Source: Rhodopseudomonas julia (lineage in GTDB: Bacteria > Pseudomonadota > Alphaproteobacteria > Rhizobiales > Afifellaceae). Taken from it: a stretch of 64,000 nucleotides of DNA. The notes beneath the pieces were generated by a model. That model saw only the letters and a program-made list of their open reading frames with translations, was not told the DNA's origin and ran no database searches. A program made the translations under genes and the position numbers. The stretch's first letter is position 1. The number at the start of each line of letters is the position of its first letter. The stretch covers positions 1,612,001 through 1,676,000 of the forward strand of contig NZ_JAUSUK010000002.1 in assembly GCF_030813515.1 (NCBI RefSeq). The letters are read 5' to 3'. This document shows, one piece after another, positions 1 through 64,000 of this stretch.

Positions 1-63
1 GCGGCCCTGGAGGCGGAGAAATACCTCTTCGCGCGGGAAGCAAGGCAGGAGGCGGCCGAGTAG
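1..63 (+). CDS. trxB: Thioredoxin reductase, C-terminal end only
   Basis: Only the last 20 codons and a TAG stop are inside the window; the start lies upstream. The readable end, AALEAEKYL followed by an Arg/Glu-rich tail, is the usual C-terminal helix of bacterial thioredoxin reductases, the flavoenzymes that pass electrons from NADPH to thioredoxin. The gene is followed after 63 bases by an LsrB/VtlR-type LysR regulator. The trxB-LysR pairing is known from rhizobia, which supports the call. Identification rests on a short tail plus context, so it is probable rather than certain. Confidence 0.72.
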   Translation, partial: AALEAEKYLFAREARQEAAE

Positions 64-126
64 GCCACCTGTCTCGATGCGCAATGTTCAAGACCTCAGG
101 GGCGCAGGGACCCTGAAGGGGGTGTG

Positions 127-1017
127 ATGGATTGGGATAAGCTGCGGATCTTCCACGCGGCGGCAGAAGCCGGGTCGTTTACCCATGCCGGCGATTCGCT
201 CAACATGAGCCAGTCGGCCGTCAGCCGACAGGTGAGCGCACTGGAATCAGAGCTCGGGGTTCCCCTCTTCCACCGCCACGCCCGCGGCCTCATCCTGACG
301 GAGCAGGGCGAACTGCTCGTGCGCACGGCACGGGAAGTGCTGGTGAAGCTCGAACAGACGCGCGCAGAACTGGCAGATTCCAAGGGGCAGCCGTCAGGCG
401 CGCTCAAAGTCACGACCACCGTCGGGCTCGGTTCCAGCTGGCTCGCCTCGCGTCTCAACGAATTCATCGACCTTTACCCGCAGATCAATCTGCAAGTCGT
501 GCTCGACGATGACGAGCTCGACCTGTCGATGCGTGAGGCCGATGTGGCGATCCGGCTGCGTGCGCCCACCCAGCCCGATCTCATTCAGCGCAAGCTGTTC
601 ACGGTGCACTTCCACGTCTACGCCTCGCCCGATTATCTCCAGCGTTTCGGACAGCCGAAAAGTGTGGCCGAGCTCGATGATCACCGCATCATCGTCTATG
701 GCGAAAATGCCCCGGCCTATCTCCGCGACATGAATTTGTTGATGAGCAGCGGCCGCGAAAACGGCGAGCCGCGCACTCCGATCATGGCGATCAACAATGT
801 CGTGGCGATCCGGCGTGCCATCGAAAAAGGGCTCGGCATCGCCATGCTTCCCGACTACCTCGTCAACGAGCAGTCGCCGCTGGTGGCCATCCTGCCGGAA
901 GCGGAAGTGCCGGCGTTCGACACCTATTTCGTTTACGCAGAAGAGCTCAGGAACTCCGCCCGCGTCCAGGTTTTCCGAGACTTTCTCATCGCCATGGCAC
1001 GCCGCTGGCATTATTGA
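127..1017 (+). CDS. lsrB: LysR-family regulator, LsrB/VtlR type
   Basis: A 296-residue LysR-type transcriptional regulator. The winged helix-turn-helix lies at about residues 18-37 (SFTHAGDSLNMSQSAVSRQV) and the periplasmic-binding-protein-like effector domain at about 88-290. The N-terminus MDWDKLRIFHAAAEAGSFTH and the stretch around DDDELDLSMREADVAIRLR closely match my recollection of Sinorhizobium LsrB and Brucella/Agrobacterium VtlR, which regulate redox, envelope or small-RNA functions. I chose ATG 127 rather than the adjacent in-frame GTG 124 because the family starts MDWDKL; an AAGGGGG-like ribosome site precedes it. It follows trxB in the same direction and may be co-transcribed with it. 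Confidence 0.86.
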   Translation: MDWDKLRIFHAAAEAGSFTHAGDSLNMSQSAVSRQVSALESELGVPLFHRHARGLILTEQGELLVRTAREVLVKLEQTRAELADSKGQPSGALKVTTTVGLGSSWLASRLNEFIDLYPQINLQVVLDDDELDLSMREADVAIRLRAPTQPDLIQRKLFTVHFHVYASPDYLQRFGQPKSVAELDDHRIIVYGENAPAYLRDMNLLMSSGRENGEPRTPIMAINNVVAIRRAIEKGLGIAMLPDYLVNEQSPLVAILPEAEVPAFDTYFVYAEELRNSARVQVFRDFLIAMARRWHY

Positions 1018-1095
1018 CGCGAGCGCCGCATCCGCAATGAGCGCGGTCTGAGGCCTTTTTCTCGGCGTCTTGCCGCGTCACTCTCTTCACATATG

Positions 1096-1119
1096 AAAAG
1101 CGCGGCCTTTCGGCCGCGC
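1096..1119 (-). terminator. Rho-independent terminator of the EF-G paralogue
   Basis: A perfect 8-bp stem (GCGCGGCC / GGCCGCGC, 1100-1107 with 1112-1119) and a 4-base loop. Read on the minus strand it is followed by TTTT. It lies just beyond the stop codon of the EF-G-like gene at 1144 and so probably ends that transcript. It has no T-run on the plus strand, so it need not serve the LysR gene. Confidence 0.7.
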
Positions 1120-1143
1120 CAGTTCGAACAAAACCCCGCGAGG

Positions 1144-3207
1144 CTACGCCGCCTCTTTCGAGGCCGCTTTCAGAATGTCGTCGGAAAGCCGCCCATGGAC
1201 TTCGGCCAGATGATCGAAGTTTGAGGTGAAGGTGCCGACGCCCTGTGTGGCCGAACGCAACTCGATGATGAGATCGGCAATCTCGGCTTCCGGAATGAGC
1301 GCCGAGATCACGTCCCAGCCCTCCCAATCCGGCTTGCCGTCAAAACCGAGAAGCTGTCCGCGTCGCCCTGAGACGATGGCGTTCACTTTCGGCGTCGCAT
1401 CGCTCGGCACAGTGATCTCGACCTTCAGGACGGGCTCCAGGATGACCGGCTGGCATTGCGGCAATCCTTCGCGCATGGCGAGGATCGCCGCCATCTTGAA
1501 CGCCTGCTCGGAGGAATCGACGGAGTGATAGGAACCGTCGGTCAGAGTGACACTGACATCCACGACCGGGAAGCCGCCAAGAGGGCCGCTTTCCAGCGCC
1601 TCTCTTGCGCCGGCCTCGACCGCGGAGAAATACTGCCGCGGAACCACACCGCCGGAGATCGTCTCGTTGAAGACGAAACCGGAACCGCGGGGCAGCGGCT
1701 TGATGTCGATCACGATGTCACCGAACTGACCATGTCCGCCCGACTGCTTCTTGTGGCGACCACGCTGCGTGACTGACCCCTTGATGGTCTCGCGGTAGGG
1801 TACGGTCGCAACGGAGGTCTCAATCGACAGGCCGTTCTTACTCGCAAGCCTCTCAAGCGCGACGCGCAGATGCATCTCCCCCTGCCCGCTGACGACCGTC
1901 TCGCCCGTTTCCTGACGGTGCTCGACGGCAAGAGAGGGATCTTCGTCAACGAGCTTGGCAAGAGCGGCCGAGAGTTTCACGTCGTCCTTGCGCTCACTTG
2001 GCCGCACCACCTTGTGCAACACCGGCTGTGGCGGCTTCGGCACAGCGATCGTGGGCACCGACGCCCCTTTGGCCGACAGCGTATCGCCGGTCACAGCCCC
2101 ATCGAGCTTGCCGAGAGCGACGGTATCGCCGGCTTTGGCAGCACCACGCTTTGTCGTCTTCTGTCCGAGGAGGTCGTAGATGCCCGAGACTTTGCCCGCT
2201 GGGCCGGCGGCATTGTCGAGTTCGGCGGTATCTTCCACCGACCCGGCAAGGACGCGGCTCAAGGAAAGCTTGCCGCCGTGGCTGGTGTGAATGGTCTTCA
2301 TCACCTGCACGAGCGGACCGGCGGCATCTTCCAGGCCAAGACGGGCGCGGGTGTCGGTGACGTCGGGAGCCTCGTGGCGCAGCGCCTTCAAGAGGCGCAT
2401 GATTCCGTTGCCATTTGCGGCCGAGCCGAGGAAGACGGGAACGATCTCGCTGGCGCGCATCTCTTTCACGAGGTCAGCGAAGACGTCGTCGCGCGGCGGC
2501 TGAATGTCTTCCAGCAGCTGTTCCATCAGAGCGTCGTCGTGATCGGCGAGCGATTCCAGCATGGAAAAGCGCGCTTCGTCGCTCTCCATGCGCTCCATCT
2601 CCGCCATGTCGACGACTTCGCTCGGCGCGTGTTCGCGATAGAGGAAGGCACGATCGAGCGCGAGGTCGACGAAACCGACCGCGATGCCATCCTTCCAGAT
2701 CGGCAGCTGCCGCAGAACGAGCGGCACGGACGAGACAGGCTGCAGCAGTTCGAGCGCGTCACGCACACCGCCCGAGGCCCGATCGATCTTATTGAAGAAC
2801 AAAAGGCGCGGCACGTTGCGCTCTTCCAGATGCTTCATCACCACCTGGAGCGCAGGAATTTTCTTGTCGTCGGGCTCCGCCACCACGATCGCCGCGTCGA
2901 CGCAGGCGAGCACCGGATCGGATTCGTAAGCGAATTCAACGGAGCCCGGGCAGTCGATGAAACAATAGGTTTCATCCATGAACGTGGTCGTGGCCGTATT
3001 GAGCTCAACGCTCATGGCGTGCTCGCGCGCTTCCGGCGAGGCATCACCGACGGTGTTTCCTGAGGCCACTGTTCCCACTTTGGGGATCGCGCCCGTTCGG
3101 AAAAGGATCTCCTCAAAGAGGCTGGTCTTACCGCTCGCGAAGGGGCCAACGATGGCGATGCATCGCGGCCCCTCGCGCCTCGCACCTCCTGCGTCTCTGC
3201 CGCTCAT
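1144..3207 (-). CDS. Elongation factor G-like translational GTPase (EF-G paralogue)
   Basis: A 687-residue protein with full EF-G architecture: G domain about 15-270, domain II, domains III/IV (QRGRHKKQSGGHGQFGD) and a C-terminal domain V ending in an ATQGVGTFTSNFDHLAEV-like strand. The P-loop is GPFASGKT (21-28) and the guanine-specificity motif is NKID (139-142). The switch II motif reads DCPGS (85-89), where canonical EF-G has DTPGH, so the catalytic-type His is missing. The switch I RGITI motif is also not recognisable. This is therefore a divergent paralogue (EF-G2/FusA2-like) rather than the housekeeping fusA, which normally sits with rpsL/rpsG. An AAGGAG site lies about 8 bases before ATG 3207. 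Cytoplasmic; its exact role is unknown. Confidence 0.86.
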   Translation of the reverse strand: MSGRDAGGARREGPRCIAIVGPFASGKTSLFEEILFRTGAIPKVGTVASGNTVGDASPEAREHAMSVELNTATTTFMDETYCFIDCPGSVEFAYESDPVLACVDAAIVVAEPDDKKIPALQVVMKHLEERNVPRLLFFNKIDRASGGVRDALELLQPVSSVPLVLRQLPIWKDGIAVGFVDLALDRAFLYREHAPSEVVDMAEMERMESDEARFSMLESLADHDDALMEQLLEDIQPPRDDVFADLVKEMRASEIVPVFLGSAANGNGIMRLLKALRHEAPDVTDTRARLGLEDAAGPLVQVMKTIHTSHGGKLSLSRVLAGSVEDTAELDNAAGPAGKVSGIYDLLGQKTTKRGAAKAGDTVALGKLDGAVTGDTLSAKGASVPTIAVPKPPQPVLHKVVRPSERKDDVKLSAALAKLVDEDPSLAVEHRQETGETVVSGQGEMHLRVALERLASKNGLSIETSVATVPYRETIKGSVTQRGRHKKQSGGHGQFGDIVIDIKPLPRGSGFVFNETISGGVVPRQYFSAVEAGAREALESGPLGGFPVVDVSVTLTDGSYHSVDSSEQAFKMAAILAMREGLPQCQPVILEPVLKVEITVPSDATPKVNAIVSGRRGQLLGFDGKPDWEGWDVISALIPEAEIADLIIELRSATQGVGTFTSNFDHLAEVHGRLSDDILKAASKEAA

Positions 3208-3403
3208 TTCGCCGCTCCTTTCCCTGAAATTGAAAACTCCATGACAACCGATTTCTAGCGCGTTGCGCGTAGGTTACGGTAGCCACAGATCGTCTCAGTC
3301 GAGGCGGCTTTTTGCAAGTCTGCAACACGTCCGAGCTATTCTTCCTGGCATGCTTGATTCGCGGGGCTCGCCCGCTCATGGTGGTGCAAAAGCAGAGGAC
3401 GGA

Positions 3404-3856
3404 ATGCGCATGAATAGGCTGTTTTTGGCTCTTGGAGCCGTCCTCGGGGCATGTCTCGCTCAACCTCAGGCCCATGCTGCAGATCTCGCGCGGGGCTACG
3501 ATGCGGGGGTTTACGCCGTCGCACCGGCACAGCCGACGAGCTGCGATCAGCCCGCCGTTCTCAACAGGATCATGGAACGCTTCGCCTGGGCGGAGAAAAA
3601 CACCTGGCACCGCGGCCTTTTGATCGACAACGTCGTCGAGCCACGTCTGCGTTACACGGACGGGACGGCTCCGGGCCGGATCATGAATGACCGCTGCGAG
3701 GCGCGTGCACTCATGAGCGACGGCACCATGCGATCGGTCTATTACATCGTCCAAGAAAATATGGGCTTTGCCTCGCTTGGCCGCGGCATCGATTTCTGCG
3801 TCCTCGGCCTTGATCCCTGGCGGGTTTACGACGCCGGTTGCAGCACGATGCGGTAG
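3404..3856 (+). CDS. Conserved hypothetical secreted protein with four cysteines
   Basis: A 150-residue protein with a Sec signal peptide (about residues 1-25, cleavage after AHA). The mature part has four cysteines (in SCDQ, DRCEA, DFCVLG and AGCST), suggesting two disulfides in the periplasm. I recognise the general type (a small rhizobial periplasmic protein with a WHRG...LRYTDG region) but know of no function. ATG 3404 is preferred over upstream in-frame starts because it places the signal peptide at the N-terminus and has a GAGGACGG-like ribosome site before it. It is followed, 82 bases on, by another exported protein (DUF1176). Confidence 0.75.
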   Translation: MRMNRLFLALGAVLGACLAQPQAHAADLARGYDAGVYAVAPAQPTSCDQPAVLNRIMERFAWAEKNTWHRGLLIDNVVEPRLRYTDGTAPGRIMNDRCEARALMSDGTMRSVYYIVQENMGFASLGRGIDFCVLGLDPWRVYDAGCSTMR

Positions 3857-3938
3857 GTCACGTCTGCAACCGACCGTTCAGGCGGCATCGGCTCCTCTGA
3901 CTTCCAACCGGGCCCGATGAGGCCGCCGGAGGTGGTGT

Positions 3939-4979
3939 ATGCGCAGCCTCAGCCTTGTCGTCCTCCCATTGCTCGTCTGTTCTCCCGCTCACGCGCAAGA
4001 GACGAACAGTTTTCGCGATTGGTCGGTGACGTGCTCTCCGGAGGCCAGCTGCAGCGCCCAGATGAACGGCCCTTCCACGCAATTCTCGCTGGATCGAAGC
4101 GAGGGGGCCCCCGGCTGGTACATTCGCTTCGACTTCTCCGATCCGCTGCCGGATCCCGACCGGCCCCTCACCCTTTTGATCGACGGCAGCAAAACCGTGC
4201 TGCAGGCCCAATCGGGTTGGAGTTTTACGGGCGAGGCAGGACGAAGCTTCGTGCGCGGCAACGACAGGGTGCGGGCCGCTTTGATGAGCTCCCTGCAGGA
4301 CGGAACGCAGCTCATCGTGGAATATATCGACGTCACCGGCGAGCCGCGCCGTCAGCTCTTCTCGCTTTCAGGCCTCTCCGCCTCATTGTTATGGGCGGAG
4401 GAACAGATGGGCATCGTGGGGGAGAAGCGCCTCGCCGCCACCCCGGAACAGGACGCGGTGGACGCAGAGGCGGCGACCGATATCGAGACCTTATCGATCG
4501 AAGCGTCGGCCGTTCCGGCGATCGTTCTCGAGAGACATCAGCAATCCAGCGCTTGCGAAGCTCTCGACAGCGAACTGATGCGGGAAATCCCGCCGCTCAT
4601 CTCGCGGGTCAGCGATACGGCGATCGTCTATGCCATTCCCTGCGTCGCCGCGGCCTACAATGTCACCTATCGGCTCTATCTGCGCGAGACGGGAGAAATC
4701 GGCGGCCTCCAGACACTTTATTTCCCGCAATGGTCAAAGGCCTATGGCTGGAGCGGGACCGATCTCCTGTTCAATGTCGCGCTCGAGGGAGACCACCTTT
4801 CGGCGACCGCGCTTGGACGCGGCGTTGGCGATTGCGGCACGCAAGCCGATTTCACCTTCCTGGATTATGCCTTCCGCCTAAACCGTTATGCCGCCGAAGA
4901 GGAATGCCGGGGTCGTTTGCCCGCTGACTGGCCCGTCATCTACGAGCACAGCAAACAGCCACAAAAAAGCCCGACCTGA
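3939..4979 (+). CDS. DUF1176 domain-containing exported protein
   Basis: A 346-residue protein with an N-terminal signal peptide (cleavage after about residue 19, AHA) and a body that matches the DUF1176 family: an FRDWSVTC start to the mature chain, paired cysteines in the first third, and the C-terminal GRGVGDCGTQADFTF block followed by FRLNRY and a Cys near the end. The family is periplasmic and of unknown function. The last codons (QKSPT and stop) are built from the A-run and left arm of a hairpin that serves as the terminator of the convergent Omp25-like gene, so the two genes share their 3' boundary. Confidence 0.82.
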   Translation: MRSLSLVVLPLLVCSPAHAQETNSFRDWSVTCSPEASCSAQMNGPSTQFSLDRSEGAPGWYIRFDFSDPLPDPDRPLTLLIDGSKTVLQAQSGWSFTGEAGRSFVRGNDRVRAALMSSLQDGTQLIVEYIDVTGEPRRQLFSLSGLSASLLWAEEQMGIVGEKRLAATPEQDAVDAEAATDIETLSIEASAVPAIVLERHQQSSACEALDSELMREIPPLISRVSDTAIVYAIPCVAAAYNVTYRLYLRETGEIGGLQTLYFPQWSKAYGWSGTDLLFNVALEGDHLSATALGRGVGDCGTQADFTFLDYAFRLNRYAAEEECRGRLPADWPVIYEHSKQPQKSPT

Positions 4980-4988
4980 GGCCGGGCT
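4963..4988 (-). terminator. Rho-independent terminator of the Omp25-like gene
   Basis: Stem AGCCCG (4968-4973) pairs with CGGGCT (4983-4988), with some further pairing inside the loop. On the minus strand the stem is followed by TTTTTT. It ends the transcript of the gene whose stop is at 5059. It overlaps the last codons of the convergent DUF1176 gene. Confidence 0.78.
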
Positions 4989-5058
4989 CGCATTCATTTG
5001 CGTATCGTTGGCGCGGGGTGCGCGCCCCGCTTTCGAGCCGTCCCCGGAGCAAGCAGCC

Positions 5059-5691
5059 CTAGAACTTGTAGCCGACGCGGGCACGGACCGAATGTGTGTC
5101 GAGATCAACCGAGGTCGGCGCCGTGAGGCTGAACGTCTTGTCCTCGTAATCCGTGTAGCGGTACTCGACACCCGCCGTCAGGTTCTTGGTGATCGCGGCT
5201 TCTGCACCCGCGCCGAGCGTCCAACCGACACGCGTGTCGCTGTCGCTCACACCACCCGCCTTCGCCTTGACGTCGCTCAGCGCGACACCGCCGGTCGTGT
5301 AGAGAAGAAACCGATCAAGCGCGATGCCGGCCCGACCGCGCAAAGAGCCCGTCCAGTTCTGCTCAACGGAAATGCCGTAGTCGTTACCGTCGAGACCAGA
5401 GGCGAGCGCATCTGCTTCCACACCCACCACGAACTGATCGAACTGGCGCTGATAGCCGGCGTAAATCCCGCCATCGACACCGTCGACATCGACATTGCCG
5501 ACGCTCGTATCGCTCTCGCCCGTGGAATAGCCGAGCATGGCGCCGAGATAAAAACCGGACCAGTCGTTCGGGCCGGTGGACGTGACCATAGGAGGCTCAG
5601 AGGTATAGGTTTCGGGCGCCGGCAGATCGGCAGCCAGCGCAGACGATGCCACCAAGCCGAAAGCAGCAGCGAGAACCAGCGGTTTGCGCAT
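5059..5691 (-). CDS. Outer membrane beta-barrel protein, Omp25/Omp31-like
   Basis: A 210-residue outer membrane protein. It has a signal peptide (about 1-20, cleavage SALA/AD) and then a short Pro-rich linker. The NDWSGFYLGAMLGY strand is typical of rhizobial Omp25/RopB-type barrels. Alternating beta-strands follow, and the chain ends RARVGYKF with the C-terminal Phe needed for barrel assembly. ATG 5691 is chosen because a strong GGAGG lies about 6 bases upstream and the signal peptide then starts MRKPLVLAAAFG; the in-frame GTG at 5703 is inside the ribosome-site region. An EcfG-type promoter lies 28 bases upstream, suggesting general stress control. Confidence 0.88.
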   Translation of the reverse strand: MRKPLVLAAAFGLVASSALAADLPAPETYTSEPPMVTSTGPNDWSGFYLGAMLGYSTGESDTSVGNVDVDGVDGGIYAGYQRQFDQFVVGVEADALASGLDGNDYGISVEQNWTGSLRGRAGIALDRFLLYTTGGVALSDVKAKAGGVSDSDTRVGWTLGAGAEAAITKNLTAGVEYRYTDYEDKTFSLTAPTSVDLDTHSVRARVGYKF

Positions 5692-5718
5692 GTTAACCTC
5701 CACTCCTCCGATAACCTC

Positions 5719-5743
5719 AACGCGTAAGGCCGAAGGATGTTCC
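5719..5743 (-). promoter_or_regulatory. Candidate EcfG (general stress response) promoter
   Basis: On the minus strand the sequence reads GGAAC, 16 bases, CGTT (GGAAC at 5743-5739, CGTT at 5722-5719). This fits the consensus published for the alphaproteobacterial extracytoplasmic sigma factor EcfG (GGAAC, 16-17 bases, CGTT). The expected transcription start is near 5712, giving a leader of about 20 bases before ATG 5691, which fits the strong ribosome site. No better sigma-70 element was seen in this leader. Confidence 0.6.
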
Positions 5744-5934
5744 GATGAAATCCTATAGCCGTCGTTCGTTCGGAGCTAGCCTTAGATTGTGATACCGGCC
5801 GGTCGAAAAAAGGGTGAAACCTGAACAATTCCGTGATCAAGAGTTAACGTGTCTCAGCTGCCACACCTGCGCCGGTGATTCCCTGCAATAGAGCCTCTTC
5901 CACCTCAATCTATGACCATTCGCACAAGCCGCAA

Positions 5935-6708
5935 GTGACCGTTCCTCTCTCCATTTTCATCATCACCCGCAACGAAGCCGACCGCCTCGGCGAGACGCTC
6001 GCGGCCGTCCGCGGCCTGACCGACGACATCGTCGTCGTCGATTCCGGCTCCACCGACGGCACGCAGGAGCTGGCGAGACGCCTTGGCGCACGTGTCGTGC
6101 ATCACGACTGGCAGGGCTTCGGCCCGCAGAAGCGTTTTGCCGAAGAGCAATGCCGCTACGATTGGCTTCTCAACCTCGACGCCGACGAGGTTCCTCAACC
6201 CGAAGTCGTCGGCGGTATCAGCGCGTTGTTCGCCGATGGCGAGCCTCCGCTCAGCCTCTATCGCATCCGCATCGTCACGATTTATCCGCGCCACCACCAT
6301 CCGCGCCTTTTTGCCGACTTCGTCAGCCCGGTTCGCCTCTACGACAGACGTGTTGCGCGGTATTCGCCGAGCCTCACCGACGACCGCGTCGTCGACCATG
6401 GTCTGCCGTCGGGTCTCGTACCGGGGGCCGTGTGGCATTTCTCGTTCCGCTCTTTCGCGCATATTCGCGCCAAGCTCGACGGCTATTCCGATCTCCAGAC
6501 GATTGAGAAGGCCGGGCGCCGCTCGCCCCTCGTTTTGAGGCTCAGGCTTCTCACCGAATACCCGATGCAATTCGCTAAGTACTTCATTTTCCGTCGTCAT
6601 TGGACGGGTGGCGTGCTGGGCGCGCGCTATGCGCACGAAATCGCGGCAGCGAAACAACGTCGCATTCGGCGCTTCCTCGAGGCGCGCCAGAAGCTCTCCT
6701 CGACCTGA
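5935..6708 (+). CDS. Family 2 glycosyltransferase, WaaE/LgtF-like
   Basis: A 257-residue GT-A fold glycosyltransferase. The N-terminus reads LSIFIITRNEADRLGETL, followed by DSGSTDGT and the DXD-type metal and nucleotide-sugar site LNLDADE (Asp82, Asp84). The C-terminal part (WHFSFRSFAHIRAKLDGYSD, then a basic amphipathic tail) resembles lipopolysaccharide core beta-1,4-glucosyltransferases of the WaaE/KdtX type, so a role in LPS or another surface glycan is likely, at the inner face of the inner membrane. GTG 5935 gives the usual family start; an in-frame GTG at 5875 would add 20 residues that look non-homologous. No clear ribosome site helps decide. Confidence 0.82.
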   Translation: MTVPLSIFIITRNEADRLGETLAAVRGLTDDIVVVDSGSTDGTQELARRLGARVVHHDWQGFGPQKRFAEEQCRYDWLLNLDADEVPQPEVVGGISALFADGEPPLSLYRIRIVTIYPRHHHPRLFADFVSPVRLYDRRVARYSPSLTDDRVVDHGLPSGLVPGAVWHFSFRSFAHIRAKLDGYSDLQTIEKAGRRSPLVLRLRLLTEYPMQFAKYFIFRRHWTGGVLGARYAHEIAAAKQRRIRRFLEARQKLSST

Positions 6709-6802
6709 CGGGCGCCGCATCGCGTACGACGACGGGGCTGTTGAGCGAGAAATACCCGCCTATATGGGGCGCTGCAGCCCAACGGATCGGATCCCGCCGC
6801 CC

Positions 6803-7747
6803 ATGTCGAGCCTCCTCACCCTCATCGCCGGCCTCATCTTCCTCATGATTGCCGCCGACATCCTGGTGCGAGGTAGCGTCTCCTTGGCTGAGCGGTTCCG
6901 CGTCCCGCCCCTCGTCGTTGGCCTCACCATCATCGCCCTCGGTACGTCGGCGCCCGAATTGGTGGTGTCCTTGCAGGCGGGCCTTGCCGGGTCCGGCGGC
7001 ATTGCCATCGGCAATGTGGTGGGCTCCAACATTGCCAATATCCTCTTATGTCTCGGCCTCCCCTCGCTAATCTTCGCAACGGCCGTGAACGCGACCGGAC
7101 TGAAGCGGAATTTCTCCGTCATGGTCGCAGCCACCGTTCTTCTCATCGCATTGTGCTGGGATGGAAGTTTGAGCCGGCTCGACGGCGGGATTCTTCTGCT
7201 TTGCTTTATCGCCTTCTTCGTCGCCCAGATCCTCGTGACCCGCGATTCCCGGCGCCAGCAGGAGGAAATCGAAGAGCTCCGGACCAACCTCTCCCCGCCG
7301 CTCGCCGCCTTGATGGCAATCGGCGGCCTCGCCGCCCTGCCCTTTGCCGCAAACTTCGTCGTCGATGGAGCCATCGGGCTCGCGGAGATGCTCGGTCTTT
7401 CGGAGACGGTCATCGGCGTCACGGTCGTTGCCGTCGGCACCTCGCTGCCGGAACTCGCCGCCGGGGTGATGGCTGCCTGGCGCGGTCATTCCGACATGAC
7501 CCTCGGCAACGCCATCGGCTCCAACATCTTCAATATCCTATTCATCCTCGGTGTCACCGCGAGCGCCGTGCCGCTCGTCGTCCCACCTGACTTCCTCGTC
7601 TATGAGTTCTGGGCGATGGTCGCAGCCTCGCTTGTCCTGGTGCCGTTCCTTGGCATGCGCTGGCCGATCGGCCGCCTAGGCGGGCTTGCCCTGGTCCTCG
7701 CTTACGGGGGCCTCATCTGGGGCGCCGTCGCTTTTCCCGGCGCCTGA
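6803..7747 (+). CDS. Calcium/sodium antiporter (CaCA family, YrbG-like)
   Basis: A 314-residue polytopic inner membrane protein with about ten hydrophobic segments in two homologous halves. The two alpha-repeat signatures are present: GTSAPELVVS (about 47-56), followed by GNVVGSNIANI, and GTSLPELAAG in the second half, followed by GNAIGSNIFNI. These bind the exchanged cations in the Na+/Ca2+ exchanger superfamily. A charged cytoplasmic loop (RDSRRQQEEIEELR) separates the halves. ATG 6803 starts the first membrane helix directly; upstream in-frame codons look non-coding. The next gene begins 3 bases after the stop, so the two are probably co-transcribed. Confidence 0.9.
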   Translation: MSSLLTLIAGLIFLMIAADILVRGSVSLAERFRVPPLVVGLTIIALGTSAPELVVSLQAGLAGSGGIAIGNVVGSNIANILLCLGLPSLIFATAVNATGLKRNFSVMVAATVLLIALCWDGSLSRLDGGILLLCFIAFFVAQILVTRDSRRQQEEIEELRTNLSPPLAALMAIGGLAALPFAANFVVDGAIGLAEMLGLSETVIGVTVVAVGTSLPELAAGVMAAWRGHSDMTLGNAIGSNIFNILFILGVTASAVPLVVPPDFLVYEFWAMVAASLVLVPFLGMRWPIGRLGGLALVLAYGGLIWGAVAFPGA

Positions 7748-7750
7748 GCG

Positions 7751-8503
7751 ATGCCTGATAGAGCTTTTTCAGATCCATCTCCGCGCACTGCGCTCGTCAC
7801 CGGCGGGGGGAGACGCATCGGGCGCGCGATCGCGGAAGATCTGGCACTGCGCGGCTGGCGGGTCGCGATTCACTGCAACACTTCCAAGAACGAAGCGGAG
7901 GACGTCGCTCAGGGCATTCGCGATGCCGGCGGAGAGGCCGCGGTCTTCGCCGCCGATCTCGGCGACGCCCAGGCCCTTGAGGGCCTCCTCCCCAGCGTTG
8001 CCGACGCCCTCGGGCCGGTCACACTTCTCGTCAACAATGCCTCGGTCTTTTGGGATGACGCTGCAGAAACCTTGACCGCGGAGGTCTGGGACAAACAGCT
8101 CGCGATCAATCTGCGAGCTCCCGTCTTCCTCACGCGCGACTTCGCCAGGCTCTTGCCGCAGGACGTCGAAGGCCTCGTCGTCAACATCGTCGACCAACGG
8201 GTTTTGAAGCCGGACGCCGAGTTCGTCTCCTATACGATCTCCAAATCCGCGCTTTGGACGGCGACGCAGACGCTCGCGCAGGCGCTCGCCCCTCGTGTCA
8301 GGGTGAATGCGATCGGTCCCGGACCGACATTGCCCAACCCGCATGATGGGGAGGCTGGGTTCGAGCGCGAAGTGGCACAGGAGACGCTTCTCGGGCGTTC
8401 CGTCGACCTCGCCGATTTCGGTCGCACCATCCGCTATCTGTGGCAGACGCGGTCGCTGACGGGCCAGTTCATTGCCCTCGACAGCGGCCAGCACCTCACG
8501 TGA
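7751..8503 (+). CDS. SDR-family oxidoreductase, pteridine reductase-like
   Basis: A 250-residue short-chain dehydrogenase/reductase. The cofactor motif is TGGGRRIG (17-24); the Arg-Arg is typical of NADPH-dependent pteridine reductases and FolM. Also present are NNAS (95-98) and the catalytic YTISK (Tyr161, Lys165). The usual catalytic Ser region reads NIVDQR, with Asp where most SDRs carry Ser, as in FolM/PTR1-type enzymes. A dihydromonapterin or dihydrofolate reductase role is possible, but no folate genes are adjacent. It starts 3 bases after the antiporter gene. Confidence 0.82.
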   Translation: MPDRAFSDPSPRTALVTGGGRRIGRAIAEDLALRGWRVAIHCNTSKNEAEDVAQGIRDAGGEAAVFAADLGDAQALEGLLPSVADALGPVTLLVNNASVFWDDAAETLTAEVWDKQLAINLRAPVFLTRDFARLLPQDVEGLVVNIVDQRVLKPDAEFVSYTISKSALWTATQTLAQALAPRVRVNAIGPGPTLPNPHDGEAGFEREVAQETLLGRSVDLADFGRTIRYLWQTRSLTGQFIALDSGQHLT

Positions 8504-8539
8504 ACGGCCGCGCCTCCCCCGCGGCAACAGGAGAACCCG

Positions 8540-9529
8540 ATGGACATAGCGATGATTGGTCTCGGCCGCATGGGCGCGGGACTTTCCCGGCGCCTGATGG
8601 CGTCAGGCCACACCCCCTTCGTCTTCGACCGCAACCAAAGTGCGATCGATGCTCTCGCCAGCGAGGGCGCGCGCCCGCTCGCGGCGCTGAGCCAGGTCAC
8701 CGCGCTCGCGCCGCCCCGCGCGGTCTGGGTCATGCTCCCGCATGGCGAGGCGACGGAAAGCACGATCCGCGCCCTCGCCGACATCCTCTCTCCCGGCGAC
8801 TGCATCATCGACGGCGGAAATTCTTATTATAAGGACGACGTGGCGCGGCGCAGCTTCCTGGAGCCGAAAGACATTGCCTATCTCGACGTCGGTGTTTCCG
8901 GAGGCATCTGGGGAGAGCGCGAAGGCTTCTGCATGATGATCGGCGGTCCGGACGCAGAGGTTGCGCGTCTCGATCCCATCTTCGCTTCCCTCGCGCCGGG
9001 CATCGGCGATCTCCCCGAGACACCCGGCCGCGATGGGCGCGATCCCCGGCCGGCGCAGGGTTATATGCATTGCGGGCCGGCAGGCTCCGGCCATTTCGTC
9101 AAGATGATCCATAACGGCATCGAATACGGGCTGATGCAGGCTTATGCGGAAGGTTTCGACATCCTGCGCAATGCCGGCACGGCTGCGCGCCCAGAAAACG
9201 AGCGTTTCGACCTCGATTGTGCCGACATCGCCGAAGTGTGGCGCCGCGGTTCGGTGATCCGCTCATGGCTGCTCGATCTTTCGGCCGCAGCGCTCGCCAA
9301 GGACCAGGCGCTTGAATCGTTCCGTGGACATGTCGCCGATTCCGGCGAGGCCCGCTGGACATTGGAGGCCGCCGTCGAGGAAGAGGTGTCGGCTGCCACC
9401 ATCGCCTCTGCCCTGTTCGCCCGCTACCGTTCCAGACGGGAAAGCACCTTTTCCGACAAGCTGCTTTCGGCGCTGCGGGCCGAGTTCGGCGGCCATATCG
9501 AGGGCGGGAGCAAGAGCGAAAGAGCATGA
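8540..9529 (+). CDS. gnd: 6-phosphogluconate dehydrogenase, short decarboxylating type
   Basis: A 329-residue protein of the short (about 300-330 residue) 6-phosphogluconate dehydrogenase class, often NAD-linked (YqeC/GndA-like), rather than the 470-residue enterobacterial form. It has the dinucleotide motif IGLGRMG (6-12), the substrate motif GGNSYYKDD, the VGVSGGIWG loop and the catalytic Lys/His region [13 protein letters not shown]. It oxidises 6-phosphogluconate to ribulose 5-phosphate and CO2 in the pentose phosphate pathway. The start is 36 bases after the SDR stop, with a CAGGAGAACCC ribosome site. Confidence 0.88.
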
Positions 9530-9572
9530 GGCGGGTGCGCAAAGGCTAACAAGCGCCTATCTTGGACGACAT

Positions 9573-11627
9573 ATGAGTGAGGATATCAGCAACGGTGGGG
9601 AGGCGGAGGTCGCACAAACAGCGGACCCGGTCGATTCCGTCTCCTCCGGGGACGAGGTCACGGCCTCCGATACCCCTCGCACGCCCGCGGCAGAGCCGGT
9701 TTCCGGCATTGCATTCGAGGAGCTGCCCCCGGCCGAGCCCGGCGCGGACGTGATTGCGGCCGCCGTCAAGACCCTGCCTAACGCACCCGGCGTCTACCGC
9801 ATGATCAACGAGCACGGTCAGGTGCTCTATGTCGGCAAGGCCCGCAGCCTCAAGAAGCGCGTCGTTTCGTATACGCGGCTCGGCGGCCAGAACAACCGCA
9901 TCGCCCGCATGATCCGCGCCACTGCGGCGATGGATTTCGTGCGCACCCGGACGGAAACCGAGGCGCTTCTTCTGGAAGCGAATCTCATCAAGCGCTTGCG
10001 GCCGCGCTTTAACGTTCTGCTGCGGGACGACAAGTCGTTCCCTTACATCCTGATCACCGGCGATCACGAGGCGCCGATGATCGTGAAGCATCGCGGCGCC
10101 CGCAAACGCGCGGGCGATTATTACGGGCCGTTTGCCTCGGCCGGCGCGGTCGGGCGAACGATCAATGCTTTGCAGAAGGCGTTCCTCATTCGCTCCTGTT
10201 CCGATTCCGTTTACGAGAGCAGAACCCGTCCTTGCCTTCTCTACCAAATCAAGCGCTGCTCGGCCCCCTGCACCGGCGAGATCTCGGTCGACGATTATGC
10301 CAAGCTCGTCGACGAGGCCCGCGCCTTCCTGTCCGGCCGCAGCCAGGCTGTGCGCACAGAGCTCGCCCAGGAAATGGAGGCCGCCTCGTCTCGCTTCGAC
10401 TTCGAGCAGGCCGCGGTTTATCGTGATCGGCTGGCGGCGCTGTCGCATGTCCAGTCCCACCAGGGCGTCAATCCGCAGAGTGTCGAAGAGGCCGATGTCT
10501 TCGCCATCCATCAGGAGGGCGGCATGGCCTGCGTTCAGGTGTTCTTCTTCCGCACCGGGCAGAATTGGGGCAATCGCGCCTATTTCCCGAAGGCCGACAA
10601 GACGATGGAGGCGCCCCAGGTTCTCCAGGCTTTTCTGGCACAGTTCTATGACGACAAACCGGTCCCGAAACTCGTCCTCGCCTCGGAGGAGTTCGAGGAG
10701 CGTGCGCTGCTTGCCGAGGCGCTCAGCGAGCGCGCCGGGCACCGCATCCAGGTCCATGTTCCGCAGCGAGGAGAGAAACGCGAACTCGTCGAGCACGCGC
10801 TGACGAACGCACGCGAAGCCTTGGGCCGGCGGCTGGCGGAAACCTCCAGCCAGGCCCGCCTGCTGCAGGGGCTCGGAGAGGCATTCGGCCTCTCCTCTCC
10901 TCCCCGCCGCGTCGAGGTCTACGACAACAGCCACATCCAAGGAACGAATGCGGTCGGCGGCATGATCGTCGCCGGGCCCGAGGGCTTTTCCAAACCGCAT
11001 TATCGCAAGTTCAACATCCGCTCCGAAGAGATCACGCCTGGCGACGATTTTGGCATGATGCGGGAGGTTCTCACCCGCCGCTTTTCAAGGCTCATCAAGG
11101 AGGCCGGTCCGCGCGCTCCGCAAGAGCAGCCATCCGACGATGGCGGCGAACCACAAAGCGACGCGATACCCGCCTGGCCGGATCTCATCGTCATCGACGG
11201 TGGCAAGGGACAGCTCTCCGCGACGCTGGGAGTCTTGAAGGAGCTCGGGATCGAAGATCAACCCGTGGTCAGCATCGCGAAGGGCCGCGACCGCGAAGCG
11301 GGGCGCGAGACCTTTTTCATGGCGGGAAAAGCTCCCTTCATGCTCCCCCACCGCGACCCAGTGCTCTATTTCATTCAGCGTCTGCGTGACGAGGCGCACC
11401 GCTTCGCCATCGGTTCGCACCGCGCTCGTAGAAAAAAGGCAATGGCTGCCAATCCGCTCGACGAGATTTCCGGGATCGGTCCTTCACGAAAACGTGCGCT
11501 TCTCCGCCATTTCGGAACGGCTCGCGCCGTTAGCCGGGCCGGCGTGGAAGACCTGATGGATGTGGAGGGAATCTCGGAACAAATGGCCGAAATCATTTAC
11601 GACCATTTCCACGAGCACGGCGGCTGA
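9573..11627 (+). CDS. uvrC: Excinuclease ABC subunit C
   Basis: A 684-residue UvrC nuclease of nucleotide excision repair. After an acidic, low-complexity N-terminal extension of about 65 residues come the GIY-YIG nuclease domain (PNAPGVYRM...[14 protein letters not shown]), the Cys-rich segment ([17 protein letters not shown]), the UvrB-binding UVR motif ([14 protein letters not shown]), the RNase H-like second nuclease domain ([22 protein letters not shown]) and C-terminal tandem helix-hairpin-helix motifs ([13 protein letters not shown] and [12 protein letters not shown]). ATG 9573 (MSEDISNGG) gives the rhizobial-style extension; in-frame codons further upstream overlap gnd and are rejected. 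Confidence 0.95.
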
Positions 11628-11662
11628 GACAAAATGGCACCGGTCTTGGCTAACAATCAGCG

Positions 11663-11685
11663 TGACAATTACAAAAGTTTTGTCA
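11663..11685. repeat. Inverted repeat TGACAA-N11-TTGTCA between uvrC and pgsA
   Basis: A perfect 6-bp dyad, TGACAA (11663-11668) and TTGTCA (11680-11685), with an AT-rich centre, in the 112-base gap between uvrC and pgsA. It could be an operator or a weak hairpin. No T-run follows, so it is not a standard terminator. Confidence 0.35.
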
Positions 11686-11739
11686 GGCACTGCTATTGAG
11701 ACCGTTGACACTGCGAGCGGGCAAGGAACAAGCTGAGGC

Positions 11740-12339
11740 ATGAGCATGGAAGCACAAAACGCGGCCCGCACCCCGCACATCCAGGCTTTTACGATACCGA
11801 ACGTCCTGACCTATGGTCGGATAGCAGCGGCGCCGCTTCTTGGCGCCTTTTTCATCCCCGATATCGGTCCCTGGATCGCCTTCGTCATCTTCGTGGCGGC
11901 GTCCATCACGGACTATTTCGACGGGTATCTCGCCCGGATCTGGGAACAGCAATCGGCCCTCGGCCGCATGCTCGACCCGATCGCCGACAAGCTTCTTGTC
12001 GCCGTGGCGATCCTCATTCTGGTGGCGGACGGCATGCTCGCCGGCTGGACGATCTGGGCGGCAATCATCATCTTGATGCGTGAGATCCTGGTCTCCGGTT
12101 TGCGCGAGTTCCTGGCCGAATTGCGCGTGAGCGTGCCGGTCACCAAGCTCGCGAAATGGAAGACGACGATGCAGCTTTTCGCGATCGCTGCGCTTTTGAT
12201 CGCGCCGGCGATCCAGGGCGCCAAGAGCGGCATCATCATCGATCTCGGGCTCGCCTTCTTCTGGCTGGCGGCGATCGTGACGCTCTACACCGGCTATGAT
12301 TATTTCCGCGCGGGCTTGAAGCATCTGGTGGACGAATGA
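11740..12339 (+). CDS. pgsA: CDP-diacylglycerol-glycerol-3-phosphate 3-phosphatidyltransferase
   Basis: A 199-residue integral membrane CDP-alcohol phosphatidyltransferase. The signature D-G-x2-A-R-x8-G-x3-D-x3-D is complete, running from DGYLAR to GRMLDPIADK. It makes phosphatidylglycerol phosphate from CDP-diacylglycerol and glycerol 3-phosphate, the committed step to phosphatidylglycerol and cardiolipin. The start of the mature domain (FTIPNVLTYGRIAAAPLLG) is typical of PgsA rather than phosphatidylcholine synthase. It overlaps moaD by 4 bases (ATGA), an order (uvrC-pgsA-moaD-moaE) I know from many rhizobia. Confidence 0.92.
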   Translation: MSMEAQNAARTPHIQAFTIPNVLTYGRIAAAPLLGAFFIPDIGPWIAFVIFVAASITDYFDGYLARIWEQQSALGRMLDPIADKLLVAVAILILVADGMLAGWTIWAAIIILMREILVSGLREFLAELRVSVPVTKLAKWKTTMQLFAIAALLIAPAIQGAKSGIIIDLGLAFFWLAAIVTLYTGYDYFRAGLKHLVDE

Positions 12340-12593
12340 GCCTCGAACTGCGCTATTTCGCTTGGGTGCGAGAGCGGATCGGAAGCCCAGGAGAGAACAT
12401 CGACGTGCCCAGCGAGGTCACCACTGTCGGCGATCTGATCAGCTGGCTTTCCAGCAAGGATGAGGGCTATGCGGCCGCGTTCGCCGAGCCGGACATCATC
12501 CGCGCCGCGATCGATCATGAGCATGCGGACCATGACACGGCGCTCGCAGGCGCGAAAGAGGTGGCTTTCTTCCCGCCCATGACGGGCGGCTGA
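12336..12593 (+). CDS. moaD: Molybdopterin synthase small subunit MoaD
   Basis: An 85-residue ubiquitin-fold protein ending in the GG dipeptide (FFPPMTGG) whose C-terminal glycine is adenylated and thiocarboxylated to carry sulfur. With MoaE it converts cyclic pyranopterin monophosphate to molybdopterin. Its start overlaps the stop of pgsA (ATGA), pointing to translational coupling, and moaE follows 63 bases downstream. Confidence 0.92.
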   Translation: MSLELRYFAWVRERIGSPGENIDVPSEVTTVGDLISWLSSKDEGYAAAFAEPDIIRAAIDHEHADHDTALAGAKEVAFFPPMTGG

Positions 12594-12656
12594 AGCTGCT
12601 CCGATTGCCGTGGCCCAAAGTGCGCGAGCGCGTGACGACGGCTGAGAAAGTGATTC

Positions 12657-13124
12657 ATGTCCTGCACAATTCGAATCCGGATCCAGCCGCAATCCTTTGA
12701 TATCGAAGAAGAAAGCTCTCGCCTGACCGAGGGGCGCAGCGATGTCGGCGCGCTCGTCACCTTCACCGGCTATTGCCGCGATGAAGGCGGCACGCTCGCC
12801 GCTCTCACGCTGGAGCACTATCCCGGCATGGCGGAAGCTGAAATCAGCCGCATCGCCGAAGAGGCCGTCGCGCGCTGGCCCTTGAGCGGGCTCACGGCTA
12901 TTCATCGTCATGGCCGCATTGTGCCCGGCGAGCCGATCGTGCTCGTGGCTGCCGCTTCGAGCCATCGTCAAGCCGCCTTCGAGGCAGCATCCTTCATGAT
13001 GGACTATCTCAAAACCCGCGCGCCCTTCTGGAAGAAGGAAGAACGCGTCGGTGATCAAGAAGGCGATTGGGTGCAAGCGAAGGCTGTGGACGACGCCGCA
13101 GCCGGGCGCTGGCAGAAGCCGTGA
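12657..13124 (+). CDS. moaE: Molybdopterin synthase catalytic subunit MoaE
   Basis: A 155-residue MoaE protein. Conserved blocks are visible: VGALVTFTGYCRDEGG, LEHYPGMAE, IHRHGRIVPGE and the catalytic lysine segment KTRAPFWKKE, which receives the MoaD C-terminus. It forms the heterotetrameric synthase with the adjacent MoaD product in the cytoplasm. The gene ends 52 bases before a strong bidirectional terminator shared with the convergent ilvE gene. Confidence 0.93.
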   Translation: MSCTIRIRIQPQSFDIEEESSRLTEGRSDVGALVTFTGYCRDEGGTLAALTLEHYPGMAEAEISRIAEEAVARWPLSGLTAIHRHGRIVPGEPIVLVAAASSHRQAAFEAASFMMDYLKTRAPFWKKEERVGDQEGDWVQAKAVDDAAAGRWQKP

Positions 13125-13175
13125 GCGCTGAAGCCGCAGTTCCAGCACGGACTTTCGAACATCCCGCAGACAGCA

Positions 13176-13199
13176 AAAAGGGCGCCGCAGCGCCCTTTT
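13176..13199. terminator. Bidirectional terminator between moaE and ilvE
   Basis: Perfect 10-bp stem AAAAGGGCGC (13176-13185) and GCGCCCTTTT (13190-13199) with a 4-base loop. The arms supply an A-run on one side and a T-run on the other, so it can stop both the rightward moaE and the leftward ilvE transcripts. Confidence 0.88.
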
Positions 13200-13224
13200 C
13201 GAATTCACGATGTGGTCGCGCGCT

Positions 13225-14130
13225 TCAGCCGGCGGCAGCCACCTTCTGAGGTGCCGAAGCCGGCGTCACGGCGGCGATATAATCCTCGAACATCGTCTTC
13301 GAGATCTCGCCCGGCGTGAAGTGATAGGGTCCGATCTCCGAGACCGGCGTCACCTCGGCGGCCGTTCCGGTGATGAAGCACTCGGAGAAACCATCGAGCT
13401 CCTCGGGCATGATCGCCCGCACTTTGACGTCCAGCCCACGCGCCTCCGCGAGCTCGATGACCGTCTGGCGCGTGAGGCCGTTGAGGAAGCAATCCGGTTC
13501 CGGCGTATGCAGGACCCCGTCCTTCACGAAGAAGACGTTGGCACCCGTGCATTCAGCGACCCGGCCGCGCCAATCGAGCATCAGAGCGTCGGCATAGCCT
13601 TTGCTCTCCGCCGCATGTTTGGAGATCGTGCAGATCATATAAAGCCCGGCTGCTTTGGCATGGACGGGCGCAGTGCGCGGATCCGGCCGGCAATAGCTCG
13701 CGATATCGAGCCTGATGCCCTTCAGCCGCTCTTCCGGATCGAAATAGGACGGCCACTGCCAGGCGGCAATCGCCACATTGATCCGGTTTTTCTGAGCCGA
13801 GACGCCCATCATTTCGCTGCCGCGCCAGGCAAAGGGCCGCAGATATGCGTCGGTGAAGTTGTTCACCCGCAGAATTTCGGCCTTCGCCTCTTCGATTTCA
13901 TCCACCGAATAAGGCAGTTTAAAATCCAAGATCTCCGCAGAATTGTGAAGGCGCTGCGTGTGCTGGAGGCTCTTGAAGACTACCCCACCATAGGCGCGCT
14001 CACCCTCGAATACGCAGCTACCGTAGTGAAGACCATGCGTCAGAACATGAATCTTTGCATCGGCCCAGTCGACGAACTCGCCATTGAACCAGATCTTGCC
14101 TTGCATTTTATCGAAGGGAACGCCTGCCAT
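13225..14130 (-). CDS. ilvE: Branched-chain amino acid aminotransferase
   Basis: A 301-residue class IV PLP-dependent aminotransferase. The start (KIWFNGEFVDWADAKIHVLTHGLHYG), the PLP-lysine segment VHAKAAGLYM and the phosphate-binding GTAAEVTPV are those of IlvE. It interconverts Leu, Ile or Val with their 2-oxo acids using 2-oxoglutarate. A good GGAGAAATCA ribosome site precedes ATG 14130. It is divergent from the MarR/response regulator/kinase operon, an arrangement I recall from several rhizobial genomes. Confidence 0.93.
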   Translation of the reverse strand: MAGVPFDKMQGKIWFNGEFVDWADAKIHVLTHGLHYGSCVFEGERAYGGVVFKSLQHTQRLHNSAEILDFKLPYSVDEIEEAKAEILRVNNFTDAYLRPFAWRGSEMMGVSAQKNRINVAIAAWQWPSYFDPEERLKGIRLDIASYCRPDPRTAPVHAKAAGLYMICTISKHAAESKGYADALMLDWRGRVAECTGANVFFVKDGVLHTPEPDCFLNGLTRQTVIELAEARGLDVKVRAIMPEELDGFSECFITGTAAEVTPVSEIGPYHFTPGEISKTMFEDYIAAVTPASAPQKVAAAG

Positions 14131-14246
14131 TGATTTCTCCTACCCTTGAGCTTGCATTGCTTTCGGCGGCGCATCTTGTAAGGTCTGCGGCAAGAGTGCG
14201 CCCTCGTGGACTGTCTCTCCTGCCCCAGCAACCATACACAAACGGC

Positions 14247-14275
14247 TTGACCTTCGTAGTCAACGACGGAAAATA
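14247..14275 (+). promoter_or_regulatory. Candidate promoter with overlapping dyad for the MarR operon
   Basis: TTGACC (14247-14252), 17 bases, AAAATA (14270-14275). The predicted start falls within a few bases of ATG 14283, and no ribosome site is visible, so the MarR transcript may be leaderless. The -35 box is half of a dyad TTGAC-N7-GTCAA (14247-14263), and a third GTCAAC lies at 14277-14282. This layout suits autoregulation by the MarR protein, but binding is inferred. Confidence 0.5.
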
Positions 14276-14282
14276 TGTCAAC

Positions 14283-14798
14283 ATGGCTGACGTAATTACG
14301 CCCTCACGCGAACGGATCGCGCCGATTTTTCCCAAAGAGCGCTACGACGACATAATGTCTTTGCTCTTTTTCGCATATCGAGATTTTATTTCCGATCCAG
14401 ACGCGATCCTCGCGCGCTATGAGTTCGGTCGGGCCCATCATCGAGTGCTGCATTTCGTGACCTGCCACCCTGGTATGCGCGTGGCGGACCTCTTGGACAT
14501 GCTGAAAATCACCAAGCAGAGTCTCGGCCGCGTTTTGAAGCAGCTCATCACCGGAGGTTACATCGAGCAGCAGCCGGGCGAGACCGATCGGCGGGAAAGA
14601 CTGCTCTTCGCCACATCTGAGGGCGAAGCCCTGGCCGCGCGGCTACGCGAACCACAATCTCGCCGAATCGAGAGAGCATTGGCTCACCTCGGGCCCGATG
14701 CGCGGGACACGGTCGCGGACTTTCTGCTCAATATGGTCAATGAAGCGGAACAGGGTGACGTGGCGCGACGGGTGTTTGAGGAAAGAAACAGCGCATGA
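14283..14798 (+). CDS. petP: MarR-family regulator, PetP-like
   Basis: A 171-residue MarR-type winged-helix protein. Recognition elements lie in the middle (MRVADLLDMLKITKQSLGRVLKQL), followed by the beta-wing GGYIEQQPGETDRRERLLF. The segment MSLLFFAYRDF...FGRAHHRVLHFV resembles PetP, the MarR protein encoded with PetR and needed for cytochrome bc1 and respiratory growth in Rhodobacter capsulatus. ATG 14283 is chosen on homology; it lacks a ribosome site and may be leaderless. The stop overlaps the response regulator start by 4 bases (ATGA). PetP identity is by resemblance and by this coupling. Confidence 0.78.
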   Translation: MADVITPSRERIAPIFPKERYDDIMSLLFFAYRDFISDPDAILARYEFGRAHHRVLHFVTCHPGMRVADLLDMLKITKQSLGRVLKQLITGGYIEQQPGETDRRERLLFATSEGEALAARLREPQSRRIERALAHLGPDARDTVADFLLNMVNEAEQGDVARRVFEERNSA

Positions 14799-15511
14799 CT
14801 GTCGTCGAGCAGGCAGTGCCGGCGGAGCTGCCGGACGACGCTCCCCATCTCCTCGTCATCGATGACGACAATCGCATCCGTTCTCTGCTTTCGCGCTTTT
14901 TGAGGAATGGCGGTTACCGCGTGACCGTTGCAGCCTCCGCCGAAGAGGCGAGACGTCACCTCTCGGCCATGACCTTCGATCTTCTCATCGTCGATGTGAT
15001 GATGCCGGGCGAAAACGGCATGGATCTGGTGGCAAGCCTGCGGAAAACCGACGACGTACCGATCTTGATGCTGACAGCGCGTTCGGAGGCGGAAAGCCGC
15101 GTGCGGGGTCTGGAGCTCGGCGCCGACGATTATCTTGCCAAGCCCTTCGAGCCGCGCGAACTGCTTCTGCGTATCAGTAATATCCTTAAGCGGGGAAGCC
15201 CGCCGCCCGTGCGCGAGATCGAATTCGTGCGCTTCGGCCCGTTCACATTCAATCTTGAGCGGGGCGAGCTGAAACGCGGGTTGGAGCCGATCCGTCTCAC
15301 CGACCGCGAGCGCGAATTGCTGACCGCCTTCTCCAGCCGACCGGGCGAGACGGTTCCCCGCCATGAGCTGTTGTCCAGCTCAGATGCGAGTGGCGAGCGC
15401 ACCGTCGACGTGCAGGTCAACCGATTGCGGCGCAAAATCGAAGCCGATCCCTCAAACCCGGTGCATCTGCAGACGGTTCGCGGCATCGGCTACCGGTTGA
15501 TGGTCGACTGA
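14795..15511 (+). CDS. petR: OmpR-family response regulator, PetR-like
   Basis: A 238-residue two-domain response regulator. The receiver domain (about 18-128) has the acidic pocket DDD near residue 23, the phosphoacceptor Asp67 in LIVDVMMPGE, Thr94 and Lys116 (AKPF). The C-terminal OmpR-type winged helix ends SGERTVDVQVNRLRRKIE...VRGIGYRL. It is translationally coupled to the MarR gene and followed 6 bases later by a histidine kinase, its probable partner. PetR of Rhodobacter capsulatus has the same MarR partner; that assignment is by context. Confidence 0.88.
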   Translation: MTVVEQAVPAELPDDAPHLLVIDDDNRIRSLLSRFLRNGGYRVTVAASAEEARRHLSAMTFDLLIVDVMMPGENGMDLVASLRKTDDVPILMLTARSEAESRVRGLELGADDYLAKPFEPRELLLRISNILKRGSPPPVREIEFVRFGPFTFNLERGELKRGLEPIRLTDRERELLTAFSSRPGETVPRHELLSSSDASGERTVDVQVNRLRRKIEADPSNPVHLQTVRGIGYRLMVD

Positions 15512-15517
15512 TTCAGA

Positions 15518-16978
15518 ATGCCGCGAGCGCCGTTCCTTATACGCGCAGTCTCCGCCGTTTTCTCCGACCGCGGCACGCTTGCGCGCCTCAATCACCAAGG
15601 CCTGCGACGGCAGCTCAGACGCTGGCGACGCCGGCTCAAGCGCATCCGTCCGTTCGGAGGGTTCGGCGACCGCCTCATGGGGCGCATGCCGAAAGGGCTC
15701 TTTGCCCGCTCCATTTTGATCGTCGTCACCCCGATCGTCATTCTCCAGGCGATCGTCGCCTATGTCTTCATGGAGAGGCACTGGCAGCTCGTCACCGAAC
15801 GTCTGTCACAATCACTCACAGGCGACATTGCCGCCCTCATTGCGGTGATCGAGCGCTATCCGCACGAGCCGGGTTATCTCGACGTCACGCGGCTCGCTGC
15901 CGACACGTTTCAACTCACCGTTTCCATTTTGCCGCCGGACCCCCTGCCCCCGCCCGTTCCGAAGCCCTTCTTCTCTCTCCTCGACCACACCCTGTCGGAG
16001 CAGATCACTCAGGTGATCGGACGCCCGTTCTGGATCGACACTGTTGGCAATTCCGATCTCGTCGAGATCCGCATTCGGCTCGACGATGTCGTCCTGCGCG
16101 TCTTCGCACCGCGCCGACGCGCCTATGCCTCCAATTCTCACATCTTTCTCGTCTGGATGAGCGGCAGCGCACTTATCCTGCTGGCGATCGCGCTGTTGTT
16201 CTTGCGCAATCAGATCAAGCCGATCGTCGCCCTCGCCTATGCGGCCGAAAGTTTCGGCAAAGGCCGCAACGTGGAGAACTTCAAACCACGAGGAGCACGG
16301 GAGGTCCGACAGGCGAGCCAGGCCTTTCTCGACATGCGCGAGCGCATCGAACGCCAGATCGAGCAACGCACCACGATGCTGTCAGGCGTGAGTCATGATC
16401 TCAGGACCATTCTGACAAGGTTTCGCTTAGAGCTCGCTCTGCTGCCGGAAGGCGAAGAGAGCCAGGCGATGCAGAATGACGTCGAAGAGATGAGCCGCAT
16501 GCTGGAGGATTATCTGGCCTTCGCCAAGGGCGATGCCGGCGAAGAGACGGAAGCCGTCGTGCTGCCCGATCTCCTCGAAACCCTTGCCGAACACACGCGA
16601 TGCAACGGCGATACGGTCGTGTTGAATTTCTCGGGCGAGCCGGAGATCCACGTGCGCCCGACAGCTCTCGCGCGTTGCCTCTCCAACCTTCTCACAAACG
16701 CGGCAAAATTTGCCGATCGCATCGAGATCAGCGCCACCCACCGCGACGGCATCCTGGAAATCAGCATCGACGATGATGGCCCGGGTATTCGCGACGAGGA
16801 TAAGGAGGCGGTGTTTCGCCCGTTCTACAGGCTAGATGATGCCCGCAACGTCGACGTGGGCGGAACGGGGCTGGGGCTTGCCATCGCGCGCGACATTGCG
16901 CGCAGCCATGGCGGGGACATTGCCCTGGAAGACAGCCGGCTTGGCGGGTTGAGGGCGGTGGTGACTATTCCTGCCTGA
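15518..16978 (+). CDS. Membrane sensor histidine kinase
   Basis: A 486-residue EnvZ-class kinase. It has a basic N-terminal stretch, TM1 at about 65-86, a periplasmic sensor of about 120 residues, TM2 at about 208-230, a HAMP linker, the H-box VSHDLRTILTRF with His293, the N-box NLLTNAAKF, the G1 motif DDDGPGI and the G2 motif GGTGLGLAIA. The H-box has Ile298 where most HisKA kinases have Pro (HDLRTPLT). The first 50 residues are rich in Arg, and an in-frame ATG at codon 54 or 57 would give the more usual start, so the N-terminus is uncertain. It probably phosphorylates the adjacent PetR-like regulator. Confidence 0.87.
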   Translation: MPRAPFLIRAVSAVFSDRGTLARLNHQGLRRQLRRWRRRLKRIRPFGGFGDRLMGRMPKGLFARSILIVVTPIVILQAIVAYVFMERHWQLVTERLSQSLTGDIAALIAVIERYPHEPGYLDVTRLAADTFQLTVSILPPDPLPPPVPKPFFSLLDHTLSEQITQVIGRPFWIDTVGNSDLVEIRIRLDDVVLRVFAPRRRAYASNSHIFLVWMSGSALILLAIALLFLRNQIKPIVALAYAAESFGKGRNVENFKPRGAREVRQASQAFLDMRERIERQIEQRTTMLSGVSHDLRTILTRFRLELALLPEGEESQAMQNDVEEMSRMLEDYLAFAKGDAGEETEAVVLPDLLETLAEHTRCNGDTVVLNFSGEPEIHVRPTALARCLSNLLTNAAKFADRIEISATHRDGILEISIDDDGPGIRDEDKEAVFRPFYRLDDARNVDVGGTGLGLAIARDIARSHGGDIALEDSRLGGLRAVVTIPA

Positions 16979-16984
16979 ACGCCC

Positions 16985-17338
16985 CTAAAAAAGCCGCCCA
17001 CCGACGGGCACCTCGAGATTCGGCTCGATCAGCACGACCTCCCCGTCGGCGTCAGGAACGCCAAGCGTCAAAACTTCCGAGCGCATGGGGCCGATCTGGC
17101 GCGGCGGGAAATTCACGACGGCAAGCACCTGCCGCCCGACGAGCTCGCTCGGTTCATAATGCTTGGTGATCTGGGCCGATGATTTCTTCTGCCCGATCTC
17201 CTCGCCAAAATCGATGAGAAGCTTGTAGGCGGGCTTGCGCGCTTCCGGAAACGGGGAGGCCTCGACAATGCGTCCGACACGGATATCGACTTTCAGGAAA
17301 TCGTCGAAGGCGATCGTCTCGCAAACCGAGTCGCTCAT
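16985..17338 (-). CDS. csaA: tRNA-binding protein CsaA
   Basis: A 117-residue single-domain OB-fold tRNA-binding protein of the CsaA type: FLKVDIRVGRIVEASPFPEARKPAYKL, then SSAQITKHY, VNFPPRQIGPMRSEVLTLG and the usual VPVGGRLF C-terminus. CsaA proteins bind tRNA and have been described as chaperones linked to secretion in Bacillus. The start overlaps the stop of the upstream TetR-like gene by 4 bases (ATGA), so the two are translated together. Confidence 0.9.
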   Translation of the reverse strand: MSDSVCETIAFDDFLKVDIRVGRIVEASPFPEARKPAYKLLIDFGEEIGQKKSSAQITKHYEPSELVGRQVLAVVNFPPRQIGPMRSEVLTLGVPDADGEVVLIEPNLEVPVGGRLF

Positions 17339-18024
17339 ACTTCGGCGGCCCCGGCTGCCTGTGCACCATCAGAGCGCGCCGCCTCTTCAGGCGTCGGCGC
17401 ATTTCGCGGCGTCGTGTGGCGACGGCCTCCGGGCGGCCGTGGCAGGAAACGCGCCAGCCGATCGAGCCGCATCACGGCGCGTTCGCCCTTGCGGAGTTCG
17501 CGGTCGAGTGCGGACATTGTGCGCGCAAGCCCCGGATCGTCGTCCCTCAGCCAGGTGCGCATCACGCGACCCCACAGGAAAGCCAGGCCCTGCGCCCGGA
17601 CCAAACCCGCCGGTCCGCCGGAAGAAATACCCGCCGCAGTCATCATCCAGGCCATCGACGTGACAAGGTGGCGGTTCAGCTCCGCGGCCAAAAGTGGATC
17701 CCGTCTCGCCGAATGGGCCAAACCGGAAACCGCATTCTTATGGGGCCCTAAGGCTTCAAAGCGCGAAAACAGCACATCGAAGAGCCGTTCGCGCGTGCTT
17801 TCAAACGCCATATCCGGATCGAGATTGGAAAGGACGGCCCGATCGGTCCGCCGACAAAAGTCCCCGACGATATCGCCCCGACCGTCATAAGCCTCGCGCA
17901 ATTGCTGCAGGGTGACCCCTGCCTCGTCGGCGATGTCGGCGAGCGTCACCTCATCCCAGTCGCGCTCGGCTACAAGGTCGAGCAATGCGTCGATGATCTT
18001 ATCGCGGGTTTTGGCAGTGGCCAT
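17335..18024 (-). CDS. TetR-like transcriptional regulator
   Basis: A 229-residue protein with an N-terminal TetR helix-turn-helix (RDKIIDALLDLVAERDWDEV, then LADIADEAGVTLQQLREAYDG) and a helical ligand domain. The C-terminal third is Pro/Arg/Ala-rich (FLPRPPGGRRHTTPRNAP) and probably disordered. The middle (LFDVLFSRFEALGPHKNAV) faintly recalls COQ9-type proteins, which share the TetR fold and bind lipids in ubiquinone synthesis, so a non-DNA role is not excluded. ATG 18024 is preferred over TTG 18033. It overlaps csaA by 4 bases; the purpose of that pairing is unknown. Confidence 0.75.
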   Translation of the reverse strand: MATAKTRDKIIDALLDLVAERDWDEVTLADIADEAGVTLQQLREAYDGRGDIVGDFCRRTDRAVLSNLDPDMAFESTRERLFDVLFSRFEALGPHKNAVSGLAHSARRDPLLAAELNRHLVTSMAWMMTAAGISSGGPAGLVRAQGLAFLWGRVMRTWLRDDDPGLARTMSALDRELRKGERAVMRLDRLARFLPRPPGGRRHTTPRNAPTPEEAARSDGAQAAGAAEV

Positions 18025-18122
18025 CGTGGTCAATTCCCTTCTGCCCTCAACATGGCGTGGCGCTCTTGTAGATAGAGGCCGCTCTCATCGGGCAAGACCC
18101 CGCCACAATGCCGCAGGCAGCC

Positions 18123-18956
18123 TCAGCCAAGCTCGATCGAGCGCCGCTTGGCGGCGGCGACCGCCTCGCGCATCAAATCGACAAGACCGTGCTCGCTCAT
18201 CAGCACTTCGAGAGCTGCCTGAGTGGTGCCGCCTGGAGACGTCACATTGCGGCGCAGCTCCTCCGCAGACAGCGGACTTGCGGCGAGAAGCGCCCCGCCT
18301 CCGACCACCGTCTGGCGTGCAAGCTGCATGGAAAGTTCCGCCGGCAGTCCAGCGGCTTCGCCTGCTGCAGCCATCGCCTCTACGAGATGAAAGACGTAAG
18401 CGGGTCCCGAGCCTGAGACCGCCGTCACCGCATCGATCAGCCCTTCATCGTCGACCCAAGCGATCTTTCCTGTCGGAAGCATCAGGCGATCGACCAAAGC
18501 GCGATCCTGCGCAGTCACCGCATCGTTGGCGACCGCAACAGCCATGCCCGCGCCGACCTGCGCTGGGGTATTCGGCATAACCCGCACAATACGCGAGGAT
18601 ACGTCAAAGCCCTTCGCCAATCGGCCGAGACCGATCCCGCCAGCGACCGAGATGATCAGCGTTTCTTTGCCGGCGTATAGCGCCGCTTCTGGCAAAACGT
18701 TGTCCATCTGCTGCGGCTTGACGGCAAGCACCAGCAAACGCGGCGCGCTGTCGAACCCGTCGGGGCCATTCGAAATGACCACGCCGCGGGAGCCGAGCTC
18801 ATGCGTTCTCTCCGGCGAAAGCCCAGGATCTCGGACAATTGTCCTCTCCGGCGCGAGACCAGCCGAAAGCCATGCCTCCAGCATGGCGCCCCCCATCCGC
18901 CCGGCACCGACAAGGAGAACAGGTCCAATCTCAGAAAGATCCGCTTCGGCGGTCAT
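18123..18956 (-). CDS. proC: Pyrroline-5-carboxylate reductase
   Basis: A 277-residue ProC. The NAD(P)H motif is VGAGRMGGAM near the N-terminus. The central blocks are LAVKPQQMDNVLP, SVAGGIGLGRLA and RVMPNTPAQVGAGM, and the signature lies at AVSGSGPAYVFHLVEAMAAAGEAAGL with a terminal SPGGTTQAALEVL. It reduces 1-pyrroline-5-carboxylate to proline, the last step of proline synthesis. It starts 3 bases after the stop of the YbjN gene, so they form an operon. Confidence 0.93.
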   Translation of the reverse strand: MTAEADLSEIGPVLLVGAGRMGGAMLEAWLSAGLAPERTIVRDPGLSPERTHELGSRGVVISNGPDGFDSAPRLLVLAVKPQQMDNVLPEAALYAGKETLIISVAGGIGLGRLAKGFDVSSRIVRVMPNTPAQVGAGMAVAVANDAVTAQDRALVDRLMLPTGKIAWVDDEGLIDAVTAVSGSGPAYVFHLVEAMAAAGEAAGLPAELSMQLARQTVVGGGALLAASPLSAEELRRNVTSPGGTTQAALEVLMSEHGLVDLMREAVAAAKRRSIELG

Positions 18957-18959
18957 AGT

Positions 18960-19460
18960 CTATGCCTCTCCAAGCGTCTCGAAGAGAACGGAGCCGAGAG
19001 CCTCCTCGGGCGATTTGCCGGCCCAGATGACGAACTGGAAAGCCTGATAGTAGCGCTCGCAGGCTTCCACCGCCGCGGAGAGAATTCCCTCAAGCTGACC
19101 GGTGTTGACCTCCGCCCCATCTGAAAGAAGCAGTGCGCTGCGGTACATGATGACGCCTTCGGCCTGCCAAAGATCGAAATGACCGATCCACAATTGCTCG
19201 TTCACCAGCGCCAGAAGACGCATGATTTCCGTCTTGCGGCGCTCACTGACACGAAAATCGAAGGCAGCCGCAAGATGCATTGCCTCCAATTCTTCCATCC
19301 ATGACAGCGAAATATTGTAGTCGCAGAAGCTGCCGGCGATCGAAACCGTAATTTCGTCCTCGCCGGACCGGTCAAAGCTCCAATCGTGATAGGTGGCGAT
19401 CTGCTCCACCAGGTCGACAAGATTTCCGGCGGCAGCGGTCTGAAAATCGAGCAGGCTCAT
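18960..19460 (-). CDS. YbjN domain-containing protein
   Basis: A 166-residue protein of the YbjN family (putative sensory transduction regulator-like fold, related to type III chaperones). It reads VDLVEQIATYHDWSFDRSGED, then AGSFCDYNISLSWMEELEAM and LLALVNEQLWIGHFDLW, typical of the alphaproteobacterial members found immediately upstream of proC. The family's biochemical role is not known. ATG 19460 (MSLLDFQTAA) fits homologues; two in-frame ATGs upstream would add only 5-10 residues. Confidence 0.82.
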   Translation of the reverse strand: MSLLDFQTAAAGNLVDLVEQIATYHDWSFDRSGEDEITVSIAGSFCDYNISLSWMEELEAMHLAAAFDFRVSERRKTEIMRLLALVNEQLWIGHFDLWQAEGVIMYRSALLLSDGAEVNTGQLEGILSAAVEACERYYQAFQFVIWAGKSPEEALGSVLFETLGEA

Positions 19461-19622
19461 AATTGGCCCTCGCATCTTGGGAGGTTGCAAGGCATCGAAA
19501 AGTGATGGGACGCGATGAGAATCAGCAGCTCCTTCAGTTCTTTAGCCTTAGGTGTGGCCGTGTCGATTTGATGACGCCACGAATCTCTTTCATTTCCAAG
19601 TATAGGAACGAAGGCGTGCCGC

Positions 19623-19653
19623 AAAACCCGCAGCTCGGCCTGAGCGGGCTTTT
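19623..19653 (-). terminator. Candidate terminator downstream of ubiK
   Basis: A CCCG/CGGG stem with an inner CTC/GAG helix and a 3-base bulge (19627-19648). On the minus strand it is followed by TTTTGC. It lies about 65 bases beyond the ubiK stop. The rest of the 255-base stretch 19461-19715 between ubiK and the YbjN gene holds nothing else I can identify apart from the leader of the YbjN gene. Confidence 0.45.
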
Positions 19654-19715
19654 CCACGACCGATCGCCCGACGCCGAACCCGACGTCGGGGCAGCTGTCG
19701 TACGGGAGAGAAACG

Positions 19716-20012
19716 TCAGTCGGCGAGAGGACCTTCCTCATCGGCCGCAAGCCGTGCTTCGTCGCCGGCAAGCCGAGCTTCGAGAGCAGCGACGCGCTGC
19801 TGCAAGGCTTCATTCTCCGCGCGCGCCTTCAGAGCCATGTCGCGAACGGTTTCGAACTCTTCGCGCTGGATGAGATCGAGCTCGGACATGATGCGCTCCA
19901 GCTGAGAGCGCATCGCTGTTTCGGCTTCGCGCCGCACCCCCTGGGCTACCCCCGTCGCATCCGTCATCAGCTTGGCGAATTCGTCCATGAGGCGATTGGA
20001 GGTCTGCGTCAT
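19716..20012 (-). CDS. ubiK: Ubiquinone biosynthesis accessory factor UbiK (BMFP family)
   Basis: A 98-residue protein of the YqiC/BMFP family: an N-terminal amphipathic helix (RLMDEFAKLMTDATGVAQGVRRE) and a C-terminal coiled coil with regular heptads (REEFETVRDMALKARAENEA, then QQRVAALEARL), ending in an acidic tail. In enterobacteria UbiK binds UbiJ and helps assemble the aerobic ubiquinone-synthesis complex. It is a single gene, divergent from lgt, with a good promoter upstream and a candidate terminator downstream. Confidence 0.84.
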   Translation of the reverse strand: MTQTSNRLMDEFAKLMTDATGVAQGVRREAETAMRSQLERIMSELDLIQREEFETVRDMALKARAENEALQQRVAALEARLAGDEARLAADEEGPLAD

Positions 20013-20087
20013 CGGGATCCCTTTCCGGCATTGTTTGGCACTGACGCCAGGCGTTCCTTCGGTGGCGCTGCGGCATACAGAGGGTGA

Positions 20088-20115
20088 GATATAGGAGCTC
20101 CGCGCCCGGCCGCAA
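20088..20115 (-). promoter_or_regulatory. Candidate sigma-70 promoter of ubiK
   Basis: On the minus strand: TTGCGG (20115-20110), 16 bases, TATATC (20093-20088). The predicted leader to ATG 20012 is about 70 bases. It lies in the 221-base divergent gap between ubiK and lgt; I could not place a convincing rightward promoter for lgt in the same gap. Confidence 0.5.
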
Positions 20116-20233
20116 GCGGAGAGACAAGGGCGTGGGGTCGCGGGAGAGGGAGCGCGGCGGCCACAGCCCGCGCCCGGTTGACCAGCAGCGCCATTCTGGG
20201 CAAGGGTCCGGCGCGCTTTAACACAGAAGCATC

Positions 20234-21073
20234 GTGACTCCCGTGGCCCTGCCGTTTCCGAAGATCGATCCCGTTGCCGTGGAGATCGGCCCCCTCGCCG
20301 TGCGCTGGTACGGCCTCGCCTATTTTGTCGGCATCCTTCTCGGCTGGTGGTATGCGAGACGCCAGGCTGGCAATCCGCGCCTCTGGCAGGGAGGCCGCGC
20401 GCCCCTGACGGCGGCGGATCTCGACGATTTTGTCTTGTGGATCACCGTCGGCATCATTCTCGGCGGGCGCCTGGGATACGCGCTCTTCTACCAGCCAGAC
20501 CATTTTTTGAACGAGCCCCTCGCCTTCTTTCGGCTGTGGGAGGGCGGCATGTCGTTCCACGGCGGGTTGATTGGCACAATCGTGGCGATGATGGCGTTTT
20601 CCTGGAAACGCGGCCTGCCTTTGATGTCGCTTTTCGACGTCGTGTCGACCGCTGTCCCCTTTGGCCTCTTCTTCGGCCGCATCGCCAATTTCATCAACGG
20701 CGAGCTCTTCGGGCGCCCGACGGACGTTCCCTGGGCAATGATCTTTCCGGGCGGCGGCGGAGCTCCAAGGCATCCGAGCCAACTCTATGAAGCGGCTCTG
20801 GAGGGTGTCCTGCTGTTCCTCATTCTGCGACTCCTGACACATCATTTCAGGAGCTTGCGCTATCCCGGCCTGACGAGTGGCGCCTTCCTCATCTTTTACG
20901 GATCGTTCCGTATCTTCGTCGAGTTTTTCCGCCAGCCTGACCCCCAGCTTGGGTTCATCGCTGCCTTCTTGACGATGGGCATGATCTTGTCGGTTCCGAT
21001 GATTCTGATCGGTGCCGGAGCAGTCATCTACGCATGGCGGCGCGGCCCGCGGCCGACGGAGGTTGGGGTGTGA
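20234..21073 (+). CDS. lgt: Prolipoprotein diacylglyceryl transferase
   Basis: A 279-residue inner membrane enzyme with about seven membrane segments. Diagnostic motifs are WYGLAYFVGILLGWW, the periplasmic GGMSFHGGLIG and the Lgt signature GRIANFINGELFGRPTD, followed by HPSQLYEAALEG. It transfers diacylglycerol from phosphatidylglycerol to the lipobox Cys of prelipoproteins. The start is GTG 20234. Its TGA stop overlaps the likely GTG start of the next gene (GTGTGA), so the methyltransferase is translationally coupled. Confidence 0.95.
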   Translation: MTPVALPFPKIDPVAVEIGPLAVRWYGLAYFVGILLGWWYARRQAGNPRLWQGGRAPLTAADLDDFVLWITVGIILGGRLGYALFYQPDHFLNEPLAFFRLWEGGMSFHGGLIGTIVAMMAFSWKRGLPLMSLFDVVSTAVPFGLFFGRIANFINGELFGRPTDVPWAMIFPGGGGAPRHPSQLYEAALEGVLLFLILRLLTHHFRSLRYPGLTSGAFLIFYGSFRIFVEFFRQPDPQLGFIAAFLTMGMILSVPMILIGAGAVIYAWRRGPRPTEVGV

Positions 21074-22143
21074 CGGGTACACTTTCAGACGCGCTGAAAG
21101 ACATCATCCGCACCAACGGACCGATGACGCTCGCAAGCTGGATGGGCCATTGCCTCGGCCATCCCGAACACGGTTACTACGTCACCCGCGACCCGTTCGG
21201 CGCGACGGGCGATTTCATCACGGCCCCCGAAGTCAGCCAGATGTTCGGAGAGATCATCGGGGCGTGGATCATCGATCTTTGGCAACAGGCGGGCTGTCCG
21301 CAGCCCATCAACCTCGTCGAGCTCGGGCCGGGCCGCGGCACCTTGATGAGCGACATTCTGCGTGTCGTGCGTCTGAAGCCGAACTTCTGCAACGGGCTTT
21401 CGGTGCATCTCGTGGAGACGAGCCCCGTGCTGGCCAAGGCGCAGGAAACCGCTCTTGCATCCTTCGCTGGCCGGAAAGAATGGCATGAGAGCCTCCAGAC
21501 GCTGCCGCAGGGTCCCCTTTTTGTGGTCGCCAACGAGTTTTTCGACGCGCTGCCGATCCGGCAATTCGTCTTCAGGCGGGGGAGCTGGGAAGAGCGCATG
21601 CTTGGCCTCGATGCCGAGGGCGAGCTGACTTTCGGCTTTGGACCGGGACGCCCGGAGAATGTGCCGTTCGAACCGCAGGAGGGCGATGTCTGGGAGGAGC
21701 GGCCCGCAGCAGCACCGATCGTGGCAGAGTTGGCAGAGCGCTTTGCAAGCGACGGCGGAGGCGCCCTCATCATCGATTATGGCCATGGCGAGGCGGGTTT
21801 CGGAGATACGCTCCAGGCCGTAGCCCGGCACGAATTCGCTGACCCATTGAAACGGCCTGGCGAGGTGGACCTGACGGCTCACGTCGATTTTTCCGCTCTA
21901 TCCGATGCGGCCTTTACGGCCGGCGCGGATGTCTACGGCCCCATGCATCAGGGCGAGTTTCTCTTGCACCTCGGTCTCGTCGAGCGCGCCGGACGACTTG
22001 GATTCGGGCGCAGCGAAGAGGAGCAGGAAGCACTTCGCAACGAGGTGACCCGCCTTGCCGGTCCTGAGGACATGGGGGAGCTCTTCAAGGTTCTGGCCAT
22101 CGTCAAGCCCGGGCTCGTGCCGGCACCCTTTGCCACCTCTTAG
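21070..22143 (+). CDS. SAM-dependent methyltransferase, NDUFAF7/MidA family
   Basis: A 357-residue class I methyltransferase of the former DUF185 family. It shows the N-terminal motif ITAPEVSQMFGEIIGAW, the SAM-binding LVELGPGRGTLMSDILR, ANEFFDALPIRQFV and LIIDYGHGEAGFGDTLQAV. Mitochondrial NDUFAF7 methylates an Arg of complex I subunit NDUFS2, and the bacterial homologues are assumed to act similarly. GTG 21070 is preferred because GGAGG lies about 7 bases upstream and it overlaps the lgt stop; ATG 21034, 36 bases earlier, lies inside lgt. The order lgt, this gene, pgeF is common in alphaproteobacteria. Confidence 0.88.
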   Translation: MTGTLSDALKDIIRTNGPMTLASWMGHCLGHPEHGYYVTRDPFGATGDFITAPEVSQMFGEIIGAWIIDLWQQAGCPQPINLVELGPGRGTLMSDILRVVRLKPNFCNGLSVHLVETSPVLAKAQETALASFAGRKEWHESLQTLPQGPLFVVANEFFDALPIRQFVFRRGSWEERMLGLDAEGELTFGFGPGRPENVPFEPQEGDVWEERPAAAPIVAELAERFASDGGGALIIDYGHGEAGFGDTLQAVARHEFADPLKRPGEVDLTAHVDFSALSDAAFTAGADVYGPMHQGEFLLHLGLVERAGRLGFGRSEEEQEALRNEVTRLAGPEDMGELFKVLAIVKPGLVPAPFATS

Positions 22144-22240
22144 TTTCTGAGCAGTGGGCTCGCGCGGGTCCCTTTGCGGCTCGTCCGCAGCGCCGCCATC
22201 GTTTTGGCGCAGACACGTCTCATCCCGGCAGGAAGGACAG

Positions 22241-22747
22241 ATGATGCCGCTCTCTCACTCTTTTCGCTCATTGATCGCCACAGGGCTGGCCGCGGGACTG
22301 ATTGCCGGCGGCGGGAGCGCCTTCGCCCAGGGCGCGGGACCGATCAAGGTCGGAGATCTGACGATCAGCGATGCATGGACCCGAGCAACACCGCCAGGCG
22401 CACCGTCGGCCGGCGGCTATCTCACCATCTCCAATGCGGGTTCTAAGCCAGACCGGCTCGTCTCCGTCTCTGCCCCATTCGCGGAGGAAAGCGCCGTCCA
22501 TGCGATGAGCATGCAGGACGGTGTCATGAGAATGCGGGCGATGAGCGAGGGTCTCGAAATCCGGCCGGGCGAGAGCGTGACGCTAGAGCCCGGCGGGAAC
22601 CACGTGATGTTCATGGGGCTTGAGACCACCTTGACCGCGGGAAAGGCGGTACCGGTCACGCTCACTTTCGAGCATGCGGGAAAAGTCGAACTCGATTTGC
22701 CGACGGCAGCGATTGGAGCCACGCATCCTCCTGAAGCGTCGAAATAG
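22241..22747 (+). CDS. Periplasmic copper chaperone PCu(A)C
   Basis: A 168-residue PCu(A)C protein with a signal peptide (cleavage after AFA, about residue 29). The cupredoxin-like body starts IKVGDLTISDAWTRATPPGA. The copper ligands of the family's H-x10-M-x21/22-H-x-M pattern are present: His87, Met98, His121 and Met123, plus Met89, and several extra Mets that suit Cu(I). It would deliver Cu(I) in the periplasm, classically to the CuA or CuB site of cytochrome oxidase. An AGGAAGGACAG ribosome site precedes ATG 22241. A second PCu(A)C-like gene begins 20 bases after the stop. Confidence 0.9.
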   Translation: MMPLSHSFRSLIATGLAAGLIAGGGSAFAQGAGPIKVGDLTISDAWTRATPPGAPSAGGYLTISNAGSKPDRLVSVSAPFAEESAVHAMSMQDGVMRMRAMSEGLEIRPGESVTLEPGGNHVMFMGLETTLTAGKAVPVTLTFEHAGKVELDLPTAAIGATHPPEASK

Positions 22748-22766
22748 CCCGGCAGACGCGGCGAAC

Positions 22767-23255
22767 ATGCATTTCCGGCAGCTCCTGTTTGGCGCCTTTG
22801 CCCTACTCATCGCCGCTTCGGCAGAGCCGGCGACGGCGCTCATCCAGCGACCCGGCGAAGCCTCTGGCGGTACCGTGCGCATTCATTCGGGCTTTGCACG
22901 GGCAACGCCAGGACCGGCACAAGAGACGGCCGCTTACCTCATCATCACCAATACCGGCCTGCAGCCGGAGCGCCTTCTTTATGTGGAGACGCCGTTTGCC
23001 GACCGGAGCGAACTGCGGGAAACAAGCTTCAATGAAGACGGCACCCTCGAAACACGTCGGCTCAGAAGCATCAACATTCCACCCGGCCGCACGATCACGC
23101 TCGCGCCCGGAGGCGAGCATCTCGTCTTCTGCGGACTGTCGAAACCTCTTATCCAAAATGAACGAATCCCGGTCACGCTCACTTTCGCCAGGGCCGGCCG
23201 CATCGACCTCTCGTTGCCCGTTTCCACAGCCGGAGCAAGACAACCCCCGAGATGA
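22767..23255 (+). CDS. PCu(A)C-like protein lacking most copper ligands
   Basis: A 162-residue exported paralogue of the preceding protein, with a signal peptide of about 25 residues and the same fold landmarks: GFARATPGPAQETAAYLIIT, LAPGGEHLVFCGL and VTLTFARAGRIDLSLPV. Aligned to its neighbour with equal spacing, the copper ligands become Arg84 (for His87), Glu95 or Thr96 (for Met98), His118 (kept) and Val120 (for Met123). Only one of the four ligands remains. The reading frame is intact, so it is not an obvious pseudogene. It may be a structural partner of the chaperone, or bind another metal or nothing. It is probably co-transcribed with the canonical gene. Confidence 0.8.
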   Translation: MHFRQLLFGAFALLIAASAEPATALIQRPGEASGGTVRIHSGFARATPGPAQETAAYLIITNTGLQPERLLYVETPFADRSELRETSFNEDGTLETRRLRSINIPPGRTITLAPGGEHLVFCGLSKPLIQNERIPVTLTFARAGRIDLSLPVSTAGARQPPR

Positions 23256-23363
23256 AGACCATTGATGAAAAGCTCACAGGTCTGGCAGCCTCGCCGTTTC
23301 GTTGAGAGCCACCGTCCTGCATGATCCGATCTCGACCAGCCACTCCACGACCTTGAGAGAAGA

Positions 23364-24134
23364 ATGTCTCCGACACCGATTCAGGCTGATGCCCTCGCCT
23401 TCCCGAATATCCGTCACGCCTTCTTCACGCGGGAGGGCGGCGTCTCGGAGGGCATCTATGCGAGCCTCAATACCGGGCTCGGCTCCGCAGACGACCGTCT
23501 GCACATCCTGGAAAATCGCGCCCGGGCCTGCCGTCATCTGGAGGTCGCGCCGGAGCAGCTCGCAACGCCCCACCAGATCCACAGCAGCGATGCAAATTTG
23601 GTCCACGAGGTCTGGGCGCCCGGCGAAGGGCCGCGTTGCGATGCCCTGGTGACGAACCGACGCGGGGTCCTTCTCGGCATCGGCACCGCCGATTGCGGCC
23701 CGGTTCTTTTTGCCGATGCGAAGGCGGGCGTGATCGGCGCAGCGCACGCTGGATGGAAGGGCGCGTTCTCCGGCATCCTGGAAGCCACCATCGACGCAAT
23801 GGCGGAACTCGGCGCCGAGCAATCCTCCATTGTCTCCGTTCTAGGCCCCACGATCTCGGCCAAAAACTACGAGGTCGGCGAGGATTTCGTGGACCGCTTT
23901 GTATCTGCGGACGGCGAGAACAAGACATTCTTCGCCGCATCCGAGCGGGCCGGCCACGCCATGTTCGACCTCCCGGCTTACATTCTGAAGCGTCTGCGAG
24001 AGGCGGGCATCGAGGCTCACAACCTCGATCTATGCACCTATGCGGATGAAGAACGCTTCTTTTCCTATCGTCGCGCGACCCATCGCAACGAAAAGGATTA
24101 TGGACGCCTGCTCTCGGCAATTGTCTTGGCATAG
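23364..24134 (+). CDS. pgeF: Peptidoglycan editing factor PgeF (YfiH/laccase-domain)
   Basis: A 256-residue multicopper-oxidase-like domain protein of the YfiH family. Metal and active-site motifs are FFTREGGVSEGIYASLNTGL, PHQIHSSD, CDALVT, GTADCGPVLFAD and AAHAGWKGAFSGIL, with a terminal DLCTYADEERFFSYRR. Homologues act as purine nucleoside phosphorylases/adenosine deaminases in vitro and as PgeF they edit mis-incorporated L-Ser in peptidoglycan precursors. It sits downstream of lgt and the MidA-type methyltransferase as in many relatives, but here with the two copper-chaperone genes in between. Confidence 0.9.
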   Translation: MSPTPIQADALAFPNIRHAFFTREGGVSEGIYASLNTGLGSADDRLHILENRARACRHLEVAPEQLATPHQIHSSDANLVHEVWAPGEGPRCDALVTNRRGVLLGIGTADCGPVLFADAKAGVIGAAHAGWKGAFSGILEATIDAMAELGAEQSSIVSVLGPTISAKNYEVGEDFVDRFVSADGENKTFFAASERAGHAMFDLPAYILKRLREAGIEAHNLDLCTYADEERFFSYRRATHRNEKDYGRLLSAIVLA

Positions 24135-24249
24135 GCAGAAAGCACGAGGTGCGTCTGTCTGCCATGCAAAGACGCAGGGGACTGGCGGCTTTAGCTGGTG
24201 GACGTCGACACGGTCAGCCGGTATGAGGCCCTTCTGAAAAGGCTTGATT

Positions 24250-24726
24250 ATGCGACTGTCTCCGCTTCTGGCGTTTCTCGCGCTCATCCCACTGGCCGCA
24301 TGCAACCCCGCTCTCAACACGGGCGGGCCAGGTGCTTCTGTGTCCAGTTCAAGCAAGGTGACGACAGACGCTCGTATTGCCTTCGCGCCGTTGACGGGAC
24401 CGCCGCAGAAAATTGCCGACGCGCTTGCCGTGGAAGTGGCACGTGGCGCGACGAGCCGCGGGATCGCGCTAGCCAACTTTCAAGACGCGACCGCCAATTA
24501 CACCATGAAGGGTTATCTCTCGGCTGTCGCTGAAGACGACGGAACGCTCGTCGTCTATGTCTGGGACGTGCTCTCGCCTGACTTGAAGCGTGTGCATCGA
24601 ATTGCCGGAAAGATCATGATTGAGCGCAAGGCGAGCGATCCGTGGTCGGCCGTCGACGACAAGACGCTGGCGCTCGTCTCGCAGGAAACGCTCGACAAAC
24701 TGACATCCTGGCTCGCATCCGGTTGA
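24250..24726 (+). CDS. Conserved hypothetical lipoprotein
   Basis: A 158-residue exported lipoprotein. The signal peptide ends with the lipobox LAAC, so the mature protein is diacylated at that Cys (by Lgt, encoded 4 kb upstream). The mature part (IAFAPLTGPPQKIADALAVEVARG..., MKGYLSAVAEDDGTLVVYVWDVLSPD) looks like a small alpha/beta domain seen in rhizobial proteins between pgeF and prs. I know of no function. ATG 24250 is chosen over the TTG two codons upstream. Confidence 0.75.
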   Translation: MRLSPLLAFLALIPLAACNPALNTGGPGASVSSSSKVTTDARIAFAPLTGPPQKIADALAVEVARGATSRGIALANFQDATANYTMKGYLSAVAEDDGTLVVYVWDVLSPDLKRVHRIAGKIMIERKASDPWSAVDDKTLALVSQETLDKLTSWLASG

Positions 24727-24750
24727 TCAGCGCACACAGTTCGCTATACG
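24723..24750 (+). promoter_or_regulatory. Candidate sigma-70 promoter of prs
   Basis: TTGATC (24723-24728), 16 bases, TATACG (24745-24750). The -35 box overlaps the stop codon of the lipoprotein gene. It would give prs a leader of about 95 bases. No riboswitch-like fold is evident in that leader. Confidence 0.42.
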
Positions 24751-24850
24751 CCAGCCTTGCCGCCGTGCATGGTGACCGCGCCGAAAGGCGCTTCCTTTGC
24801 AGCTCACCACTCCGGAGAGCCGCCTGAATGTTTGAGAGGGCTTCCAGCCG

Positions 24851-25783
24851 ATGAAAATCGTCGCCGGCAATTCCAACCGGAGTCTTGCGCAGCAGATCAG
24901 TTCCTATCTCGATGTGGAGCTGGCAAAATGTGCCGTAAGACGGTTCGCCGACCAAGAGATCTTCGTAGAGATCCAGGAGAACGTGCGCGGCGAAGACGTC
25001 TTCGCGATCCAATCGACGAGCTTCCCCGCCAACGACAACCTGATGGAGCTGTTGATCATCATCGACGCGCTCCGACGGGCTTCAGCGCGGCGCATTACGG
25101 CAGTGATCCCCTATTACGGCTATGCCCGCCAGGACCGAAAGCCTGCGGCGCGCACGCCGATCTCGGCCAAGCTCGTGGCCAATCTGATCACTGAAGCCGG
25201 TGCGGATCGTGTCCTCACACTCGACTTGCACGCCGGTCAGATCCAGGGCTTCTTCGACATCCCAACGGACAATCTCTATTCGGCGCCTGTGTTCACGCGC
25301 GACGTGAAAGAGCATTACGAGCTTGGCAATGTCATGGTCGTGTCTCCTGACGTCGGCGGTGTGGTGCGCGCGCGTGCCATCGCAAAACGCATCGATGCGC
25401 CGCTGGCGATCGTCGATAAGCGCCGCGAGCGTCCCGGCGAATCGGAAGTGATGAACATCATCGGCGAGGTGGCCGGCCGCGACTGCCTTCTCGTCGACGA
25501 CATCGTCGATTCGGGCGGCACGCTCTGCAATGCGGCCGACGCGCTGCTCGCCAAGGGCGCAACGTCCGTCACCGCTTATATCACCCACGGCGTGCTTTCG
25601 GGCGGCGCGGTCGCGCGCATCACGGCCTCGCGGCTGACCGAACTCGTCATCACCGATTCCATCGAGCCGACGGCGGCCGTCACCAGCGCTCACAATGTGC
25701 GCGTGGTTTCGATCGCGGCTCTTCTCGGCGAGGCAATCTCGCGCACCGCGCTGGAAAAATCGGTCTCCAGTCTCTTCGACTAA
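24851..25783 (+). CDS. prs: Ribose-phosphate pyrophosphokinase
   Basis: A 310-residue class I PRPP synthase. Motifs include [35 protein letters not shown], the catalytic flexible-loop region [18 protein letters not shown], the His of [15 protein letters not shown], the [13 protein letters not shown] loop and the PRPP-binding [19 protein letters not shown]. It makes PRPP from ribose 5-phosphate and ATP for purine, pyrimidine, His, Trp and NAD synthesis. Its own promoter is likely just upstream. Confidence 0.95.
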
Positions 25784-25820
25784 GGCCCCAGCCTTCCCCA
25801 CAACGATCGGATTTGCGAGC

Positions 25821-25851
25821 ACGGGTTCTTCGAGGCGAAGAAGCCTCCCGT
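25821..25851 (+). terminator. Candidate terminator after prs
   Basis: A perfect 7-bp stem TTCTTCG/CGAAGAA (25826-25832 with 25836-25842) closed outside by ACGGG/CCCGT. It lacks a clear T-run, so termination efficiency is doubtful. Confidence 0.38.
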
Positions 25852-25909
25852 CTTGAAGCTGTCATAACGCGTGCGAGATACGCCCCTCAATGGCATTGAG
25901 GGGGACGAT

Positions 25910-27121
25910 ATGCGCGCGCTGGACACCCGGGAGCAAACGACCGAAGGCTCGGCTTTCGAAGTCTTCAAGGTCTTTCTGGTGCGCGGCCTCACCTCCTTCG
26001 GCGGACCTGTCGCGCATCTCGGCTATTATCACGAAGCCTTCGTGAAGAGGCGCGGCTGGCTGAGCGACGCGGCCTACGCCGATCTGATTGCGCTTTGCCA
26101 GTTTCTCCCCGGCCCGGCCTCGAGCCAGGTGGGCATGGCTATCGGCCTTATGCGCGCCGGCTATCTCGGCATGCTGGCCGCCTTCGTCGGCTTTACCCTG
26201 CCCTCGGCTCTCCTCATGTACGCCTTCGCGGAGGCTTTCGGCTTTCTCTCGCCGCTCATCGGATCCGGCTGGATCGCGGGCCTCAAAGCTGCAGCGGTCG
26301 CTGTGGTGGCTTTTGCCCTCCTCGGCATGGCAAGAAATCTGACACCCGATCTCCGTCGTCTCGTCATAGCGGCCGGAGCCGCAGCTCTCGTTCTTGTGGC
26401 GCACACGCCGTGGACGCAGCTCGCCGCCATTCTCATCGGCGCTGTGCTCGGGCTCTGGCTCGTTCCAAACGAAGCGGTGGAGGCGCGCGAGGCCGAAGCC
26501 GCCGCCGACACCAAAGTGGGCCGGCGCCTCGGTGTTGCTGCTTTTGGCGTCTTCATCGTCCTGCTTCTCATCGCCTTCACGCTGCGTGGAACCCCTACCG
26601 GCCTGGGACTGGCAGCCCATTTTTATCACGCAGGCGCCCTCGTCTTCGGCGGCGGCCATGTCGTCCTGCCTCTTCTGGAGACCGAGGTCGTTTCTTCGGG
26701 CCTCGTCTCTCGCGACGCTTTCCTGGCCGGGTATGGCGCCGCACAGGCGCTGCCCGGACCGCTCTTTGCCTTCTCGGCCTATCTTGGATCGCTCGCGCAA
26801 ACGCCTCTCGCCGGCGCGCTCGGCGGTCTCGTCGCCCTTTTGGCGATTTTCCTTCCGGGCGCCCTACTCGTCATCGCAGCCCTGCCCTTCTGGCGAGAGC
26901 TTCAGCACGCGCCGAATGCAAGAAAGGCGCTGGCCGGGGTTAACGCAGCCGTTGTTGGAATCCTCGCCGCCGCACTCTACGATCCGGTCTTTAAGGCGGG
27001 CGTCGACTCACTCGACAGCACTGCGATTGCCGCGAGCGCCTTTCTGGCCCTCGCTGGGCTGCGCGTGCCGGCTTGGGGCGTGGTGATCGTAGCCGCGGGC
27101 GTGGGGGCCGTCATTCTCTGA
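25910..27121 (+). CDS. chrA: Chromate efflux transporter ChrA, long two-domain form
   Basis: A 403-residue integral membrane protein of the CHR superfamily. Both homologous halves are present: the first with FLVRGLTSFGGPVAHLGYYHE and CQFLPGPASSQVGMAIG, the second with FYHAGALVFGGGHVVLPLLE and GYGAAQALPGPLFAFSAYLG. About 10-12 hydrophobic segments. Long ChrA proteins export chromate; close homologues may carry other oxyanions. ATG 25910 is chosen for its GAGGGGGAC ribosome site about 7 bases upstream; the in-frame GTG 25871 lacks one. Confidence 0.9.
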   Translation: MRALDTREQTTEGSAFEVFKVFLVRGLTSFGGPVAHLGYYHEAFVKRRGWLSDAAYADLIALCQFLPGPASSQVGMAIGLMRAGYLGMLAAFVGFTLPSALLMYAFAEAFGFLSPLIGSGWIAGLKAAAVAVVAFALLGMARNLTPDLRRLVIAAGAAALVLVAHTPWTQLAAILIGAVLGLWLVPNEAVEAREAEAAADTKVGRRLGVAAFGVFIVLLLIAFTLRGTPTGLGLAAHFYHAGALVFGGGHVVLPLLETEVVSSGLVSRDAFLAGYGAAQALPGPLFAFSAYLGSLAQTPLAGALGGLVALLAIFLPGALLVIAALPFWRELQHAPNARKALAGVNAAVVGILAAALYDPVFKAGVDSLDSTAIAASAFLALAGLRVPAWGVVIVAAGVGAVIL

Positions 27122-27149
27122 CCCCTCTTCCTGCCGTCCCGCCTCTGCA

Positions 27150-27178
27150 TTGCCTTTTGCGCAGGCCTCGCCTATAAG
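27150..27178 (+). promoter_or_regulatory. Candidate sigma-70 promoter of rplY
   Basis: TTGCCT (27150-27155), 17 bases, TATAAG (27173-27178): good spacing and close to consensus. It would start the rplY transcript near 27185 with a leader of about 80 bases that contains a short hairpin. Confidence 0.6.
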
Positions 27179-27220
27179 CGCGCCCACGCGCCGGCACCCT
27201 TGGAGGCCGGGCGTACAAGG

Positions 27221-27246
27221 AGCCGCACCATGCGGCTCTTTCTCTT
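27221..27246 (+). promoter_or_regulatory. Leader hairpin upstream of rplY
   Basis: Stem AGCCGCA/TGCGGCT (27221-27227 with 27231-27237), 3-base loop, followed by the pyrimidine run CTTTCTCTTC. It may act as an attenuator or as a weak terminator in the rplY leader. Autogenous control by L25 is possible but not shown. Confidence 0.4.
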
Positions 27247-27267
27247 CTTAAACCTAGGAGTGCACCA

Positions 27268-27924
27268 ATGAGCCACACTTACGAGCTCACAGCTGAGGTG
27301 CGCGAACGGAGCGGCAAGGGGGCCGCACGTGCCGTGCGCCGCGAGGGTAAAGTCCCAGCCGTTATTTACGGCGACAAGAAGCCCGCCACGCCGATCGCGC
27401 TGAACTACAAAGAACTGAATTTGAAGCTGCGGGCCGGCGGCTTCCTCACCACCGTCGCCACCATCAACGTTGACGGCGACAAGGTACGCGTGATCCCGAA
27501 GGATTATCAGCTCGATCCCGTCCGCGGCTTCCTGATGCACGTGGACTTTCTGCGCGTTTCGCGCGGCACGACGCTGACCCTGGAACTGCCGGTGCACTTC
27601 ATCAACGAGGAAGAAGCTCCGGGCCTCACCCGCGGCGGCGTTCTCAATGTCGTGCGCCACACCGTCGAGGTGCATGTGCCGGCAGATCAGATTCCGGAAA
27701 ATCTGGTGGCCGACCTCGCCGGCCTCGATATCGGCGACAGCGTCCACATCTCCAACATCGCCCTGCCTGAGGGCGTGACGCCGACCATCACCGACCGTGA
27801 CTTCACCGTCGCCACGATCGCCGCTCCGGCGTCGCTCATCAGCGAAGAGAGTGAAGAAGAGGCCGAGGGTGAAGAGCCCGAGGTCGAAGGCGAAGGTGAC
27901 GAGGAAGAGGAGACGGAGGAGTAA
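27268..27924 (+). CDS. rplY: 50S ribosomal protein L25/Ctc, long form
   Basis: A 218-residue bL25 of the general stress (Ctc/TL5) type: an N-terminal 5S rRNA-binding domain ([34 protein letters not shown]), a C-terminal beta domain ([20 protein letters not shown]) and a strongly acidic tail of about 27 residues. The ribosome site is CTAGGAG. It precedes pth and ychF, the usual order in alphaproteobacteria and beyond. Confidence 0.94.
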
Positions 27925-27956
27925 TCCTCCCCCTCTCGACCAAGGGAGGTCGGACG

Positions 27957-28649
27957 ATGCTGTTGATCGTCGGTCTCGGCAATCCTGGTCGCCGGTACGC
28001 TCATCATCGGCACAATATCGGCTTCATGGCGGTGGACGAAATCCACCGCCATCATCGTTTTTCGAACTGGCGCGCGCGTTTCCAGGGGGAAGCGGCCGAA
28101 GGCCAGACCGGCGACGAGAAGATCGTTATCGTCAAACCCGCGACCTTTATGAACGAATCCGGCCGCTCGGCCGGAGACGCCATGCGTTTCTACAAGCTGA
28201 AGCCGGAAGACGTGCTCGTCATCCACGATGATTTGGACCTGGCGCCGGGCAAGCTTCGCCTCAAGACAGGCGGCGGCCACGGCGGTCACAACGGTCTCAA
28301 ATCGCTCGACGCGCATATCGGAAAATCGTACCGCCGCATGCGCATCGGCATCGGCCATCCGGGCGCCAAGGAATTGGTGAACGCCCATGTCCTGCACGAT
28401 TTCGCCAAGGAAGACGAAGAGTGGCGCGAGCCGCTCTTGCGCGCAATTGCGGAAAATGTCGGTCTTCTGGCTGAGGGTGATGAAGCCAATTTCATGAACC
28501 GCGTGCATCTGGCCAGCAACGGCTCGGCGCAACGTCCCGTCGAAGGGACCCCGCCGCCGCCGGCACCAGCCAGTTCGCGCGCCTCGGGAGAAAGCCGGTC
28601 AGGACCGCTTGCCGATGGGCTCAAAAGGCTCTTCCGGCGCGATTCCTGA
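27957..28649 (+). CDS. pth: Peptidyl-tRNA hydrolase
   Basis: A 230-residue Pth. Catalytic and binding residues are visible in GLGNPG, the YAHHRHNIGF segment with the essential His, KPATFMNESG and the VIHDDLDLAPGKLRLKTGGG block. It frees tRNA from prematurely released peptidyl-tRNA. The C-terminal 40 residues are Pro/Ser-rich and basic, longer than E. coli Pth, as in other rhizobia. A GGGAGGT ribosome site precedes the ATG. Confidence 0.94.
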   Translation: MLLIVGLGNPGRRYAHHRHNIGFMAVDEIHRHHRFSNWRARFQGEAAEGQTGDEKIVIVKPATFMNESGRSAGDAMRFYKLKPEDVLVIHDDLDLAPGKLRLKTGGGHGGHNGLKSLDAHIGKSYRRMRIGIGHPGAKELVNAHVLHDFAKEDEEWREPLLRAIAENVGLLAEGDEANFMNRVHLASNGSAQRPVEGTPPPPAPASSRASGESRSGPLADGLKRLFRRDS

Positions 28650-28691
28650 CTGCAGCCCTCCCTTCACTCCAACTTTCGAACAGGCATCGCC

Positions 28692-29795
28692 ATGGGTTTC
28701 AAATGCGGCATCGTCGGCCTGCCCAATGTCGGCAAGTCCACTTTGTTCAACGCGCTCACCAAGACGGCCGCAGCGCAGGCAGCGAATTATCCCTTCTGCA
28801 CGATCGAGCCGAACACCGGCGAAGTCGCAGTCCCTGACCCGCGCCTCAAGCGCATCGCGGAGATCACGAAATCCGCACAGACGGTGCCGACACGCCTCAC
28901 CTTCGTCGACATTGCGGGCCTGGTACGCGGTGCATCCAAAGGCGAAGGCCTCGGCAACCAGTTTCTCGCCAATATCCGCGAGGTCGACGCGATCGCGCAT
29001 GTCCTGCGCTGCTTCGAAGACGGCGACGTCACGCATGTGGAAGGCCGCATCGATCCGGTGGCCGACGCAGAGACCGTCGAGACCGAGCTCATGCTTGCCG
29101 ATCTTGAAAGCCTAGAGCGCCGGGTCGTGGCCATGCGCAAAAAGGCAACGGCCAAAGACAAGGAGGCGTTGGCCTTTCTGCCGGTGATGGAAAAGGCGCT
29201 CACGGCCCTTCAGGAAGGCCGCATGGTGCGCACCATCCGCGCCGAACTCTCCGACGAGGATCGGGCGATCCTGCGCACGCTCGGGCTTTTGACGTCCAAG
29301 CCTGTTCTCTATGTCTGCAACGTTGCGGAAGACGAAGCCGCAACAGGCAACGCCCATTCCGCTCGCGTCGCAGAACGTGCGGCCGCCGAAGGAGCCGCCT
29401 GCGTCGTCATCTCCGCTTCCATCGAAGCGGAAATCGCCCAACTCGATGCGGAAGAGCAGGCCGATTATCTTGCCGATCTCGGGCTCGAAGAGCCTGGCCT
29501 CGACCGGCTTATCCGCGCCGGCTACGAGCTTCTGGATCTGATCACCTTCTTCACGGCCGGGCCAAAAGAAGCACGCGCCTGGACGATCCGGCGCGGCTCT
29601 CGCGCCCCGCAGGCCGCAGGCACGATCCACTCCGACTTCGAACGCGGCTTCATTCGTGCGCAGACCATCAAATACGATGATTTCATCGAGCTCGGCGGAG
29701 AGACGGCTGCCAAGGAGGCGGGTCGGGCGCGCGACGAAGGCAAGGAATATGTCGTGGAAGACGGCGACGTGCTTCTCTTCAAGTTCAACGCCTGA
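28692..29795 (+). CDS. ychF: Redox-regulated ATPase YchF/OLA1
   Basis: A 367-residue Obg-related P-loop NTPase: [37 protein letters not shown], a base-recognition VCNVAED segment in place of NKxD (consistent with ATP preference), and the C-terminal TGS domain ([19 protein letters not shown]...[15 protein letters not shown]). YchF interacts with the ribosome and proteasome-like or stress pathways in different organisms. It follows pth after 42 bases, the classical gene pair. Confidence 0.95.
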
Positions 29796-29828
29796 ACGAC
29801 TGGGCCTGAAAGCCTGGGCGTGAACTTC

Positions 29829-29848
29829 TCGACAGGGATTTTTGTCGA
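29829..29848. repeat. Short inverted repeat downstream of ychF
   Basis: TCGACA (29829-29834) and TGTCGA (29843-29848) with an 8-base spacer, between ychF and the first MaoC gene. It is a weak hairpin or operator candidate only. Confidence 0.25.
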
Positions 29849-29863
29849 CCCTAAGAATGGGTC

Positions 29864-30313
29864 ATGTTGCATTTCGAGGATTTTCGTCCCGGCCTTGAGC
29901 TACCGCTCGCGCCCTACGCCGTGAGCCGCGAGGCGATCATCGCCTTTGCGGCGGAGTTCGACCCTCAGCCATTCCATCTCGACGAAGCCGCCGCGGCGTC
30001 AAGCATGCTCGGCGGTCTTGCCGCTTCGGGATGGCACAGCTCGGCGATATTCATGCGCATGATGTACGACGGGTGGCTGAAAGACGCCGCCTCGATGGGT
30101 TCATCCGGCATCGAGGAGGCGCGCTGGCTGAAGCCTGTGCGCCCAGGCGACCGCCTCTCCGGCGTCTCGCTCGTCCTCGACAGGCGGGCCTCTGCAAGCC
30201 GTCCGCATCTCGGCGTGGTGCGTTTCGAACACCGGGTTACCAACCAGAACGGCCAGCTCGTTCTGACGATGACCAACCCGATCGCCTTCCGGCTCCGCGA
30301 GGCGGTGGCATGA
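29864..30313 (+). CDS. MaoC-family dehydratase, first of a tandem pair
   Basis: A 149-residue single hot-dog domain protein. The (R)-specific hydratase motif appears as FDPQPFHLDEAAA, with the catalytic Asp and His kept and Gln in place of the common Asn. The rest (GLAASGWHSSAIFMRMMYDGWL, RWLKPVRPGDRLSGVS) is standard MaoC. Such proteins hydrate enoyl-CoA or related thioesters. The stop overlaps the start of a second MaoC gene by 4 bases (ATGA), so the two may form a heterodimer. Confidence 0.86.
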   Translation: MLHFEDFRPGLELPLAPYAVSREAIIAFAAEFDPQPFHLDEAAAASSMLGGLAASGWHSSAIFMRMMYDGWLKDAASMGSSGIEEARWLKPVRPGDRLSGVSLVLDRRASASRPHLGVVRFEHRVTNQNGQLVLTMTNPIAFRLREAVA

Positions 30314-30792
30314 AGACATTCGAAGCGATCCAGATCGGCGAGCGCATCATGCTCGGCTCGTATCATTTCTCGAGCGAGGAGATCGTCCGTTTCGCCGAAG
30401 CCTTCGACCCACAGGATTTCCATCTCAGCGAGGAAGCCGCCGCCAACGGACCTTTTGGCCGGCTCGCAGCTTCCGGCTGGCACACGGCGGCGATCTTCAT
30501 GAAACTCTGGATCGCCTATTCAAAGGAAGAGGCAGCGCGCGGGGGAGACTTCGATCCGCGCAATGCCGGTCCCTCCCCCGGCTTCGAAGACCTCAAATGG
30601 GTGAAGCCGGTGTTCGCCGGAGACATCCTCACCTACACGACCGAGATCATCGACAAGAAGGAGAGCGCGTCACGTCCCGAATGGGGCCTCGTCGTCATGC
30701 GCAACGAGGCACACAAGCAGGACGGAGAGCTCGCCTACACCTTCATCGGCAAGGTCTTTGTGAGGCGTGAGATGTCCGCAGACGCGCGATAG
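30310..30792 (+). CDS. MaoC-family dehydratase, second of a tandem pair
   Basis: A 160-residue paralogue of the preceding protein. The motif is FDPQDFHLSEEAA: catalytic Asp and His are present, but Pro is replaced by Asp inside the motif. It matches its neighbour over GRLAASGWHTAAIFMKLWI and DLKWVKPVFAGDILTY. ATG 30310 is set by the ATGA overlap; longer in-frame starts lie inside the first MaoC gene. The substrate is unknown; no acyl-CoA genes are adjacent. Confidence 0.86.
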   Translation: MKTFEAIQIGERIMLGSYHFSSEEIVRFAEAFDPQDFHLSEEAAANGPFGRLAASGWHTAAIFMKLWIAYSKEEAARGGDFDPRNAGPSPGFEDLKWVKPVFAGDILTYTTEIIDKKESASRPEWGLVVMRNEAHKQDGELAYTFIGKVFVRREMSADAR

Positions 30793-30827
30793 AGGCTGGG
30801 GCTTAGCCGCCCCCTTGCCTGCCTGCT

Positions 30828-31370
30828 TTAGTCGCCAGCGAAGCTTACAAGCGTGCGCACGGGCACACCAAGCTTTTCCAACTTGGCCGCCCCGCCGAGA
30901 TCCGGCAGATCGATGACGAAAACCGCAGCGACCACATCGGCTCCGATCTGATGCATCAGGCGGATGGCCGCGTCCGCCGAACCGCCGGTCGCGATGAGAT
31001 CGTCGACGAGGATCACCTTTTCCTGGGGACGAATCGCATCCTTGTGGATCTCCATTTCGTCCAGACCGTATTCGAGGCTGTAGGCGATCCGCACCGTATC
31101 GTAAGGCAGCTTGCCCTTTTTGCGGATCGGCACGAAGCCGGCGGACAGCTGGTGCGCCACGGCGCCACCCAGAATGAAGCCGCGGGCCTCGATGCCGGCG
31201 ACCTTGTCGATCTTGGAGCCAGCCCAGGGCTGCACCAGTTCATCGACCGCACGCCGAAAAGCGCGCGCATCCCCCAACAGCGTGGTGATGTCGCGAAACG
31301 CGATTCCCGGCTTCGGATAATCCGGAATTGTCCGGATGGTGCTCTCGAGCGTGTCGATCAGGCTGTTCAT
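30828..31370 (-). CDS. apt: Adenine phosphoribosyltransferase
   Basis: A 180-residue type I phosphoribosyltransferase. It begins with a Leu/Ile-rich helix ([21 protein letters not shown]) typical of Apt and has [15 protein letters not shown], the flexible loop [12 protein letters not shown], and the PRPP-binding [18 protein letters not shown]. It salvages adenine to AMP using PRPP. It lies downstream of petABC in the same direction, but a terminator separates them. Confidence 0.95.
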
Positions 31371-31536
31371 CCCCGGCCTCAGCTGCCTCCGCGTTCGTCC
31401 GCTTTTGCGCGAACGACCAGTCGCTTAGCACCCGCAGACCGCGACGGCCAGATGGGCATCTTGCCGCCGCACAAAGGTTGGGGCGCAGCGCCGGGAATTG
31501 CGGCCGCGCACCCCAAGCATGCGTTTCCCCGCCGCC

Positions 31537-31568
31537 AAAAGAAATGGCCGCGGACGAGCCGCGGCCAT
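31537..31568 (-). terminator. Rho-independent terminator of petABC
   Basis: Perfect 10-bp stem ATGGCCGCGG (31544-31553) and CCGCGGCCAT (31559-31568) with a 5-base loop. On the minus strand it is followed by TTTCTTTT. It sits 29 bases after the petC stop and before apt. Confidence 0.85.
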
Positions 31569-31597
31569 CGAAAATGTTCAATCGGCGTAAGCGGAGA

Positions 31598-32524
31598 TCA
31601 GTGCTCCACGTTCGCCCAGACCTTGCGCTTCACGTAATAGACGAGACCGCAGAAGACGAGCAGGAAGGCGATTACGGTGAAGCCCATCGCCTTGCGTGTC
31701 TCCATATGCGGTTCAGCCGCCCACATCAGGAACGCAGCCACGTCGCGGGAATACTGATCCACGGTCTGCGGTACGTCGTTGTTGGGATCGTCGTCCTGAT
31801 TCTGCGCATACTCGATCAGATCGTCGAACAAGGGAGGCGGCATCGCCAGGGCGGCAGCGTACATATAATGCGGGTTGTAGTACTGCCCCGGAAGCACCGT
31901 CACGTCTTCAGGCGGCTCGTCTTCATAGCCCGTCAGAAGCGCGTGGATGTAGTCCGGGCCGCCCTCCTGATAGGTGGTGAAGATATCGATCAGGAACTGC
32001 GGGAAACCGCGTTCCACGCCGCGCGCCTTGGCCAGCACGGACATATCCGGTGGGACCGCGCCGCCATTGGCGTAACGGGCCGCCTCGTCGTTCGGGAACG
32101 GAGCCGGGAAATAGTCCGACGGCCGGCCCGGCCGTTCGAACATCTCACCCGTGTCGTCCGGGCCATCCTGGATTTGGTATTCGGCCGCAAGTGCTTCCAC
32201 TTCCTCTTCGGAGAAGTGCGGTCCGCCCTCCCAGCCGAGAGCACGGAACGGCACCAGCTTCATCGAATGGCAGGCCGAGCAGACTTCCCGGTAGACCTGG
32301 AAGCCGCGCTGCAGCTGCTGCTGATCGAATTTGCCGAAGGGCCCGGCGAAGCTCCACTCCATCTCTTCCGGCTCTTCGAGCGGGAAATGAGGCAGAGCGG
32401 TTTCTTCGGGTTTGCTCTCCGCAGCCGCCGGAGCGTCTTGCTGGGCTGCCGCCACGGACAGCCCGGCCAGAACGAGAACGCCAGCTGCCGAAAGACGCGT
32501 TATGGATTTAAGCATTGTCGTCAT
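31598..32524 (-). CDS. petC: Cytochrome c1 of the bc1 complex
   Basis: A 308-residue cytochrome c1. It has a signal peptide (to about AAAQQ, residue 28), the heme c site CSACH (82-86), the PPDMSVLAKAR and YNPHYMYAAALAMPPPL blocks with the axial Met, and a C-terminal membrane anchor at about 280-300. It takes electrons from the Rieske protein and passes them to a soluble or membrane cytochrome c on the periplasmic side. The start is one of several close in-frame ATGs; 32524 gives a normal signal peptide. Last gene of the petABC operon. Confidence 0.94.
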   Translation of the reverse strand: MTTMLKSITRLSAAGVLVLAGLSVAAAQQDAPAAAESKPEETALPHFPLEEPEEMEWSFAGPFGKFDQQQLQRGFQVYREVCSACHSMKLVPFRALGWEGGPHFSEEEVEALAAEYQIQDGPDDTGEMFERPGRPSDYFPAPFPNDEAARYANGGAVPPDMSVLAKARGVERGFPQFLIDIFTTYQEGGPDYIHALLTGYEDEPPEDVTVLPGQYYNPHYMYAAALAMPPPLFDDLIEYAQNQDDDPNNDVPQTVDQYSRDVAAFLMWAAEPHMETRKAMGFTVIAFLLVFCGLVYYVKRKVWANVEH

Positions 32525-32550
32525 GGTGTTTGTCGCAGTTCCGTCTCGCA

Positions 32551-33831
32551 TCAGCCGCGTCGTTCCGGAGAGGCCGCCGCTTCCGCCGGCGTCGCTCCAC
32601 CCCCGCTCTTATGCTTGGAAAGCACAGCCTCGGTGATGGAAGTCGGCCGAGGCCTCGGCTTCTCGATGTACCCCAACAGCGGGAAGATGATGAGGAAGTG
32701 GACGAAATAGTACGCCGTCAGGAGCTGCGTAGCGATCACGTACCAGCCTTCAGGAGGCTTGGCGCCGAAATAGCCGAGGCAGATGACGTCGACCACGAAG
32801 ATCCAGAAGAAGATGCGATAGAGCGGGCGGTAGGCCGCCGAAAGCACCTTCGACCTGTCCAGCCATGGCAGGAAGAACAAGACGATGATCGAAGCGAACA
32901 TCGCGATCACACCGCCGAGCTTGGACGGAATGGCCCGCAAGATCGCGTAGAACGGCAGGAAGTACCATTCCGGCACGATGTGCGGAGGCGTCACCAGCGG
33001 GTTGGCCACCGTGTAATTGTCCGGATGGCCGAGATAGTTCGGCAGGTAGAACAAGAACCACGCGAAGAACAGCGCGAAGGCGACCATCGCCACCGCATCC
33101 TTCATGGTCGCGTGCGGCGTGAACGGCACGACATCGCTGCGCGACTTCGGCTCAACGCCCGTCGGATTGGTCTGACCGGTCACATGGAACGCCCAGACGT
33201 GGAGAATGACCACGCCGACGATCATGAACGGCAGCAGATAATGCAGCGAGAAGAACCGGTTCAGCGTCGGATTGCCAACCGCGAAGCCGCCCCACAGCCA
33301 GTGGGTGATGGTTTCGCCGACCAGCGGGATCGCCGAGAACAGGTTGGTGATGACGGTCGCGCCCCAGAAGCTCATCTGCCCCCAAGGAAGCACGTAGCCC
33401 ATGAAGGCCGTCGCCATCATCAGAAGGAAGAGGATGACGCCCAGGATCCACTGGATCTCGCGCGGAGCCTTGTAGGAACCGTAATAAAGGCCGCGGAACA
33501 TATGGATGTAGACCGCGATGAAGAACATCGACGATCCGTTGGCGTGCATGTAGCGCAACAGCCAGCCGTAATTCACGTCGCGCATGATCTGCTCGACGGA
33601 AGTGAAGGCGATCGCTGAATTGGCGGCATAGTGCATCGCCAGCACCACGCCGGTGAGGATCTGAACCACAAGGACGAGGCTCAGAATCGCGCCAAAGGCA
33701 TAGGAATAGTTGAGGTTCCGCGGGATCGGATAGGCGATAAAGGAATCGTACATGAGCCGCGGGAGCGGCATGCGCGAGTCGATCCAGCGTTCAATGCCGG
33801 TGCGCGGTTGGTATTCGGATGTACCCTGCAT
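32551..33831 (-). CDS. petB: Cytochrome b of the bc1 complex
   Basis: A 426-residue polytopic cytochrome b with eight expected membrane helices. The paired heme ligands lie in [12 protein letters not shown]...[13 protein letters not shown] and in the helix with [20 protein letters not shown]. The quinol-oxidation motif PEWY is in [14 protein letters not shown]. The chain is a single b6-plus-subunit-IV length as in alphaproteobacteria, with a Pro/Ala-rich C-terminal tail. It begins 16 bases after petA. Confidence 0.95.
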
Positions 33832-33847
33832 TCTCGTTCTCCGCCGC

Positions 33848-34453
33848 TCAGCCGATCGTGATTGTGTTGTCGTCGCTGAAGGCCGTGGTGGGGATCAACA
33901 TGTTCTCCGGCGCCGGCCCGTGACGAATGCGCCCGGCCGTGTCGTAGACCGAGCCGTGGCAGGGGCAGAACCAGCCGTTGTAATCACCCGCCTCGCCCAT
34001 CGGCACGCAGCCGAGATGGGTGCAGATGCCGACCATCACGAGAAACTCTTCACGGCCCGGCGCGGCGCGATTTTCATCGGTGGCAGGGGCATTGCTCTCG
34101 AGATTGTCGTTGCGCGCGATCGGATCCTTGAGATCGGAGAGCGGCGTATTCTTCGCCGCATCCACCTCTTCAGGGGTGCGGTAACGGATGAACACGGGCT
34201 TGCCTCGCCACATCACCGTGATCGATTGCCCCGGCTCCATGGCGGAGATGTCGACATCGATCGAAGCGAGCGCCAAGGCGGAGGCATCCGGATTCATCTG
34301 ATCGATGAACGGCCATGCCAACCCAGCTACGGCCACAACCGCGGCAGCGCCCGTCGCGATGACGAAGAAGTCTCGTCTCGACGGTTCACTGCCGTGCGGA
34401 TCTGGCGCAGCGGCGGAATCAGGAACGGTAGTCGGATATGTATTAGCGGACAC
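33848..34453 (-). CDS. petA: Rieske iron-sulfur subunit of the bc1 complex
   Basis: A 201-residue Rieske protein. It has a twin-arginine motif SRRDFF (about 25-30), one membrane anchor (31-50) and the 2Fe-2S ligands in CTHLGC (144-149) and CPCHGS (163-168). It moves between cytochrome b and cytochrome c1 in the periplasm. I set the start at GTG 34453 because it is preceded by a GAGGG site at about 9 bases and gives the family's short N-terminus; in-frame ATGs further up would add 10-35 unusual residues. First gene of petABC. The 216 bases upstream must hold the promoter, but I see no clear consensus. Confidence 0.93.
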
Positions 34454-34669
34454 GAATTCTACCCTCGCAGGTCGGACGGCCATTTGCGACTGGAAGAGCG
34501 CGAAGACGCGACAGCCAGCCGACTCCGCTTGCTCCACGCAGCTCCCAGCGAAGACCAAGCGCGCGGCCTCTTAGCGCCCCTGGTTTCATTTGTCACCCTT
34601 GCCCGAGGCTTGTCCAGTGACGCTTAGACGAACACGCCACAATGTCGCGCCTCATCCTCCACTTTTGCC

Positions 34670-36517
34670 TCAAGCAACGTCGATGCTGATCTCACGCGGG
34701 GCCAAGAAACCACCGGATTGGCGTTCCCATAGCTTTGAATAGACACCGTTTTTTTGGAGCAATGTCTGGTGCGTGCCGGCTTCGACAATCTGCCCGCGCT
34801 CCAGGACGACAAGTCGATCCATAGCAGCAATCGTCGACAAACGGTGGGCGATGGCAATAACCGTCTTTCCTTGCATCAACCGCTCAAGATTTTCCTGAAT
34901 TGCCGCCTCGGCTTCCGAATCGAGCGCGGAAGTCGCCTCGTCGAGAACCAGGATCGGAGCGTTCTTGAGCAGGACGCGCGCAATCGCGATACGCTGTCGT
35001 TGACCGCCCGACAGCTTCACGCCGCGCTCGCCGACAAGAGCATCGTAGCCGGAACGGCCGCGATGATCGGACAGATTGTCGATGAATTCGGCCGCTTCGG
35101 CGGCCCGTGCCGCCTCTTCGTACTGATCTTCATCTGCATCCGGCCGCCCGTAGACAATGTTGTCGCGGACCGAGCGATGCAGAAGAGCCGTATCCTGCGT
35201 GACGACACCGATCGCGGCCCGCAACGAGGACTGGGTGACCTGAGAGATATCCTGCCCGTCGATAAGAATGCGCCCGCCTTCAAGGTCGTAAAAGCGCAGA
35301 AGGAGGCTCATCAGAGTCGACTTGCCGGCCCCCGAGACGCCCACGAGACCCAAGCGTTCTCCGGGACGGACATGCAATGAGAGGTCTTCGATCACGCCGC
35401 CGCCGCGTCCGTAATGAAAGCGAATGTTCTCGAAGCTGATTTCTCCGCCGGTGACGGCGAGATCTCTGGCGCCGGGCTGATCGAGCACCTCGTGGGGTCG
35501 GGAGATCGTCTCCAACCCGTCCTGGACGATCCCGATATGCCTGAACAAAGCAGACAGCTGGAACATCACCCAGCCGGCCATCGTCGAAAGCCTGGTGGCA
35601 AGCGCAAGGCCGGTGGCAATGGCACCGACGGTGATGGCGTTCGCCTGCCAGAGCCAGAGCGACGTCACGGCAATCGACACGACGAGACAGGCATTGAGCA
35701 TGGTGAGCACGGCACGGATCGTCGTCACCTGACGTGTCAAGATCCGCAAGCGCTCCACGAAACTGCCGATCGCCTGGCGAACGAAGCTTTCCTCCGTCTC
35801 CGCTTCGGCGAAGAGCTTGACGGTCTGGATATTCGTATAGCTGTCGACGATGCGCCCATTGACGATGGAGCGCTCGTTGGAAACACGTTTTGCCGCCCCG
35901 CGCAGCCGTGGGATCATCACGTAAGCGAGGACGACATACCCGCCGAGCCAGACGATGACAGGCAGCATCAGGCGAAGATCGGCCTGCCCCAGAAGGACGA
36001 GAGCGGTGATGGCGAAGACCAGGACGGTCCAAAGCGTCTCCGCCAGCCCGGTGACGAAATCCGCAAGCGAGATCCCCGTCTGCATGACCTTGTTGGCGAT
36101 GCGGCCGGCGAAATCGTTGGCGAAGAAGGAAACGCTCTGGCGCAGAACATGCCGATAGCTTTGCCAGCGCACCAGATTGGCGAAATTCGGTGCCACGCTC
36201 TGCTCGCTCAGCAGACTGTTGGCAATGACGAAGGCAGGTCGAAGGACAAGCACCACCAACGCCATCCCCAACAAGGTCAAGCCGTGATCGGACCAGAACG
36301 TCTCGCGGTTGGCGCTGCCGATCATATCGACGAGCCTGCCGATAAAGGAAAAAACCACGGCGTCGGTCACGGCCGAACCGAGCCCGGTCGCCAGCAATGC
36401 AGCCAGCGGCCAGCCCATCTGGCGAGCATAGTGCCAGATGAAGGCCATCGTCGTTGCCGGAGGTTGAGCGGATTCAGGCCTGAGGGGATCGATCAGGCGC
36501 TCGAAGAAGCGAAACAT
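34670..36517 (-). CDS. ABC exporter, fused membrane and ATPase domains
   Basis: A 615-residue half-transporter. The type IV exporter membrane domain spans about residues 30-340 with six predicted helices, followed by the nucleotide-binding domain: Walker A GVSGAGKST, signature LSGGQRQRIAIARVLL, Walker B ILVLDEATSALD and switch His in IAHRLSTIA. It probably works as a homodimer, exporting a lipid or small amphipathic molecule (MsbA/multidrug type). It lies upstream of petABC in the same direction with a 216-base gap, so it is likely an independent unit. It is divergent from trmL. Confidence 0.88.
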   Translation of the reverse strand: MFRFFERLIDPLRPESAQPPATTMAFIWHYARQMGWPLAALLATGLGSAVTDAVVFSFIGRLVDMIGSANRETFWSDHGLTLLGMALVVLVLRPAFVIANSLLSEQSVAPNFANLVRWQSYRHVLRQSVSFFANDFAGRIANKVMQTGISLADFVTGLAETLWTVLVFAITALVLLGQADLRLMLPVIVWLGGYVVLAYVMIPRLRGAAKRVSNERSIVNGRIVDSYTNIQTVKLFAEAETEESFVRQAIGSFVERLRILTRQVTTIRAVLTMLNACLVVSIAVTSLWLWQANAITVGAIATGLALATRLSTMAGWVMFQLSALFRHIGIVQDGLETISRPHEVLDQPGARDLAVTGGEISFENIRFHYGRGGGVIEDLSLHVRPGERLGLVGVSGAGKSTLMSLLLRFYDLEGGRILIDGQDISQVTQSSLRAAIGVVTQDTALLHRSVRDNIVYGRPDADEDQYEEAARAAEAAEFIDNLSDHRGRSGYDALVGERGVKLSGGQRQRIAIARVLLKNAPILVLDEATSALDSEAEAAIQENLERLMQGKTVIAIAHRLSTIAAMDRLVVLERGQIVEAGTHQTLLQKNGVYSKLWERQSGGFLAPREISIDVA

Positions 36518-36597
36518 GGATCCCTATATGGCGCGGCTTTGCGATAGCGAGAAGACGTGCTTCTTCGTGCCACACGTCACCTTCCATCCGCAGTGCA

Positions 36598-37065
36598 ATG
36601 ATCGATATCGCCCTCTTCCAACCCGACATTCCGCAGAATGCCGGCGCAATCCTTCGGCTCGGCGCGTGTTTCGGCACGACCGTCCACATCATCCACCCTG
36701 CCGGCTTCGTGCTCTCCGACAGAAATTTGAAGCGTGCCGGGATGGATTACGTCGAGCTCGCGGCCCTTCGCGAGCATGACGATTTCAGAGCCTTCGAGAC
36801 ATGGAGGCGAGAAGCCGGCCGGCGGCTCGTCGCGCTGACGACACATGGACGCGAAAGCCTTCCGGACTTCACCTTCATCGCCAGTGACATCCTGCTGCTC
36901 GGGCGGGAATCGGCTGGGCTGCCGAACGATGTCCGGGAAAAGGCCGATCGGCTGCTGCGTCTGCCGATCCGAGCGACGACGCGCTCGCTCAACGTCGCCA
37001 ATGCCGCCTCGATCGCCCTGTTTGAAGCGCTGAGGCAGACCGGCGGCCTTCCCTCGTCCAGTTAG
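36598..37065 (+). CDS. trmL: tRNA (cytidine/uridine-34-2'-O)-methyltransferase
   Basis: A 155-residue SPOUT (trefoil-knot) methyltransferase of the TrmL/YibK class: IALFQPDIPQNAGAILRLGACFG at the N-terminus, LLLGRESAGLPNDVRE in the middle and RSLNVANAASIALFEALRQ at the end, which forms the knot and SAM site. It methylates the wobble ribose of tRNA-Leu isoacceptors. The ABC exporter is divergent, 80 bases away. Confidence 0.93.
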   Translation: MIDIALFQPDIPQNAGAILRLGACFGTTVHIIHPAGFVLSDRNLKRAGMDYVELAALREHDDFRAFETWRREAGRRLVALTTHGRESLPDFTFIASDILLLGRESAGLPNDVREKADRLLRLPIRATTRSLNVANAASIALFEALRQTGGLPSSS

Positions 37066-37101
37066 GTTTCAGCGTGCTCTTCTTTGACGTAAAGGATTAG
37101 G

Positions 37102-37347
37102 TCAATCGGCCGTCGGCAGCCGGCGCATGGTGAACTCGATGTCGCCATTTTCCAGCTCGCGCCAGCTCTCCACCTCGCTCTGATAGGCCTCGCGCGGAAA
37201 GCGTTGCAGGAATTCGCGAGCGCGTTCTCGCGCGCGCGGCCTCGGCAGAACGAAGGTCTCGCGCCGCCAGATATCGAGACCGTCGCCTGCTGATCCTCTT
37301 GTGCTGCGCCCTCGTGTGCTGCGCTTATGCGAGAAGTCGCCGTCCAT
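37102..37347 (-). CDS. Small conserved hypothetical protein
   Basis: An 81-residue basic protein in an otherwise empty 350-base gap. The segment WRRETFVLPRPRARERAREF...AYQSEVESWRELENGDIEFTMRRLPTAD looks like a real globular alpha/beta domain, and I recall similar short proteins in other alphaproteobacteria, but no function. The first 20 residues (Arg/Ser/Gly-rich) look less conserved, so the true start may be internal. No ribosome site decides it. Confidence 0.6.
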   Translation of the reverse strand: MDGDFSHKRSTRGRSTRGSAGDGLDIWRRETFVLPRPRARERAREFLQRFPREAYQSEVESWRELENGDIEFTMRRLPTAD

Positions 37348-37419
37348 CGCGCCGATCTCCGGTCACGCCCGACCTCAATATAGCGCAGTGCAAAGCCCTC
37401 TGCGAATCGCTGGAAGCCT

Positions 37420-38016
37420 TCAGACCTGGCCCGATCCCGCATCAGCCAAGTCTCGCAACGCAAGGCCCATCGCGATCCAAGCCGAGCCGATCACGATGAG
37501 ATCAACGGCCAGGAAGATGCCGAGCGCCCAAAGGCTCGAAGCCGGCCAACCGATGAGGATGACGACGCCGATCAAGATCGTGAGAAGACCGGATGCAAGG
37601 ACGTAACCCCATCGCCTTTGGGGGCGCATCGAAAAAGCGAGGAAGGTGCGCACGCCGCCTGCGAAGATCAGCACCACGCCGAGAAGCCATGTGAGGACCA
37701 TTGCTGCGAACAAAGGCGCGACAAAAATCATCGCGGCTGCAACAACATAAAGTGCGCCGATCAGGATCCACAGGAAGAAGCGCGACCAGCGGCGCGACTG
37801 GATACCATGGGCCACCTCCGCAAAGCCTGAGAGCAGCATCATGACGCCGATCAGGTAGACGCTGGCGACCGTTGCGGTCACGATCGCAATAAGGCCCAAA
37901 AGGCCACCGATCAGGGCGATCGCGCCGAAGGCCACGAGCCACCCCCAACGTTCGGCCAGCGCTTCCTGCATTTCGCGGTCTCTCGGGCCGAGCCCGCCAA
38001 AATCGCTTTCATACAT
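37420..38016 (-). CDS. HdeD family (DUF308) membrane protein
   Basis: A 198-residue inner membrane protein with six hydrophobic helices in three hairpins, each with the DUF308 pattern ([41 protein letters not shown], then [20 protein letters not shown]). Relatives include E. coli HdeD, linked to acid resistance at high cell density; the biochemical role is unknown. ATG 38016 ([10 protein letters not shown]) is chosen because GGAG lies about 7 bases upstream. Divergent from hemF with an 89-base gap. Confidence 0.86.
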
Positions 38017-38105
38017 GGCAATCTCCATATCTTCTCGTTGCCAGAAGGAACTCAAGCCACGCAGTTCGGTTGCCGCGATCAAAGCCATGCTTTAAGCGCG
38101 AGACA

Positions 38106-39053
38106 ATGAGCCGCAACATGCACCTTTACCGGCCGGATCTCGACGCTCTCAGCGTGCCGGACGACATCGATGCCAAAAAGGCAGAAGCGCGAACCTGGTT
38201 CGAGGCCCTTCGCGACACGATTTGCAGCCGGCTGGAGGCTCTGGAAGATGCCTTGCCGGCCGACTCCAGCAGCGACGCACCGGCCGGCCGCTTCGAGCGC
38301 ACGCCGTGGGATCGGAGCGACCATTCCGGTGCGGCCGGAGGTGGCGGTGTCATGTCGGTGCTGCACGGACGCGTCTTCGAAAAGGCCGGCGTCCATTGCT
38401 CGACCGTCTTCGGGGAATTCGCGCCGGAGTTTCGCGGGCAGATCCCCGGCGCCGATGAAGATCCGCGATTCTGGGCCTCCGGCATTTCGTTGATCGTGCA
38501 TCCGCGCAACCCGCATGTTCCAGCCGCGCATATGAACACGCGTATGGTGGTGACGAGCCGCCAATGGTTCGGCGGTGGCGCCGATCTGACGCCGGTCCTC
38601 GCCGCACGGCGCAGCCAGGACGATCCGGACAGCCACGATTTTCACGCCGCAATGGAAGTCGCCTGCCGGAGCCACACAGAAGTCGATTATCCGCGCCTCA
38701 AGACGTGGTGCGACGATTACTTCTACCTTCCCCACCGCGACGAGGCGCGCGGCATCGGCGGCATTTTCTTCGATTACCTGAATTCCGGCAGCGGCAGTGA
38801 TGAAGGCTGGAGAGCCGACTTCCACTTTGTGCAAAAAGTGGGTCAGGCCTTCGCCGACATCTATCCCAAGCTCGTGGAACGCAACTTTGCGAAGCCCTGG
38901 AGCGAGACCGAGCGCGAGGAGCAGCTCGTTCGCCGGGGACGCTATGTCGAATTCAATCTGCTCTACGACCGGGGCACGATTTTCGGGCTCAAGACGGGAG
39001 GCAACGTCGCCTCCATCCTGTCTTCGATGCCGCCTGAGGTTCGTTGGCCGTAA
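38106..39053 (+). CDS. hemF: Oxygen-dependent coproporphyrinogen III oxidase
   Basis: A 315-residue HemF. Signatures: [35 protein letters not shown] near the N-terminus, [30 protein letters not shown] with metal-binding His, [20 protein letters not shown] and the terminal [22 protein letters not shown]. It decarboxylates coproporphyrinogen III to protoporphyrinogen IX in aerobic heme synthesis, feeding hemes for the bc1 complex and cytochromes c encoded nearby. ATG 38106 is chosen on homology. Confidence 0.95.
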
Positions 39054-39222
39054 GGACGCCTCACGCAGCTTTCCGGCAATCCCCTCTACCTCGGCCGATC
39101 TGCCCTTTGATGACGAGATGCGACTATAGGCACGTCTTGCGGCATTGAATCCGCCAAACGATCGCTCACATTGACGTATGCGTCGGCAGCAATTCCGACG
39201 CCATCAAGGCAAGGAGGAAGCC

Positions 39223-39396
39223 ATGAAAACGATCACCTGTGGGGAACTCGTTCCCGGCTGCACCTACAAGGCCCGCGCGGAGACGGAAGCGGAGCTTTTG
39301 CAGAAGGTTTCCGAGCATGTGCGCACTGCCCATCCGGGGATGGAGATGACGCCGAAGATGGTGGAAAAGGTCAAAGCCAAGGTGCACGAGGAATAA
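39223..39396 (+). CDS. Small DUF1059 protein
   Basis: A 57-residue protein with the DUF1059 pattern: MKTITCGELVPGCTYKARAE, then a helix EAELLQKVSEHVRTAHPG, with conserved Cys residues at about 6 and 13 and a His pair that could bind metal. An excellent AAGGAGG ribosome site precedes ATG 39223, which rules out the longer in-frame start at 39178. The function is unknown. A 10-bp hairpin follows downstream. Confidence 0.85.
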   Translation: MKTITCGELVPGCTYKARAETEAELLQKVSEHVRTAHPGMEMTPKMVEKVKAKVHEE

Positions 39397-39444
39397 TCTT
39401 CCTCGCACCACGAACTTGACCGACTGATGCCTCTTGGAGGCGCT

Positions 39445-39470
39445 GGCACCGCATGAGCGAATGCGGTGCC
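39445..39470. terminator. 10-bp hairpin between the DUF1059 and CCA-enzyme genes
   Basis: Perfect stem GGCACCGCAT (39445-39454) and ATGCGGTGCC (39461-39470) with a 6-base loop. It sits between convergent genes and could terminate either, but neither side has a T-run, so it is a factor-assisted terminator or 3'-stabilising hairpin at best. Confidence 0.5.
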
Positions 39471-39481
39471 GCAATGGTTCG

Positions 39482-40714
39482 TTATTGTCGACGCGCCAGG
39501 GCCAGAAGCTCCTCGCGACTGATCGCGAAATCGAGCTCGAGCCAGCGTTCTTCCAGCTCGTTGAGGAGTTTGCCGAGTTCTGGGCCGGGTTGATAGCCCG
39601 CAGCAAGCAGATCCTTGCCAGTTAGCGGAAATGTCGGCCGCTCATAATCGCGCAGGAAAGCGAGCTGGCGCCTGCGCGCCGCTGCCGCGCTCTCATCGCC
39701 CTTCTCCATGTCGCGAGCCAGCGCCAAAAACAGCCTATCCGTGAGGGCGCGCCGGCCGGCCGAATAAGCTCTGCGCGCCAACAGCGCTTCGGATAGCACG
39801 CTCTCCGGCTCGGGCGTCTCGGCCCAGGAGACCAGACGCTCCGTCTCCTTTCGCGCCAAACGCAGACGGCTTGAAAGCTGATCGATGCGCGAGCGGTGGG
39901 GCGGGATGATCGCCATCAGCCTCAGGAGCGGATCGGGCGGGATCTCCTCGGTGCGTTCGGCGACAACCACCCGCTCGATCGCGTCGATGCCCCAATTTTC
40001 CGGGAGAGCCTTATCGAGTGTGCCGGTGATGCGCATCCAACGCAGAGCGCGCGAGGGATCGGGCGCCGCGAGCAGCCGTTTCAACTCCGACCAGACCCGC
40101 TCGGCCGACAGCACGGCAATGCCGGCCTTCAACCTCGAACAAGCTTTCAGCCCTTCGGCATCGGGCCGCCCATCCCCATACCAGGCGAAAAAGCGAAAGA
40201 ACCGCAGAATGCGCAGATAATCCTCGCGGATGCGCTCTTCGGGATCGCCGACAAAGCGGATATTGCGTGCGTCGAGATCGGCATAGCCGCCGAGCGGATC
40301 GAAGACATGACCGCTCGCGTCGCAATAGAGCGCATTCAAGGTGAAGTCGCGTCGGCCCGCATCTTCCGCCCAATCATCGGTGAAGCGCACGACGGCATGG
40401 CGGCCGTCGGTCTCCACATCGGCACGCAACGTGGTCACTTCAAAAGGGTGACCTTCGGCGATCACCGTCACCGTGCCGTGCTCGATGCCAGTCGGCACGC
40501 TTTTCAGCCCCGCATCTCCTGCCGCCGCCACGACATCTTCGGGCAGCAGAACCGTCGCCATGTCGATGTCGCCGACGGGTTCACTCAAAAGCGCGTTGCG
40601 CACGGCCCCCCCGACGATGCGCGTCGCCCCCTCATCACTCTTCAAAGCGTGCATCACCCGCTTCAGCGCTGGCGCGTCGAGAAAGGGATGGCCGGCAAGG
40701 CTCGGCAGTTTCAA
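39482..40714 (-). CDS. CCA tRNA nucleotidyltransferase
   Basis: A 410-residue class II nucleotidyltransferase of the CCA-adding/poly(A) polymerase family: RIVGGAVRNALL, the catalytic GDIDMATVLLPEDV, the RRDFTLNALY template helix and the RIREDYLRILRFFRFFAWYG block. The C-terminal half is helical (about 200 residues). The length and single N-terminal head fit the CCA-adding enzyme of alphaproteobacteria. Its start overlaps the stop of the NUDIX gene by 4 bases (ATGA); order DUF1285, NUDIX, CCA is conserved in rhizobia. Confidence 0.9.
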   Translation of the reverse strand: MKLPSLAGHPFLDAPALKRVMHALKSDEGATRIVGGAVRNALLSEPVGDIDMATVLLPEDVVAAAGDAGLKSVPTGIEHGTVTVIAEGHPFEVTTLRADVETDGRHAVVRFTDDWAEDAGRRDFTLNALYCDASGHVFDPLGGYADLDARNIRFVGDPEERIREDYLRILRFFRFFAWYGDGRPDAEGLKACSRLKAGIAVLSAERVWSELKRLLAAPDPSRALRWMRITGTLDKALPENWGIDAIERVVVAERTEEIPPDPLLRLMAIIPPHRSRIDQLSSRLRLARKETERLVSWAETPEPESVLSEALLARRAYSAGRRALTDRLFLALARDMEKGDESAAAARRRQLAFLRDYERPTFPLTGKDLLAAGYQPGPELGKLLNELEERWLELDFAISREELLALARRQ

Positions 40715-41358
40715 ATCTTTTCTCCATAAAGCTCTTCCGCGAGCATCCTGATGATGCCTGCCGTAACGCCCCAGATGTATCGGTCCTGCCAGGGCATCTC
40801 GAAAAAGTTGCGCGCACGGCCTTGCCAGATGCGGCTCTTCTTGCGGTGGTTGCTTGAATCCATCAGGAATGCGAGCGGCGTCTCGAATGCAGCGGCGACC
40901 TCATGCGGGTTGAGGCTGAGCGGCATACCCGGTCTTACGACCGCCAAAACTGGGGCAATGCGAAATCCTGACGCCGTGAGATAATCCGGCGCGCGCAGAA
41001 CCACTTCGACAGCCGAACGGGGCAAGCCGATCTCTTCTTCCGCCTCGCGCAGTGCTGCTTCCTCGGCCGTCTCTCCGGGATCGATTTTGCCTCCGGGAAA
41101 GGCGACCTGACCGGCATGGCTGCTCAAGCGGTCGGTGCGCTGGGTCAGAATCACGCTCGCTTCACCCGGGTAATCGACGACGGGAACAAGGACGGCCGCA
41201 TCGCGCCGCTTCATGGCCGCGAACATGGCGGCAAGCTCCGGATTGATGCTGTGGTCGCCATATTCGCGCGGGGCATGGGCCTCGGTCGTGAACGCGTTTT
41301 CGGCACGCCGGCGAAATTCGTCCGCCGTATAGGGAATCGTTGCCTTCACAGAGATCAT
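40711..41358 (-). CDS. CoA pyrophosphatase-type NUDIX hydrolase
   Basis: A 215-residue NUDIX protein. The box GGKIDPGETAEEAALREAEEEIG is complete (G-x5-E-x7-R-E-U-x-E-E-x-G). The preceding VILTQRTDRLSSHAGQVAFPG is the UPF0035 pattern that marks coenzyme A diphosphatases (NudL-like). It probably hydrolyses CoA or oxidised CoA to phosphopantetheine and 3',5'-ADP. Translational overlaps of 4 bases join it to both the upstream DUF1285 gene and the downstream CCA-enzyme gene. Confidence 0.88.
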   Translation of the reverse strand: MISVKATIPYTADEFRRRAENAFTTEAHAPREYGDHSINPELAAMFAAMKRRDAAVLVPVVDYPGEASVILTQRTDRLSSHAGQVAFPGGKIDPGETAEEAALREAEEEIGLPRSAVEVVLRAPDYLTASGFRIAPVLAVVRPGMPLSLNPHEVAAAFETPLAFLMDSSNHRKKSRIWQGRARNFFEMPWQDRYIWGVTAGIIRMLAEELYGEKI

Positions 41359-41960
41359 CCTGCGCCGTCTTCGGAGAGCTCCGGCAGAGAAAAAAACGTT
41401 CCGGCGGATAGAAGGCCAAGAGTACCGTCTCGCTCCGTCGCCAGGTCGATGAGGTCGTGCGTGAGGGCACGCGTGAGAAGCGCCTCGAGCCCCGCCCGGA
41501 CGGTCACGTAAGGCTTCACGCCGAGCGTCTGTGGTTCGACCGCGAATCGGATCGGGTGCTCGGCATCGGCCGTGACGACGTCGTCGACATTGGTTCGGAA
41601 GGTCAGCCGCTGCCCGCCGCCCTCTCCGTCCACAGCCATTTCGACACCCAGAAAGGGCGCATCATCGACATGGATACCGACCTTCTCCACCGGTGTCACA
41701 AGCACGTATTCCCCGTCCGGCTCGCGTCTCAATACCGAGGCGAAAAGACGAACGAGGGCCGGCCGCGCAACAGGTGTGCCCATATAGAACCAGGTTCCAT
41801 CCGCGGCGATACGCATGTCGATGACACCGCAATGGGGCGGGTCCCACTTTTCCACTGGGCGCGCAGGGGCTCCTTCGCTCGCGCGGCGCATGAGCTCGGC
41901 GAGGCCCGGCGGCAGTTCACCTTTCTTTGTTCCTCTTTCCATCGCCCCGTTCCGGTCCAT
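41355..41960 (-). CDS. DUF1285 domain-containing protein
   Basis: A 201-residue protein matching DUF1285: WDPPHCGVIDMRIAADGTWFYMGTPVARPALVRLFASVLRRE, GEYVLVTPVEKVGIHVDDAPFLGVEM and a terminal FAVEPQTLGVKPYVTVRAGLEALLTR. Structures of the family show a cystatin-like and an OB-like domain, but no function is set. An alternative start at ATG 41942 would shorten it by 6 residues. It is the first gene of the DUF1285-NUDIX-CCA operon and divergent from the MoxR operon (109-base gap). Confidence 0.87.
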   Translation of the reverse strand: MDRNGAMERGTKKGELPPGLAELMRRASEGAPARPVEKWDPPHCGVIDMRIAADGTWFYMGTPVARPALVRLFASVLRREPDGEYVLVTPVEKVGIHVDDAPFLGVEMAVDGEGGGQRLTFRTNVDDVVTADAEHPIRFAVEPQTLGVKPYVTVRAGLEALLTRALTHDLIDLATERDGTLGLLSAGTFFSLPELSEDGAG

Positions 41961-42069
41961 CTCTTAATCTGTAGAGGCTGAGATCTCTTCGCCCCCGGCA
42001 TGACACAATCGGCCATGAAAACGAAGGTGTGGGGCAGATGCGGCAACCGGCAACCACGGATCAGGCCTA

Positions 42070-43074
42070 ATGAGTGCAATGACGCAGCCAGAAACCAATC
42101 CGGACGAGATCGTCCGCGAGGCGGAAAAGACCGTCGACCTGCTCGGTGAGGTGCGCGAGGCGATCGGGCGTGTGATCTATGGCCAGGACATCGTCGTCGA
42201 GCGGGCCCTCATCACGCTTTTGTCGGGCGGACATGGCGTCCTCGTCGGCGTCCCGGGCCTCGCCAAGACCAAGCTCGTTGAGACGCTTGGCACAGTCCTC
42301 GGGCTGCATGCCCGACGCATCCAGTTCACGCCGGATCTGATGCCCTCCGATATTCTCGGCGCCGAAGTTCTGGAAGAAAGCGGCGACGGACGACGGGCTT
42401 TCCGCTTCATCCGCGGGCCGATCTTCGCTCAGCTTCTCATGGCCGACGAAATCAACCGTGCCAGCCCGCGCACCCAATCGGCGCTTCTGCAGGCGATGCA
42501 GGAGCAGCATGTGACGATCGCCGGCCAACGCCACGACCTGCCGCAACCTTTTCATGTGCTGGCAACACAAAACCCGCTGGAGCAGGAAGGCACCTACCCG
42601 CTGCCTGAAGCCCAGCTCGACCGCTTTTTGATGCAGATCGACATCCTCTACCCCGATCTTCAATCGGAAAGGCGGATGCTGCTTGAGACGACCGGTGCCC
42701 ATACCGCAGTGACGGAAACCGTGCTCGACGCCGAGCAATTGATGGCGATCCAATCGCTGGTGCGGCGCATGCCGGTCGGCGACGGCATCATCGACGCGAT
42801 CCTGAAACTGGTGCGCTCCGTGCGCCCCGATGAAGCTCAGCCCGAAATGGCCGACCGCATTGCCTGGGGACCGGGCCCGCGCGCCAGCCAGGCGCTGATG
42901 GTGACGGTCCGCGCCCGCGCGCTCCTTGACGGTCGCCTGGCGCCCTCGCTCGACGATGTGGAGGCACTGGCGCTGCCGATCCTGCAGCACCGAATGGCGG
43001 TCACCTTCGCCGCCCGCGCCGACGGGATGAGCGTCCAAGACATCATTCGCCGGGCGATCGAGCAGGCCCTCTGA
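42070..43074 (+). CDS. MoxR-family AAA+ ATPase
   Basis: A 334-residue MoxR ATPase (APE2220/MRP type). The Walker A is GVPGLAKT (60-67), Walker B has Asp126-Glu127 in LLMADEINRASPRTQSALLQ, sensor 1 Asn is in LATQNPLEQEGTYPLPEAQ and the arginine finger in LDRFLM. MoxR ATPases act as chaperones that load metals or assemble complexes with a VWA or DUF58 partner, here the next gene. Cytoplasmic hexamer by family. First gene of a four-gene operon reaching 48849. Confidence 0.92.
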   Translation: MSAMTQPETNPDEIVREAEKTVDLLGEVREAIGRVIYGQDIVVERALITLLSGGHGVLVGVPGLAKTKLVETLGTVLGLHARRIQFTPDLMPSDILGAEVLEESGDGRRAFRFIRGPIFAQLLMADEINRASPRTQSALLQAMQEQHVTIAGQRHDLPQPFHVLATQNPLEQEGTYPLPEAQLDRFLMQIDILYPDLQSERRMLLETTGAHTAVTETVLDAEQLMAIQSLVRRMPVGDGIIDAILKLVRSVRPDEAQPEMADRIAWGPGPRASQALMVTVRARALLDGRLAPSLDDVEALALPILQHRMAVTFAARADGMSVQDIIRRAIEQAL

Positions 43075-43079
43075 CGGTG

Positions 43080-43979
43080 ATGGCAGCCGGCGCCCCCTCT
43101 CATCACAGCGGATCGGTCGCCGACGCGCGAAGCCTCGCCGCACGTCTGCCCGACCTTTTGGTCGCCGCACATCGCGTGGCCGCAAATGCAATGTTCGGCT
43201 CGCATGGCCGGCGCAGGCCTGGAACCGGCGAAACCTTCTGGCAATATCGCGCCTACCAGCCCGGCGAACCGGCGAAACGCATCGACTGGCGTCGGTCTGC
43301 GCGCGACCACCATCTTTTCGTCCGCGAACGCGAATGGGAGGCCGTGCAGACGGTCTGGCTTTGGCCCGACCTTTCGCCCTCCATGCGCTTTCGCTCTCGG
43401 CTTGCCGCACAGGAAAAGGCCGAGCGGGCGCTTATTTTGGTTCTGGCGCTTGCGGAACTTCTGGGACGCGGCGGTGAACGCGTCGGGATACCGGGCCTCG
43501 TCCCGGCCCGACCCGGCCGTGACCTGCCGGAGCGCTTTGCCGAAGCATTTCTGCGTGGCGACGTTACCGACGAATGGCCGACGACCGCGCCGATCAAGCC
43601 GCTTTCCGACGTCGTCATTGTCAGCGATTTTCTCACCGATCCTGAGACGATCCACGATCGTTTCCGCCACGCGGCAGAAAAGACAGCCCGTCTGCACCTC
43701 CTGCAAATTCTGGATCCGGCCGAAGAGACCTTTCCTTATGGCGGTCGCCTCGAATTCGAAGATCCGGAGACCGGCGGCACCTGGCTCGCCGAGCGCGCCG
43801 ATCTTCTCAAGGAGGGCTATCGCGCCCGGCTCCTCGCGCACCGGGACGAGATCGCCCGCCTCGCACAGAGAGCCGGCTTCTCTTTCAGCGTGCACCACAC
43901 GGACCGTCCCGCCTCGGAAGGGCTTCTCGTTCTGCAATCAAGCCTGGCCGGCCCGAGCGAACGGCGCTTGAGCGCATGA
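43080..43979 (+). CDS. DUF58 domain-containing protein
   Basis: A 299-residue DUF58 protein. The family signature is clear: RRRPGTGETFWQYRAYQPGE, then PAKRIDWRRSARDHHLFVRE. A VWA-like fold follows, with degenerate metal motif DLSPSMRF. It is the usual partner of MoxR ATPases. ATG 43080 is preferred; the GTG 3 bases earlier is possible. It begins 5 bases after the moxR stop, and its stop overlaps the next gene by 4 bases. Confidence 0.9.
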   Translation: MAAGAPSHHSGSVADARSLAARLPDLLVAAHRVAANAMFGSHGRRRPGTGETFWQYRAYQPGEPAKRIDWRRSARDHHLFVREREWEAVQTVWLWPDLSPSMRFRSRLAAQEKAERALILVLALAELLGRGGERVGIPGLVPARPGRDLPERFAEAFLRGDVTDEWPTTAPIKPLSDVVIVSDFLTDPETIHDRFRHAAEKTARLHLLQILDPAEETFPYGGRLEFEDPETGGTWLAERADLLKEGYRARLLAHRDEIARLAQRAGFSFSVHHTDRPASEGLLVLQSSLAGPSERRLSA

Positions 43980-46786
43980 TCGCCAATTTCGCGTTTCTCT
44001 CACCCTGGATGCTCGCGGCCTTCGCCGCATTGCCGCTTTTGTGGCTCATCTTGCGCCTCACGCCGCCTCGCCCGACGCGGGAGATCTTCCCTCCGACGCG
44101 CATTCTTTTCGGCATTCAGGAAGAGCAGCGCACACCGCGGCGCACGCCCTGGTGGCTCACGGCACTGCGGCTTTTGCTTGCCGCGTTCATTATCCTGGCC
44201 CTCGCCAGGCCCGCGTTGCAGCCCTCCGCCAATCTCGCGGAAACCCGGCAAGGCCCGCTTCTCATCGTCCTCGACAATGGTTGGGACAGCGCTCCGGACT
44301 TCGCCACACGCCGCGACGTCGCCGCCAGGCTGATCGACGAGGCCGGACGCACCGACCGTCCGGTCGCGATCGCGGCGAGTGCCGGCGAGCCCAACGCCAA
44401 TCTCGCGCCGACCTCCTCAAGCGAGGCCATAAGGCGGCTGGCCGCCATCGAGCCCGAGCCATTCCCTGCCAACCGCCAGGGACTTGCCAACAGACTTGCC
44501 GAGCTCTTCCCGTCCGGCTCCGCGGAAGTGGTTTGGATCGCCTCTGTTCTCGACGGCGGCGATGGCGGCAGTTTTGCGGCCGCCCTTCGCAACATCGATG
44601 CGGACCCCCTCCTCGTTACGGCGCCCACAGCGCTCTCCGTCCTGCGCCCGCCCCGCAACGCCGCTGACCGCGCCGATGTGCGCGTGAGCCGTGTCGGGCC
44701 AGCCGCCGGCATCACACTCGCCGGCTTCGACAGCGAAGGCCGCCGTCTTGTCGACGCTGAGACAAATCTCGTAGCCAATACCGATACGGACGTGGAAATT
44801 CAGCTTCCGACGGAGATGCGCAACGAAATCGCGCGGTTTGAAATCGTCGGCACAGAGAGCGCAGGAGCCGTGCAGCTGCTCGACGGACGCTGGCGCCGCA
44901 AATCCGTCGGCCTGATCGCGGGAGAAGCGGGCGATGCGGCGCAACCGCTTCTTGCCCCCCTCACCTATGTGGAGAGGGCTTTGTCGCCTTACACGGACAT
45001 CAAAGAGCAAAGCGGCGAGACATCACCCAAGGCGATCGACAAGCTTCTGACCGCAGGCGTCTCCGTGCTCGTCCTCACCCAGACGGGCAATCTGCCGCCG
45101 GAGACCGTCGACAAGCTGCGCCGGTGGATTGCGGCCGGCGGCACGTTGCTGCGCTTCGCGAGTCCGAATATCGGCGCGAGCGATCCCGAGCTTCTGCCGG
45201 TCGAGCTTCGCGAAGGCGAGCGCGCTCTCGGCGGTTCTCTTTCCTGGGAGGAACCGCAGGCAATCGGCCGGCTTTCGCCGGAAAGCCCCTTCCGTGCCAT
45301 CGAAATCCCAGCGGATGTGCGCATCCGTCGCCAGATCTTGGCCGAACCGCGCTCGCTGCCGCAGGCAGAGACCTGGGCGGAGCTTTCCGATGGTACCCCC
45401 CTCATCACGGCCGTCATGCGCGGTCAGGGCCGCATCATCCTCTTCCATGTAACGGCAGATCCCCGCTGGTCGAACCTGCCGATCTCCGGCGCCTTCGTGG
45501 ACATGCTGCGTGCGATCGTCGATACGGCCGAACCTGCCGTTCGCCTGCCGCCGGAGAATATGGCCTCCGGCGAGATCGCGCCGGCGCCCGCACGCGCACC
45601 GTCGCGCAGTTCGCCCTGGAAGCCCGCCTCCGTCCTGGATGGCTACGGGCGCCTCCGCCCGCCGGGATCAAAAGCCGCTCTCGTCGCGGACATCGACGCG
45701 GCAGCGGCCAGCGCCATCACGCCCCCTGGCCTCTACGAGCGCGGTGGCGATATTCGCGCCCTGAACACGGTGACAGACGAAACGGATCTGACCCCGCTCG
45801 ATCCCAACGCCATCGGCTGGTCGGGGCGTGTCGGCTCGCTCACGCCCGAACGGGCGAAGCCCCTGTGGCCGTGGATCCTTGCCATTGCCGCCCTTCTTGC
45901 CGCGCTCGACGGTCTCGCGGTCCTGGCGCTGTCCGGTCGGCTCATTCCCCGGCGTGCGGTGACCGCTGGCCTCGCGCTTGCCGCTTTGGTCGCGATCGCT
46001 GCACCGAACAAAGTCTCTGCGCAGGAAGTCTCGGCCGAAGACGCGCTTGCCGGCACGCTCGAAACCAGGCTCGCCTACGTCATCACCGGCGACACGCTCG
46101 TGGACGAAACCAGCCGGGCGGGGCTCAGAGGCCTGACCGAATATCTCGCTGGACGCACTGCCCTCGAACCCGGGCAGCCGGTTGGGCTCGACCTCGCGAC
46201 CGACGAGCTCTCCTTCTACGCGCTCATCTACTGGCCGATGAGCGCCGGGCAGACGCCGCCATCGGCGGAAGTGATGGCGAAGGTCGATGCCTATATGCAG
46301 AACGGCGGCACGATCCTCTTCGATACGAGAGACGCCGGCAATCCGATGCCGAACTCCGCACTCAGCGCCACTCCGGAAACACAAGCCCTGCGGCAGATCC
46401 TGTCCGAGATCGACGTGCCTCCCCTGCAGCCAGTGCCACCCGATCACGTTCTGACCAAGGCTTTTTATCTCCTCAGCACGTTTCCGGGCCGCTGGGACCA
46501 GTCGCAGCTCTGGGTGGAGGCGATCGCCGACCAGCCGGACGATACGGGGCGGCCGGCCCGTGGCGGCGACGGCGTCTCGCCGATCCTGATCACGGGCAAC
46601 GACTTTGCCGCGGCCTGGGCAATTTCAGCCGACAACAGCTTTCTCTATCCGACCATTCCCGGCGACCAGCGTCAGCGTGAAATGGCGTTTCGCGCCGGCG
46701 TCAACATCGTCATGTACACTCTGACCGGGAATTACAAAGCCGATCAGGTCCACATTCCGGCGCTCTTGGAGCGCCTCGGCCAATGA
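43976..46786 (+). CDS. DUF4159/BatA-domain membrane protein
   Basis: A 936-residue membrane protein. The N-terminal 80 residues are a BatA-type aerotolerance-regulator segment (FLSPWMLAAFAALPLLWLIL, then a second helix WWLTALRLLLAAFIILALA). A VWA-like and glutamine-amidotransferase-like central part follows (LPPETVDKLRRWIAAGGTLLRF), then two membrane helices near residues 630-680. The C-terminal DUF4159 domain (TRLAYVITGDTLVDETSRAGL...AYMQNGGTILFDTRDAG) is preceded by a signal-like SAQ site and is probably periplasmic. It overlaps both neighbours by 4 bases. Role unknown; the operon suggests an envelope complex driven by MoxR. Confidence 0.87.
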   Translation: MIANFAFLSPWMLAAFAALPLLWLILRLTPPRPTREIFPPTRILFGIQEEQRTPRRTPWWLTALRLLLAAFIILALARPALQPSANLAETRQGPLLIVLDNGWDSAPDFATRRDVAARLIDEAGRTDRPVAIAASAGEPNANLAPTSSSEAIRRLAAIEPEPFPANRQGLANRLAELFPSGSAEVVWIASVLDGGDGGSFAAALRNIDADPLLVTAPTALSVLRPPRNAADRADVRVSRVGPAAGITLAGFDSEGRRLVDAETNLVANTDTDVEIQLPTEMRNEIARFEIVGTESAGAVQLLDGRWRRKSVGLIAGEAGDAAQPLLAPLTYVERALSPYTDIKEQSGETSPKAIDKLLTAGVSVLVLTQTGNLPPETVDKLRRWIAAGGTLLRFASPNIGASDPELLPVELREGERALGGSLSWEEPQAIGRLSPESPFRAIEIPADVRIRRQILAEPRSLPQAETWAELSDGTPLITAVMRGQGRIILFHVTADPRWSNLPISGAFVDMLRAIVDTAEPAVRLPPENMASGEIAPAPARAPSRSSPWKPASVLDGYGRLRPPGSKAALVADIDAAAASAITPPGLYERGGDIRALNTVTDETDLTPLDPNAIGWSGRVGSLTPERAKPLWPWILAIAALLAALDGLAVLALSGRLIPRRAVTAGLALAALVAIAAPNKVSAQEVSAEDALAGTLETRLAYVITGDTLVDETSRAGLRGLTEYLAGRTALEPGQPVGLDLATDELSFYALIYWPMSAGQTPPSAEVMAKVDAYMQNGGTILFDTRDAGNPMPNSALSATPETQALRQILSEIDVPPLQPVPPDHVLTKAFYLLSTFPGRWDQSQLWVEAIADQPDDTGRPARGGDGVSPILITGNDFAAAWAISADNSFLYPTIPGDQRQREMAFRAGVNIVMYTLTGNYKADQVHIPALLERLGQ

Positions 46787-48849
46787 ACAATTTCGTCTTT
46801 CACCTCGAGCCCCTTCTGCCCTGGTGGCTCATTGGCGGGCTTGGCGGCCTTCTTCTCGTCGTCGCTCTCTACGTCTTGTTTCGCCGTCTGTCCGGCGCCT
46901 TTTTGCGGCTTCTTGCCGGCGCACTTCTCGTCTTCGCTCTCACAAACCCAGTCCTTGAGAGAGAGGAACGCGAGCCCCTGCCGTCTGTCGTGGCCGTCGT
47001 GGTCGACGACAGCGGCAGCCAGGGGATCGGCGAGCGGCGTGCACAGACCGAGCAGGCCGTCGCGCAGCTCAAAGAGCGCATCGGCGCGCTCTCGGGCTTC
47101 GAAGTGCGCGAAGTCCACGTCGGCGACGCCTCGGACGACAGCGGCACGGCGCTTTTCGGCGCTCTCTCCAAGGCGGTCGACGACGTGCCGCCCGATCGCC
47201 TCGGCGGCGCGATCATGGTGACGGACGGCATCGTCCACGATACCCCCTCGTCTCCCGAAAGCCTCGGCTTCAACGCTCCTGTCCATGCGCTCATCACCGG
47301 CGAGGAAGACGAATACGACCGGCGCATCGTGCTTGAACGGGCGCCGCGCTTTGCGATTCTGGGCGAAGATCAGACCATCACCTACCGTGTCATCGATCCG
47401 CGGCTTTCTCCGGGAAGTCTTGTGCGCGTGACGCTCCGCATCGATGGGCGCGAGGTCGCGACCGACATGGCGGTGGTCGGTGAAGATCAGGTCATCGACC
47501 TTCCGATCGAGCATGCGGGACGCACGATCGTGGAACTCGAGGTCGAACCGGCAGAGGGCGAACTCACCACGGACAACAATGTCGCCGTCGCCGATATCGA
47601 CGTGGTGCGCGAGCATTTGCGCGTGCTTCTCGTATCGGGTGAGCCCCATGCCGGCGAGCGCACTTGGCGCAACGTCTTGAAAGCCGACGCGGCCGTCGAC
47701 CTCGTCCATTTCACCATCCTGCGCCCGCCGGAAAAGCAGGACGGAACACCCATCCACGAATTGTCGTTGATCGCGTTCCCGACGCGCGAGCTCTTTGCGG
47801 AGAAGATCGACGAGTTCGACCTCATCATCTTCGATCGCTATCAGCGGCGCGGCGTTCTGCCGATTCTCTACTTCGACAACATCGCCCGGTATGTTCGCGA
47901 TGGCGGAGCGGTGCTGATTGCGGCGGGGCCGGATTACGCGTCCACGGCGAGCCTTTATTCCACACCTCTCGGCGGCATTTTGCCGGCGGCGCCGACCGGC
48001 AATGTGACGGAGGCGCCTTATCGGGCGGAGATCACCGAGCTCGGGCGCAAGCATCCCGTGACCCGCGACCTGCCCGGCGGAGATAGCTCCCCGCCAAGCT
48101 GGAGCCGGTGGTTCCGGCTCATCGATACGGACGTGACGGCCGGCGATGTGGCTCTCAAAGGCCAAGACGGCAAGCCGCTACTGGTTCTCGCACACGAGAA
48201 CGAGGGGCGTATCGCCATGCTTCTCTCCGACCAAGCCTGGCTATGGGCTCGCGGGTTCGAGGGAGGCGGCCCGCACGGCGCGCTCCTGCGGCGGATCGTG
48301 CATTGGCTGATGGGTGAACCCGAGCTTGAAGAAGAAGCATTGACGGCGCGCGCTGACGGCAACAGCCTGATCGTGGAGCGGCAGACACTGGGTTCGGAGA
48401 AGCCGGACATCACGGCGACCGGACCAGACGAGAAAGCCGAGCCGGTCCCCATGCGCGAGGCAGAACCCGGTCTTTGGCGCGGGCGCATCGATAACGCCTC
48501 TCTCGGCCTCTACAAGGTCAGCGACGGCAAGATGAGCGCGCTCGCCCATATCGGCGTCGCAGACCCCGTGGAATTCCGGGAGGTCGTCAGCACTCCGGAC
48601 AAGCTGGCGCCGATCGCCGAAGCGACGGGCGGCGGTGTCGTCCGCCTTGCCTCCAACAATGGCAGCATCCCACGGATTGCCGCCGTCTCTCGGCGCGCCA
48701 GTGCCGCTGGTTCCGGCTGGATCGGCCTCAAGCGCAGCGACGCAACGATCCTGAAAAGCGTCGACCGCCTGCCCCTCTTCAGCGGCTTGATGGGCCTTGC
48801 CCTTCTCCTTGGCGTCTTTGCCTCACTGTGGTGGCGCGAGGGACGTTGA
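46783..48849 (+). CDS. Membrane protein of the MoxR/DUF58/DUF4159 operon
   Basis: A 688-residue protein with two N-terminal membrane helices (WWLIGGLGGLLLVVALYVLF and FLRLLAGALLVFALTNPVL), a large periplasmic part and one C-terminal helix (FSGLMGLALLLGVFASLWW). The periplasmic part begins with a VWA-like strand carrying a partial MIDAS (VVAVVVDDSGSQ), then an immunoglobulin-like section and a class I glutamine-amidotransferase-like domain (FDLIIFDRYQRRGVLPILY, GGAVLIAAGPDY) without an evident catalytic Cys. It overlaps DUF4159 by 4 bases and ends the operon. I know the family only by context. Confidence 0.8.
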   Translation: MNNFVFHLEPLLPWWLIGGLGGLLLVVALYVLFRRLSGAFLRLLAGALLVFALTNPVLEREEREPLPSVVAVVVDDSGSQGIGERRAQTEQAVAQLKERIGALSGFEVREVHVGDASDDSGTALFGALSKAVDDVPPDRLGGAIMVTDGIVHDTPSSPESLGFNAPVHALITGEEDEYDRRIVLERAPRFAILGEDQTITYRVIDPRLSPGSLVRVTLRIDGREVATDMAVVGEDQVIDLPIEHAGRTIVELEVEPAEGELTTDNNVAVADIDVVREHLRVLLVSGEPHAGERTWRNVLKADAAVDLVHFTILRPPEKQDGTPIHELSLIAFPTRELFAEKIDEFDLIIFDRYQRRGVLPILYFDNIARYVRDGGAVLIAAGPDYASTASLYSTPLGGILPAAPTGNVTEAPYRAEITELGRKHPVTRDLPGGDSSPPSWSRWFRLIDTDVTAGDVALKGQDGKPLLVLAHENEGRIAMLLSDQAWLWARGFEGGGPHGALLRRIVHWLMGEPELEEEALTARADGNSLIVERQTLGSEKPDITATGPDEKAEPVPMREAEPGLWRGRIDNASLGLYKVSDGKMSALAHIGVADPVEFREVVSTPDKLAPIAEATGGGVVRLASNNGSIPRIAAVSRRASAAGSGWIGLKRSDATILKSVDRLPLFSGLMGLALLLGVFASLWWREGR

Positions 48850-48892
48850 ACAAAAAATCTGGCTCAGATCGTCGCGGTCTGGCGGTTCGGCG

Positions 48893-48920
48893 TTGGCCGA
48901 TCTGCACAGTGTCCTAAATT
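48893..48920 (+). promoter_or_regulatory. Candidate promoter of the bacterioferritin gene
   Basis: TTGGCC (48893-48898), 16 bases, TAAATT (48915-48920). It would give a leader of about 50 bases ending in AAAGGAA and ATG 48978. I did not find a convincing Irr, RirA or Fur box. Confidence 0.4.
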
Positions 48921-48977
48921 CGGTTTTGCCTCACCCCCTACGGCCATCCCAAATTTGCACACGAAAGGAATATTGCG

Positions 48978-49472
48978 ATGAAAGGGTCAGACGTTTCCCT
49001 GAAGCATCTCCAGCGCGCTCTCACGATGGAGTTGACTACCGTCAACACCTACATCCTGCAGGAGCGCAAGCTGGACGATTGGGGCGTCGATCGCCTTGCA
49101 AAGCGTATGCGTGAAGAGATCGATGAAGAGCGCGAACACGCCAATCTCTTCCTCACCCGCCTGCTCTTCCTGGAAGGCAAGCCGGACGTGCACACGCTCG
49201 ACAAGATCGACCAGCCGAAGGACATCGCCCATATCTTCAAGACCCAAGCGTCGATGGAGCAAGAGGCGATCGAATATTACAACAAGGCTGCGCAGGAATG
49301 TCAGGAAGCTGGCGATATCGGCAGCTTCAACCTGTTCATGACAATCCTCGGTGACGAGGAAGAGCATGTCGGCTTCGTCGAAGAGCAGCAGGATCTGATG
49401 GAGATGCTGGGCACGCAGCTTTACCTCGCGCGTCAGGTCTCCTCGGTCGCCGCAGAAGAAGAAGACGACTGA
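48978..49472 (+). CDS. bfr: Bacterioferritin-like ferritin with Arg at the heme-ligand position
   Basis: A 164-residue four-helix ferritin colinear with E. coli Bfr from Met1 (MKGSDVSLKHLQRALTMEL). All six ferroxidase ligands fall at the E. coli positions: Glu18, Glu51, His54, Glu94, Glu127 and His130, with Tyr25 and Trp35 also kept. The heme-binding Met52 is Arg52 here, so heme would not be bound in the usual way between subunits. The C-terminus is an acidic tail (EEEDD). It should oxidise and store Fe(II) as a 24-mer. Single gene with its own terminator. Confidence 0.88.
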   Translation: MKGSDVSLKHLQRALTMELTTVNTYILQERKLDDWGVDRLAKRMREEIDEEREHANLFLTRLLFLEGKPDVHTLDKIDQPKDIAHIFKTQASMEQEAIEYYNKAAQECQEAGDIGSFNLFMTILGDEEEHVGFVEEQQDLMEMLGTQLYLARQVSSVAAEEEDD

Positions 49473-49507
49473 TCTTTCTCGGTCATTCTTGAGAGTTATC
49501 ACCGACC

Positions 49508-49540
49508 GCCCGTCCGCAGAATTGCGGGCGGGCTTTCGTT
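49508..49540 (+). terminator. Rho-independent terminator of bfr
   Basis: Stem GCCCGTCCGC (49508-49517) and GCGGGCGGGC (49524-49533), ten pairs with one G-T wobble, a 6-base loop and a following TTTCGTTT. It may also help the convergent GNAT gene. Confidence 0.85.
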
Positions 49541-49559
49541 TGCTACGGTCCCCGGCGCG

Positions 49560-50054
49560 TTACGGCCGGCCTGCGACGACGCCCGCCAAAGACGCGACGA
49601 TCCCCTGCTCCAGCTCCGCGACGAGGAGCCGCCTCGGATCGCAAGGACCCGGCATCTTCACCCGCCCCGGCGGCACAGGCGCAAAACCGAGCGGGCCATA
49701 ATAGGGCGGATCGCCGACCAGGAGCACATACCGGACGCCGAGAGCGCCAGCTTCTGCCAAAGCGTGGCGCACGAGGGCCTTGCCGTAACCGCGGCTCTTC
49801 AAGGGCGGGTCGACCACGAGGGGACCGAGAAGCCTGCCCTCGCACGGGCCGATGACGATCGGCGTCAGGCGGACCGAAGCCGCGAGCTCTCCGTCGAGAT
49901 CGATCACGAACGACAAAGCCGGATCGTGCGGCGCCTGCTCGCGCACGCGAAACGCGGCCCGCGCATAGGCTCCCGGGCCGAATGCGTTTGAAACGAGATG
50001 TGAGATGGTAGCGTCGTCGTCCGGCGCTTCCGGCCGGATCAGAATGTCGGACAT
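49560..50054 (-). CDS. GNAT-family N-acetyltransferase, YhbS-like
   Basis: A 164-residue GNAT protein. It begins ILIRPEAPDDDATISHLVSNAFG and has the acetyl-CoA loop LLGPLVVDPPLKSRGYGKALVRHAL (motif A, R-G-Y-G-K-A) and VRYVLLVGDPPYYGPLGFAPV, which is typical of YhbS-type acetyltransferases. The substrate is unknown. Transcribed convergently with bfr. Confidence 0.85.
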   Translation of the reverse strand: MSDILIRPEAPDDDATISHLVSNAFGPGAYARAAFRVREQAPHDPALSFVIDLDGELAASVRLTPIVIGPCEGRLLGPLVVDPPLKSRGYGKALVRHALAEAGALGVRYVLLVGDPPYYGPLGFAPVPPGRVKMPGPCDPRRLLVAELEQGIVASLAGVVAGRP

Positions 50055-50412
50055 GGGATCAGCTGGGCTTTCGAAGGAGGATGGCCGCGGCTCATTGCGC
50101 AGCGTGAAACCGCCGCTCCCTGAGCGGCGGAACGAGCCTCATCGGAGGCGCAGGATCTTCGATGTCCGATACATGCGCGGGCCCTCTATCACACGCTCGG
50201 CGCCCTTTCAACGAGTTCTCGCAAACGGCCGCTGCTCCCACTTTTCGTCCAACACAACGGCGGAACGCAGCTATTGAGGACAACTAAGCTCTTTGTCTTC
50301 CCCGCCCCGGACCACATGTTTGGGCAGCGCCGACGGCCAAACACGTCTGGTCGATCCGGCCGAGCTTCTTTAAGACGCAGAGATGCCCCATAGCGGGGAA
50401 CGGGAGAAATTC
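50055..50412. other. Divergent intergenic region with two dyads
   Basis: A 358-base stretch between the GNAT gene and the glutathionyl-hydroquinone reductase gene. I see no coding potential. It holds an 8-bp hairpin CCGCCGCT/AGCGGCGG at 50110-50130 and a 10-bp dyad with one mismatch, ACATGTTTGG/CCAAACACGT, at 50314-50346 about 65 bases before ATG 50413. The second could be an operator for the GST-type gene. No clear sigma-70 or EcfG element was found. Confidence 0.45.
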
Positions 50413-51408
50413 ATGGGTTTGTTGGTCGACGGCGTCTGGCAGGACCAGTGGTACGATACCGAGAAGACCGGCGGAAAGTTCGAGCGCGAAGCTTCGATCT
50501 TCCGCAACTGGGTGACAGCCGATGGCGAAGCCGGCCCCTCAGGCAAAGGCGGCTTCAAGGCTGAACCCGGCCGCTATCATCTTTATGTGTCGCTCGCCTG
50601 TCCGTGGGCGCACCGCACGCTGATCTTCCGCCGCCTCAAAGGGCTGACGGACATGATCGGCGTCTCGATCGTAAGCCCGCTCATGCTTTCCGAAGGCTGG
50701 ATCTTCGACGACGAGCACACAGATCACCTCTACGGGCTCAGGCGGCTTTACGAGGTCTATCTTAAGGCGAAGTCCGATTATTCTGGCCGCGTTACCGTTC
50801 CGGTCCTGTGGGACAAGCAACAGGAGACGATCGTCTCCAACGAATCTGCGGAGATCATCCGCATGTTCAATTCCGCCTTCGACGGTGTCGGGGCCCGCGC
50901 CGATCTCGATTTCTATCCGAAAAGCGAGCGCGCAGCGATCGACGAGATCAATGCTCAGGTCTACGAGACCGTCAATAACGGCGTCTACAAGGCCGGTTTT
51001 GCGACCAAGCAGGCGGTTTACGAAGAAAACTACAAAGCCCTCTTCAACACGCTCGACGAGATCGACCAACGCCTCGACGACCAGCGCTTCCTCGTCGGCG
51101 ATCGCCTCACGGAAGCCGATTGGCGTCTCTTTACGACGCTGGTGCGCTTCGACGCCGTGTATTACGGCCACTTCAAGTGCAACAAGCGCCGCATTTCCGA
51201 CTATTCAAACCTGTCGGGATATCTGCGAGATCTCTATCAGATCCACGGTGTGAAAGAGACGGTCAACTTCACGCATATCAAGCGACACTATTATTACAGC
51301 CACGCCAACATCAATCCGACGCGCATCGTGCCGCTCGGACCGCTTCTGGTGCTCGATTCTCCGCATAATCGAGACCGGTTTCCTGGCGAGGGAATCCCGA
51401 AAGACTGA
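50413..51408 (+). CDS. Glutathionyl-hydroquinone reductase (GST superfamily, Xi class)
   Basis: A 331-residue protein of the YqjG/PcpF/ECM4 group. The thioredoxin-like domain carries the catalytic Cys in SLACPWAHRTLIFRRLKGL, followed by VPVLWDKQQETIVSNESAEII and the C-terminal helical domain with YKAGFATKQAVYEENYKALF and CNKRRISDYSNLSGYLRDLYQ. These enzymes use glutathione to reduce glutathionyl-(hydro)quinones, protecting or recycling quinones. ATG 50413 (MGLLVDGVWQDQWYDTEKTG) matches homologues and has a GGGAGA site upstream. Confidence 0.92.
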   Translation: MGLLVDGVWQDQWYDTEKTGGKFEREASIFRNWVTADGEAGPSGKGGFKAEPGRYHLYVSLACPWAHRTLIFRRLKGLTDMIGVSIVSPLMLSEGWIFDDEHTDHLYGLRRLYEVYLKAKSDYSGRVTVPVLWDKQQETIVSNESAEIIRMFNSAFDGVGARADLDFYPKSERAAIDEINAQVYETVNNGVYKAGFATKQAVYEENYKALFNTLDEIDQRLDDQRFLVGDRLTEADWRLFTTLVRFDAVYYGHFKCNKRRISDYSNLSGYLRDLYQIHGVKETVNFTHIKRHYYYSHANINPTRIVPLGPLLVLDSPHNRDRFPGEGIPKD

Positions 51409-51436
51409 CGGGTCTCCCAAAACTGGCGTTATCGAC

Positions 51437-51922
51437 TCACCAATCCTGCGCAGGCGCCACAGCGCCTGCGATCTCGGCGATGCGTGCGCGGGTGGCAGGC
51501 GTCGTTTCGTCCGGCAAATTGTTCAGCGGAAACGTGCCGATGTCTGCGATCTCGGCACCCCTTGGATCTACGCCGAGATCTTTCCAGCTGCGGCAAATAT
51601 AGAGCGCGACATGATCGTTCGGATGCGCCCGAGCATTGCGGTAGATCCCGAAAAGCTCTGCGGGCCCGTCGAGCTCCGCTCCCGCCTCCTCACGCACTTC
51701 CCGCGTCAAAGCCTCAAGCAGCGTTTCGCCCGCTTCGACACCGCCCCCTGGCAGATACCACCCAGGCAGATAGGTGTGCCGCACGAGGAGAATTTGAGCA
51801 TCCGAGATCAAGGCCGCTCGCACTCCGAGCGTCATCCCGCGAGAAACGCGCCCATAGGCGAGCAGAACATGCTGGCCAAGCCGCTGCACCGCATTCAGCC
51901 GAGGCCAACGTCGCTGGCTCAT
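51437..51922 (-). CDS. NUDIX hydrolase
   Basis: A 161-residue NUDIX protein with a full box: GGGVEAGETLLEALTREVREEAG. The preceding LGVRAALISDAQILLVRHTYLPGWYLPG is common in small NUDIX enzymes of unknown substrate. ATG 51922 is chosen because GGGAGG lies 5 bases upstream; the GTG at 51928 sits inside that site. Convergent with the GST-type gene and divergent from the phosphoesterase. Confidence 0.86.
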   Translation of the reverse strand: MSQRRWPRLNAVQRLGQHVLLAYGRVSRGMTLGVRAALISDAQILLVRHTYLPGWYLPGGGVEAGETLLEALTREVREEAGAELDGPAELFGIYRNARAHPNDHVALYICRSWKDLGVDPRGAEIADIGTFPLNNLPDETTPATRARIAEIAGAVAPAQDW

Positions 51923-52014
51923 CCTCACCTCCCTTCGTGGCCGCAGAAGACCTTTTGGACGGCGGCAAAGTTTCCGGCCATTGCACAGCCTCCCAGAGCG
52001 CGATAGGCGAAGCC

Positions 52015-52938
52015 ATGTTCCGCCTTGCGCATATCTCCGACGTGCATCTGCCGGCCCTGCCGCAGCCCCGTCTTCGCGAGCTCGCCTCCAAGCGCATCAT
52101 CGGCTACGTCAACTGGCGGCAGAACCGCAAGCAGGCGATGACGGAAGGCAGTCTCGACCTTCTCACCGCCGACATCGTCGAGGCCGATCCCGACCATATC
52201 GTGGTCACAGGCGATCTCACCAATCTCGCGCTTCGGCAGGAATTCGAGAATGCGCGTCTGTGGCTTCAGGCCCTTGGGCCTCCGACGAAAGTCACGGCCA
52301 TTCCGGGCAATCATGACGCCTATGTGCCACGCGCCCACCATCGCTACCGTGCGCTGTGGGCGCCATGGATGCGCGGCGATATCGACGAAACGGACGATTC
52401 TGAACATATCGATCGGGCAATTTTCCCGTTCATGCGGCGCAAAGGCAATGTCGCCATCATCGGCCTGTCGTCGGCGGTCGCCTCGGCGCCGTTCATGGCG
52501 ACCGGGCGCCTTGGCCGCAGGCAGACGGCGCGCCTGGAAACCCTGCTGCAGGAGGCACGAGACGAGAGGCTTTTTCGCGTCGTCCTGGTGCACCATCCGC
52601 CCAAACTGATCGATCCAGGCCGGGCACTGCGGCGGCTGACAGACGGGTACAGGCTGCGGCGTGCCGTCGAGCGTTTCGGTGCCGAACTCGTCCTCCACGG
52701 GCATGATCATATCCGCGCCGTGACCGCCATTCGCGGGCCGCACGGCACAGTCCCCGTCATCGGCGTACCAGCCGGCAGCAGCGGCCCCTCGGCCGGACCG
52801 AAATCGGGCGGCTACGCCTTACACGAAGTCGAGGAGAGCCCTGATTGCTGGCACCTCACGGTCATTCACCGCTGCCTCGACGAAAGTGGAGGCGTGAAGG
52901 AAGCCATGCGGGTCCAGTTCGACATCAAGCGACGGTGA
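52015..52938 (+). CDS. Metallophosphoesterase
   Basis: A 307-residue calcineurin-like phosphoesterase. The five metal-binding motifs are in order: HISDVH, VTGDLTN, IPGNHDAY, VHHPP and HGHDH. The insert after the first motif (RIIGYVNWRQNRK) is typical of a rhizobial 3',5'-cyclic-nucleotide or unspecified phosphodiesterase group. Two divalent metals are expected. ATG 52015 starts at the first beta-strand. Its 3' end overlaps the convergent next gene by 14 bases. Confidence 0.9.
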   Translation: MFRLAHISDVHLPALPQPRLRELASKRIIGYVNWRQNRKQAMTEGSLDLLTADIVEADPDHIVVTGDLTNLALRQEFENARLWLQALGPPTKVTAIPGNHDAYVPRAHHRYRALWAPWMRGDIDETDDSEHIDRAIFPFMRRKGNVAIIGLSSAVASAPFMATGRLGRRQTARLETLLQEARDERLFRVVLVHHPPKLIDPGRALRRLTDGYRLRRAVERFGAELVLHGHDHIRAVTAIRGPHGTVPVIGVPAGSSGPSAGPKSGGYALHEVEESPDCWHLTVIHRCLDESGGVKEAMRVQFDIKRR

Positions 52939-53500
52939 GCCAGGCATAGGCGAGAAGTGCTGACGCACCGACGATGATGCCGATGATGAAAGCGAGAAAA
53001 ACCCAAAATCCGGACAGGCGGGAGCGCGCGTGATTCTGGATCTGCCGTGCATCGGCAAGTCTTCGGTGACGCGCCGTCTCCACGTCATCGGCAGCAAGCG
53101 CGCGTTCGCGCTCGACGATGCGCTCCGCGAGATGTGTGGTGACACGATCGGCCATCGAGCCCGCATCATTCGCCTCGGCGAGAACGATACGCCCGTTCAG
53201 CGTGTCTTGAAGGAAGCGAAAGGTGCGCTTGTCGCGCCCCATCATCACGAAGCTCGTTGCATCCACCCAATAGCGCGGCGGATCTCCGGGCAGGATCGAC
53301 ATCAAGAAGCGATCCCGGTCGCGCTCGGGGAGTTCCTCGGCGACGCCCGCCATTTCTTCAGCGAGAAGCTCGAGGCGCGCGCGTTCCGTCTCTCTCAGAT
53401 CGACGATTCCATCCATCCGGTCCGATTCGCGTATCCGCGCCTCACGAATGCGCTCCTGCAGCTTGCGTACGGTCGCCCCGGTCGCTGGCACCGTGTTCAT
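52925..53500 (-). CDS. Tail-anchored hypothetical protein
   Basis: A 191-residue protein with a charged N-terminal helical region (VRKLQERIREARIRESDRMD, LRETERARLELLAEEMAGVAEEL), a small central domain (PPRYWVDATSFVMMGRDKRTFRFLQDTLNGRIVLAE), a second helical stretch and one membrane helix close to the C-terminus (FWVFLAFIIGIIVGASALLAYAWL). There is no signal peptide, so the bulk should face the cytoplasm. I recall similar unnamed rhizobial proteins. ATG 53500 is preferred to the upstream in-frame start. Convergent 14-base overlap with the phosphoesterase gene. Confidence 0.72.
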   Translation of the reverse strand: MNTVPATGATVRKLQERIREARIRESDRMDGIVDLRETERARLELLAEEMAGVAEELPERDRDRFLMSILPGDPPRYWVDATSFVMMGRDKRTFRFLQDTLNGRIVLAEANDAGSMADRVTTHLAERIVERERALAADDVETARHRRLADARQIQNHARSRLSGFWVFLAFIIGIIVGASALLAYAWLTVA

Positions 53501-53612
53501 CCTCGCTTCCCCTTTCGCCGACTGTGAGCGGAGGCTACCAGAAAGCCTCCGTGGCGGCAGGCACCGACACACAGTCTCCACTGCTATCTATGGTTAAAGA
53601 AAGGCAAATGGA

Positions 53613-54089
53613 ATGGCGTCAACGGCGAGAAGCAGCGATCGTGTCGCAGCGGCGGCAAGGGCAGCCGGGATCGATATCTCTATCGAGCGAATGCCGGACA
53701 CGACACGCACCGCCGAGGACGCCGCACGGGCATGCGGCACGAGCGTTGCGCAGATCGTGAAATCCTTGATCTTCAAGAAAGCGGAAAGCGGCGAGCCGGT
53801 GCTTCTCCTCGTCTCGGGGAAGAACCGCGTCAACGAGAAGAAGATGGCAGAGCGGCTCGGCGAAGTGCTCGAGCGCGTCGATGCGCGCACGGTTCGCGAT
53901 CTCACAGGCTTTGCGATCGGAGGCGTCGCACCGCTCGGCTCCACCTCTCCGCTCGCCACCTATATCGATGAGGACCTTCTTGCCTTCGATTCCGTTTGGG
54001 CGGCGGCGGGCGCGCCGAACGCGGTTTTCGAAATCGAGCCGAACAAGCTCAAGGAGGCCACAGGGGCCGAGGCCATCCGCATGGATTGA
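53613..54089 (+). CDS. YbaK/EbsC-family aminoacyl-tRNA deacylase-like protein
   Basis: A 158-residue YbaK/EbsC domain: TAEDAARACGTSVAQIVKSLIFKK, LLLVSGKNRVNEKKMAERLG and FAIGGVAPLGSTSPLATYID, the last being the GGVxPxG loop with the substrate pocket. Relatives remove mischarged amino acids from tRNA (Cys-tRNAPro, Ala-tRNAPro and others). Which substrate this one uses cannot be told from sequence alone. A hairpin follows directly after the stop. Confidence 0.88.
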   Translation: MASTARSSDRVAAAARAAGIDISIERMPDTTRTAEDAARACGTSVAQIVKSLIFKKAESGEPVLLLVSGKNRVNEKKMAERLGEVLERVDARTVRDLTGFAIGGVAPLGSTSPLATYIDEDLLAFDSVWAAAGAPNAVFEIEPNKLKEATGAEAIRMD

Positions 54090-54111
54090 GGGGAGTGGCG
54101 CACCGCTCCCC
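54090..54111. terminator. Hairpin between the YbaK and cytochrome c genes
   Basis: GGGGAGTGG (54090-54098) pairs with CCGCTCCCC (54103-54111), nine pairs with one T-G wobble and a 4-base loop. It begins immediately after the YbaK stop, between convergent genes. There is no T-run on either side. Confidence 0.45.
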
Positions 54112-54128
54112 TCACCGTCTTATCGGCT

Positions 54129-55385
54129 TCAGCCGGCCTGTCCGGTGCCGCCATCTCCCGAGCCGGAGGGGGCGTTGACGAGAGAGCCTGGCTCGACGGT
54201 TTGGAAATAGGCCGCCACCGCCTTCATCTCGTCATCCGTCAAGTTATGGGAGAGCTCGTCCATCGGATTGTAATCCCCGACATTGCCGCGATGGTTCTTC
54301 GCGAAGAGCTTCAACTGGCTCTCCGTATAGGTCGCATATTGGCCGCTCAGATTGGGGAAGACACGAGACGTGAACGTCGTCTGCTCGTGGCAGGAGAGGC
54401 AAGCGGCGACATTCCGGGACGGCACGCCGTCCTGGGCGATCTCGCGGCCCTTCTCGACGAGCGCCGGATCGAGCTTGTCCGCCCCAGGAGCGCGAACATC
54501 CGGCTGCGAGGCGTAGTACTTTGCGAGCGCCTCGATCTGCGGCTGGGACAATTGCGTGGCGACCGGGCGCATGAAGCCGCTGTGGCGCTCACCGCTGGCA
54601 TAAGCTTCAAGGGACTTCTTCAGATATTGCTCGTTCTGCATGGCAAGGTTCGGGAAGGCGCCGATGCCACGCCCGGTCCCATCCTCACCGTGACAGCGAC
54701 CGCACATCGGAAGCAGGGTGTCCTGCATGGCGAATTCCAGAAAGCCGCTGGCGGGCGTGCTGGAGCGATATTCCGACCGCTTGGCCGCAGCCGAGCGCGT
54801 ATCCGGGAAATGATCGCCGAACGTGACGTCGAGCTTCTTGGTGATCGACCGTCCCTGCCCGTACGCAAGATCGCTGTAGGTAGCGTAATCCATTTCCGGC
54901 AGCTTGCGCAGGAAGGCCGCCATCGACCACGCTTCATCCTCACGCTCTGCATCGGTCCATGCGGGCATCGCCGTGTATTTGACGCCGTGCAGAACGATCC
55001 AGGCGAGTTCCTTGTTGCTCAGTTGATCGACAGCTTCGACCAGGTATTGCGGACGGGGCCGCATTTGCAGCACGACCGCGTTCTGCCCGAGTTCGGGAGC
55101 ACCATGGCACGAGACGCAGACATGGCCGTAATGTGCGGCACCTTGCGCGACCCGCCAGTCGGCATCGAAATCGTCGGGCTCCTTCAAATCACCCGCATGA
55201 AAGGCCACCGCCCGCTTCATGCCGTAATGCAGGAGATTCGCCCATCCCTCCGGATGAGGGATCGATGCGGCGAGATTGATGATGCCCGAGACGAGCACGA
55301 CAACAGCAACAAGGGCGACCGCGGCTACGGCCGTGCCGAGAGGACCAATCCATAAGGACAGTCGGTCAGGGAAGAACTTGTTCAT
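54129..55385 (-). CDS. Membrane-anchored triheme cytochrome c
   Basis: A 418-residue protein with one N-terminal membrane anchor (about 12-42) and three c-type heme sites: CVSCH (90-94), CGRCH (228-232) and CLSCH (329-333). Three cytochrome c domains in a row follow the pattern of alcohol or gluconate dehydrogenase cytochrome subunits and other triheme electron carriers. No dehydrogenase or oxidase gene is next to it, so its partner is unknown; it could take electrons from the bc1 complex. The C-terminus is Gly/Ser-rich. ATG 55385 is chosen because it starts the anchor. Confidence 0.88.
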   Translation of the reverse strand: MNKFFPDRLSLWIGPLGTAVAAVALVAVVVLVSGIINLAASIPHPEGWANLLHYGMKRAVAFHAGDLKEPDDFDADWRVAQGAAHYGHVCVSCHGAPELGQNAVVLQMRPRPQYLVEAVDQLSNKELAWIVLHGVKYTAMPAWTDAEREDEAWSMAAFLRKLPEMDYATYSDLAYGQGRSITKKLDVTFGDHFPDTRSAAAKRSEYRSSTPASGFLEFAMQDTLLPMCGRCHGEDGTGRGIGAFPNLAMQNEQYLKKSLEAYASGERHSGFMRPVATQLSQPQIEALAKYYASQPDVRAPGADKLDPALVEKGREIAQDGVPSRNVAACLSCHEQTTFTSRVFPNLSGQYATYTESQLKLFAKNHRGNVGDYNPMDELSHNLTDDEMKAVAAYFQTVEPGSLVNAPSGSGDGGTGQAG

Positions 55386-55465
55386 GGCGGGAAGGCAGCA
55401 CCGGAAGGTTGTTGATGGCATTTAAGCTAGGGCTCAAACGCACTCCGTCCCGCCCCGTTCCCGGG

Positions 55466-55491
55466 TTTTGGCCACTTTTCGGCCGCCAAAA
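55466..55491. repeat. Inverted repeat upstream of the triheme cytochrome gene
   Basis: TTTTGGC (55466-55472) and GCCAAAA (55485-55491), a perfect 7-bp dyad with a 12-base spacer, about 80 bases before the cytochrome start. It is a candidate operator. On the minus strand it lies downstream of no T-run typical of terminators. Confidence 0.35.
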
Positions 55492-55567
55492 GGCTCAATT
55501 GCACCGCGGCGGCCAAGCCTCTGCACGCCTCGACGCTTCGCCAACTAAGCAGCCTGCCTGCTCCGCG

Positions 55568-56326
55568 CTAGCGGCTGTTCTCCCAGATAAGTCTTGCCGC
55601 GGCTGACGGAATTTCCCACGGCAGCATATGGCCGGCGTCCGCAAAGAGGTGCACACCGATCGTGCCCGGCAGCCCGCGCGCCTGTGCCGCGGGCAGGATG
55701 CGATCTTGTTCGCCCCACAAGAGCTTCAGAGGGCAAGGGAGAGCCGCGATCGCCTCAAGAGGCAGCATCTTCTGGGCTCCACCGCTGTGCAACGTCTCGG
55801 AAATCGCCACAAGCGCCTCGCCCGCGCCCGGAGCCTCACGCTCGGCGGCAAGCCGGAGGATCAGATCTTCAGACAGCTCGGCACAAAAGCCGACGAATTC
55901 CCCAAGCACCCGGCGCATTTCCTCATTGCCTCGGGCGGCCGCATAATGTGTCAGGGCGCGGTGGTTCACCGCCGGGCCGAACCCGCCCGGGGCCAGAAGC
56001 GTCAACGAACGCGCCTTTTCCGGCTGCTTCAGCGCGATGAGCGCAGCGGCCGCCCCGCCCATCGAATGGCCGACGAGGTGGAAGCCGTCCGGGGCTCGTT
56101 CGGCCAGGTCGGCTCGCACGGCGCGGGCCGCAGTCACCGCGTGGCCGAGTTTGGGATAGGCGAGCGAGGCCGCATGACCGGGGAGATCGTAAAGAAGGAT
56201 CGGCCTTTCACCTCTCAGTTCGGCGCAGACACCGTCCCACGTCCGATGCGAGCCGCCAAAACCATGCAGAAGGACGACAGGAATACCCTCGTCCTTTCCA
56301 ATCCGTCGCACGAACAAGGACGACAT
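55568..56326 (-). CDS. Alpha/beta hydrolase
   Basis: A 252-residue alpha/beta-fold hydrolase. The oxyanion HGFGGS near the N-terminus, nucleophile elbow GHSMGG, an acid at LLWGEQDRILPA and His in DAGHMLPWE complete the triad. A lid region lies between about residues 130 and 185. The pattern resembles lipoyl or acetoin dehydrogenase E2-like hydrolases and carboxylesterases, but the substrate is unknown. ATG 56326 has GGAG at about 4-6 bases and starts MSSLFVRRIGK. Confidence 0.85.
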   Translation of the reverse strand: MSSLFVRRIGKDEGIPVVLLHGFGGSHRTWDGVCAELRGERPILLYDLPGHAASLAYPKLGHAVTAARAVRADLAERAPDGFHLVGHSMGGAAAALIALKQPEKARSLTLLAPGGFGPAVNHRALTHYAAARGNEEMRRVLGEFVGFCAELSEDLILRLAAEREAPGAGEALVAISETLHSGGAQKMLPLEAIAALPCPLKLLWGEQDRILPAAQARGLPGTIGVHLFADAGHMLPWEIPSAAARLIWENSR

Positions 56327-56410
56327 CTCTCCGGCTCCTCCCCGTCTTCTTGCGAGCGGCTTAACGCTTTTCATCAACACCCGGAAGGCACCGCCGCAAA
56401 TGCAAGGGTT

Positions 56411-56836
56411 TCACCAGTCGATTACGATGCGGGTGTTCTTTGGTCCGCTGCGCTTGACGAGATTGTAGAGCTTGCGCGCATTCGCCGGATGCAGGCGTAC
56501 GCAGCCATGCGACGCCGGGCGCCCGAGACTGCGGACCGCATTGGTGCCGTGGATCGCATAGCCGCCGCGAAAAAAGATGGAAAAAGGCATCGGCGACATG
56601 TCGTATTTCCGCGAATACCACATCCTGTGCATCCGCTGCGGACGGTATGTTCCGGTGGGTGTGCGATAGCCCTTGCGGGCGGTCGAGACCGCCCAGGTAT
56701 AGGCGAGCCGCCCGTTGCTATAGACGCGCATCTTTTGTGCAGAGAGATCGATGCGGGCGGTCACTCCGGCACCTGCCGCCCCCGCCGTGACGGGAAGGGC
56801 CAGAACAAGCACGATCATCAAAGCGGCAAACCGCAT
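56411..56836 (-). CDS. L,D-transpeptidase (YkuD domain), minimal form
   Basis: A 141-residue secreted protein: a signal peptide (MRFAALMIVLVLALPVTAGA) then a single YkuD domain with the catalytic signature HGT...SHGCVRL (in YAIHGTNAVRSLG and RPASHGCVRLHPANA). L,D-transpeptidases make 3-3 cross-links in peptidoglycan or attach proteins to it; rhizobiales use them heavily in polar growth. It is small and has no LysM or other anchor. ATG 56836 has a GGGAGGG site about 7 bases upstream. Divergent from the ATP-grasp operon across a 243-base gap. Confidence 0.9.
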   Translation of the reverse strand: MRFAALMIVLVLALPVTAGAAGAGVTARIDLSAQKMRVYSNGRLAYTWAVSTARKGYRTPTGTYRPQRMHRMWYSRKYDMSPMPFSIFFRGGYAIHGTNAVRSLGRPASHGCVRLHPANARKLYNLVKRSGPKNTRIVIDW

Positions 56837-57079
56837 CACGCCCTCCCATCCGGCGACCACATCACAACTTTGCCGCACTTGCCTCAGTCTAGACACAATT
56901 TCTAACACCCACAAAGCTCTGATCGCACGCAAAATTTTACTACCGTTAAGCGAGCGCAAAGATGCGCCAGGCACTGGCACGCAGTGACACGCTGAGGTCG
57001 CAACTCGAACTTTCAGCAAAGTGTGCGCGCTTTTTATGCGTGACGGCTCGCGACGCATTGGCTAGCCTCATCCCGCAGC

Positions 57080-58528
57080 ATGGAACAGACAGTCGGCCAG
57101 CGCGGCTTAGCGCGTGAGATCATCTTCAACGAAATGATCGGGCCCGAAGGGGCGCCGCGGGGCCATTACGTGACCCTCTCCGAATGGCTGGAACAACAGC
57201 CGGCGCGGGATTTGAAGCGCAAGCGGGCCGAGGCCGAATCGATCTTTCGACGCCTCGGCATCACCTTCGCCGTCTACGGCTCCAACGATACGCTGGAACG
57301 CCTGATCCCGTTCGACCTCATTCCCCGCATCATATCGGCGGCGGAGTGGCGCCTTCTCGAACGCGGCATCGAGCAACGGGTGCGAGCGCTCAACGCCTTC
57401 CTCCTCGACATCTACAACCGACAGGAGATCATCCGAGCAGGACGGATCCCGGCCGATATCGTCCTGCGCAACGACGCTTTTCTGCCGGAAATGATCGGGC
57501 ACCGGCCACCGCTCGGCGTCTTCAGCCACATCGTCGGCACTGATATCGTGCGCACGGGGCCGCAAGATTTCTTCGTCCTGGAAGACAATCTGCGCACGCC
57601 CTCCGGCGTCTCCTACATGTTGGAGAACCGCGAGGCGATGTTGCACCTCTTCCCGGAGCTTTTTGCGCGCCATTGCGTCGCGCCGGTGCAGCATTATCCG
57701 GAGCTTCTGCGCCAGACGCTGGAAGCGGTGTCGCCGGTGGCGCCGGAAGAAACGACGATCGCGGTGCTGACGCCCGGCATTCACAACTCGGCCTATTTCG
57801 AGCATTCCTTCCTCGCCGATCAGATGGGCGTCGAGCTCGTCGAAGGGCAGGATCTCTTCGTCTCCGGCGGGGCGCTCTACATGCGCACGACGCGGGGACC
57901 GATGCGTGTGCATGTCGTCTACAGGCGCATCGACGACGAGTTTCTCGATCCCCTCACCTTCCGACCCGATTCCATTTTGGGCGTGCCGGGGCTCATGGAC
58001 CTCTACCGGGCCGGTGCCGTCACCATCGTCAATGCGCCAGGCACCGGCATCGCCGACGACAAGGCGATCTACTCCTGGGTGCCGGAGATCGTCGAGTTCT
58101 ATACGGGACAGAAGCCCATCCTGCAGAACGTCCCGACCTGGCGCTGCGCCGAACCGGAAGCGCTCTCCTACGTGCTCGAGCATCTCTCGGAACTCGTGGT
58201 GAAGGAGGTTCACGGGTCTGGAGGCTACGGTATGCTCGTGGGACCGACATCTTCGAAGAAGCAGATCGAGCAGTTCCGTCGGATTCTAAAGGCCAGGCCA
58301 TCGAACTACATCGCCCAGCCGACGCTCGCTCTGTCTGCCTGCCCGGCTTTTACGAAATCGGGCGTCGCGCCCCGTCACGTCGATCTCAGACCTTTCAGTC
58401 TCGTCAGCGACCGTGTGCGCATCGTCGCCGGTGGTCTCACCCGTGTGGCGCTCAAGAAGGGGTCCCTCGTCGTCAATTCCTCACAGGGTGGCGGCACCAA
58501 GGACACTTGGGTGCTGACCGATGAATGA
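57080..58528 (+). CDS. Circularly permuted type 2 ATP-grasp protein
   Basis: A 482-residue protein of the DUF404/DUF407 (circularly permuted ATP-grasp) family. Conserved stretches are PFDLIPRIISAAEWRLLERG, RNDAFLPEMIG, FFVLEDNLRTPSGVSYMLENR, VVKEVHGSGGYGMLVGPTSS and TRVALKKGSLVVNSSQGGG. These enzymes are predicted to form amide or peptide bonds using ATP. It leads a four-gene operon with alpha-E, transglutaminase and Anbu proteins, which has been proposed to make and process a peptide tag or small peptide. The start is plain ATG 57080. Confidence 0.92.
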   Translation: MEQTVGQRGLAREIIFNEMIGPEGAPRGHYVTLSEWLEQQPARDLKRKRAEAESIFRRLGITFAVYGSNDTLERLIPFDLIPRIISAAEWRLLERGIEQRVRALNAFLLDIYNRQEIIRAGRIPADIVLRNDAFLPEMIGHRPPLGVFSHIVGTDIVRTGPQDFFVLEDNLRTPSGVSYMLENREAMLHLFPELFARHCVAPVQHYPELLRQTLEAVSPVAPEETTIAVLTPGIHNSAYFEHSFLADQMGVELVEGQDLFVSGGALYMRTTRGPMRVHVVYRRIDDEFLDPLTFRPDSILGVPGLMDLYRAGAVTIVNAPGTGIADDKAIYSWVPEIVEFYTGQKPILQNVPTWRCAEPEALSYVLEHLSELVVKEVHGSGGYGMLVGPTSSKKQIEQFRRILKARPSNYIAQPTLALSACPAFTKSGVAPRHVDLRPFSLVSDRVRIVAGGLTRVALKKGSLVVNSSQGGGTKDTWVLTDE

Positions 58529-58588
58529 GCGAGCCCGTCGCATGCACAGTGAACGCAGCCCCTGGCAGCGTCCGAGAGATCGATCGCC

Positions 58589-59542
58589 ATGCTAAGCCGC
58601 GTCGCATCGAGCCTCTTTTGGATGTCTCGCTATATCGAGCGGGCAGAAAACATTTCGCGCCTCTGCGAAGCGGGGTTTCGTATCTCGCTCACCCCAAAAG
58701 TGGGCGGGGGGCATAAGGAAGAATGGCTCTCGACGCTTAAGAGCGCGGGCGTGCTTGAAAGCTATCTCTCCGTCCATGACGAAATCACCGGCGAGAAGGC
58801 AATCAACTTCCTGCTGTTCGACGAACGCAACGCGTCGTCGGTCAAGTCGTGCCTCACCTCCGCGCGCAACAATGCCCGCATCGTGCGCACCAAGCTCACC
58901 CGGGACATGTGGGAATCCCTGAACGATACCTGGATTGCCCTGCAGGCGGTGTCTCCCCAATCGATGACGAATGCCCGGCTGCCCGATTTTCTGGATTGGG
59001 TCCGCCACCGCACGGCGCAGTTTCGCGGTGCGCTCCTCGGCACCGTCCTGCGCGACGAGGGTTATTATTTCAGTCAGCTCGGCGCTTTCATCGAGCGCGC
59101 CGATAACACGGCGCGTATCGTCGACGTGAAATACTACCTCTTACTGCCGGACCATCAGGCCGTCGGAGGCGCAATCGACACCTATCAATGGGAGACGATC
59201 CTCAGAGCCGTCTCGGCGCAGCGCTCCTACCGACATGTCTTCCATGAAGATTACCGCCCGTGGCGGGTCGCCGAGTTCTTGATCCTGCGGCCAGAAATGC
59301 CGCGATCGTTACGTTTCTGCTATGACTGGCTCAACGTCACGATCGACGGTTTGATTGAAGGCCAACATCCAGAGCTCAGCGCCGCGCGACTCATTCGCAG
59401 CACCCATCAGCTCCTGAAAAGTAGCCAGATGGACGATATTTTTCAGTCGGGCCTGCACGAATTTCTCACCGATTTCATCGATCGCAACAACCGCGTCACT
59501 GGAAACCTGGCGGTCGATTACTGTTTTGAGCAGGCGGCCTGA
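58589..59542 (+). CDS. Alpha-E domain protein (DUF403)
   Basis: A 317-residue all-alpha protein: MLSRVASSLFWMSRYIERAEN at the N-terminus, then LPDFLDWVRHRTAQFRGAL, YYFSQLGAFIERADNTARIVDVKYYLL and a C-terminal YDWLNVTIDGL. Conserved Glu and Arg residues in each repeat form the alpha-E pattern. It always travels with the type 2 ATP-grasp protein and may be its partner, either a peptide-binding scaffold or a second enzyme. It begins 60 bases after the ATP-grasp stop. Confidence 0.92.
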   Translation: MLSRVASSLFWMSRYIERAENISRLCEAGFRISLTPKVGGGHKEEWLSTLKSAGVLESYLSVHDEITGEKAINFLLFDERNASSVKSCLTSARNNARIVRTKLTRDMWESLNDTWIALQAVSPQSMTNARLPDFLDWVRHRTAQFRGALLGTVLRDEGYYFSQLGAFIERADNTARIVDVKYYLLLPDHQAVGGAIDTYQWETILRAVSAQRSYRHVFHEDYRPWRVAEFLILRPEMPRSLRFCYDWLNVTIDGLIEGQHPELSAARLIRSTHQLLKSSQMDDIFQSGLHEFLTDFIDRNNRVTGNLAVDYCFEQAA

Positions 59543-59544
59543 CC

Positions 59545-60348
59545 ATGCGGCTCAAGATCCGGCACGTCACCACCTACAATTATGCGAGCGCCGGTCGCTA
59601 CGCCATTCAGCGGCTACGCCTGACGGCCCGCGCGAATGCCGCGCAAACGGTCGAAGAATGGCGGATCGAAGCACCCGGCATCGATCAGGCAGCAAGTTAT
59701 ACAGACGGTTTCGGCAATATCACGCATCTCGTCACCCAGGACCCGCCGCTCGAAACATTGTCCATCGTTGCGGAAGGCGTGGTGGTAACGAAAGATACCG
59801 GGGGGGTTACGGGACGCCCGCCGGAGGCCGCCAATCCGGCGTCTTTTCTGCGCAGCACAGCCAGCACCGAGGCCTCCCCTGCAATCCGCAAGATCGCGCG
59901 CAACGCCAGAGGCGACGACCGCCTGGCCCTGTTGCACAGTCTGATGGCGGTGATCGGCGATCATATGAGCTTCGATACCGATTCAAGCCATGCCGGGACC
60001 AGTGCAGCAGACGCATTCGCCGCCGGTTTCGGCGTCTGCCAGGACTTCACCCACATCTTCTGCGCTGCCGCCCGCACTCTGGAGGTGCCGGCGCGCTATG
60101 TGACCGGCTATCTGAGGCTCGACGACGAGGTCCCCTCAGTGGCGCACCACGCCTGGGCGGAGGCCTTCGTGCCGGAGCTCGGCTGGGTCGGCTTCGACGT
60201 TGCAAACGGCATCTGCCCAACGGAAAATTATGTTCGTCTCGCCTGCGGCCTCGACGCGCGTGCTGCCGCCCCTATAGTCGGCTTACATCGACAGGCGGGC
60301 GAGGAAACTCTGTCCGTGGACGTCGTCGTCGAACAGCAGCAGCAATAG
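59545..60348 (+). CDS. Transglutaminase-like cysteine peptidase
   Basis: A 267-residue protein: an N-terminal beta domain (MRLKIRHVTTYNYASAGRYA) and a transglutaminase-fold domain with catalytic Cys165 (GFGVCQDFTHIF), His202 (AHHAWAEAFV) and Asp218 (WVGFDVAN). Family members hydrolyse or rearrange amide bonds. It starts 2 bases after the alpha-E stop. In this operon type it is thought to trim or transfer the ATP-grasp product, which remains inference. Confidence 0.92.
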   Translation: MRLKIRHVTTYNYASAGRYAIQRLRLTARANAAQTVEEWRIEAPGIDQAASYTDGFGNITHLVTQDPPLETLSIVAEGVVVTKDTGGVTGRPPEAANPASFLRSTASTEASPAIRKIARNARGDDRLALLHSLMAVIGDHMSFDTDSSHAGTSAADAFAAGFGVCQDFTHIFCAAARTLEVPARYVTGYLRLDDEVPSVAHHAWAEAFVPELGWVGFDVANGICPTENYVRLACGLDARAAAPIVGLHRQAGEETLSVDVVVEQQQQ

Positions 60349-60378
60349 CGAGCGCAAGCTGCCTCCGGAGAAGCGGAA

Positions 60379-61179
60379 ATGACGTATTGCGTGGGCCTGC
60401 GCCTCGACCGAGGCATCGTCTTCGCCTCCGACACGCGCACCAATGCCGGCGTCGACAACGTGTCCATCTTCAAGAAGATGCATATCTGGGAGCGCAAGGG
60501 TGAGCGGCTGCTCGTGCTCTTGTCTGCCGGCAACCTTTCCGTAACGCAATCCGTCGTCTCGCTTCTCAACGAGAGGCTGCATCTCGCCGCCGATGGCAGC
60601 GAGCCATCCCTGATGACGGTGGAGACGATGTTTCAGGCGGCCCGCCTCGTCGGGCAGACGGTGCGTGAGGCTCTCGCAGATCAGGACGAGGCAGCACGCG
60701 AAAATCCTGGTCTCTTCTCCGCGTCCTTCATCTTCGGCGGGCAGATCGAGGGAGATATCCACCGCCTCTTTCTGATCTATCAGGAAGGCAACTTCATCGA
60801 AGCGACGAAGGACACGCCATATTTCCAGATCGGCGAGCACAAATACGGCAAGCCGATCCTCGACCGCGTCACGGTGGCGCCGATGCGCATGGGTGAAGCG
60901 GCAAAACTCGTCCTCATCTCGTTCGATTCCACCTTGCGGTCAAACCTTTCCGTCGGGCTGCCCATCGATCTTCTCATCTACCGCAAGGACACGCTGACGA
61001 TCGGCGAGCAACGCCGCATCGAGGCGGAAGATCCCTATTTCCGCAAGCTTTCGCATGCCTGGTCGGAGGCTCTGCGCGACGCTTTTGCCCGCATCGACGA
61101 ATATGAGGCTCTCGACGCAGGCGGACCGCCTCCCATCAGCCTCGTGCCATCGAAGCCGCCGGCAAAGGAAGAGGCCTAG
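60379..61179 (+). CDS. Anbu proteasome-like peptidase
   Basis: A 266-residue Ntn-hydrolase of the Anbu family (ancestral beta subunit, also annotated proteasome-type protease). The N-terminus is MTYCVGLRLDRG, so removal of Met exposes the catalytic Thr. It is followed by VFASDTRTNAGVDN with the conserved Asp, FKKMHIWERKGERLLVLLSAGNLS and FIFGGQIEG. Anbu forms helical or ring-like assemblies related to HslV, without its own unfoldase gene nearby. It ends the operon with the ATP-grasp, alpha-E and transglutaminase genes, 31 bases after the last. Confidence 0.93.
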   Translation: MTYCVGLRLDRGIVFASDTRTNAGVDNVSIFKKMHIWERKGERLLVLLSAGNLSVTQSVVSLLNERLHLAADGSEPSLMTVETMFQAARLVGQTVREALADQDEAARENPGLFSASFIFGGQIEGDIHRLFLIYQEGNFIEATKDTPYFQIGEHKYGKPILDRVTVAPMRMGEAAKLVLISFDSTLRSNLSVGLPIDLLIYRKDTLTIGEQRRIEAEDPYFRKLSHAWSEALRDAFARIDEYEALDAGGPPPISLVPSKPPAKEEA

Positions 61180-61255
61180 GCGCTGTCACCCCGCGGCCCG
61201 TCCGGCAACAAGATCTCCATCCCGTTGTGCTCGGTGTTCCCTTCCAGGGCGCCCG

Positions 61256-62194
61256 CTATGGCCTCGCTTGAGGGAGCGACGCCGCCTCCGCTGATACTTG
61301 TCGCTGGACGCGTCGCGCCGTGTCGATAAAAGCCCGCAGCTTGGGCGAGAGCGAGGCGCGCTTCGGAAAATAGAGGAAGAGGCCTGGCTCCTCGATTGCT
61401 GTTTCCGCAAGGAGCTGCACGAGCCGCCCTTCAGCAATGTCGGCACGCGCCAACGGCTCGAAAAGGTAGGCGATGCCAAGCCCCTCCTTTGCGAGATCGA
61501 GCGCGCTCATCGCATCGCTCACGACGAGCGGGCCGCGTGTCTCCACCGCCACGTCCTTGCCGTTCTCAGAGAGCTCCCAGCGATAGAGCGCCCGAGAGCG
61601 GATCCCTCGGAATCCGATACAGTGATGCGCGGCGAGATCGGCAATCCGCTCTGGCCGGCCGCGGCGTGCGAGATAAAGGGGCGAGGCGACGAGGATGGCC
61701 TGGAAAGGCACGGTGAGACGGACGGCCACCATATCGCGGGCAATCATCTCGCCGAGACGCACGCCGGCATCGAAGCCCTCACCGACGATATCGGCAAGCC
61801 CCTCATCGATGGTGATATCGACCGTCACATCCGGGTGCTTCTCGACCATCTCCTTCAGGATCCGGGTGAGCGCCAGCGGCAAGGCCAGTCGTGGGGCGTT
61901 GAGCCGCAAGACACCTCCCGCCCGTCCTTTGGCGGCCCGCAGGCGTTCGATTTCGTCGGCGATATCGGCAAGCGCCGGGGAGATGCCGGCAAGAAGGGCT
62001 TCCCCCGCTTCGGTCAGAGCGACGCTCCTCGTCGTGCGTGCGAAGATCGCCTGGCCGAGTCTCTCTTCTACGAGCCGGACGGCGTGGCTCACCGCCGAAG
62101 GGCTCATACCCAGTTCGCCGGCCGCTGCAGCAAACCCCTTTCGCCGCGCCACGGCCGCCACGACGAACAGGTGGCTGAGAAGATCACGCTCCAT
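61256..62194 (-). CDS. LysR-family regulator (AKR-linked)
   Basis: A 312-residue LysR protein. The helix-turn-helix is at about 18-37 (FAAAAGELGMSPSAVSHAVR), followed by the linker LTEAGEALLAGISPALADIAD and the effector domain. It belongs to the group that controls divergent oxidoreductase genes, here an aldo/keto reductase. ATG 62194 is preferred; GTG 62212 is also in frame. A 7-bp dyad lies between the two divergent starts and is a likely binding site. Confidence 0.88.
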   Translation of the reverse strand: MERDLLSHLFVVAAVARRKGFAAAAGELGMSPSAVSHAVRLVEERLGQAIFARTTRSVALTEAGEALLAGISPALADIADEIERLRAAKGRAGGVLRLNAPRLALPLALTRILKEMVEKHPDVTVDITIDEGLADIVGEGFDAGVRLGEMIARDMVAVRLTVPFQAILVASPLYLARRGRPERIADLAAHHCIGFRGIRSRALYRWELSENGKDVAVETRGPLVVSDAMSALDLAKEGLGIAYLFEPLARADIAEGRLVQLLAETAIEEPGLFLYFPKRASLSPKLRAFIDTARRVQRQVSAEAASLPQARP

Positions 62195-62216
62195 TGCTGC
62201 ACCCAATCGCACAATG

Positions 62217-62243
62217 CATGCGAGGGAAACATCTTATCGCATG
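62217..62243. promoter_or_regulatory. Dyad in the LysR/aldo-keto reductase intergenic region
   Basis: CATGCGA (62217-62223) and TCGCATG (62237-62243), a perfect 7-bp inverted repeat with a 13-base spacer, between the divergent LysR (62194) and reductase (62307) starts. The position and length suit a LysR-type operator that activates the reductase and represses the regulator. Confidence 0.55.
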
Positions 62244-62306
62244 AAACCTGATCGCTCATGCTTCTTCCTCTCCAGGCAAGGCTCCCGGCATCCGGTGGAG
62301 GGGATG

Positions 62307-63407
62307 ATGACGATGGATTACTACACGCTCGGAAGAAGCGGCCTCAGAGTAAGTCGCCTCACCCTCGGCACGATGACCTTCGGAACGGAATGGGGCTGGG
62401 GCGCAGACCGAGAGACGGCACAGTCCCTCGTCAATGCGTATGTGGAGACAGGCGGCAATTTCTTCGATACGGCCGACCTCTATACGGAGGGCACCAGCGA
62501 GGAATGGCTGGGCGCATTCATCGCCGAACGGGGCCTTCGAGATCGCGCGGTGATCGCCACGAAATTCAGCTACAACGCCGAGCCCGGCAATCCGAATACG
62601 GGCGGGAACGGTCGCAAGAATATCCTGCGGGCCCTCGAAGGCTCTCTCAGGCGGCTCAGGACCGACTATGTCGATCTCTACCTTCTGCATACCTGGGACC
62701 GGCTGACGCCAGCCGAAGAAGTGCTGCGCACCCTTGATGATCTCGTTACGGCGGGCAAAGTCCGCCACATCGGTCTCTCCGACGTGCCAGCCTGGTATGC
62801 GGGACGCACCCAGGCCATCGCCGAGCTGAGAGGCTTCGAGCCCGTCTGCACGCTGCAGCTCGAATACTCGCTGGCAGAGCGCAATATCGAGCACGAATTC
62901 GTGCCCTTTGGGCTTGCGAGCGGCGCGGGCATCATGGCCTGGAGTCCACTCGCGTCGGGCCTTCTCTCCGGCAAATATCATCCGGGAGCGCAGGCTTCAG
63001 GACGGCTTGAGACTTTGAGGGGATCGTCCAATCCCGGCTTTCAAAAACTCACCGAGCGGAACTTTTCGATCGTCGCCGAGCTCGAAACGGTGGCGAACCT
63101 ACTCGACCGTTCGATGGCGCAGGTCGCCATCAACTGGGTGGCGACGCAGCCCGGCGTCGCCTCGGTCATCCTCGGAGCGACCAGGCGGGCGCAGCTCGCC
63201 GACACTCTCGGCGCACTCGATTTCGTCATTCCGCCAGAACTTCGGGCGCGCCTCGAGCATGTGAGCCAACCCGCCACCCCCTTCCCCTACACCTTCTTCG
63301 GTGCAGAGCTGCAGGGCGGCATTACGGGGGGCACGACGGTCGGCGACAAACCGGCGGGCTATGCTCCGCCGATGATGATCGCCGGTGCATTTGCGGGTGT
63401 CGCGTGA
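62307..63407 (+). CDS. Aldo/keto reductase
   Basis: A 366-residue AKR. The catalytic tetrad can be followed in NFFDTADLYTEG (Asp, Tyr), VIATKFSY (Lys) and YLLHTWDRL (His). NADPH-binding residues lie in SVILGATRRAQLADTLGAL. The group is the YhdN/YakC-like AKR11/12-type. The substrate is unknown. ATGs at 62304, 62307 and 62313 are all in frame; 62307 has the best spacing to GGAG. It is probably controlled by the divergent LysR gene. Confidence 0.88.
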   Translation: MTMDYYTLGRSGLRVSRLTLGTMTFGTEWGWGADRETAQSLVNAYVETGGNFFDTADLYTEGTSEEWLGAFIAERGLRDRAVIATKFSYNAEPGNPNTGGNGRKNILRALEGSLRRLRTDYVDLYLLHTWDRLTPAEEVLRTLDDLVTAGKVRHIGLSDVPAWYAGRTQAIAELRGFEPVCTLQLEYSLAERNIEHEFVPFGLASGAGIMAWSPLASGLLSGKYHPGAQASGRLETLRGSSNPGFQKLTERNFSIVAELETVANLLDRSMAQVAINWVATQPGVASVILGATRRAQLADTLGALDFVIPPELRARLEHVSQPATPFPYTFFGAELQGGITGGTTVGDKPAGYAPPMMIAGAFAGVA

Positions 63408-63439
63408 AGCGAGACGCGACCCGGGGTCTCAATGGGCAC

Positions 63440-63458
63440 GGCCGGGCAAAGCCCGGCC
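63440..63458. terminator. Hairpin downstream of the aldo/keto reductase
   Basis: Perfect 8-bp stem GGCCGGGC (63440-63447) and GCCCGGCC (63451-63458) with an AAA loop, between convergent genes. No T-run follows on either strand. Confidence 0.5.
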
Positions 63459-63495
63459 CTCCTGACAGAGAAAGCAGTTGGAGCGACAGCGAGAG

Positions 63496-63529
63496 CGCAT
63501 CCGATCGGCGGGACAGCCGATCGGATGCG
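63496..63529. terminator. 14-bp palindromic hairpin before mmsA end
   Basis: Perfect 14-bp stem: CGCATCCGATCGGC (63496-63509) pairs with GCCGATCGGATGCG (63516-63529) around a 6-base loop. It lies 9 bases beyond the mmsA stop, between the convergent mmsA and aldo/keto reductase genes. It is the strongest hairpin in the window but has no T-run. Confidence 0.6.
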
Positions 63530-63538
63530 ATCCGCCTT

Positions 63539-64000
63539 CTACCGCATGGTCGGCATGATGAATTCGGCACCATCCTTGATGCCGGAGGGCCAGCGCGAGG
63601 TCACCGTCTTCGTCTTCGTGTAAAAACGAATGGAATCGGGGCCGTGCTGATTGAGATCGCCATAGCCTGACCGCTTCCAGCCACCAAAGGTGTGATAGGC
63701 CAGCGGCACCGGGATCGGCACGTTGATGCCGACCATGCCGACTTCCACCTTCGAGGCGAAATCGCGGGCGGCATCGCCGTCGCGCGTAAAGATCGCGACG
63801 CCGTTGCCGTATTCGTGCTTCGTCGGCAGATCGAGCGCTTCCTGATAATCCTTGGCGCGGACGACGGAGAGAACAGGCCCGAAGATCTCCTCTTTGTAGA
63901 TGCGCATGTCCGCCGTGACGCGGTCGAACAGGCAACCACCCATGTAGAAGCCATTCTCGTAGCCCTGCATGGTGAAGCCGCGGCCGTCGACGACGAGGTC
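63539..64000 (-). CDS. mmsA: Methylmalonate-semialdehyde dehydrogenase, C-terminal part
   Basis: The C-terminal 153 residues of a CoA-acylating aldehyde dehydrogenase; the rest runs off the window. The segment [35 protein letters not shown], the [21 protein letters not shown] stretch and the [24 protein letters not shown] block are typical of MmsA/IolA. It oxidises methylmalonate or malonate semialdehyde to propionyl- or acetyl-CoA in valine and inositol breakdown. The catalytic Cys region is outside the window. Confidence 0.9.

Follow-up and report, generated by a model that had tools for sequence, protein, structure and literature searches.

The 64,000-nucleotide stretch of Rhodopseudomonas julia DNA that we analyzed (the window) carries a four-gene unit that is an intact and apparently ordinary copy of the published Anbu operon, and not a new system. 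According to citing papers, this four-family operon was described by Valas and Bourne in 2008 and by Iyer et al. in 2009, in agreement with the original prediction that the combination of families was already known; it is also covered by PMC5666114 and PMC6376114. The families, their order and the catalytic residues in the window are those of the published operon, and the missing sigma-54 promoter motif is the only distinctive feature seen in our copy. The window copy does not extend the range of known systems. Comparing it with other genomes does narrow the question of Anbu, which is seldom found without an ATP-grasp gene. Sigma-54 motifs depend on the lineage, and some lineages have no transglutaminase or one without its Cys.

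Table 1. Features of the Anbu operon region in the window
Feature	Coordinates	Strand	Length	Description
Upstream block, CTTTTTATGCGTGAC, then TTGGCTAGC	57030..57069	+		Common to four Afifella; possible promoter
CP_ATPgrasp_2 gene	57080..58528	+	482 aa	Circularly permuted ATP-grasp, predicted amide/peptide ligase
Alpha-E gene	58589..59542	+	317 aa	All-helical tandem duplication
Transglutaminase-like gene	59545..60348	+	267 aa	Cys165/His202/Asp218
Anbu-1 gene	60379..61179	+	266 aa	Proteasome-like Ntn-hydrolase

The coordinates of the open reading frames reproduce exactly the predicted arrangement of four genes in one direction with intergenic gaps of 60, 2 and 30 bases. This spacing and the common strand suggest that the genes would be co-transcribed. 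All four genes are under purifying selection, with dN/dS values of 0.03-0.18 in comparisons with three other Afifella. Gene order, whose comparison among relatives was proposed with the original prediction, is kept in 33 of the 35 relatives from one scan. Chance origin is excluded by this conserved order together with the dN/dS values and the E-values of the family matches given below.

With slightly less than even confidence, we propose, as the most likely mechanism, that the four genes encode a cytosolic pathway in which a ligase makes an amide-linked product and an Ntn-hydrolase then cuts it. The ATP-grasp protein, acting with Alpha-E, would spend ATP on converting a carboxylate to an acyl phosphate and join it to an amine, and Anbu, with its N-terminal Thr as nucleophile, would cut that amide or the chain bearing it. 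The transglutaminase-like protein may contribute acyl transfer or hydrolysis as an accessory reaction, which some lineages do without. We infer the cytosolic location, the order of the two activities, and what the substrate is, together with its chemistry. Since the unit in many proteobacteria, apparently not including Afifella, stands behind a predicted sigma-54 promoter and responds to nitrogen supply, a product involved in the salvage or storage of nitrogen is probable. In favor of this reading, we count the intact catalytic residues, the low dN/dS values, the co-occurrence of Anbu with the ATP-grasp gene, the published reactions of an ATP-grasp protein with ATP and of Anbu Thr1 with epoxomicin, the nitrogen response in Pseudomonas putida, and the sigma-54 motifs and NtrC-like dyads of related copies, all described below.

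The family assignments of the original prediction were borne out by Pfam matches for the first three proteins and by a solved structure for Anbu; NCBIfam gave no match for the ATP-grasp, Alpha-E or transglutaminase-like proteins. The ATP-grasp protein matches CP_ATPgrasp_2 (5.6e-162) over profile positions 1-374 of 374, and has a solved homologue, 3n6x (5.8e-194). Residues E168, D169, N170, R172, K375, H433, D435, R437 and N466 are invariant in all 51 aligned sequences (the cut copy of locus L041 was excluded), and together with the whole-profile match they place the protein among circularly permuted ATP-grasp enzymes of type 2. The ATP-grasp protein of a Yersinia Anbu operon is reported to free phosphate from ATP (PMC6376114). 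A quite improbable alternative is a pathway without any protein substrate, in which the ligase forms an amide from a metabolite, for example a polyamine or an amino acid, and Anbu serves as the amidase for the product. It would fit the label of 3n6x as a putative glutathionylspermidine synthase and the cutting of non-peptide amides by other Ntn-hydrolases (PMC6376114). However, the label is only a putative annotation, and the proteasome-type S1 pocket kept in Anbu favors a peptide-like substrate.

The Alpha-E protein (Pfam match 1.4e-93) has both features of its family, an alpha-helical domain and a conserved E-R motif. Its AlphaFold model is all helical (pLDDT 87.6), its two halves align to each other with an HHalign probability of 99%, and each half carries one E-R motif (E17/R18 and E169/R170), conserved in all 52 aligned sequences. 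Alpha-E is a tandem duplication, and its duplicated fold is open to probing via paired mutations in the two motifs. A Foldseek search of the model against solved structures gave 230 matches at E-values up to 10, none of them at or below 0.001. A single weak profile match to Cullin-4B (2.4e-4, profile positions 182-294) was judged a likely helical false positive. At the far end of speculation, the two pseudo-symmetric E-R sites might each grip one end of an amide-linked chain while the ATP-grasp enzyme extends it, so that the module would polymerize a nitrogen-linked oligomer without a template and Anbu would be the depolymerase dedicated to it, while separately Anbu-2 would be a branch working beside ClpS-ClpA; taken jointly, we regard these proposals as very improbable.

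The transglutaminase-like protein matches Transglut_core (5.6e-20) and Bact_transglu_N (1.5e-18) in Pfam, and alignment located its Cys-His-Asp triad at the predicted positions C165, H202 and D218. The original prediction counts it among the four operon genes, which holds for the window operon but not in general. Of 21 class-level loci, 4 have no transglutaminase gene in the position between Alpha-E and Anbu, and the Cys is missing in 2 of 47 operon copies; the transglutaminase is therefore the loosest operon member and not a fixed partner. This looseness also counts against an alternative, one of the published hypotheses in PMC6376114, in which cellular proteins are tagged with a peptide or an amino acid by the ATP-grasp enzyme and the transglutaminase, and Anbu either strips off the tag or degrades the tagged proteins. 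Two amide-forming folds do adjoin a proteasome homologue, yet no family of tag peptides recurs beside the operon among open reading frames of at least 70 aa at 66 loci, and we consider protein tagging unlikely.

As originally predicted, no precursor or unfoldase gene was found nearby, either among the five flanking proteins at the window locus (Pfam and NCBIfam) or as a recurrent family in the clustering of 7,810 open reading frames of at least 70 aa within 9 kb of Anbu at 66 loci. We set aside the operon genes, frames that overlap them internally or on the other strand, and a group of clusters associated with Anbu-2-like loci. The remaining clusters, considered as candidates for a recurrent extra gene (a tag peptide, an unfoldase or a transporter), either had no consistent position and strand or occurred in few genera, and were judged generic from this pattern rather than from a family search. 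An L,D-transpeptidase gene adjoining the window operon was found in Afifella loci only. A hydrolase gene near the operon had one match beyond these loci, a weak one in locus L102, about 8 kb from an Anbu-like fragment there.

The identity of Anbu is based on a match to the solved Anbu 5nyj (3.3e-96, residues 1-243), as the Pfam Proteasome match (3.7e-4) falls under Pfam's own cut-off and NCBIfam gave a weak proteasome match only. The window protein shares its N-terminal Met-Thr with 5nyj and 5nyf, which we take to be the Hyphomicrobium Anbu of Vielberg et al. 2018, and differs from them by about 23 additional, Pro-rich residues at the C-terminus. Removal of the Met exposes the nucleophile Thr1, in line with the exposed Thr of the original prediction, and Asp17 and Lys32 complete the active site as in Anbu-1 (Lys32/33). 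Across the alignment, Thr is present in 65 of 66 proteins (the copy in locus L062 has Ser), Asp in 65 of 66 and Lys in all 66. The catalytic residues, whose absence on alignment to family structures would have spoken against the original prediction, are in place. The S1 pocket (T20-F30-S48-L52-T55) is amphiphilic, similar but not identical to that of P. aeruginosa Anbu-1 (T20, F30, T48, L52, S55; PMC5666114).

The function of Anbu is described as unknown or unconfirmed in the papers we consulted. Thr1 of P. aeruginosa Anbu reacts with epoxomicin and MG132 (PMC5666114), as would befit the peptidase originally predicted, but none of the standard peptide substrates is reported to be cleaved by the Anbu proteins tested in PMC6376114 and PMC5666114, so we keep the peptidase label as putative. 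The authors of PMC5666114 regard their results as consistent with protein degradation and consider a role in peptide synthesis less likely in their light. This argument, the uncut substrates, and a pull-down in which Anbu, used as bait, is reported to have captured none of the operon proteins specifically (PMC6376114) all count against our reading of the unit as ligase and hydrolase. Anbu might instead be a salvage protease that degrades damaged or surplus protein, for example under nitrogen starvation, and the remaining genes of the operon would then either act on the peptides set free or regulate Anbu. The proteasome active site, the binding of proteasome inhibitors, the case made in PMC5666114 and the response of the P. 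putida operon to nitrogen supply are all consistent with such a protease. Nevertheless, the failure to cut standard peptides and the rarity of Anbu without an ATP-grasp gene, which a general protease could dispense with, make it an unlikely explanation.

The co-occurrence of Anbu with the ATP-grasp gene is near-complete. Anbu was present in 144 of 398 genomes, 141 of which also carry the ATP-grasp gene, while 71 of the 398 have the ATP-grasp gene without Anbu; thus, Anbu follows the ligase rather than the ligase following Anbu. The two genes lie on the same strand within 5.2 kb, with the ATP-grasp gene upstream, in at least 101 of the 144 genomes (100 measured and the window); the intervening genes were read in a minority. 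Counting against the ligase and hydrolase reading are the three genomes that have Anbu without the ATP-grasp gene and two loci (L085 and L086) in which Anbu lies apart from the other operon genes.

Upstream of the window operon, the block listed in Table 1 is conserved in an alignment with three other Afifella loci (L038, L039 and L040), and may be a promoter without a sigma-54 site. The sigma-54 -24/-12 consensus is TGGCAC-N5-TTGC. A scan of the Afifella copies for this motif was negative: the best scores were 5/10 in the window, 7/10 in A. marina and 5/10 in L040, and L039 had no candidate. By this test, the window lacks the -24/-12 promoter expected upstream of an NtrC/sigma-54 regulated operon, and sigma-54 control of this copy is unsupported, although rpoN is present. 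The best NtrC-like dyad upstream of the operon (8/12 at -117) was no better than noise. Among 96 linked copies, in contrast, 31 have a sigma-54 motif upstream, versus 0-3 in nine controls. NtrC-like dyads at spacing 5 occur in 16 of the 96 copies, versus 2-5 at other spacings. NtrC-like dyads do not track with the sigma-54 motif: those scoring at least 10/12 were found in 8 of 31 copies with the motif and 8 of 65 without it, and those scoring at least 9/12 in 14 of 31 and 34 of 65, respectively. This lack of association and the missing motif in Afifella also count against the proposed ligase and hydrolase.

The link to sigma-54 is not a new finding, as sigma-54/NtrC control of relatives has already been published. 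In Burkholderia, a cluster of transglutaminase-like proteins is reported to be a common target of NtrC and sigma-54 (PMC5491218), and a Bradyrhizobium ATP-grasp protein is listed with a predicted RpoN site (PMC13207237). A Paraburkholderia nitrogen-starvation paper (PMC5748707) contains none of five terms sought in it. Expression conditions of the operon are partly known from the response of Pseudomonas putida to nitrogen supply. Its PP_2685-PP_2688 operon likewise combines proteasome-like, transglutaminase and ATP-grasp genes (PMC8050072, PMC7801951, PMC3325844), but is nitrogen-responsive, a property ascribed to NtrB/NtrC, whereas our scan detected no sigma-54 motif upstream of the Afifella copies. 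PP_2685 and PP_2688 were up on nitrate versus ammonium (PMC8050072), and PP_2685-PP_2687 under nitrogen limitation (PMC3325844). The change in PP_2685, the Anbu gene, was 1.1-4.8 fold versus 11-37 fold for PP_2686-PP_2688 (PMC7801951), and its small size counts against pairing Anbu with the ligase.

Anbu-2 shares the proteasome-like fold and the Thr1/Asp/Lys active site with the window Anbu-1 but has a basic S1 pocket (PMC5666114). No ATP-grasp match was found around eight Anbu-2-like loci, in about 18-20 kb each. Among 12 genomes with Anbu-2-like genes, 8 have the gene head-to-head with that of ClpS. Within the Anbu operon itself, an opposite-strand gene lies between the transglutaminase and Anbu genes in loci L200 and L203, the two read of four loci fetched from family f116; its product, assigned by eye from the translation, resembles a solute-binding protein.

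The original prediction of a four-gene ATP-grasp, Alpha-E, transglutaminase and Anbu operon holds. Open reading frames (ORFs) in the window confirm the coordinates, the plus strand and the gaps of 60, 2 and 30 bases, and Pfam assigns the families (CP_ATPgrasp_2; Alpha-E; Bact_transglu_N with Transglut_core). The fourth protein, for which the Pfam Proteasome match is sub-threshold, is identified as Anbu because it matches solved Anbu chains (best 3.3e-96). The ATP-grasp protein matches solved structure 3n6x (5.8e-194), and the transglutaminase matches 3isr (1.6e-12). The finding is real, was read correctly and is of an already known kind. Its closest database relative is that of Afifella marina, with an Anbu identity of 98%. 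The window's own genome encodes one Alpha-E, one CP_ATPgrasp_2, one rpoN and three transglutaminase cores, two of them outside the operon, as well as one further proteasome-family protein that we infer to be HslV. In this genome, two further transglutaminase-like genes lie next to each other (at L103, see table), and ATP-grasp and Alpha-E matches are absent from the 19 kb around them.

Coordinates and carriers of the features discussed in the text
Feature	Sequence	Position	Basis or remark
ATP-grasp gene	window	57080-58528	plus strand
Alpha-E gene	window	58589-59542	plus strand; internal tandem duplication
Transglutaminase-like gene	window	59545-60348	plus strand
Anbu gene	window	60379-61179	plus strand
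Conserved block upstream of ATP-grasp start	window	57030-57069	four Afifella copies
Transglutaminase without catalytic Cys, His and Asp kept	L082	9122-9904	alignment
Transglutaminase without catalytic Cys, His and Asp kept	L088	8716-9549	alignment
Two adjacent transglutaminase-like genes	L103	8577-10506	about 84.6-86.5 kb of C2
Opposite-strand gene between transglutaminase and Anbu	L200	3985-5598	by eye
Opposite-strand gene between transglutaminase and Anbu	L203	2413-4023	by eye
Anbu-2-like gene head-to-head with ClpS	G015, G035, G040, G079, G112, G516, G528, G608		by eye

The catalytic residues named in the prediction were all seen in alignments: the Cys165/His202/Asp218 triad of the transglutaminase, described as intact, and the Anbu Thr described as exposed, which is Thr1 and is accompanied by Asp17, Lys32 and an S1 pocket of the Anbu-1 type. 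Among 47 operon transglutaminases, His and Asp are invariably present and Cys is absent in two (see table); a 48th row in this alignment (L103) is a non-operon protein outside the 47, and L091 and L093 were left out. Against the three other Afifella copies, dN/dS values were 0.03-0.12 (ATP-grasp), 0.03-0.13 (Alpha-E), 0.07-0.17 (transglutaminase) and 0.03-0.18 (Anbu).

In the reading with the best support, ATP-grasp and Alpha-E would together act as an ATP-driven amide ligase, Anbu would be the Ntn-hydrolase paired with it, and the transglutaminase would be accessory. PMC6376114 reports that the ATP-grasp of a Yersinia operon frees phosphate from ATP, that the Anbu proteins tested had no peptidase activity on standard substrates, and that pull-downs with Anbu as bait gave no specific partner. 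Epoxomicin and MG132 react with Thr1 of Pseudomonas aeruginosa Anbu (PMC5666114). In that paper, protein degradation is held likelier for Anbu than the proposed peptide synthesis, and this is the strongest published argument against the ligase/hydrolase reading.

The Alpha-E protein is duplicated internally in tandem, and each half carries an E-R motif. Its AlphaFold model (25 sequences, mean pLDDT 87.6) is all helix, and residues 157-310 roughly repeat the helix lengths of residues 2-150. Aligned as profiles, the halves gave 99.4% probability and a score of 108.9 in global mode, and 99.0% and 109.0 in local mode. Scores of the 40 column-shuffled controls in local mode reached at most 28.2, and column reversal gave 9.2. 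The paired residues include E17-R18/E169-R170, R24/R176 and S84/S240. A Foldseek comparison of the model with solved structures yielded no match at E 0.001 or better, and no convincing solved relative was found by sequence search.

Compared across relatives, the four genes stand in order at 33 of 35 Anbu loci in one scan of genome contigs, counting L041, where the contig ends within the ATP-grasp gene. At L071, Anbu runs divergently from the ATP-grasp and Alpha-E genes and a transglutaminase was not found; the contig of L072, also among the 35, begins at the locus, so its gene order is unreadable. At class level, Anbu matches occur in 30 of 115 genomes, the window's own included. Strict order is kept at 12 of 21 further class-level Anbu-1 loci read with flanks (L073-L093); four leave too little space between Alpha-E and Anbu to fit a transglutaminase (L075, L084, L087 and L093; gaps of 54-283 bases), at two Anbu is convergent with a transglutaminase (L080, L091), at two Anbu lacks other operon genes nearby (L085, L086), and one is cut by the contig end (L081). 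The genomes of the four loci lacking that space all encode other transglutaminase-like proteins, as do all ten genomes searched, and at L093 such a gene adjoins the operon on the opposite strand. At L200 and L203, the gene between transglutaminase and Anbu looks solute-binding-protein-like.

Among 398 phylum-level genomes, Anbu is present in 144 and ATP-grasp in 212; 141 have both, three Anbu alone (G199, G403, G492) and 71 ATP-grasp alone (Fisher p ~9e-49, with related genomes counted as independent). Linked pairs, chosen by eye, were found in at least 101 of the 144 Anbu genomes, the window counted. The median ATP-grasp-to-Anbu distance is 1,856 bases, and 91 of the 100 linked pairs measured fall at 1,600-2,400; in G417 and G491 the two genes are too close for both others to lie between. 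Seven genomes of family f117 (G297, G300, G212, G150, G355, G367, G408) carry an ATP-grasp 67-69% identical to that of the window and no Anbu match at 1e-10.

Clustering of ORFs of at least 70 aa within 9 kb of Anbu at 66 loci revealed no extra family that keeps a constant position next to the Anbu-1 operon, the other clusters being scattered; within this scope the noted lack of a nearby precursor peptide gene or unfoldase is supported.

Upstream regulation was surveyed with the sigma-54 motif TGGCAC-N5-TTGC (9 or more of 10 positions matching, GG and GC among them) from 500 bases upstream to 120 bases downstream of the ATP-grasp match start. The motif occurs in 31 of 96 linked copies vs 0-3 in nine controls with other spacings or the opposite strand, and perfect matches number seven vs none. 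The hits spread over 10 of 21 families (10 of 11 genomes in f116, none of 20 in f24), related genomes not being independent, and a few hits about 300 bases upstream may be due to chance. Five linked copies read earlier are outside the 96; L089 and L090 reach 9/10, and the window, L076 and L077 do not. The motif was not found upstream of the Afifella copies. NtrC-like dyads (spacing 5, 10 or more of 12 positions matching) were seen in 16 of the 96 vs 2-5 at seven other spacings, and do not track the sigma-54 motif (8/31 copies with it and 8/65 without; at 9 or better, 14/31 and 34/65). In P. putida, PP_2685 and PP_2688 are up on nitrate in place of ammonium (PMC8050072), nitrogen limitation raises PP_2685-PP_2687 (PMC3325844), and fold changes are 11-37 for PP_2686-PP_2688 and only 1.1-4.8 for PP_2685, Anbu itself, in an operon likely under NtrB/NtrC control (PMC7801951). 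COG3484 is listed as sigma-54-enriched in Proteobacteria (PMC12316311). Our survey therefore confirms known work, and its addition is the lineage-dependence of the motif. The conserved block upstream of the four Afifella operons is possibly a promoter.

Eight class-level loci (L094-L101) carry a more distant Anbu with an aligned pocket of Ile or Val, Ala, Arg and Arg (positions approximate), resembling the published Anbu-2 pocket; Anbu-2 is described as mainly from other phyla, with one alphaproteobacterium named (PMC5666114). Among the ten literature matches listed, of 161 for Anbu with ClpA, ClpS or phasin by any two of these terms, PMC6376114 alone mentions Anbu, and ClpA enters there as a crystal-packing comparison. 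Anbu-2-like genes occur in 12 of 240 genomes of the class sample. In eight of the 12, from seven genera, the sole listed ClpS lies divergently within about 2 kb; in G028, G051, G105 and G551 it does not. This adjacency may be an inherited neighbourhood. Of the eight loci L094-L101, five (L094-L097, L099) have both ClpS and ClpA, with ClpA after ClpS, and a phasin-like gene and a D-Ala-D-Ala carboxypeptidase gene are each present at six.
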